DNA of 22,498 nt from a virus: positions 1 through 22,498 of IMG/VR virus record IMGVR_UViG_3300010155_000107, one strand, 5' to 3'. Shown here piece by piece: positions 1 through 22,498 of the stretch. A program made the translations under genes and the position numbers. How positions within the stretch are numbered: the first letter of the stretch is position 1; the number at the start of each line of letters is the position of its first letter. The notes under the pieces are model-generated. The model was not told the DNA's origin. It saw nothing but the letters and a program-made list of their open reading frames with translations, and made no database searches.

Positions 1-21
1 AAATAAAAGTGAAGAAAACAC

Positions 22-50
22 TTGATATTGTTTTACGTATATGAGATAAT
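22..50 (+). promoter_or_regulatory. sigma70-type early promoter
   Basis: TTGATA at 22-27 and GATAAT at 45-50 are separated by exactly 17 bases, which is close to the consensus for the bacterial housekeeping sigma factor. Transcription would begin near position 57. It lies upstream of the non-coding region and all the small genes that precede the phage RNA polymerase, which is where T7-like phages keep the promoters read by host polymerase. The match is seen directly; its activity is inferred. Confidence 0.7.
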
Positions 51-56
51 ATATTT

Positions 57-540
57 GTAGAGTAACCAATTTGCGTAAAGATACGCCTGTGGTAACACTA
101 ATCTTACCTATGTAATTAGGTTGCATTAAGAGGAAATTGGCAGAAAACTACTCATTTAAAGGTATGAGTGAAGTGTCTGGAATATGATGTAAGATTCATT
201 AGGTCATGGGAGGATAAGACAGGTCTCGACTCCGACTCTACTCAGGAACAACAGTGAGGTGTTAAGTTGTGGCATAGTTGACTGAGCTATGTCTTGAATA
301 AGCCTCAAGGAAAGTATGTGAGGTATACTTAAAGGTGCGTAGGAGGTCGCTCCGAAGCCAAGAGCAAGTAAGAAATATACTTTCCGATTACTTAGAAAGG
401 ATTAAAAGAATGATAGTGGTTATTGACGTAATAATTGTACAGCCCACTTCATAAAGACTTGAGCATACGACTCAGAGGGGAAGTCTTAGACCATAACTGC
501 TTGGTTAGTTTACGAACCTTATTACTTTAACTTTAAACTG
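57..540 (+). ncRNA. putative structured leader RNA, unknown family
   Basis: About 480 bases without a substantial reading frame lie between a strong promoter and the first protein gene. By hand count 80 of 180 bases at 181-360 are G or C (44%), against 25% at 12841-12900. Local hairpins include 73-77/82-86, 106-110/117-121, 150-155/164-169, 271-277/287-293 (extended by 262-265/294-297 and 255-259/303-307), 312-317/325-330, 342-345/350-353 and 454-460/481-487. Helix 66-72/134-140 closes two of them into a junction, and 415-423/493-501 closes another domain with two G-U pairs. I do not recognise tmRNA, RNase P, a tRNA or a self-splicing intron core. Any one of these short helices could be chance; the case rests on their number, the G+C and the lack of genes. 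It could instead be a long untranslated leader. Confidence 0.4.
410..454 (+). CDS. possible 14-codon leader peptide
   Basis: ATG at 410 is preceded by AAAGGA at 396-401, a reasonable ribosome site, and encodes MIVVIDVIIVQPTS before TAA. The peptide is very hydrophobic. It sits inside the putative structured RNA, so translating it would disturb the nearby helix 415-423/493-501. It may be chance: a 14-codon frame is not significant alone. It is listed because the ribosome site and start fit well. Confidence 0.15.
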   Translation: MIVVIDVIIVQPTS

Positions 541-550
541 GAGAATCAAT

Positions 551-763
551 ATGGAATGGAAGGATATGATAACTGAGACTCTTGAAGAAGAGGAAAAAAT
601 GGTGATTAAATATAAAAGTGAATCCAAAGATGAGTTAATAGCTATTGAGGATATGCACCCTGAGCATTTAATCAATGCTATATACAAAGCAGTCAGAGAA
701 AACAAGCAAATAGTCTTTGAGGTACATAAAATTCTAATAGAGAAAGTTGTATGGAATGTATAG
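551..763 (+). CDS. small early protein, unknown function (70 aa)
   Basis: First protein gene after the promoter. The start is supported by GGAG at 540-543, eight bases upstream. The product is acidic in its first third (a run of glutamates around residues 12-15) and then has a short segment, MHPEHLINAIYKA, of a kind common in small phage proteins, but I cannot name a family. No signal peptide or membrane segment is visible. Its last 13 bases overlap the next start, implying translational coupling. By position it is a candidate host-takeover protein like T7's 0.x genes; that role is inference from place only. Confidence 0.7.
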   Translation: MEWKDMITETLEEEEKMVIKYKSESKDELIAIEDMHPEHLINAIYKAVRENKQIVFEVHKILIEKVVWNV

Positions 764-963
764 ATGATGTGAAACAAGAAATAAATGATTGGAATAACTT
801 TATATTTACCAGAAACAAATTAAAAAAAGAATTAAAAGAGAAGGATCTCCAAAAAAGGAAAGAATACTTAAAAAGGATAGAAGAATTACATATTGATGGA
901 ATTCAAAAAAGGAAAGAACACTTAAAAAGGCTAGAAGAATTACATAAACAAGCTAGGAGGTGA
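751..963 (+). CDS. small coiled-coil protein with internal duplication (70 aa)
   Basis: The start overlaps the end of the preceding gene and the stop codon lies within AGGAGGTGA, which also supplies the ribosome site of the next gene, so the three are coupled. The protein is highly charged and lysine/glutamate-rich. Its second half holds two copies of QKRKEYLKRIEELH-type sequence 18 residues apart, predicted to form an amphipathic helix or coiled coil. No known family is recognised. It may act as an oligomeric early protein; nothing in the sequence gives a function. Confidence 0.6.
   Translation: MECIDDVKQEINDWNNFIFTRNKLKKELKEKDLQKRKEYLKRIEELHIDGIQKRKEHLKRLEELHKQARR
850..945 (+). repeat. two direct copies of a 42-base unit within a gene
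   Basis: Bases 850-891 and 904-945 agree at 40 of 42 positions, offset by 54 bases (18 codons). They encode the duplicated helical segment of the 70-residue charged protein and look like a recent in-frame duplication. Confidence 0.85.
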
Positions 964-1338
964 ATGATATATATAGTAAGGAATATGTTAGATGATGAGT
1001 TCATTGATGGTGAATTCAATCAAAATTCTATACTAGGTATTTTTAACACAAAGGATTTTTTCACATTATTTCATATAGTGAATGATGCTATTGATGCCTT
1101 CACACTCTCTTTTACGGAGTTACCTAATGACACAGGTGTATTCTTTACAAGGGGAGGTACTATAGAATTTGAACAAGATGATCTAACAACTAATCCTATT
1201 ACCTTTGAGTCAAATCTCATTGAGATAACAGAGTCACTAACATCTTATTTAAATGAAGGTGCAGATTGGAAGATGTGGATCATGAAAAAAGATAAACTTT
1301 GGTGGAGTCATCTTACTAAACCATATTTACTTAATTAA
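964..1338 (+). CDS. early protein, unknown function (124 aa)
   Basis: The start is well supported: AGGAGG at 956-961 overlaps the stop of the upstream gene. The product is acidic (many D and E, for example DDEFIDGEF near residues 10-18) with aromatic-rich stretches and a tryptophan-rich C-terminus (W102, W105 and a WW pair). No membrane segment or familiar motif is seen. It belongs to the early cluster between the host-type promoter and the phage RNA polymerase, where T7 carries inhibitors of host enzymes. Acidic early phage proteins sometimes mimic DNA, but nothing here is specific enough to claim that. Confidence 0.7.
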   Translation: MIYIVRNMLDDEFIDGEFNQNSILGIFNTKDFFTLFHIVNDAIDAFTLSFTELPNDTGVFFTRGGTIEFEQDDLTTNPITFESNLIEITESLTSYLNEGADWKMWIMKKDKLWWSHLTKPYLLN

Positions 1339-1348
1339 AAGGTGGAAT

Positions 1349-1528
1349 ATGAATAGGTGGTTTCTTATTTTACCAGATATACTCGTTTTTTTTAGTATAT
1401 GGGGATTTGGATTTTTCACTGGTATATTTATCATAGCAGTAAGTGGATTAATATTTTGTTGGGGAGGTGGAGCGATTACTATTCGATACAGTAAAGATGA
1501 GATTATAGATGATAACTTACATTTTTAA
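1349..1528 (+). CDS. small two-segment membrane protein (59 aa)
   Basis: The frame starts at ATG 1349 after AAAAGGTGG (1337-1345). Residues 4 to about 46 are almost entirely hydrophobic with a break around Gly19-Gly21, consistent with two closely spaced membrane segments. The last 14 residues are charged (RYSKDEIIDDNLHF) and would face the cytoplasm or lie at the membrane surface. The size and shape are compatible with a holin-like or superinfection-exclusion protein. T7's holin is encoded late rather than beside the RNA polymerase gene, so a membrane-acting early protein is at least as likely. No family is recognised. Confidence 0.6.
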   Translation: MNRWFLILPDILVFFSIWGFGFFTGIFIIAVSGLIFCWGGGAITIRYSKDEIIDDNLHF

Positions 1529-1540
1529 TATAAGGAGAGA

Positions 1541-1621
1541 ATGATATTTACATTATACATAATAGTATTTAGTTGTTTAGTTTATATAGTAAGTTTACAT
1601 TGGTTATTCATTTTCATATAA
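1541..1621 (+). CDS. 26-residue hydrophobic micro-protein
   Basis: ATG at 1541 follows AAGGAG (1532-1537) and reads 26 codons to TAA at 1619. Nearly every residue is hydrophobic, with one histidine near the end, giving a single predicted membrane-spanning helix. The next gene's ribosome site begins directly after the stop, so it fills the whole gap between the 59-residue membrane protein and the RNA polymerase gene. Its function is unknown; it may partner the preceding membrane protein. The good ribosome site and tight packing support it as real, but it is very short. Confidence 0.4.
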   Translation: MIFTLYIIVFSCLVYIVSLHWLFIFI

Positions 1622-1631
1622 AAAGGAAGGA

Positions 1632-4073
1632 ATGAACATATTTGAAGAACAGAAAAAACTAGAAGAAGATATGATTGAATTCGGGATTGAGAAGTTCCGT
1701 AAACAAGTAAGAGAAGCAAAGAGTTCTTCCGCTGAGTCTACATCTTTACATGGCATTCTATTAATGAAACAGAGTGTAGACAAGTTTTCTAGAAAAATAG
1801 ATTCATTTATAGGTGAAGCATTACAAGGTGGTGCAGGAAGGAAAGCCCTTGCCGCACCTTTTCTAGCTATGTTGGAGTCAGAGGTATCAGCATTCATCAC
1901 TTTAAGATCCATTATGGATGGAATATCTAAATCTCAGAAACTAACTAATTTAGCTTTTAAGATTGGACAATCACTAGAAGATCAAGTAAAATTTAATTTA
2001 TATAGAGAGGGAGACAAGCATTATTTTGATTACTTAATGAAACAAGTAGGAAAGAGATCAGCATCTCGTCATTATCGTAGATATGGTTTACTAAAACATT
2101 GTAAACACAAGATAGATATAGAACATACCGACACATGGACGGTAACAGAACGAATCCAAGTAGGATTGAAGTGTGTAGATTTGTTAGTACGTTCAACTGG
2201 TCTAGTTAAGGTAGTGACTATGACTAAAAGTAGAAAGAAAAAGGAATTAACTATCCTTCCTACTGCCACCACGCTAGATTGGATTGAAAAGATTAATAGT
2301 AAGGGAGAATTACTTAGTCCAGCATACTCTCCAATGGTATGTACACCTTTAAATTGGACCTCACCTTATAGTGGTGGATATTTAACAAAAAGAATTAGAT
2401 TTATAAAGACCAGTAACAAGAATATAGCTAGTGAATTAGCTTATCACGACATGAAACAAGAGTATAGTTGTGTAAATGCATTACAAAATACTACATGGAA
2501 AGTAAATAAGAAAGTATTTCATACCATGTCGGAAGCATGGGAGCAAAGGATAAGTATTGGATCGTTACCAGATAGGACTGAAGCCACTATTCCACCATGT
2601 CCAGCCAGTAAGGGAATGAAGAAAGCGGATATGGACGAAGAGATGTATAAAAAGTTTATAGATTGGAAAACTATTGCATCAGAATGTTATGCAGAGAATG
2701 TAAGGAGAAAATCTAAGATACTACAGTTTATGAGAACCATTAAAATGGCAGAAAAATTTTCTAAGTATGAAAGTTTTTATTTTCCATACCAAGTAGATTT
2801 CAGAGGTAGAAAATACACTGTATCATCCTTTCTTACACCACAAGGTACAGAGTATGCAAAGGCACTACTAACATTCTCCAAGAGTTTACCAATTAAGAAC
2901 CAAGAACAGGTAGATTGGTTAGCAATACATGGTGCAAACTGTGCCGGAATAGATAAACACACCTTAAAAGAGAGAGTAGATTGGGTCTATGAAAACGAGA
3001 ATGAGATATTGGATTCAGCAAAACACGGATTAGATAGTGAATTCTGGAAAAAGGTTAGTGATCCTTGGTTATTCTTAGCATTCTGCTATGAGTGGGCGGG
3101 ATTTAAGAGGGAAGGTTTCGGTTATAAATCAAGTTTACCTATAGCCTTAGATGGTAGCAATAATGGGCTACAACATTATTCAGCGATGTTACGATGTAAA
3201 GTAGGTGGTCACGCAACAAATCTTATGGATAAAGAGCAACCACAAGACATATATCAAGATGTCGCTGATCATGTACTAAGAGAAGTAAGGAAGGAGATGG
3301 AAGACGGAGATGAGATGGCAGAGAAGTGGTTAAATTCTGGACTTATTAATCGTAAGATGACTAAACGACCTGTTATGGTAGTACCATATGGAGGTACAAG
3401 ATTTAGCTGTAGAAGTTACGTAGAAGAGTATGTTAGGGATTGTATTTATGAGGGACTTAACTATCCTTGGGATAAAAATCTTCCTTTGTACATACCTGTG
3501 AACTGGATTACAACTAGAGTGTGGAATGCTATCACAGAGGTAGTAGTGAGTGCAAAAGAGGCTATGGATTGGATTAGAAAAGTTTCAAGTATAATGAGTA
3601 AAGAAAATTATCCCTTGATATGGTGGATTCCATCTGGTATGATAATTCATCAACAATATAAGGACATATCTAAGAAAAAAATATTCACACATATTGATGG
3701 AATCCTAATTAAACCCACTATACAGATTGAGGATGATTCAGGAATTGATAATAGAAGATCTGTCAATGGTTCAGCACCTAATTTTGTACATTCTTTAGAT
3801 GCATGTGCATTGACCTTCACAGTAAATATGTGTATGGATGTAAATATACAATCATTCCAAATGATACATGATTCATATGGTACACATGCATCAAATACAC
3901 CTCAATTAGCACAATTATTAAGAAAAGCATTTGTTAAACTGTATCAAGAGTTTGATCCTCTTGATGAGTTTAAAAAATCAGCTTTGGAAGTGGTTGATTA
4001 TATTCCCAACCCACCAAAGAGGGGAGAGTTAGATATAACAGAAGTACTAAATTCTAAATACTTCTTTTGTTAA
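1632..4073 (+). CDS. T7-type single-subunit DNA-directed RNA polymerase (T7 gp1)
   Basis: This enzyme transcribes the phage's own middle and late genes and usually primes replication at its origins. The start at 1632 follows AAAAAGGAAGGA. At 813 residues it is somewhat shorter than T7's 883. The catalytic motifs are clear: motif A ALDGSNNG with D507 (T7 D537), motif B TKRPVMVVPYG with K578 and Y586 (T7 K631 and Y639, same spacing), and motif C MIHDSYG with D747 (T7 D812). The C-terminus ends YFFC where T7 has FAFA, the 'foot' that reaches the active site. It is transcribed early, downstream of the host-type promoter. The gene is complete with no frameshift. Assignment is certain; promoter specificity cannot be read from sequence alone. 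Confidence 0.98.
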   Translation: MNIFEEQKKLEEDMIEFGIEKFRKQVREAKSSSAESTSLHGILLMKQSVDKFSRKIDSFIGEALQGGAGRKALAAPFLAMLESEVSAFITLRSIMDGISKSQKLTNLAFKIGQSLEDQVKFNLYREGDKHYFDYLMKQVGKRSASRHYRRYGLLKHCKHKIDIEHTDTWTVTERIQVGLKCVDLLVRSTGLVKVVTMTKSRKKKELTILPTATTLDWIEKINSKGELLSPAYSPMVCTPLNWTSPYSGGYLTKRIRFIKTSNKNIASELAYHDMKQEYSCVNALQNTTWKVNKKVFHTMSEAWEQRISIGSLPDRTEATIPPCPASKGMKKADMDEEMYKKFIDWKTIASECYAENVRRKSKILQFMRTIKMAEKFSKYESFYFPYQVDFRGRKYTVSSFLTPQGTEYAKALLTFSKSLPIKNQEQVDWLAIHGANCAGIDKHTLKERVDWVYENENEILDSAKHGLDSEFWKKVSDPWLFLAFCYEWAGFKREGFGYKSSLPIALDGSNNGLQHYSAMLRCKVGGHATNLMDKEQPQDIYQDVADHVLREVRKEMEDGDEMAEKWLNSGLINRKMTKRPVMVVPYGGTRFSCRSYVEEYVRDCIYEGLNYPWDKNLPLYIPVNWITTRVWNAITEVVVSAKEAMDWIRKVSSIMSKENYPLIWWIPSGMIIHQQYKDISKKKIFTHIDGILIKPTIQIEDDSGIDNRRSVNGSAPNFVHSLDACALTFTVNMCMDVNIQSFQMIHDSYGTHASNTPQLAQLLRKAFVKLYQEFDPLDEFKKSALEVVDYIPNPPKRGELDITEVLNSKYFFC

Positions 4074-4151
4074 TTAACTACCCTTATAGTATTCAAGTTA
4101 ATAATAATTTGAATTTTAAACCTATAATATAACCATTTAAGGAGGATATAA
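4074..4151 (+). promoter_or_regulatory. AT-rich spacer with phage-promoter-like motif; candidate replication origin
   Basis: The 78-base gap between the RNA polymerase and SSB genes contains CTACCCTTATAG ending at G4089, which resembles the TATAG core of T7-family promoters and matches a motif at 12814-12825. The bases after it are very AT-rich (11 of 60 G or C at 4081-4140) and include a weak hairpin, 4091-4096/4109-4114. In T7 the primary origin lies at the same place, just after gene 1, as phage promoters followed by an AT-rich segment. A ribosome site, AAGGAGG (4139-4145), precedes the SSB gene. Confidence 0.35.
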
Positions 4152-4700
4152 ATGGCAGATAGACAAGTATCTCCGTCAGGAAAAGTGGCGTGGGCATATA
4201 TAGAACGACCTAATACAAAATTCTCAGAAGAAGGGGAATATCAATTAGCGTTCACAATTCCACGTAAAAATGCCAAGAAGTTTATGGCAACCATTGACGA
4301 GTGGATGGACTCTTCTCAAAAAGAGTCAGGAGCAAAAAAATTAGCTGATCCACCATATAAAGAAGATGGTGATGATGTACTGTTCAAGTTTAAACAGAAA
4401 CCATTTTTTAAATCTAAGAACGGTGAAAAAAGAAAGGTTACAATCCGTTTAATTGATGCTAAATTGAATCCTTGTAATGTATCACTTGGACGAGGTTCCG
4501 ATGTAAAGGTTTCATTTCGACCTAATTTCTGGACTGTTCAAGGTGGTGCAGGTGTTACCATGTATATGGATGCCGTACAAGTTATCAATTTAATCCCTTA
4601 TAACCCAATATCAGATATGGGTTTTGAAGAGGAAGAGGGTTTTGAAGATTCTTCTGAAGATACTTCATCTGAATTTAAAGAAGAGGATGAGGACTTCTAA
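4152..4700 (+). CDS. single-stranded DNA-binding protein (T7 gp2.5-like)
   Basis: This protein coats single-stranded DNA at the fork, promotes annealing and contacts polymerase and helicase. It has 182 residues (T7 gp2.5: 232). The first 145 residues form the basic, beta-rich OB-fold part. The last 35 or so are strongly acidic and end EEDEDF, the hallmark acidic tail with terminal phenylalanine that in T7 binds the polymerase. The start has a very good ribosome site (AAGGAGG) and the position after the RNA polymerase gene matches T7. The endonuclease I gene starts inside its acidic-tail codons. Confidence 0.93.
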   Translation: MADRQVSPSGKVAWAYIERPNTKFSEEGEYQLAFTIPRKNAKKFMATIDEWMDSSQKESGAKKLADPPYKEDGDDVLFKFKQKPFFKSKNGEKRKVTIRLIDAKLNPCNVSLGRGSDVKVSFRPNFWTVQGGAGVTMYMDAVQVINLIPYNPISDMGFEEEEGFEDSSEDTSSEFKEEDEDF

Positions 4701-5046
4701 AGGGTTCCGTAATCAATTTGAAGAGAAACTAGGTTCCTTCCTAGAGGAAAAACGTATAACCTATGAATACGAAACACTTATTCTAGGTTATACGTTGAAA
4801 GGAAATTATAAACCAGATTTTATTCTACCTAATGGAATAATTATTGAGGCAAAAGGATTTTTTAGACTTACAGCACAACGGATTTTAAAAGCTATCAAGA
4901 AACAACATCCTGACTTAGATATTAGACTTGTATTTTACGATTGTAATAAAAAAGTTCAAGGTTCTAACTTAACGTGTAAGGCTTGGGCTACAAAATATAA
5001 TTTTAAATATGCAAATAAAAATATTCCAGAAGAATGGATAGAATAA
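4687..5046 (+). CDS. endonuclease I, Holliday-junction resolvase (T7 gp3)
   Basis: A structure-selective nuclease that resolves branched DNA during packaging and breaks down host DNA. The frame is open from 4624, but I choose ATG 4687, overlapping the SSB gene by 14 bases: it gives 120 residues, and its N-terminus lines up with the T7 enzyme, while the extra upstream codons are merely the shifted SSB tail. The active-site set is intact: E12 (FEEKL), D44 (YKPDF), E54 and K56 (IIEAKG), matching T7 E20, D55, E65 and K67. The C-terminal IPEEWIE matches T7's IPAEWI. It is shorter than T7's 149 residues because the basic C-terminal tail is absent. Confidence 0.93.
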   Translation: MRTSKGFRNQFEEKLGSFLEEKRITYEYETLILGYTLKGNYKPDFILPNGIIIEAKGFFRLTAQRILKAIKKQHPDLDIRLVFYDCNKKVQGSNLTCKAWATKYNFKYANKNIPEEWIE

Positions 5047-5462
5047 ACAGAACAGAAACTAAATATATTATTATACATAGTAGTCAGACACCACCTAGTA
5101 AAAATCTTAATGTTAAAGATATGAATAAACTTCATAGACAGAAAGGGTTTTTAAATGTGGTGCATCATCTTATTATAAAGAGAGATGGTAACGTAGAAAC
5201 AGGTAGACATATTGAAGAGGTAGGAGCACACACAGAGGGTTATAATGATATATCTATATCAGTATGTCTAGTTGGTGGAGATTCTACAGATTCAGAATTG
5301 GAACCTTGTTTAAATTATACATCAAAACAATGGGAAGAATTAAAAGAGAGTATTATGTGGTTGAGGTATAAATATCCTCAATCTACTATCTTAGGTTTTA
5401 ATGAGATAGAAACTACTCAACTTTCTCCATACTTTGATGTTCAATCATGGTTAGACTTCTAA
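5034..5462 (+). CDS. T7 lysozyme-like (gp3.5) protein, amidase site apparently lost
   Basis: In T7 this protein is a zinc N-acetylmuramoyl-L-alanine amidase that also binds and inhibits the phage RNA polymerase. Here 142 residues align along the whole T7 protein: IIHSS, LIIKRDGNVETGR, SISVCLVGG and the C-terminal YFDVQSW are clear. The first zinc ligand is kept (H15 in IIHSS, T7 H17). Where T7 has HHEVAPKACPSFD, carrying H122, K128 and C130, this protein has FNEIETTQLSPYFD, so two ligands and the lysine are gone. The active-site Tyr (T7 GYHF) is His here (VHHL). The frame stays open and aligned on both sides, so this is substitution, not a frameshift. It probably keeps only a regulatory or binding role, which is inference. 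It overlaps the endonuclease gene by 13 bases. Confidence 0.85.
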   Translation: MDRINRTETKYIIIHSSQTPPSKNLNVKDMNKLHRQKGFLNVVHHLIIKRDGNVETGRHIEEVGAHTEGYNDISISVCLVGGDSTDSELEPCLNYTSKQWEELKESIMWLRYKYPQSTILGFNEIETTQLSPYFDVQSWLDF

Positions 5463-5477
5463 AACAGGAAGGGAAGT

Positions 5478-5816
5478 ATGGGTAAGGGTATTAAAAATAG
5501 AGGAACTCAAATTCATAATTTAAAAAATAAAACTCCCAAAAAATTTATTTGGGAAGAGGAACTTGAGAATGAACTCGACATGGAAGAAACATATACGTTT
5601 CGACAAATAAGAACTTTCATGGATAGAAGTGATTTGTCAGGTAAAAACTATAAAATTGATGATGTTAAGGTTCAATTTAACGCTTCAACTTTATCGGAAG
5701 TATTAGATCAAATGAAGTACTTCTTAGTAAGTTGTGGATTTACATATATCAAATCATTATCAGCAAAATCTAAACTAGATGATAAAATATGGAACTCTTC
5801 GGAAGAGAGAGTATAG
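5478..5816 (+). CDS. hypothetical protein between gp3.5 and primase (112 aa)
   Basis: The start at 5478 follows AGGAAGGGAAG. The N-terminal 30 residues are basic and probably disordered; the middle is acidic (EEELENELDMEE, residues 26-37). The C-terminal half has a mixed alpha/beta pattern including VLDQMKYFLVSCGF. No catalytic motif or membrane segment is recognised. Its 3' end overlaps the primase-helicase start by 28 bases. Its position inside the replication block suggests a replication or recombination accessory role, but that is based only on neighbours. Confidence 0.75.
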   Translation: MGKGIKNRGTQIHNLKNKTPKKFIWEEELENELDMEETYTFRQIRTFMDRSDLSGKNYKIDDVKVQFNASTLSEVLDQMKYFLVSCGFTYIKSLSAKSKLDDKIWNSSEERV

Positions 5817-7444
5817 AGAGGGGAGACTCTACATTAATTAAACACATCCCTTGTCCTAGTTGTGGATCACAAGATAACCTTGCTATGTATGATGATGGTC
5901 ATGGTTATTGCTTCACACCCGGATGTGGTTATCACCAAACGGAAGTAGGTGAAACATCAATTTCACAAAGGAAGGAAAAAATGAAAATGGATTTTGTAAC
6001 TGGTGACAAATTACCTCTCCAGAAACGATGCCTATCACAAGCTACTGTTAATAAATGGGATTATCAAATTGGAACTTTCAAAGGTAAGAAAGTACAGATT
6101 GCTAATTACCGTAAGGCAGGGTCAGGTGAGGTCATTGCACAAAAATTAAGATTCTCTAACAAGGATTTCCTATTTATTGGAGATACAAAACAAGCGAATC
6201 TTTTTGGGAAAAATCTTTTCTCTAAAGGGAAGATGATTGTAGTGACAGAGGGAGAGATAGATGCTATGTCGGTATCTCAAGCTCAAGGTAATAAATGGCC
6301 TGTAGTCTCTATATCTACTGGATCTGGAGGAGCAAAACGATGTCTTCAACGAGAGATAGAATACTTAGAAGGATTTGAAACTATAGTCCTAATGTTTGAT
6401 CAAGATGACGCAGGTAAGAAAGCTGTAGAAGAATGTGTACCATTGTTCTCTCCCGGTAAAGTTAAGGTAGCTCAGTTACCTATGAAGGATGCCAGTGAGA
6501 TGTTACAAGATGGTAAGGATAAAGAAATTATATCTGCGATATGGTCTGCCCAAGTATGGAGGCCAGATGGGATAGTAGATGGTAGAGATTTATGGCATCT
6601 AATATCATCTGAGGATAATATAGAATCCTTTCCTTATCCCTACTCTGGTCTAAATAGTATGACTCAGGGACTACGAAGAGGAGAAATTGTTACGATCACA
6701 GCAGGTAGTGGAGTAGGTAAGTCACAGGTATGTCGAGAGATTGGCTACTCGTTGATGTTGCAAGGACAGAAGTTAGGTTATCTTGCTTTAGAAGAGAATA
6801 ACAAACGAACCGCATTGGGTTTTGTAGGCTTATACTTAAACAAACCTATACATCTACAGAATGTAGAGTGTACAACTGAAGAATTAAAAGAAGGTTTTGA
6901 TAATGTTGTAGGTACAGGTAACCTATTTCTGTATGATCATTGGGGAAGTGTGGAACCAGAGCATCTCTTTAACAAGATTAGATATTTGGTACGAGGAATG
7001 GAGTGTGACTGTATTATCTTAGATCATATTAGTATTATTATTTCAGGACTAACAAGTGGTGGAGATGAACGTAGAATGTTAGACTTTGTAATGACTAAAT
7101 TACGATCTTTAGTGGAAGAATTACAATGTGCCTTAATACTTGTATCTCATTTACGTAGACCAAGTGGGGATAGAGGACATGAAGAAGGAGTACAAACTTC
7201 TCTCAATCAGTTACGTGGTACTCATGGTATAGCACAACTATCTGATATTGTTATAGGTTGTGAAAGAAATCAACAGAGTGAAGATCATCCCAATTTAACT
7301 ACTGTACGTATTCTAAAAAACAGATGGACAGGTGAGACAGGAATCTGTAATGCTATAGAATATTCAAAGGAAACAGGAAGAATGATAGAAGTTTCCACAG
7401 ATAATTTTGAAATAGAAGAAGTTACAGATAATCAAGATTTCTAA
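5789..7444 (+). CDS. primase-helicase (T7 gp4A)
   Basis: Unwinds the fork 5'-3' and makes RNA primers. Domains in order: a zinc ribbon with C22, C25, C41 and C46; a TOPRIM primase domain with the EGE motif (E154, E156) and DQD (D204, D206); a RecA-like helicase with Walker A GSGVGKS (K311), Walker B-type IILDHIS, the SHLRRPSGD loop, and an arginine-finger region ILKNRWTGETG. The C-terminus ends EVTDNQDF, acidic with terminal phenylalanine, as in T7 (NDTDF), where it docks on DNA polymerase. The length, 551 residues, is close to T7's 566. ATG 5789 is the only start that keeps the zinc ribbon; its ribosome site is poor. A much stronger one lies inside the gene before Met65. Confidence 0.97.
   Translation: MELFGRESIERGDSTLIKHIPCPSCGSQDNLAMYDDGHGYCFTPGCGYHQTEVGETSISQRKEKMKMDFVTGDKLPLQKRCLSQATVNKWDYQIGTFKGKKVQIANYRKAGSGEVIAQKLRFSNKDFLFIGDTKQANLFGKNLFSKGKMIVVTEGEIDAMSVSQAQGNKWPVVSISTGSGGAKRCLQREIEYLEGFETIVLMFDQDDAGKKAVEECVPLFSPGKVKVAQLPMKDASEMLQDGKDKEIISAIWSAQVWRPDGIVDGRDLWHLISSEDNIESFPYPYSGLNSMTQGLRRGEIVTITAGSGVGKSQVCREIGYSLMLQGQKLGYLALEENNKRTALGFVGLYLNKPIHLQNVECTTEELKEGFDNVVGTGNLFLYDHWGSVEPEHLFNKIRYLVRGMECDCIILDHISIIISGLTSGGDERRMLDFVMTKLRSLVEELQCALILVSHLRRPSGDRGHEEGVQTSLNQLRGTHGIAQLSDIVIGCERNQQSEDHPNLTTVRILKNRWTGETGICNAIEYSKETGRMIEVSTDNFEIEEVTDNQDF
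5967..5983 (+). promoter_or_regulatory. internal ribosome site and start for a short helicase form (gp4B-like)
   Basis: AAAGGAAGG at 5967-5975 stands five bases before an in-frame ATG at 5981 (Met65 of the primase-helicase); another ATG follows at 5987. It is nearly identical to the site of the DNA polymerase gene (CGGAAGGAAAAAATG). Starting here removes exactly the zinc ribbon. T7 makes a shorter helicase, gp4B, from an internal start at Met64, so this appears to be the same device. Existence of the short product is inferred. Confidence 0.7.
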
Positions 7445-7456
7445 CGGAAGGAAAAA

Positions 7457-9190
7457 ATGGAAGAGGTAGTTTTAGATTTAGAATCTAATGGTTTATTAGA
7501 TACCATAACTAAAGTTCATTTATTGGTATATCGTAACCTTAGTAATGGTGAGTTGACCATTGCAGATACAGATTCAAAAATTAAAGATGCTCTATTAGAT
7601 TTAAAGGATAAGAAAATAATAGGGCATAACATATTAGGATTTGATCTGATAGCACTTAAACGATTGTACGGTTTCACTGTGCCTATAGAACAAACTCTTG
7701 ATACTTTAATACTTTCAAGATTAATCTATCCTAATTTAAGAGAAACAGACTCAAAAAAACGTAAAATAGAGGCAAAACTTTGGGGTAGTCATTCTCTCAA
7801 GGCGTGGGGAGAACGATTAGGATCATTTAAAGGTACATACTCTCAACGAGAAAATGCTTTTGAGGAACTCACACCTGAGATGCGTGATTATTGTGTAAAT
7901 GATGTACATTTAACAGAATTACTACATGAATTCCTATTAAACAATGTTCCTCCAAAAGATTGTCTAGACTTAGAACATCGAATAGCAGATGTTTGTATAA
8001 AACAAGAAGAAGTAGGTTTTTCTTTTGATGAAGAAAAAGCAGTAGCATTTTATGCTGACCTTGCTGATAAGAGATCAAAACTTTCTAAAAAGTTAGGTGA
8101 GGTGTTCGGTTCTTGGATAGTGGATGAAGGTTTGAGAAAAAATGGTTCCTATTCCAAGATAAAGATTATAGATTTTAATCCTAATTCTCGTAAACATATA
8201 GCAAAAAGATTACAAGAATTGAGAGGATGGATTCCTACAGAATTTACTCCTACAAATGACCCTAAGATTGATGAGAAAGTTTTAAATAAACTTGAGTATC
8301 CTGAAGCTAAATTGATGTCTCAATACTTTGTTTTAAACAAACGAATAGCTCAATTAGCAGAAGGTAACCAAGCATGGATAAAATTATGTAAAAATGGTAG
8401 GTTACATGGAAAAGTCAACACGATGGGAGCACAGACTTCACGATGTTCTCATTCACACCCTAATCTCGCTCAGGTGCCGAATCTCAATGCACCCTTTGGG
8501 AAAGAATGTAGAACATTATTTAGAGCAGACTCAAAAATGGATCTTTTGGGAGTTGATGTCTCTAGTTTGGAATTGCGGTGTCTTAGTCATTATCTTGCTA
8601 AGTATGACGGTGGTGAATATGGTAAATTATTACTTGAAGAGGATATTCATACAACTAATCAGAAAGCCGCTGGTCTATCTACTAGGGATCAGGCGAAAAC
8701 TTTTATATATGGTTTCCTGTATGGTGCAGGAAATGAAAAAATTGGTCAAATTGTAGGTAAAGGAAAGGTAGAAGGATCAAGATTAAAGAAAGAATTTTTA
8801 ACTAAAATACCTGCTTTAAAATCTCTTAGAGATGCAGTACAAAAGAAAGCAGAGCAAGGGTTTATAACTGGTTTGGATGGAAGGAAAGTACCTGTACGTT
8901 CTAGTCATTCAGCTTTAAATACATTGCTACAATCAGCAGGAGCAATAATTTGTAAACGATGGATTATTGAAATGCATTCCCTACTTGAAAAGGAATTTAA
9001 GTATGGAGAAGATTATAAACAAGTAGCATTTGTTCATGATGAAGTTCAACTTACAGTAAAAAGGGAACATGCAGAAAAAATCGGTGAACTTGCGGTCAAA
9101 GCAATCGCCATCGCAGGAAAAAGGTATAATTTTAGAATTCCCCTCACAGGAGAATTTAAAACAGGATCAACTTGGGCTGCCACACATTGA
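7457..9190 (+). CDS. family A DNA polymerase with 3'-5' exonuclease (T7 gp5)
   Basis: The replicative polymerase. The start follows CGGAAGG. Exonuclease domain: D7 and E9 (LDLESNG), D63 (GFDLIAL), Y145 and D149 (YCVND), all the usual metal and catalytic residues. Polymerase domain: motif A GVDVSSLELRC with D367, motif B DQAKTFIYGFLYGAG with K414 and Y418 (T7 K522 and Y526), motif C VHDEVQL with H527 and D528 (T7 D654). The C-terminus ends WAATH, like T7's WAICH. It has 577 residues against 704 in T7. Most of the difference falls after FGSW near residue 220, where T7 carries its thioredoxin-binding insertion, and in a loop before GLDGRKV. Tyr at motif B position 526 (E. coli Pol I 762) is the type found in T7. 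Confidence 0.97.
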   Translation: MEEVVLDLESNGLLDTITKVHLLVYRNLSNGELTIADTDSKIKDALLDLKDKKIIGHNILGFDLIALKRLYGFTVPIEQTLDTLILSRLIYPNLRETDSKKRKIEAKLWGSHSLKAWGERLGSFKGTYSQRENAFEELTPEMRDYCVNDVHLTELLHEFLLNNVPPKDCLDLEHRIADVCIKQEEVGFSFDEEKAVAFYADLADKRSKLSKKLGEVFGSWIVDEGLRKNGSYSKIKIIDFNPNSRKHIAKRLQELRGWIPTEFTPTNDPKIDEKVLNKLEYPEAKLMSQYFVLNKRIAQLAEGNQAWIKLCKNGRLHGKVNTMGAQTSRCSHSHPNLAQVPNLNAPFGKECRTLFRADSKMDLLGVDVSSLELRCLSHYLAKYDGGEYGKLLLEEDIHTTNQKAAGLSTRDQAKTFIYGFLYGAGNEKIGQIVGKGKVEGSRLKKEFLTKIPALKSLRDAVQKKAEQGFITGLDGRKVPVRSSHSALNTLLQSAGAIICKRWIIEMHSLLEKEFKYGEDYKQVAFVHDEVQLTVKREHAEKIGELAVKAIAIAGKRYNFRIPLTGEFKTGSTWAATH

Positions 9191-9206
9191 AGCATCTGCA
9201 TTTGGT

Positions 9207-9605
9207 ATGGCAGGAGAAGAAATAGTAAGGTATCTTTTACACATGTGGAACTATTCTATGTGTGTTCCTTTAGATCCATCATCACCATTTGATTTAGTAG
9301 TTAAGGATGGAGAAGATTGGATCACCATACAGATAAAACACTCTAAGTTAAGCTCTATACCTCTGACAAGAGAGGCAAAATTAAATGGAGTAAGGATAAA
9401 AAGAAAATATAAGAAGGGAGATTTTGATTATTTATTTGTATGTCAATTTCCTTATATTTATATTATACCTTGGGGAGAGATGAAAAATCATACAAGATTT
9501 AATTTTAAAAAGCATGAGGAATACCGTCATGATTTAACAAACATATCAACATACACAAACAGAGTAAACTTAGAAAAGGAAGAGAATGAGAGAACTATTA
9601 ATTGA
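9207..9605 (+). CDS. PD-(D/E)XK nuclease-fold protein
   Basis: A small nuclease-like protein between polymerase and exonuclease. The pattern is helix MAGEEIVRYLL (E4/E5), a strand with PFDLVV (D29), then WITIQIKHS with Q42 and K44: the E-D-QxK arrangement of PD-(D/E)XK enzymes, including some homing and junction-cleaving nucleases. The reading frame is open back to an ATG at 9069, but that would overlap the polymerase gene by 122 bases with unrelated polar sequence, so I choose ATG 9207 although no clear ribosome site precedes it. T7 has an HNH homing endonuclease (gene 5.3) in this interval. Whether this one is a homing enzyme, a recombination nuclease or a host-DNA nuclease cannot be decided. 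It overlaps the exonuclease gene by 20 bases. Confidence 0.7.
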   Translation: MAGEEIVRYLLHMWNYSMCVPLDPSSPFDLVVKDGEDWITIQIKHSKLSSIPLTREAKLNGVRIKRKYKKGDFDYLFVCQFPYIYIIPWGEMKNHTRFNFKKHEEYRHDLTNISTYTNRVNLEKEENERTIN

Positions 9606-10365
9606 TGCAGATATATTTGTATATAAAGCAACACGACTTTCAGAGAGAGAAGTTAATTGGGGAGGTGATTCTTGGACCCTCCATTGTGATTTTGCAGAAG
9701 TTAAGACTATAATTGATGATCAGATCTGGAAAGTACAAGAAGGAACTCAAGCAGATAAAGTTTTATTATGCTTTACTGATAAAAGAAATTTTAGAAAAAA
9801 GATAAATTCAGAATATAAAAGTAATAGAAAAAGTGGAAGGAAACCAATGTGTTTTATTCCTGCTATGGATTATTGTAAAGAAACATACCCATATAAAATA
9901 TTCAACTGGTTAGAGGCTGATGATGTTATAGGTATTTTAGCAACTGAAAAATCTAAAAATGAAAGGATAATTGTTAGTGAAGATAAAGATTTATTAACTA
10001 TTCCAGGTTTGCATTGGGACTTTAAGGAAGAAAAAGTTTTTGAATGGAAAGAAAAAGATGCTAATTATAAATTCTTTTATCAATCATTGGTAGGTGATTC
10101 CACAGATAATTATAAAGGTTGTCAAGGTGTAGGACCAATATCTGCGGGAAAAATTTTGGACGGAAATACCAGTTCGGTTTTAGATATGTGGGAGGATGTG
10201 TTAGAGGCTTTTCTTAAATCTGGACAAGGAGAACAGGAGGCAATTAGAAATTGTAGGATGGCTAGAATATTAAGAGATGGAGAGTATAAGAAGAAGAAAC
10301 AGGAAGTAGTATTATGGACACCGAAAGGTAAGGCAGAAATATTTAAGGGAGAGAATTATGAGTAA
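9586..10365 (+). CDS. 5'-3' exonuclease, FEN/PIN-like (T7 gp6)
   Basis: Removes RNA primers, degrades host DNA to nucleotides and takes part in recombination. The start follows AAAAGGAAGAGA. Conserved acidic metal sites are visible: LLIDADIFVYK at the N-terminus (D7, D9), NWLEADDVIG in the middle, VSEDKDLL, and the helix-hairpin-helix region SLVGDSTDNYKGCQGVGPISAGKIL. The basic EYKSNRKSGRKP segment resembles the helical arch of the family. It is slightly shorter (259 residues) than T7's 300. The last codons share ATGAGTAA with the next gene, so translation is coupled. Confidence 0.93.
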   Translation: MRELLIDADIFVYKATRLSEREVNWGGDSWTLHCDFAEVKTIIDDQIWKVQEGTQADKVLLCFTDKRNFRKKINSEYKSNRKSGRKPMCFIPAMDYCKETYPYKIFNWLEADDVIGILATEKSKNERIIVSEDKDLLTIPGLHWDFKEEKVFEWKEKDANYKFFYQSLVGDSTDNYKGCQGVGPISAGKILDGNTSSVLDMWEDVLEAFLKSGQGEQEAIRNCRMARILRDGEYKKKKQEVVLWTPKGKAEIFKGENYE

Positions 10366-10900
10366 CTATGAGATAGATGAGAGAGAAAGAAAGGAATCTC
10401 AGAAACAGAGAGCACAAAGATCACACGGATTAGATGAGAGGTATAGCTCAAAGGAAGGGTTTGGAAGAGATGACCAAGAGAATATTAAAAACATTTTACG
10501 GAATGCACCTAAATCTTCTAAGCCATGTCAGCAATGGGATGCACAAACTCAGAGGTATGTAACTATTGTACAGGATCATATAGATAAAGAAAATAAAGAG
10601 ATGAAACATGATCCACTAGGTTATGAAAGACAACACACTCCTAAAAGTGGGTTACCACTAGGATTAAAAGATCGTAAAAGATTAGAAAAGGAGGAAGTGA
10701 CTAATCCTAAACATTATGATAAGGTAGGATTTGGTATTCAACCTCTTGAGTATATAACCGCTAATGAGTTAGACTTTCTAGAGGGAAATGTGATTAAATA
10801 TGTATCACGTTATCCACATAAAGGTGGAGTAAATGATTTATTAAAAGCTAGAACTTATATTGAAAAACTTATAGAAAGAGAGTCATTAAAAAATGAGTAA
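10358..10900 (+). CDS. DUF3310-domain protein, T7 gp1.7-like C-terminus
   Basis: Residues from about 113 to the end carry the DUF3310 pattern: TNPKHYDK, IQPLEYI, FLEGNVIKYVSRYPHKGG and a final helix LLKARTYIEKLIERE. T7 gp1.7, a nucleotide kinase acting on dGMP and dTMP, has the same pattern (KPSHY, then FGNILKYRLRAGKK). The first 110 residues are polar, charged and probably disordered, with no recognised motif. The gene overlaps both neighbours through ATGAGTAA and lies directly before the ribonucleotide reductase, which fits a nucleotide-metabolism role. Domain membership is well supported; kinase activity here is inference. Confidence 0.8.
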   Translation: MSNYEIDERERKESQKQRAQRSHGLDERYSSKEGFGRDDQENIKNILRNAPKSSKPCQQWDAQTQRYVTIVQDHIDKENKEMKHDPLGYERQHTPKSGLPLGLKDRKRLEKEEVTNPKHYDKVGFGIQPLEYITANELDFLEGNVIKYVSRYPHKGGVNDLLKARTYIEKLIERESLKNE

Positions 10901-12809
10901 ATTACCTACACAATATCAGCAATATATACATTTATCAAGATACTCTAGATGGGATTATGAAAAGAAACGTAGAGAAACATGGGAAGAAACTGTGGGTAGA
11001 TATTTTAATTTCTTTGAAACACATTTAAAAAGTCAATATGAATATTCTGTTCCTAGTACTATAATAGAAGAAATGAAAAATGCAGTACTTTCCCTACAGA
11101 TCATGCCATCAATGAGATGTTTAATGACTGCAGGAGAAGCATTAGAAAAAGAAAACATAGCTGGATATAATTGTGCCTATCTTCACATTGATTCCCCTCG
11201 TTCTTTTGATGAAGTTCTTTATATTCTAATGAATGGCACAGGCGTAGGTTTTTCAGTAGAATCTAAACACATTGAAAAATTATCTATAGTACCAGATGAA
11301 ATGCATCCTACTGATACATGTATACAGGTGCGTGATTCTAAGTTAGGATGGGCGAAGGCATATAGGGAACTAATTAGCTTATTATATGTCGGAGTTATAC
11401 CTAATTGGGATTTAACAAAAGTGCGACCTGCAGGTTCACCTCTTAAAACTTTTGGTGGTAGAGCAAGTGGACCTGAACCATTAGATAATTTATTTAAATT
11501 CACTATTGAAACTTTTCAAAAATCAAAAGGACGTAAATTAAAACCTATAGAATGTCATGATATAGTATGTAAGATAGCAGAAATAGTGGTTGTGGGAGGT
11601 GTTAGAAGAAGTGCTTTAATTAGTTTGTCAGACCTTGGTGATGATCAGATGAGAACGGCTAAGTCAGGACGTTGGTGGGAGGAATATCCTCAAAGAGCAC
11701 TAGCAAATAACTCATCTAATTATCATTATAAACCTGACGTTGGTACATTTCTTCGTGAGTGGACAGCCTTATATGATAGTAAAAGTGGTGAACGTGGTAT
11801 CTTTTCTTCTACTAATGCAAAGAAAAAAAGTCTTGAATTAGGGGATAGGAGAGAAGTAAGAGATGACTATGGTACTAACCCTTGCTCTGAAATAATATTG
11901 CGGTCACAAGAGTTCTGTAACCTTTCTGAGATAGTTGTTCGATCTACGGATAAATTAGAGGATTTATTAAGAAAAGTTAAATTAGCCACCATTCTAGGTA
12001 CATGGCAGAGTACATTAACTAAATTTAGATATTTAAGAAGTGATTGGAAAGCTAATTGTGAGGAGGAAAGACTTCTGGGTGTATCCTTAACAGGTATTAT
12101 GGATAATAATCGACTCAATGGAGTTATAGATAGTAACAATCTTCCAACACTATTAGATTCTTTAAAGAAAGAGTGTATAAAAACTAATAAAGAATGGAGT
12201 AAGAAATTAAATATCAAACCTTCAAGTGCAATTACATGTGTAAAACCTTCAGGTACAGTTTCACAATTAGTAGATAGTGCAAGCGGTATACATGCACGAC
12301 ATTCTCCATATTATATACGTACAATAAGATCAGATATTAATGATCCATTAGGAAAATATATGGTAGAGGCAGGAGTACCTTCAGAACCAGACATCACAAA
12401 TCCTAGTAATGTATTAGTATTTTCTTTCCCTATTAAATCTCCTAAAAAATCCACTACAAGAAACCAGTTATCAGCAGTTCAACAATTAAAACTATGGGGG
12501 ATTTATGCTAAGTACTGGTGTGAACATAAACCATCTTGTACAATATCAGTTAAAGAAAGTGAGTGGCCCGAAGTTGGAGCTTTTGTATTCGATAATTTTG
12601 ATATTATATCTGGTATATCTTTCCTCCCTTACTCAGATCATTCATATCAACAAGCACCCTATCAAGAATGTAGTGAAAAAGAATATAAAAATTTATTAAA
12701 AAAGATTCCAGACTTGGAATGGACAACTTTAAGTAAGTATGAAAAAGTAGATCTTACTACTTCCTCACAAGAACTAGCATGTACTGGAAATACTTGTGAA
12801 ATTCTTTAA
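10893..12809 (+). CDS. nrdJ: class II (B12-dependent) monomeric ribonucleotide reductase
   Basis: Reduces ribonucleotides to deoxyribonucleotides using adenosylcobalamin to generate the active-site radical. The architecture matches the monomeric Lactobacillus leichmannii enzyme: C94 (GYNCAYL; L. leichmannii C119), NPCSE with N329, C331 and E333 (N406, C408, E410), and C342 in FCNLSE (C419), with the same 11-residue spacing between the last two cysteines. The C-terminal CTGNTCEIL (C630 and C635, CX4C) matches the mobile redox pair. Length is 638 residues against about 739, with most of the loss between C94 and N329. No small radical-generating subunit gene lies nearby, as expected for class II. 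It begins within the stop region of the DUF3310 gene. Confidence 0.95.
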   Translation: MSKLPTQYQQYIHLSRYSRWDYEKKRRETWEETVGRYFNFFETHLKSQYEYSVPSTIIEEMKNAVLSLQIMPSMRCLMTAGEALEKENIAGYNCAYLHIDSPRSFDEVLYILMNGTGVGFSVESKHIEKLSIVPDEMHPTDTCIQVRDSKLGWAKAYRELISLLYVGVIPNWDLTKVRPAGSPLKTFGGRASGPEPLDNLFKFTIETFQKSKGRKLKPIECHDIVCKIAEIVVVGGVRRSALISLSDLGDDQMRTAKSGRWWEEYPQRALANNSSNYHYKPDVGTFLREWTALYDSKSGERGIFSSTNAKKKSLELGDRREVRDDYGTNPCSEIILRSQEFCNLSEIVVRSTDKLEDLLRKVKLATILGTWQSTLTKFRYLRSDWKANCEEERLLGVSLTGIMDNNRLNGVIDSNNLPTLLDSLKKECIKTNKEWSKKLNIKPSSAITCVKPSGTVSQLVDSASGIHARHSPYYIRTIRSDINDPLGKYMVEAGVPSEPDITNPSNVLVFSFPIKSPKKSTTRNQLSAVQQLKLWGIYAKYWCEHKPSCTISVKESEWPEVGAFVFDNFDIISGISFLPYSDHSYQQAPYQECSEKEYKNLLKKIPDLEWTTLSKYEKVDLTTSSQELACTGNTCEIL

Positions 12810-12810
12810 A

Positions 12811-12830
12811 AAACAACCTTTATAGAGATA
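12811..12830 (+). promoter_or_regulatory. possible phage RNA polymerase promoter
   Basis: The 28-base gap after the reductase contains CAACCTTTATAG with the putative first transcribed G at 12825, followed by AGATAA. It resembles the motif after the RNA polymerase gene (CTACCCTTATAG, G4089) and the ACTATAG core of T7-family promoters. It lies at the boundary between the DNA-metabolism and structural blocks, where a late promoter would be useful. Two short AT-rich matches are thin evidence. Confidence 0.3.
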
Positions 12831-12837
12831 ATTTATT

Positions 12838-13068
12838 ATGTTACATGGTAAAATAGGTAGTTATGGTATAACTAAAGAACTTTTAAATTGGTTAAAAGAG
12901 TGTTTTCCTGATAAGTTACCTTCAATAGCTACAGATTTAGAACAAATGAGATTTCTTCAGGGTCAACAAAAGGTTATTGAAATATTAGAAAGTGAATATA
13001 ATATAAGTACCCAAGAAAGTGAAAGCTCAGAAACTACAATTAACATTTTAACTTCGCCACAAAAATAA
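12838..13068 (+). CDS. hypothetical protein (76 aa)
   Basis: First gene of the late block. The first 55 residues are predicted helical (ELLNWLKECF, DLEQMRFLQGQQKVIEILESEY); the last 20 are serine/threonine-rich and probably flexible. There is no clear ribosome site upstream of 12838. The stop TAA shares its last A with the next ATG (TAATG), so the two are translationally coupled. I recognise no family. In T7 the corresponding place (6.5-6.7) holds small, partly virion-associated proteins, so a minor structural or assembly role is possible. Confidence 0.65.
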   Translation: MLHGKIGSYGITKELLNWLKECFPDKLPSIATDLEQMRFLQGQQKVIEILESEYNISTQESESSETTINILTSPQK

Positions 13069-13802
13069 TGAGTTGGTTTACCAAAAAACTTAGACAGTAT
13101 TTTCCTCAAACTAGAGGAAAATCCTATGATATAAACACCGGAATTAACACTCTTACTAAAACTGCAACTGGTGTATTTGATGAACAGCATCACAGAAATT
13201 TAACTGCTGGTATAGATGTTTTTTCTACTGGTATTAATAAGACAACAAATATTTTCTCTTCCCTAAATACACCGGAAGGAAGTTTGTTTGCACATACTGA
13301 ACGGCTTCTTCATACTATGGAAGATGTTCCATTCATGTTTGGAGATAAGGCTCTTGATCGTATGATTCCAGATAAGTATCAAGATGTATTTAAGGGAACT
13401 CCCAACATAGGAATACCTAATATACCAATGCCCGGACATGGTGCATTTAAGTACTTGAATGAGAGGACTCAACAATTAAGATTTATTCAAAGTAGAGCTG
13501 AGATGTTAAATGCCTATGGGAATGATATTATAAGAAAAGGAGGAGAAATTCTAGGGTTTCCAATGGGTCATCCTAAATATAAGGATAGTGGATCGGGGAC
13601 AACAGAAAAAACCAAACCTAAACCGGCAAAAATATTAAAAGGTTCAGGTAGTTTATTAGGTAAGTCAGCAAGATTTTCAATGGCTAAAAGTGGAAAAAAC
13701 CAAGGAAGATCATCTTTAAAAATTGGTAGAAAAGGAACTGGCGGAGGTGAAGGAGCTAGTCATTTTAAGAGCTATAAATCAGGTCGTAGATCTGAGAATT
13801 AA
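13068..13802 (+). CDS. hypothetical, probably virion-associated protein (244 aa)
   Basis: Coupled to the upstream gene by TAATG. The N-terminus MSWFTKKLRQYF is a short amphipathic basic helix. Residues 20-165 are helical with a Pro/Gly/Ile-rich break around residues 110-125. From about residue 170 the protein is basic and rich in Gly, Ser and Lys, with GRSSLKIGRKG and a final KSGRRSEN. T7 gp6.7 and gp7.3, small proteins carried in the virion and encoded in this interval, also end in basic Gly/Ser tails. On position and composition I suspect a virion or tail-associated protein; direct homology is not demonstrated. Confidence 0.65.
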   Translation: MSWFTKKLRQYFPQTRGKSYDINTGINTLTKTATGVFDEQHHRNLTAGIDVFSTGINKTTNIFSSLNTPEGSLFAHTERLLHTMEDVPFMFGDKALDRMIPDKYQDVFKGTPNIGIPNIPMPGHGAFKYLNERTQQLRFIQSRAEMLNAYGNDIIRKGGEILGFPMGHPKYKDSGSGTTEKTKPKPAKILKGSGSLLGKSARFSMAKSGKNQGRSSLKIGRKGTGGGEGASHFKSYKSGRRSEN

Positions 13803-13825
13803 ATGATAAAAGGAAGGAACTATGA

Positions 13826-14296
13826 ATGTTAAGATTACTTAGTCAAAAAGAGATTAAAGAGAATTGGGATAAATATAAACCCCATATTGAAACAGCAATG
13901 ACCTCTTCAGAAAGTGGTTTAATTATAATAGGAAAATCTCAGAATATTTATAAAGGTGTGTTTGAACGCCTTATGAATCCTTTTAATCAAGTTATGCACC
14001 TTTGGTCAGAAGGAGATGAAGATTATATTGTACTCACTCAGTTACTTTTTTGTGAGATTACAGAAAGAAAAACTTTACTACTCTCTTCATCTACTCGTAC
14101 TAAAGATGTAGATAAAGAAACACTTTCAGAAAGATATTTTGAAGCTTACAAATCTATTTCAAAGTTTGCAAGAGATAATAAATGCGTAGGTATGTATTGT
14201 CATAGCGAATTAGATTACTTTGCAGAGATGGCAAAACAAACTAAAGATTGGACAAATGTTGTTACTCGTTACCAATTTTATTTCCCCTTAAATTAA
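13826..14296 (+). CDS. hypothetical protein (156 aa), weak acetyltransferase-fold resemblance
   Basis: AGGAAGG (13811-13817) stands eight bases before ATG 13826. Another ATG at 13822 in a different frame reads only six codons. The protein has an N-terminal helical part, a middle beta region (YIVLTQLLFCEITERKTLLL) and a helix with FARDNKC followed by a short strand and QFYFPL. This order recalls GNAT-like proteins that T7-like phages carry before the portal gene, but no acetyl-CoA binding motif is visible, so enzymatic activity is not claimed. It lies between two probable virion proteins. Confidence 0.65.
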   Translation: MLRLLSQKEIKENWDKYKPHIETAMTSSESGLIIIGKSQNIYKGVFERLMNPFNQVMHLWSEGDEDYIVLTQLLFCEITERKTLLLSSSTRTKDVDKETLSERYFEAYKSISKFARDNKCVGMYCHSELDYFAEMAKQTKDWTNVVTRYQFYFPLN

Positions 14297-14297
14297 A

Positions 14298-15521
14298 ATG
14301 AAAATATATACAGAAATAAATTATAAGTGGCTAGATGGTCAATTGGTAGAAACAGATTCTAAGTCTTTTGAATATGATGGAGAAGTAACTCTTTGTGGAG
14401 ATGTTGGAGGCTCATTGGGGGATGTAAAGAGTAAAGCTCAAGAGGCTGAAAGAAAATTTAAGGAAAAATTTGCAGAGACTGAAGCGGCTGCTAAAGCGGA
14501 GATGCGCCGGACTGAAGCGGCTGCTAAAGCGGAGGCACAACGGGCTGAAGCGGCTGCTAAAGCGGAGGCACAACGGGCTGCTGCTGCTGCTGAAGCGGCT
14601 AAAAAAGCGGCAACTAAAAAAGCTCAAGAGGCTGCTGATAAGTTAGCTGCGGAGACTGCACGGGCTACTGCTGCTGCTGAAGCGGCTGCCAAAAAGTTAG
14701 CTGATGATGCTAAAGCTGAAGCGGAACGTCAGGCTGCTGCTGCTGCTGAAGCGGCAAGAGTTGCTGCTGCTAAAGCAGAGGCCGAGCTAAAGGCTGCTGC
14801 AAAAGCTGCTGAAGAGAATGCTGCAAAAGCTGCCGCTGAAACTGCACGGGCTACTGAGGCCGCAAGAGTTGCTGCTGATAAGTTAGCTGCCGATGCAAAA
14901 GCTGCCGCAGCCTCTGCTTCTGATGCTACAAAGACTAATCTAGAATACGGAGCCGATGCAACAAAAGAGGCACTTGCCTCTGCTACGGACGCTACAAAGA
15001 CTAACCTAGAATATGGAGCCGATGCTACAAAAGAGGCACTTGCTGCCGCTACTGATGCTGGAAAGACTAACCTAGAATACGGAGCTGATGCTACAAAGGC
15101 TGCCCTTCATGCTGCTACGGACGCTGGAAAGACCAATCTAGAATATGGAGCCGATGCAACAAAGGCGGCCCTTCATGCCGCTGCTGATGCCACAAAGACC
15201 AATCTAGAATATGGAGCAGGATATGTTGAAGACCTGAGAGATGACTTATTTGAGAGATTTATTAATAAACCAATGGAAGAGGTAGCTGAAGAAACGACAG
15301 GTCTTGTATCTTCTATAAACACAACCGACACAGCCGATGATGACGGTACAACTGGAACTGATGGACTTTTAACGGGTGGAAATATAAATACATTTGCTAA
15401 AGGTAATAAAGGAAAGAAGAAGAAAAACAATCCCTTCTTAGCTATAAGTAAAGGGAAGAAATTTGCTAGAGGATCTACCAAATATAAACGATCTTCCGCC
15501 ACTTCTACTCTTAAAATTTAA
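14298..15521 (+). CDS. alanine-rich, TolA-like helical repeat protein (407 aa); T7 gp7.3 position
   Basis: Three parts. Residues 1-45 form a small domain (YKWLDGQLVETDSKSFEYDG). About residues 50-315 form an extremely Ala/Lys/Glu-rich helix: three copies of an 11-residue unit (EAAAKAEAQRA type) from residue 62, irregular TolA-like sequence, then a 22-residue unit (DATKTNLEYGADATKEAL...) repeated about 4.5 times from residue 209. Eleven-residue periodicity predicts a long straight or right-handed coiled coil. The C-terminus is basic (KGKKKKNN, ARGSTKYKRSS, ending TLKI) and recalls the basic Ser/Gly tail of T7 gp7.3. It is likely a virion, tail or ejected protein that spans a distance; that role is inferred. 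Local G+C is well above its neighbours because of alanine codons. No strong ribosome site precedes it; only one base separates it from the upstream stop. Confidence 0.75.
   Translation: MKIYTEINYKWLDGQLVETDSKSFEYDGEVTLCGDVGGSLGDVKSKAQEAERKFKEKFAETEAAAKAEMRRTEAAAKAEAQRAEAAAKAEAQRAAAAAEAAKKAATKKAQEAADKLAAETARATAAAEAAAKKLADDAKAEAERQAAAAAEAARVAAAKAEAELKAAAKAAEENAAKAAAETARATEAARVAADKLAADAKAAAASASDATKTNLEYGADATKEALASATDATKTNLEYGADATKEALAAATDAGKTNLEYGADATKAALHAATDAGKTNLEYGADATKAALHAAADATKTNLEYGAGYVEDLRDDLFERFINKPMEEVAEETTGLVSSINTTDTADDDGTTGTDGLLTGGNINTFAKGNKGKKKKNNPFLAISKGKKFARGSTKYKRSSATSTLKI
14481..14579 (+). repeat. three tandem 33-base (11-codon) repeats
   Basis: Units begin at 14481, 14514 and 14547 with the same 21 bases from the EAAAKAE codons; the second and third units are almost identical over all 33. 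They encode the 11-residue helical repeat of the alanine-rich protein. Confidence 0.9.
14922..15218 (+). repeat. tandem 66-base (22-codon) repeats, about 4.5 copies
   Basis: Units start at 14922, 14988, 15054, 15120 and 15186, exactly 66 bases apart, the last one half length. They differ mainly at third codon positions and in ATK/AGK and EAL/AAL choices, so the array is not brand new. Such an array can change copy number by recombination without breaking the frame. Confidence 0.92.
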
Positions 15522-15527
15522 TAAACT

Positions 15528-17108
15528 ATGGAATATATTAGTGTAGATAATAATGAGGAAGTTGAATTAGGTTATGCTCAAGGAATGTATACAAGTCTGA
15601 AAGGAGAAAGAGAGTCTTTCTTAGATAGAGCAAGATCATCCTCAGAACTTACAATCCCCTCACTTTTAGTAAACGAAGGTCACTCTAGTTCCTCTATTCT
15701 ACCTACTCCCTTCCAATCTATAGGAGCGGAGGGAGTGAATAATTTATCTAGTAAATTACTTTTATCTCTCATACCTCCTAACGCACCTTTTTTTAGATTA
15801 GTAATAGATGATGTAGAGTTAGAAAATTTATTAGCCGATCAGAGAGGAGAAGCAGAAGAAGCTCTTTCTAGGATAGAACGTATGATAGCTCAAGAAATTG
15901 AGGTTCGTGCATTACGTGTTCCTATTTCTGAGGCATTGAAACATTTAATAGTGGCAGGTAATGTCTTAGTGTATCTACCAGATAAAGAACAGATGAGAGT
16001 TTTTAAGCTGGACAGGTATGTTGTTAAAAGAGATTCAATGGGTAATGTATTGAAGATAATTATTAAAGAAACAATGTCTCCATTATCCTTACCAGATAAG
16101 GCTAAACATTTAGTAGCTGAAATAGAAGAAGATGAAGTACCAAAAACAAGTATTGATCTTTTCACCTGTGTTAAATGGACAGGTAGAAATTGGAAAATAC
16201 ATCAAGAGGTGGAGGGTAAGGTTGTACCGGGAAGTGAAGGATCATTTCCAAAAAATAAAAATCCATTTATTGCTTTAAGATTTACACATATAGATGGTGA
16301 AGATTATGGTAGAGGATTTGTAGAAGAATATATTGGAGATTTAAAATCATTAGAAACATTAACTAAAGCTATTGTAGAAGGGAGTGCTGCTGCGGCTAAG
16401 ATACTCTTCTTGGTACGTCCAAATGGAACTACAAGAATTAAGACACTTGCAGATTCCCCTAATGGAGCAATAGTAAGTGGAGATAGTGGTGATGTTTCCA
16501 CACTTCAATTACAAAAAACCGCTGATTTTAGAGTTGCTCAAGATACAATAAGAGTTTTATCTGAAAGATTAGGACGAGTATTTCTTATGAATTCTTCTAT
16601 TCGTAGGGATGCTGAGAGGGTGACAGCAGAAGAAATAAGAATTGCCCATCAAGAATTGGAAATAGCATTAGGTGGAGTGTATTCAATTCTATCTCAGGAA
16701 TTTCAGTTACCATTAGTACAACTTATTATGAATAAACTGAAGAAAGAAAAGAAACTTCCTCCATTTCCTGATGACTCCTTAAAGCCGATGGTAATCACAG
16801 GAGTAGAGGCGTTGGGAAGAGGTCAAGACTTAAATGAACTTGCCACATTCCTTCAACATCTTACACCTTTCGGACCAGATATGATTATGCAAGAGATAAA
16901 TACTAATGAGTATATCACTCGTTTGTCGGCCTCACTTGGTATTGAACCTAATGGTCTAATTAAATCTGAAGAAGAAAAACAACAAGAAGCACAGGCAAGA
17001 GAGAAACAACAAGAAGCTATGCAAGAACAACAAATGATGAGTGAGGTAATGACTAGAGTTGCTCCAGAATTAGCTAAGGGCGAAATGCAAAATCAACAAC
17101 AACAATAA
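15528..17108 (+). CDS. portal / head-tail connector protein (T7 gp8)
   Basis: Forms the dodecameric ring at one capsid vertex through which DNA enters and leaves. It has 526 residues, close to T7's 536. Matching segments include TIPSLLV near the N-terminus, PFQSIGAEGVNNLSSKL, HLIVAGNVLVYLPD, DGEDYGRGFVEEYIGDL, ERVTAEEIR and VYSILSQEFQLPLV, followed by a glutamine-rich C-terminus like those of other podoviral portals. It starts six bases after the upstream stop with no clear Shine-Dalgarno sequence, so it may depend on coupling with the repeat protein gene. Confidence 0.96.
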   Translation: MEYISVDNNEEVELGYAQGMYTSLKGERESFLDRARSSSELTIPSLLVNEGHSSSSILPTPFQSIGAEGVNNLSSKLLLSLIPPNAPFFRLVIDDVELENLLADQRGEAEEALSRIERMIAQEIEVRALRVPISEALKHLIVAGNVLVYLPDKEQMRVFKLDRYVVKRDSMGNVLKIIIKETMSPLSLPDKAKHLVAEIEEDEVPKTSIDLFTCVKWTGRNWKIHQEVEGKVVPGSEGSFPKNKNPFIALRFTHIDGEDYGRGFVEEYIGDLKSLETLTKAIVEGSAAAAKILFLVRPNGTTRIKTLADSPNGAIVSGDSGDVSTLQLQKTADFRVAQDTIRVLSERLGRVFLMNSSIRRDAERVTAEEIRIAHQELEIALGGVYSILSQEFQLPLVQLIMNKLKKEKKLPPFPDDSLKPMVITGVEALGRGQDLNELATFLQHLTPFGPDMIMQEINTNEYITRLSASLGIEPNGLIKSEEEKQQEAQAREKQQEAMQEQQMMSEVMTRVAPELAKGEMQNQQQQ

Positions 17109-17123
17109 AAAGGAAGGTATAAT

Positions 17124-17912
17124 ATGGCAGATACTAAAGTAGTTGAAACATTTGAAGAAGAGGCTCCCGAAAGTCAGGAGCATATTCAAGAAATGATTGA
17201 TAAGGCTGAACGTGTTCAGAGTATTCCTAGAGAAGATGGAAAACCTAAATGGCTTCCAGATAAGTTTGAGAATCCAGAAGACTTAGCAGAAGCATATTCA
17301 CAATTAGAACAAAAATTATCATCTGGAAATACATCAGTTCAAAAGGGACAACAAGAAGAAAAAGAAGATACTCTACAACTAGCAAATGTAGATGAGGTAA
17401 CTGAAGCATTACAAACTCAAGGATTAGACTTTACCAAATATGCAACAGAGTATGCACAACAAGGTGAGTTAAGTGATACTTCATATGCTGAATTAGCTAA
17501 AGGTGGAATGAATGCTGAAGTTGTAGATACGTGGATAGCTGGTCAGTCTGCAATAGCTAATCAAATAACAGAAAGAGCATATGAATCTGTAGGAGGTAAA
17601 GAAGAGTACAATGTTCTTTTAGATTGGGCAAAAACTACCTTACCAGAAAATGATATAGATGCTTTTAATAGAGCAATAGAGAATCCAAATTCAGATGATG
17701 TACTTTTTGCAATTAAGTCTTTACAAGCAAGAAGGAATTTAGAAGTTGGTGAAACTCCAACTCTATTACAGGGTGATACAGGTGGGAAAAGTGTTAGTTC
17801 TTATAAATCAGTAACTCAACTGACGAAGGCTATGAATGATCCTCGGTATCAAAATGACCCTGCTTACAGGGATGAAGTGACACATAAGTTATCACAATCA
17901 TCCATTATGTAA
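17124..17912 (+). CDS. capsid assembly scaffold protein (T7 gp9)
   Basis: Directs procapsid assembly and leaves before maturation. The start has a strong site (AAAAAGGAAGG). The protein (262 residues; T7 307) is acidic and helical, with LPDKFENPEDLAEAYSQLE near residues 44-62, the segment typical of T7-like scaffolds (a 'KF..PEDLA.AY..LE' pattern), and a C-terminal helix-turn-helix rich in Tyr/Arg (TKAMNDPRYQNDPAYRDEV), which in the family contacts the shell. It lies between portal and capsid, as in T7. Confidence 0.92.
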   Translation: MADTKVVETFEEEAPESQEHIQEMIDKAERVQSIPREDGKPKWLPDKFENPEDLAEAYSQLEQKLSSGNTSVQKGQQEEKEDTLQLANVDEVTEALQTQGLDFTKYATEYAQQGELSDTSYAELAKGGMNAEVVDTWIAGQSAIANQITERAYESVGGKEEYNVLLDWAKTTLPENDIDAFNRAIENPNSDDVLFAIKSLQARRNLEVGETPTLLQGDTGGKSVSSYKSVTQLTKAMNDPRYQNDPAYRDEVTHKLSQSSIM

Positions 17913-18053
17913 TATTTCCAAAAATACTACACAAAGTAAATTTTAGCCCATTGAGGTGGATAACTTTGATTGAACAGTTGTGGTTATAAATGGATTTTTA
18001 TAATCAAAATGCTGGAATTAAATTCAGTATAACTTTAATCAAAAAGGAAAAAT
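17913..18053 (+). promoter_or_regulatory. pre-capsid spacer with stem-loop
   Basis: A 141-base AT-rich gap before the capsid gene, the longest inside the structural block. It contains a 9-base-pair stem (17982-17990 with 17997-18005, one G-U pair, six-base loop), which could be a processing site or protect the capsid message. AAAAAGGAAAAAT forms the capsid ribosome site. I cannot identify a convincing copy of the TTATAG motif here, although T7 has its strongest late promoter at this place. Confidence 0.35.
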
Positions 18054-19268
18054 ATGGCACTTCAAGGAGCCTCAAACGCTTTGGACGCTGCGGCACAACG
18101 TAGTGGTCAAACGAATAAAGCAGGTGACGTAAGGAATTTATATTTAAAACTTTACGCAGGTGAAGTCATGTCAGCGTTTCAGACAAGAAACATCATGATG
18201 AACTACTGCCGAGTGCGGTCAATTAAGAAAGGTAAGTCTGCCCAGTTTATTATGACGGGTAAATACCGAGCCGCAGAGTACCATACACCGGGTAATGAGA
18301 TCATGCCTGATGTAATAGCTGCAAATGCTGAGAGAGTAGTCTCAGTTGATGATCTCTTAATCGCTGCACAATTCATCCCTAATATTGATGAAGCAATGCA
18401 ACACTTCGACATCCGTTCAGTCTATACACAGGAATCAGGTTATGCTTTAGCAAAATCGGCAGACCAAAATATCCTTCGTATGGCTGTTAAAGCTGCACTA
18501 TGCACAAATAAGGAACGTGCAAGTAAAATGATTCAAGATTATGATTCATGGGATGACGAAGATTTCACATCCAACGTGACTTATGCCGCAAACTTAGCTG
18601 ACTCAAAGAAGGCAGCCGACTTCGTAGAAGGTATGATCGAAGCCAAACGTATTCTTGAGAGTGCAGGAGCACCTCTTGAGGATCTTGTTTGTGTTTGTGC
18701 AACCGACCAATTCTATTCCTTGTTCAAGACAGGTGTAAATAGTGAATCTATTTCTGCCTTGACAATGTTTAATAAAGATGTAGGTGGAAGTGGATCAATA
18801 AATAATCTTGATCTTCCAACAATTGCAGGTATTCCTGTAGTTAGAACTCCTCATCTTGGAAGTATGGGTCATGGTGCAGCAGCAACATGGACAGGTTCAC
18901 TGTGGTCAACTGCTGACCCTGCTATTTCAACTGGTCAAGCACCACTTGCAAATACTGTAGGTTCGGGTCGTGCTTCCCATTATAACCTTCCAGACGCATA
19001 TACAGCCTCTACAGGTGCGGGTAGTAATATCGGTCATGCAGATGGACTTGATGGCACATCTGCTGTTAATCTTGAGGACGAATCTTTAACAGTTCGTGCT
19101 TTAGTGATGCACAAGGATGCTGTTGCAACTGTGAAACTGATGGACTTGTCCGTTGAGTCTGAGTATCAGATTGAACGTCAGGGTACTCTGATTGTTTCTA
19201 GGTATGCAATGGGTCATAACGTACTACGTCCAGCAATGGCAGTAGCACTAATGGCTCCAGCAGCTTAA
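18054..19268 (+). CDS. major capsid protein (T7 gp10A-like, HK97 fold)
   Basis: Shell protein of 404 residues (T7 gp10A 344). T7-like segments: YAGEVMSAFQTRNI, GKSAQFIMTGKYRAAEYHTPG, HFDIRSVYTQESGYALA, GIPVVRTPHLG, and the C-terminal VALMHKDAVATVKLMDLSVE followed by RYAMGHNVLRP. The extra length is mainly a Gly/Ser/Ala-rich stretch around residues 265-340, probably a surface loop. G+C and codon choice are higher than in neighbouring genes, as expected for a highly expressed gene. I saw no slippery sequence for a T7 10B-type frameshift product. Confidence 0.97.
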   Translation: MALQGASNALDAAAQRSGQTNKAGDVRNLYLKLYAGEVMSAFQTRNIMMNYCRVRSIKKGKSAQFIMTGKYRAAEYHTPGNEIMPDVIAANAERVVSVDDLLIAAQFIPNIDEAMQHFDIRSVYTQESGYALAKSADQNILRMAVKAALCTNKERASKMIQDYDSWDDEDFTSNVTYAANLADSKKAADFVEGMIEAKRILESAGAPLEDLVCVCATDQFYSLFKTGVNSESISALTMFNKDVGGSGSINNLDLPTIAGIPVVRTPHLGSMGHGAAATWTGSLWSTADPAISTGQAPLANTVGSGRASHYNLPDAYTASTGAGSNIGHADGLDGTSAVNLEDESLTVRALVMHKDAVATVKLMDLSVESEYQIERQGTLIVSRYAMGHNVLRPAMAVALMAPAA

Positions 19269-19275
19269 TCTAATT

Positions 19276-19371
19276 AGAGGGTAACAGGAGGTTCTCTTCC
19301 AAACGGAGTGACCCTTCCTCATTCCAGTTCCTCCTGCTCTACCCTCTTTTCTCCTCCCTTTTCTTTTTACC
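19276..19371 (+). terminator. branched transcription terminator after the capsid gene
   Basis: AGAGGGTA (19276-19283) pairs with TACCCTCT (19340-19347), then AGGAGG (19286-19291) with CCTCCT (19330-19335). Inside, GGAGTGA (19305-19311) pairs with TCATTCC (19319-19325) with one G-U. The stem is followed by a pyrimidine tract with several T runs. T7 has its T-phi terminator in the same place, directly after gene 10. The hairpin is seen; termination is inferred. Confidence 0.7.
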
Positions 19372-19387
19372 TTTCTGATTTAATTAT

Positions 19388-19999
19388 ATGGCAACATTAA
19401 CAAACACGACTAAACTAGATGCTGTCAATACAATACTAATAAGTATTGGCGAAGCACCTGTTAATACATTAGGTTCTGGATTACAAGAAGCAGAGATTGC
19501 TGAAATAATCCTAAATAATATTAATCGAGAGGTACAAAGTATAGGATGGACATTTAATACTGATCTTCGTAAGACGTTATCACCAAATATAAATGGACAT
19601 ATAGACTTACCATCTAACTGTATAAAAATAGATACAATTTCAGTTCTAAGAGATTATACTACAGATATAGTAGAACGAAGTAGACGACTTTATGATAGAG
19701 TAACTAATTCCTTTATATTTACAACAGATGTGGTTGTAGATATGGTAACACTCTTACCTTTCGAGGGTCTTCCAGAAGTAGCACGAAGATATATTACCCT
19801 AAGAGCAGGAAGAAAGTTTCAAGAAAATATAATAGGATCACCAACATTATCTAAACTTCAAGCTGACGAAGAAGGAGCTGCATTTATCGCCTTAAAAGAA
19901 GCAGAGTCAGAAGTAGGAGATTATAATATATTTGATCACTATGACACATACCGACATTTAGATAGATATATATCCACAGCTTCCTCTACACTAATTTAA
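19388..19999 (+). CDS. tail tubular protein A / adaptor (T7 gp11)
   Basis: Joins the portal to the tail nozzle. It has 203 residues (T7 196). The N-terminal part follows the family pattern: LDAVNTILISIGEAPVNTL, then AEIAEIILNNINREVQSIGWTFN, with a conserved IDLPSNCIKID segment and a C-terminal RRYITLRAGRKFQE helix. No good Shine-Dalgarno sequence precedes 19388; the upstream sequence is the terminator's pyrimidine tract, so transcription read-through and weak initiation may keep its level below that of capsid. Confidence 0.94.
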   Translation: MATLTNTTKLDAVNTILISIGEAPVNTLGSGLQEAEIAEIILNNINREVQSIGWTFNTDLRKTLSPNINGHIDLPSNCIKIDTISVLRDYTTDIVERSRRLYDRVTNSFIFTTDVVVDMVTLLPFEGLPEVARRYITLRAGRKFQENIIGSPTLSKLQADEEGAAFIALKEAESEVGDYNIFDHYDTYRHLDRYISTASSTLI

Positions 20000-20006
20000 T
20001 AAACAT

Positions 20007-22498
20007 ATGCCATTAATATCCAAATCTATTCCAAATCTTATTAATGGGGTTTCTCAACAACCTCCCGAAATAAGATTAGCTACCCAAGCTGAAATCCAAG
20101 AAAATGGATTAGCAAGTGTAGCAAATGGCCTAGAAAAAAGACCCGGCACTACATCAGTTAAAAAAATTCTAGCTACTACAACTGGTTCATTTCATATTCA
20201 TTCAATACGAAGAGACGAAAACGAATCTTATACCGTCATACTTGGTGGTACTGATGGGGCAGCAAGTGATAAATTTATAAGAGTATTTGATAAGGATGGA
20301 AATGAGATGCCTGTCCAAAAGAATAGTTATGCAAGTACTCCAGTATTCACTACAATGGATAATGCCGGACTATCCTATTTTTCTGACGTAGAAGACTTTT
20401 CTACAGATGTAAAAGCCACTACTATTACAGATACAACTTTTTATGTATCAAATAAAAGAGTTGTAACAAAGGCCGCTACAGATGGAGAAACTTCAGGACA
20501 AGATGGTGGTTCAGCAATCTCACCAAGAGGTTCTACTAATCTTGGAAGTACTTCTTATGAAGCATTAGTATATGTTAAAAAGGGTGGTCATAATAGTAAG
20601 TATGTAGTGAGTATTAAAGTAGGAAGTACATACTATAAAGTGGGTTATCAGACTCCCGCTACTTTACCTGTAACCAACCAAGAATATATTGGTACTGATG
20701 CAATAGCAGATGCTCTTTTAAATGGTGCAGATAATTTAAGTGGAAATGGTTGGGGATTATTTGATGTTTCTGGTAAAGATACAGTAATAGTTTTAACAGA
20801 ATGTACTTTAGTGGATACAGATGCAACAATAACAGTATCAAGTACAACTGGTATTACTGTAGGAATGGCAGTATCTGGAACAGGAATTTCAGAGGGAGCA
20901 ACAGTTTCAGAGGTAACCGATAGCACTACTTTAGAACTTACTTCTAATGCTACAGTAAGTAGTTCTACTACTACTCTAACATTTGGTACTGCTGGTAAAG
21001 ACTTAGAAAAAACAGGATTTGGTGGTAGACAGCCTACTGCTGGAAAAAATATAGATGGAGATACAGATGCTAATTTTAAAGCGGGTTTTCATCCAACCGC
21101 AGGAAGTAACATGCCATCCGGTATGACATGTACAATACATGGAAGTGTATTACACTTTAAACATACTGCAGATTTTTCAGTTTCAACTACTGACTCTCAT
21201 GCTGATACAGATTTATTTGGTATTAAGGGAGCCATAGGAGGAGGAGAAACAAGAAGTTTTACGAATCTCCCCGGAGAGAATGTTCCTGATGGATTCATTA
21301 CTAAAATAGCTGGAGATGATACTCGACAAGAAGATGATTTTTATGTGAAATTTGAAGCTGATGATCAAGATAAGGGAGTTTGGAAGGAATGTCCGGGTCC
21401 AGAATCAATTGAACATATGAATTATATAAATCTTCCACATAGATTGGTGAGATTATTTGATGATAGTGAAATAACTACTACAAACCCTCTAGGAATAACA
21501 TTTGTATTTGAGGCAGTAGTAAAAACAGCAGATGATGGAAGAACAGTTGATTCAGTAACTAATACAGACTTCTCTAGGATAGGTTGGAATGCCAGATTAG
21601 CAGGAGATGATGAACTAAGTCCCTTTCCGTCATTCGTAGGAGGAACTCTTCAAGATATATTCTTTCATAAAAATAGAATAGGCTTCCTAGCAGATGAAAA
21701 TGTAGTAATGAGTGAAGCTGGTAACTATTATAATTTCTTTCCTACAACTGTGATAACAGGGTTAGATAGTAGCCCTATAGATGTCACAGTCTCCAATGAT
21801 AAAGTATCCCTCCTTAAACATGCAGTACCTTTTAGTGAATCACTTCTATTCTTTTCAGAACTTCAACAATTTTCTCTGAATTCCCCCGGAATACTCTCAC
21901 CTGCTACTGTTTCTGTAGATGTTACAACTCAATTTGAATCAGATGCTAATGTAAAGCCTGTCTCAGTTGGTAGATATGTTTTCTTTGCATTTCAAAGAGG
22001 GGAGTATTCTGGTGTAAGAGAATATTTCGTAGATAATTCTAAAGAGGTTAATGATGCAGTAGAGATCACTGCTCATGTTCCTCAATATATACCTGGAAAA
22101 ATAACAAGAATGATTTCTTCCAGTAATGAGTCTCTTCTTGTCTGTCAAAGCAGTATAGAAAAAACTAATTTATATATTTATAAATATTATTGGCAAGCAC
22201 AAGATAAAATCCAATCTTCTTGGTCAGTTTGGAAATTTGGAGCTGGTAATGAAGTTATAAATTGTCAATTTATTGGTTCCACATTACAAATTCTAATTAA
22301 AAGAAATGATGGAATTTATTTAGAAAATATTAATTTATCAACTGATACTGCAATAGCACTTACAGAAGATAAAACATCGGTACTCCTAGACAGGAGAGTT
22401 AAATTAGAATATGATGCAAGTTTTACTTTATCTGCTACTAATTTACCTTACTATGCTACAAGGGCTAGTCTACCCTTGGTATATGTTACAGATCAAGC
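20007..22498 (+). CDS. tail tubular protein B / nozzle (T7 gp12), 3' end outside window
   Basis: Forms the tail nozzle. ATG 20007 is seven bases after the upstream stop, and the frame stays open for 830 codons to the right edge, already longer than T7's 794. The N-terminus SKSIPNLINGVSQQPPEIR and RPGT are family hallmarks; later FPSFVGGTLQDIFFHKNRIGFL, SEAGNYYNFF and FFAFQRGEYSGVREYFVD also match T7 gp12. Residues from about 270 to 326 form a Thr/Ser/Gly-rich beta segment (TVSSTTGITVGMAVSGTGI) of a type that recurs in marine phage structural proteins. It looks like an inserted small beta domain and partly explains the extra length. The gene is partial here, truncated only by the window edge. 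Confidence 0.95.
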   Translation, partial: MPLISKSIPNLINGVSQQPPEIRLATQAEIQENGLASVANGLEKRPGTTSVKKILATTTGSFHIHSIRRDENESYTVILGGTDGAASDKFIRVFDKDGNEMPVQKNSYASTPVFTTMDNAGLSYFSDVEDFSTDVKATTITDTTFYVSNKRVVTKAATDGETSGQDGGSAISPRGSTNLGSTSYEALVYVKKGGHNSKYVVSIKVGSTYYKVGYQTPATLPVTNQEYIGTDAIADALLNGADNLSGNGWGLFDVSGKDTVIVLTECTLVDTDATITVSSTTGITVGMAVSGTGISEGATVSEVTDSTTLELTSNATVSSSTTTLTFGTAGKDLEKTGFGGRQPTAGKNIDGDTDANFKAGFHPTAGSNMPSGMTCTIHGSVLHFKHTADFSVSTTDSHADTDLFGIKGAIGGGETRSFTNLPGENVPDGFITKIAGDDTRQEDDFYVKFEADDQDKGVWKECPGPESIEHMNYINLPHRLVRLFDDSEITTTNPLGITFVFEAVVKTADDGRTVDSVTNTDFSRIGWNARLAGDDELSPFPSFVGGTLQDIFFHKNRIGFLADENVVMSEAGNYYNFFPTTVITGLDSSPIDVTVSNDKVSLLKHAVPFSESLLFFSELQQFSLNSPGILSPATVSVDVTTQFESDANVKPVSVGRYVFFAFQRGEYSGVREYFVDNSKEVNDAVEITAHVPQYIPGKITRMISSSNESLLVCQSSIEKTNLYIYKYYWQAQDKIQSSWSVWKFGAGNEVINCQFIGSTLQILIKRNDGIYLENINLSTDTAIALTEDKTSVLLDRRVKLEYDASFTLSATNLPYYATRASLPLVYVTDQ

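Follow-up and report, generated by a model that had tools for sequence, protein, structure and literature searches.

What occupies the long gene-free stretch at the early end of this phage DNA? The sequence analysed (the window) is a virus record of 22,498 bases, a fragment of an uncultured T7-like phage whose T7-like RNA polymerase is at most about 39% identical to those of cultured relatives. An earlier note, made from the sequence of the window, had proposed that positions 57-540 hold a structured RNA in a region without genes, unusual for a compact genome, and with raised G+C. Both background observations hold. Within 1-550 there is no plus-strand ATG ORF of at least 50 aa, and no other such gap in the window comes near this length (the next is 141 nt). 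The G+C content of 181-360, counted by hand as 44%, is 44.4% versus 35.2% overall, which is raised though not extreme, since 5.7% of 180-nt windows reach this value.

Three modules in the gene-free leader

Relatives were gathered by IMG/VR scans using the polymerase and DNA motifs; judging from the IMG sample numbers, these phages are presumably of marine origin. Blastn analysis revealed that the leader splits into three parts, each with its own distribution: A in the window and locus L033, B in the window, L009, L019 and L012, and C in two dozen contigs. No relatives of the leader were found in cultured phages, plasmids or GTDB genomes, and weak blastn matches at E 0.5-6 were discarded as chance. 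The features of the region, all on the plus strand, are as follows.

22-50, plus strand: sigma-70-like promoter site, TTGATA-17-GATAAT, with an extended -10 and a 10/12 consensus match
57-241, plus strand: module A, a putative multibranched RNA of about 185 nt
57-63/235-241, 66-72/134-140, 73-77/82-86 and 106-110/117-121, plus strand: predicted helices of A (closing helix, P2 and two hairpins)
246-402, plus strand: module B, a putative RNA of about 157 nt
255-260/302-307 and 309-319/375-385, plus strand: predicted helices of B (arm and long helix)
411-520, plus strand: module C, a new RNA family of about 110 nt by covariance model R1 and covariation
411-451, plus strand: helix Pa of C (411-413/449-451 and 415-419/444-448)
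436-441, plus strand: palindromic loop hexamer of C, UGUACA (other alleles UCCGGA and UCAUGA)
454-487, plus strand: helix Pb of C (454-459/482-487) with tip hairpin Pb2 (460-463/471-474)
475-520, plus strand: pseudoknot Pd of C (475-478/517-520)
489-506, plus strand: hairpin Pc of C (489-493/502-506)
551-763, plus strand: first early ORF 3' of the RNA block, 70 aa, without a family match
1632-4073, plus strand: T7-like RNA polymerase (PF00940 and phrog_414), the anchor of the related loci

The near-consensus promoter of the earlier note corresponds to the promoter-like site at 22-50. A start from it would fall near G57, where the 5' strand of the helix closing A begins. By itself this site is no evidence and is not above chance, because comparable sites are as common in shuffled sequence; a scan of 1-1700 at a 9/12 threshold gave 4 sites versus 8.3 in shuffles. 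The folding energy of the whole leader is likewise unremarkable (z -1.7). Modules A and B fold better than their shuffles (z about -3.1 and -3.3, respectively), whereas C alone gives z +0.3, unremarkable because its pseudoknot is not scored. Folding energy was rejected as proof for C, the case for which is covariation.

Elsewhere in the window there are two sets of repeats. Positions 14446-15214, inside ORF 14298-15521, carry tandem coding repeats with 33-nt and 66-nt units, Ala/Glu-rich, and positions 850-946 contain a 43-nt direct repeat at a spacing of 54 in ORF 751-963, which encodes a small Lys/Glu-rich protein.

Structure and conservation of module C

The covariance model R1 was built from alignment A2, which holds 20 distinct C sequences, and gave 23 full-length matches (E < 1e-21) in 67 sources from IMG/VR early regions. 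On A2, 95.7% of cells pair in the proposed structure versus 91.9% in column shuffles (0/500); when the structure is slid by 1-3 columns, 33-50% of cells pair. We also aligned C by hand, guided by the structure, using 21 distinct rows including two divergent members. In this alignment Pb is paired in 126/126 cells with one pair changed on both sides, Pb2 in 70/70 with three, Pc in 105/105 with three and Pd in 81/84 with two; 0/1000 shuffles reach the count for each of Pb2, Pc and Pd, the alignment being fitted to the structure and the shuffle control keeping the relatedness among rows. An independent MAFFT alignment agrees for Pc and most of Pb2.

Pd occurs as GAGG/CCTC, AAGG/CCTT and ATGG/CCAT. 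Pc forms a series, GACCA/TGGTT, GGCCA/TGGTT, GGTCA/TGGCT and GGTCA/TGACC, and has therefore changed several times, with wobble (G-U) intermediates. The first pair of Pc is GU in 11 sequences and GC in 9; since such G-U pairs would be A-C on the opposite strand, the plus strand is the RNA. Pa is mostly invariant, with GTGG/CCAC in 20/20 and the outer pairs in 19-20/20; its pair 415/448 is AU in 10, UA in 4 and unpaired in 6, and the inner hairpin of Pa is not supported. Taken together, the comparison of homologues shows C to be a conserved plus-strand RNA with Pa as its 5' stem-loop and, after it, an H-type pseudoknot that bears a hairpin (Pb/Pb2, Pd and Pc). The earlier note had suggested collecting homologous leaders for a covariance model and comparing them with Rfam. 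The compensatory changes in C came out of the former; the latter, at gathering and at relaxed thresholds (E up to 5), gave zero matches in the window, including to GOLLD, ROOL, OLE and ribozymes. On this evidence C is a new RNA family without an Rfam match.

When reading frames were compared among homologues, no frame was open across the members of C, which carry indels of 1, 2, 8 and 9 nt, i.e. including ones not divisible by three. Stops and frameshifts ruled out the HKDL frame as a gene running through C. The frame comparison shows that C is, to judge by its homologues, not a gene, and C covaries where no reading frame survives. A 14-codon ORF (MIVVIDVI..PTS*) overlaps Pa in most members, with its TAA stop where Pb begins; this frame is not kept in L142, L145, L147 and L155. 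In several phages its ATGA overlaps the upstream gene's stop codon, and the UGA/UCA at the base of Pa accounts for this ATGA as well. A leader peptide from this ORF is possible. A T7-promoter-like sequence in C, ATACGACTCA, was dismissed, as the window gave no match to the T7 promoter and homologues do not conserve the sequence.

The loop of Pa contains a six-base palindrome with the alleles TGTACA and TCCGGA, and TCATGA in the matching Pa domain of L006, L007 and L011. The palindrome is the only column window of A2 in which both alleles are palindromic. A divergent relative, L003, has TCTAGA in its 5' hairpin loop (position matched by eye). The halves of an uninterrupted palindrome cannot pair within one molecule, and switching from palindrome to palindrome therefore points to pairing between two copies. 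In OLE and GOLLD such switching has been taken as evidence of homomeric kissing loops (PMC12286853). A two-copy Pa fold is predicted to be more stable than two monomers, although any self-complementary RNA is favoured by such predictions. From the switching we consider that C probably pairs with another copy of itself through the Pa-loop palindrome.

Modules A and B, tRNA-Tyr and cassette exchange

Module A has a single homologue, in L033, about 91% identical over about 160 nt, in a phage whose RNA polymerase is only 59% identical. Two compensated changes separate the pair, in the closing helix (TAGAG/CTCTA to TGGAG/CTCCA, window to L033) and in a hairpin (CCTA/TAGG to CCCA/TGGG). Two further searches found only L033 plus chance 15-17-mers. 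A near-empty site for A exists in L031, L032 and L038, where the anchors lie 8 nt apart versus 199 nt in L033, as measured with fixed anchors, MAFFT having misaligned this site. Module B has four members (window, L009, L019 and L012) with two pairs changed on both sides, and in L009 and L019 it immediately follows the CCA end of tRNA-Tyr; a wider search for B gave no additional member. With 1 and 3 homologues, respectively, A and B do not allow a real covariation test or statistics, and their fold scores and few compensations lend thin support to both as RNAs.

Of the helices drawn in the earlier note, three (66-72/134-140, 73-77/82-86 and 106-110/117-121) have fully complementary strands and fall within or close to the fold predicted for A, and the extended arm at 255-307 recurs in that of B. 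The helix 415-423/493-501 is contradicted; it is 7/9 complementary, and homologues instead pair 415-419/444-448 and 489-493/502-506. The earlier note's view of 57-540 as non-coding and structured stands, while the single RNA gives way to three tandem modules. So corrected, to three separable modules and minus one helix, the structured-RNA interpretation is supported.

C always lies sense to the early operon; in most cases the upstream stop codon is no more than 10 nt away and the next start codon 10-40 nt away, and in L012 and L013 the genes after it have no obvious Shine-Dalgarno sequence. The genes flanking C on both sides vary between phages while C stays. A tRNA-Tyr gene is found in the same block of most relatives with enough upstream DNA; in the window, within the extent of the record, neither ARAGORN nor Rfam detected a tRNA or tmRNA. 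The order is tRNA-Tyr, B, C in L009 and L019; tRNA-Tyr, another closed RNA, B, small genes, C in L012; X, tRNA-Tyr, Y, a small ORF, C in L008; and small genes, then C in L013 and L014. In L162 the stretch found 3' of C elsewhere is present without C, a near-empty site. RNA polymerase similarity does not predict module content: L009 (polymerase 85%) has B and C in common with the window at about 98%, and L003 (93%) lacks A and B and has a C variant only. These comparisons show gain, loss and recombination of modules that do not follow the polymerase phylogeny, the modules behaving as discrete cassettes close to the tRNA-Tyr gene.

Further closed RNA elements, D, E, F, G and X, also recur in the same region of relatives. 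Rfam revealed only tRNAs in 13 related loci, and likewise in those loci with such elements that were scanned. Element E (L006:3128-3235, L008:3484-3590, L011:2895-3010, L013:1880-2075, L014:1170-1325 and L017:1090-1215) has a conserved core with a variable inserted arm, and both strands of its closing helix are replaced between phages (GTGTAGCG/CGCTACAC and GAATAGGTGTG/CACACCTATTC). It represents a second new RNA family, and Rfam gave no match to it among the scanned loci. Element D (L006:2962-3090, L007:1529-1657 and L008:3287-3418) closes with GTAGAGTG/CACTCTAC, resembling GTAGAGT/ACTCTAC, the closing helix of A, and the ends of F1 and F2 in L037 are similar. Common processing or recombination may lie behind such shared ends. 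Element G (L006:3449-3600 and L007:2039-2184) comprises a Pa-like 5' stem-loop (palindrome TCATGA) and then a long closing stem, GACAC.CCTATTCACTC/GAGTGGATAGG.GTGTC. A lone Pa-like domain lies directly 5' of tRNA-Tyr at L011:4766-4806, with model matches also in L170 and L173. The sequence GGACATTTACGWAGTAAAAGAGAATAAGC, absent from the window, is conserved ahead of early genes in many relatives (L162:1764, L141:330, L143:863 and, on the minus strand, L168:3657) and may be a promoter or another RNA element. Further long gene-poor stretches of raised G+C occur near tRNA genes at L049:5088-5553 and L037:3843-4246, and alone at L042:782-1019; no Rfam family besides tRNA was found in these three.

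Possible roles and comparison with known systems

We propose, with somewhat better than even confidence in the whole, that the leader is best explained as three independent units of folded RNA, arranged in a row within the early transcript. The structure of C is the part that covariation shows; its dimerization and an action in trans are what we infer beyond it. The units would be accessory RNA genes, freed from the early transcript along with tRNA-Tyr to act in trans at an early stage of infection, with C self-pairing as above. A role in trans is favoured over one in cis because the neighbours of C change while C does not, the modules are optional and tRNA-Tyr is among them, and we give this part a roughly even chance.

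Alternatively, C could be a cis-acting leader element whose pseudoknot governs how the genes that follow are translated or how their message decays, possibly in conjunction with the 14-codon upstream ORF ending at the Pb base. The constant sense orientation of C, its usual spacing to the neighbouring codons, the genes after it that lack an obvious Shine-Dalgarno sequence and the readability of the short frame in most members all speak for this, and we grant it an appreciable probability, though one well short of even, since the flanking genes vary by phage while C does not, C is missing at the same site in some relatives (L162) and four members do not keep the short frame. It is improbable that B or C, in the manner of theta ribozymes for phage tRNAs, cuts the early transcript beside tRNA-Tyr or directs its cutting. 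The location of B directly 3' of the tRNA-Tyr CCA in two loci fits such processing, as do ACAAC and GUUGU near its 5' end, which could form a pseudoknot with the 255-307 arm (by eye); B, however, leaves too little space for an HDV P3 hairpin, a position beside the tRNA is unusual for C and A, and no Rfam ribozyme matched at E up to 5. Least probable by far is an origin by decay of a protein gene. In L006 a frame spanning about 70 codons starts like the short ORF of C (by-eye translation), but the matching frame is already broken in L007 (by eye), and for C this origin is refuted by covariation of the core at paired positions without a shared open frame.

Returning to the three-unit reading, a wider version of it is tentative and rather unlikely to hold in full. 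A, B and C, with D, E, F, G and X in relatives, would form an exchangeable early set centred on tRNA-Tyr and swapped like anti-host genes, with C as a self-paired homodimer and the set acting in trans on the host, perhaps as decoys for its defences or RNA enzymes. Searches of early phage regions usually target small host-disarming proteins; in these uncultured phages, such a region holds exchangeable folded RNAs that are new to Rfam. C is in addition a short, testable RNA, with its covarying pseudoknot and a candidate homodimer contact.

Among known systems, the RNase III sites of the T7 early region are also structured stretches between the early genes of T7-like phages. Each is a long imperfect hairpin, whereas C is a pseudoknot with conserved helices of 4-8 bp. 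The stable RNAs C and D of T4 are small non-tRNA RNAs encoded with phage tRNAs, and the likeness is one of description only, T4 being unrelated to this phage. The HDV-like theta ribozymes of phages are located next to phage tRNAs (PMC10879173), a position that B alone shares; no HDV core, with its nested double pseudoknot, P3 hairpin and catalytic C, was recognised in B, which has only about 6 nt between the 5' strand of the arm and GUUGU (by eye). GOLLD and ROOL are phage-encoded ornate RNAs near tRNA islands (PMC12286853), and resemble the present modules as structured phage RNAs of unassigned role adjoining tRNA genes. At about 110 nt versus hundreds, C is smaller and has another structure, and several small RNAs stand in series here. 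What it has in common with GOLLD, ROOL and OLE is that its Pa-loop palindromes switch yet stay palindromic, a likeness of behaviour and not of membership. If C dimerises, it would allow natural RNA self-assembly to be studied on a model far smaller than GOLLD or ROOL.
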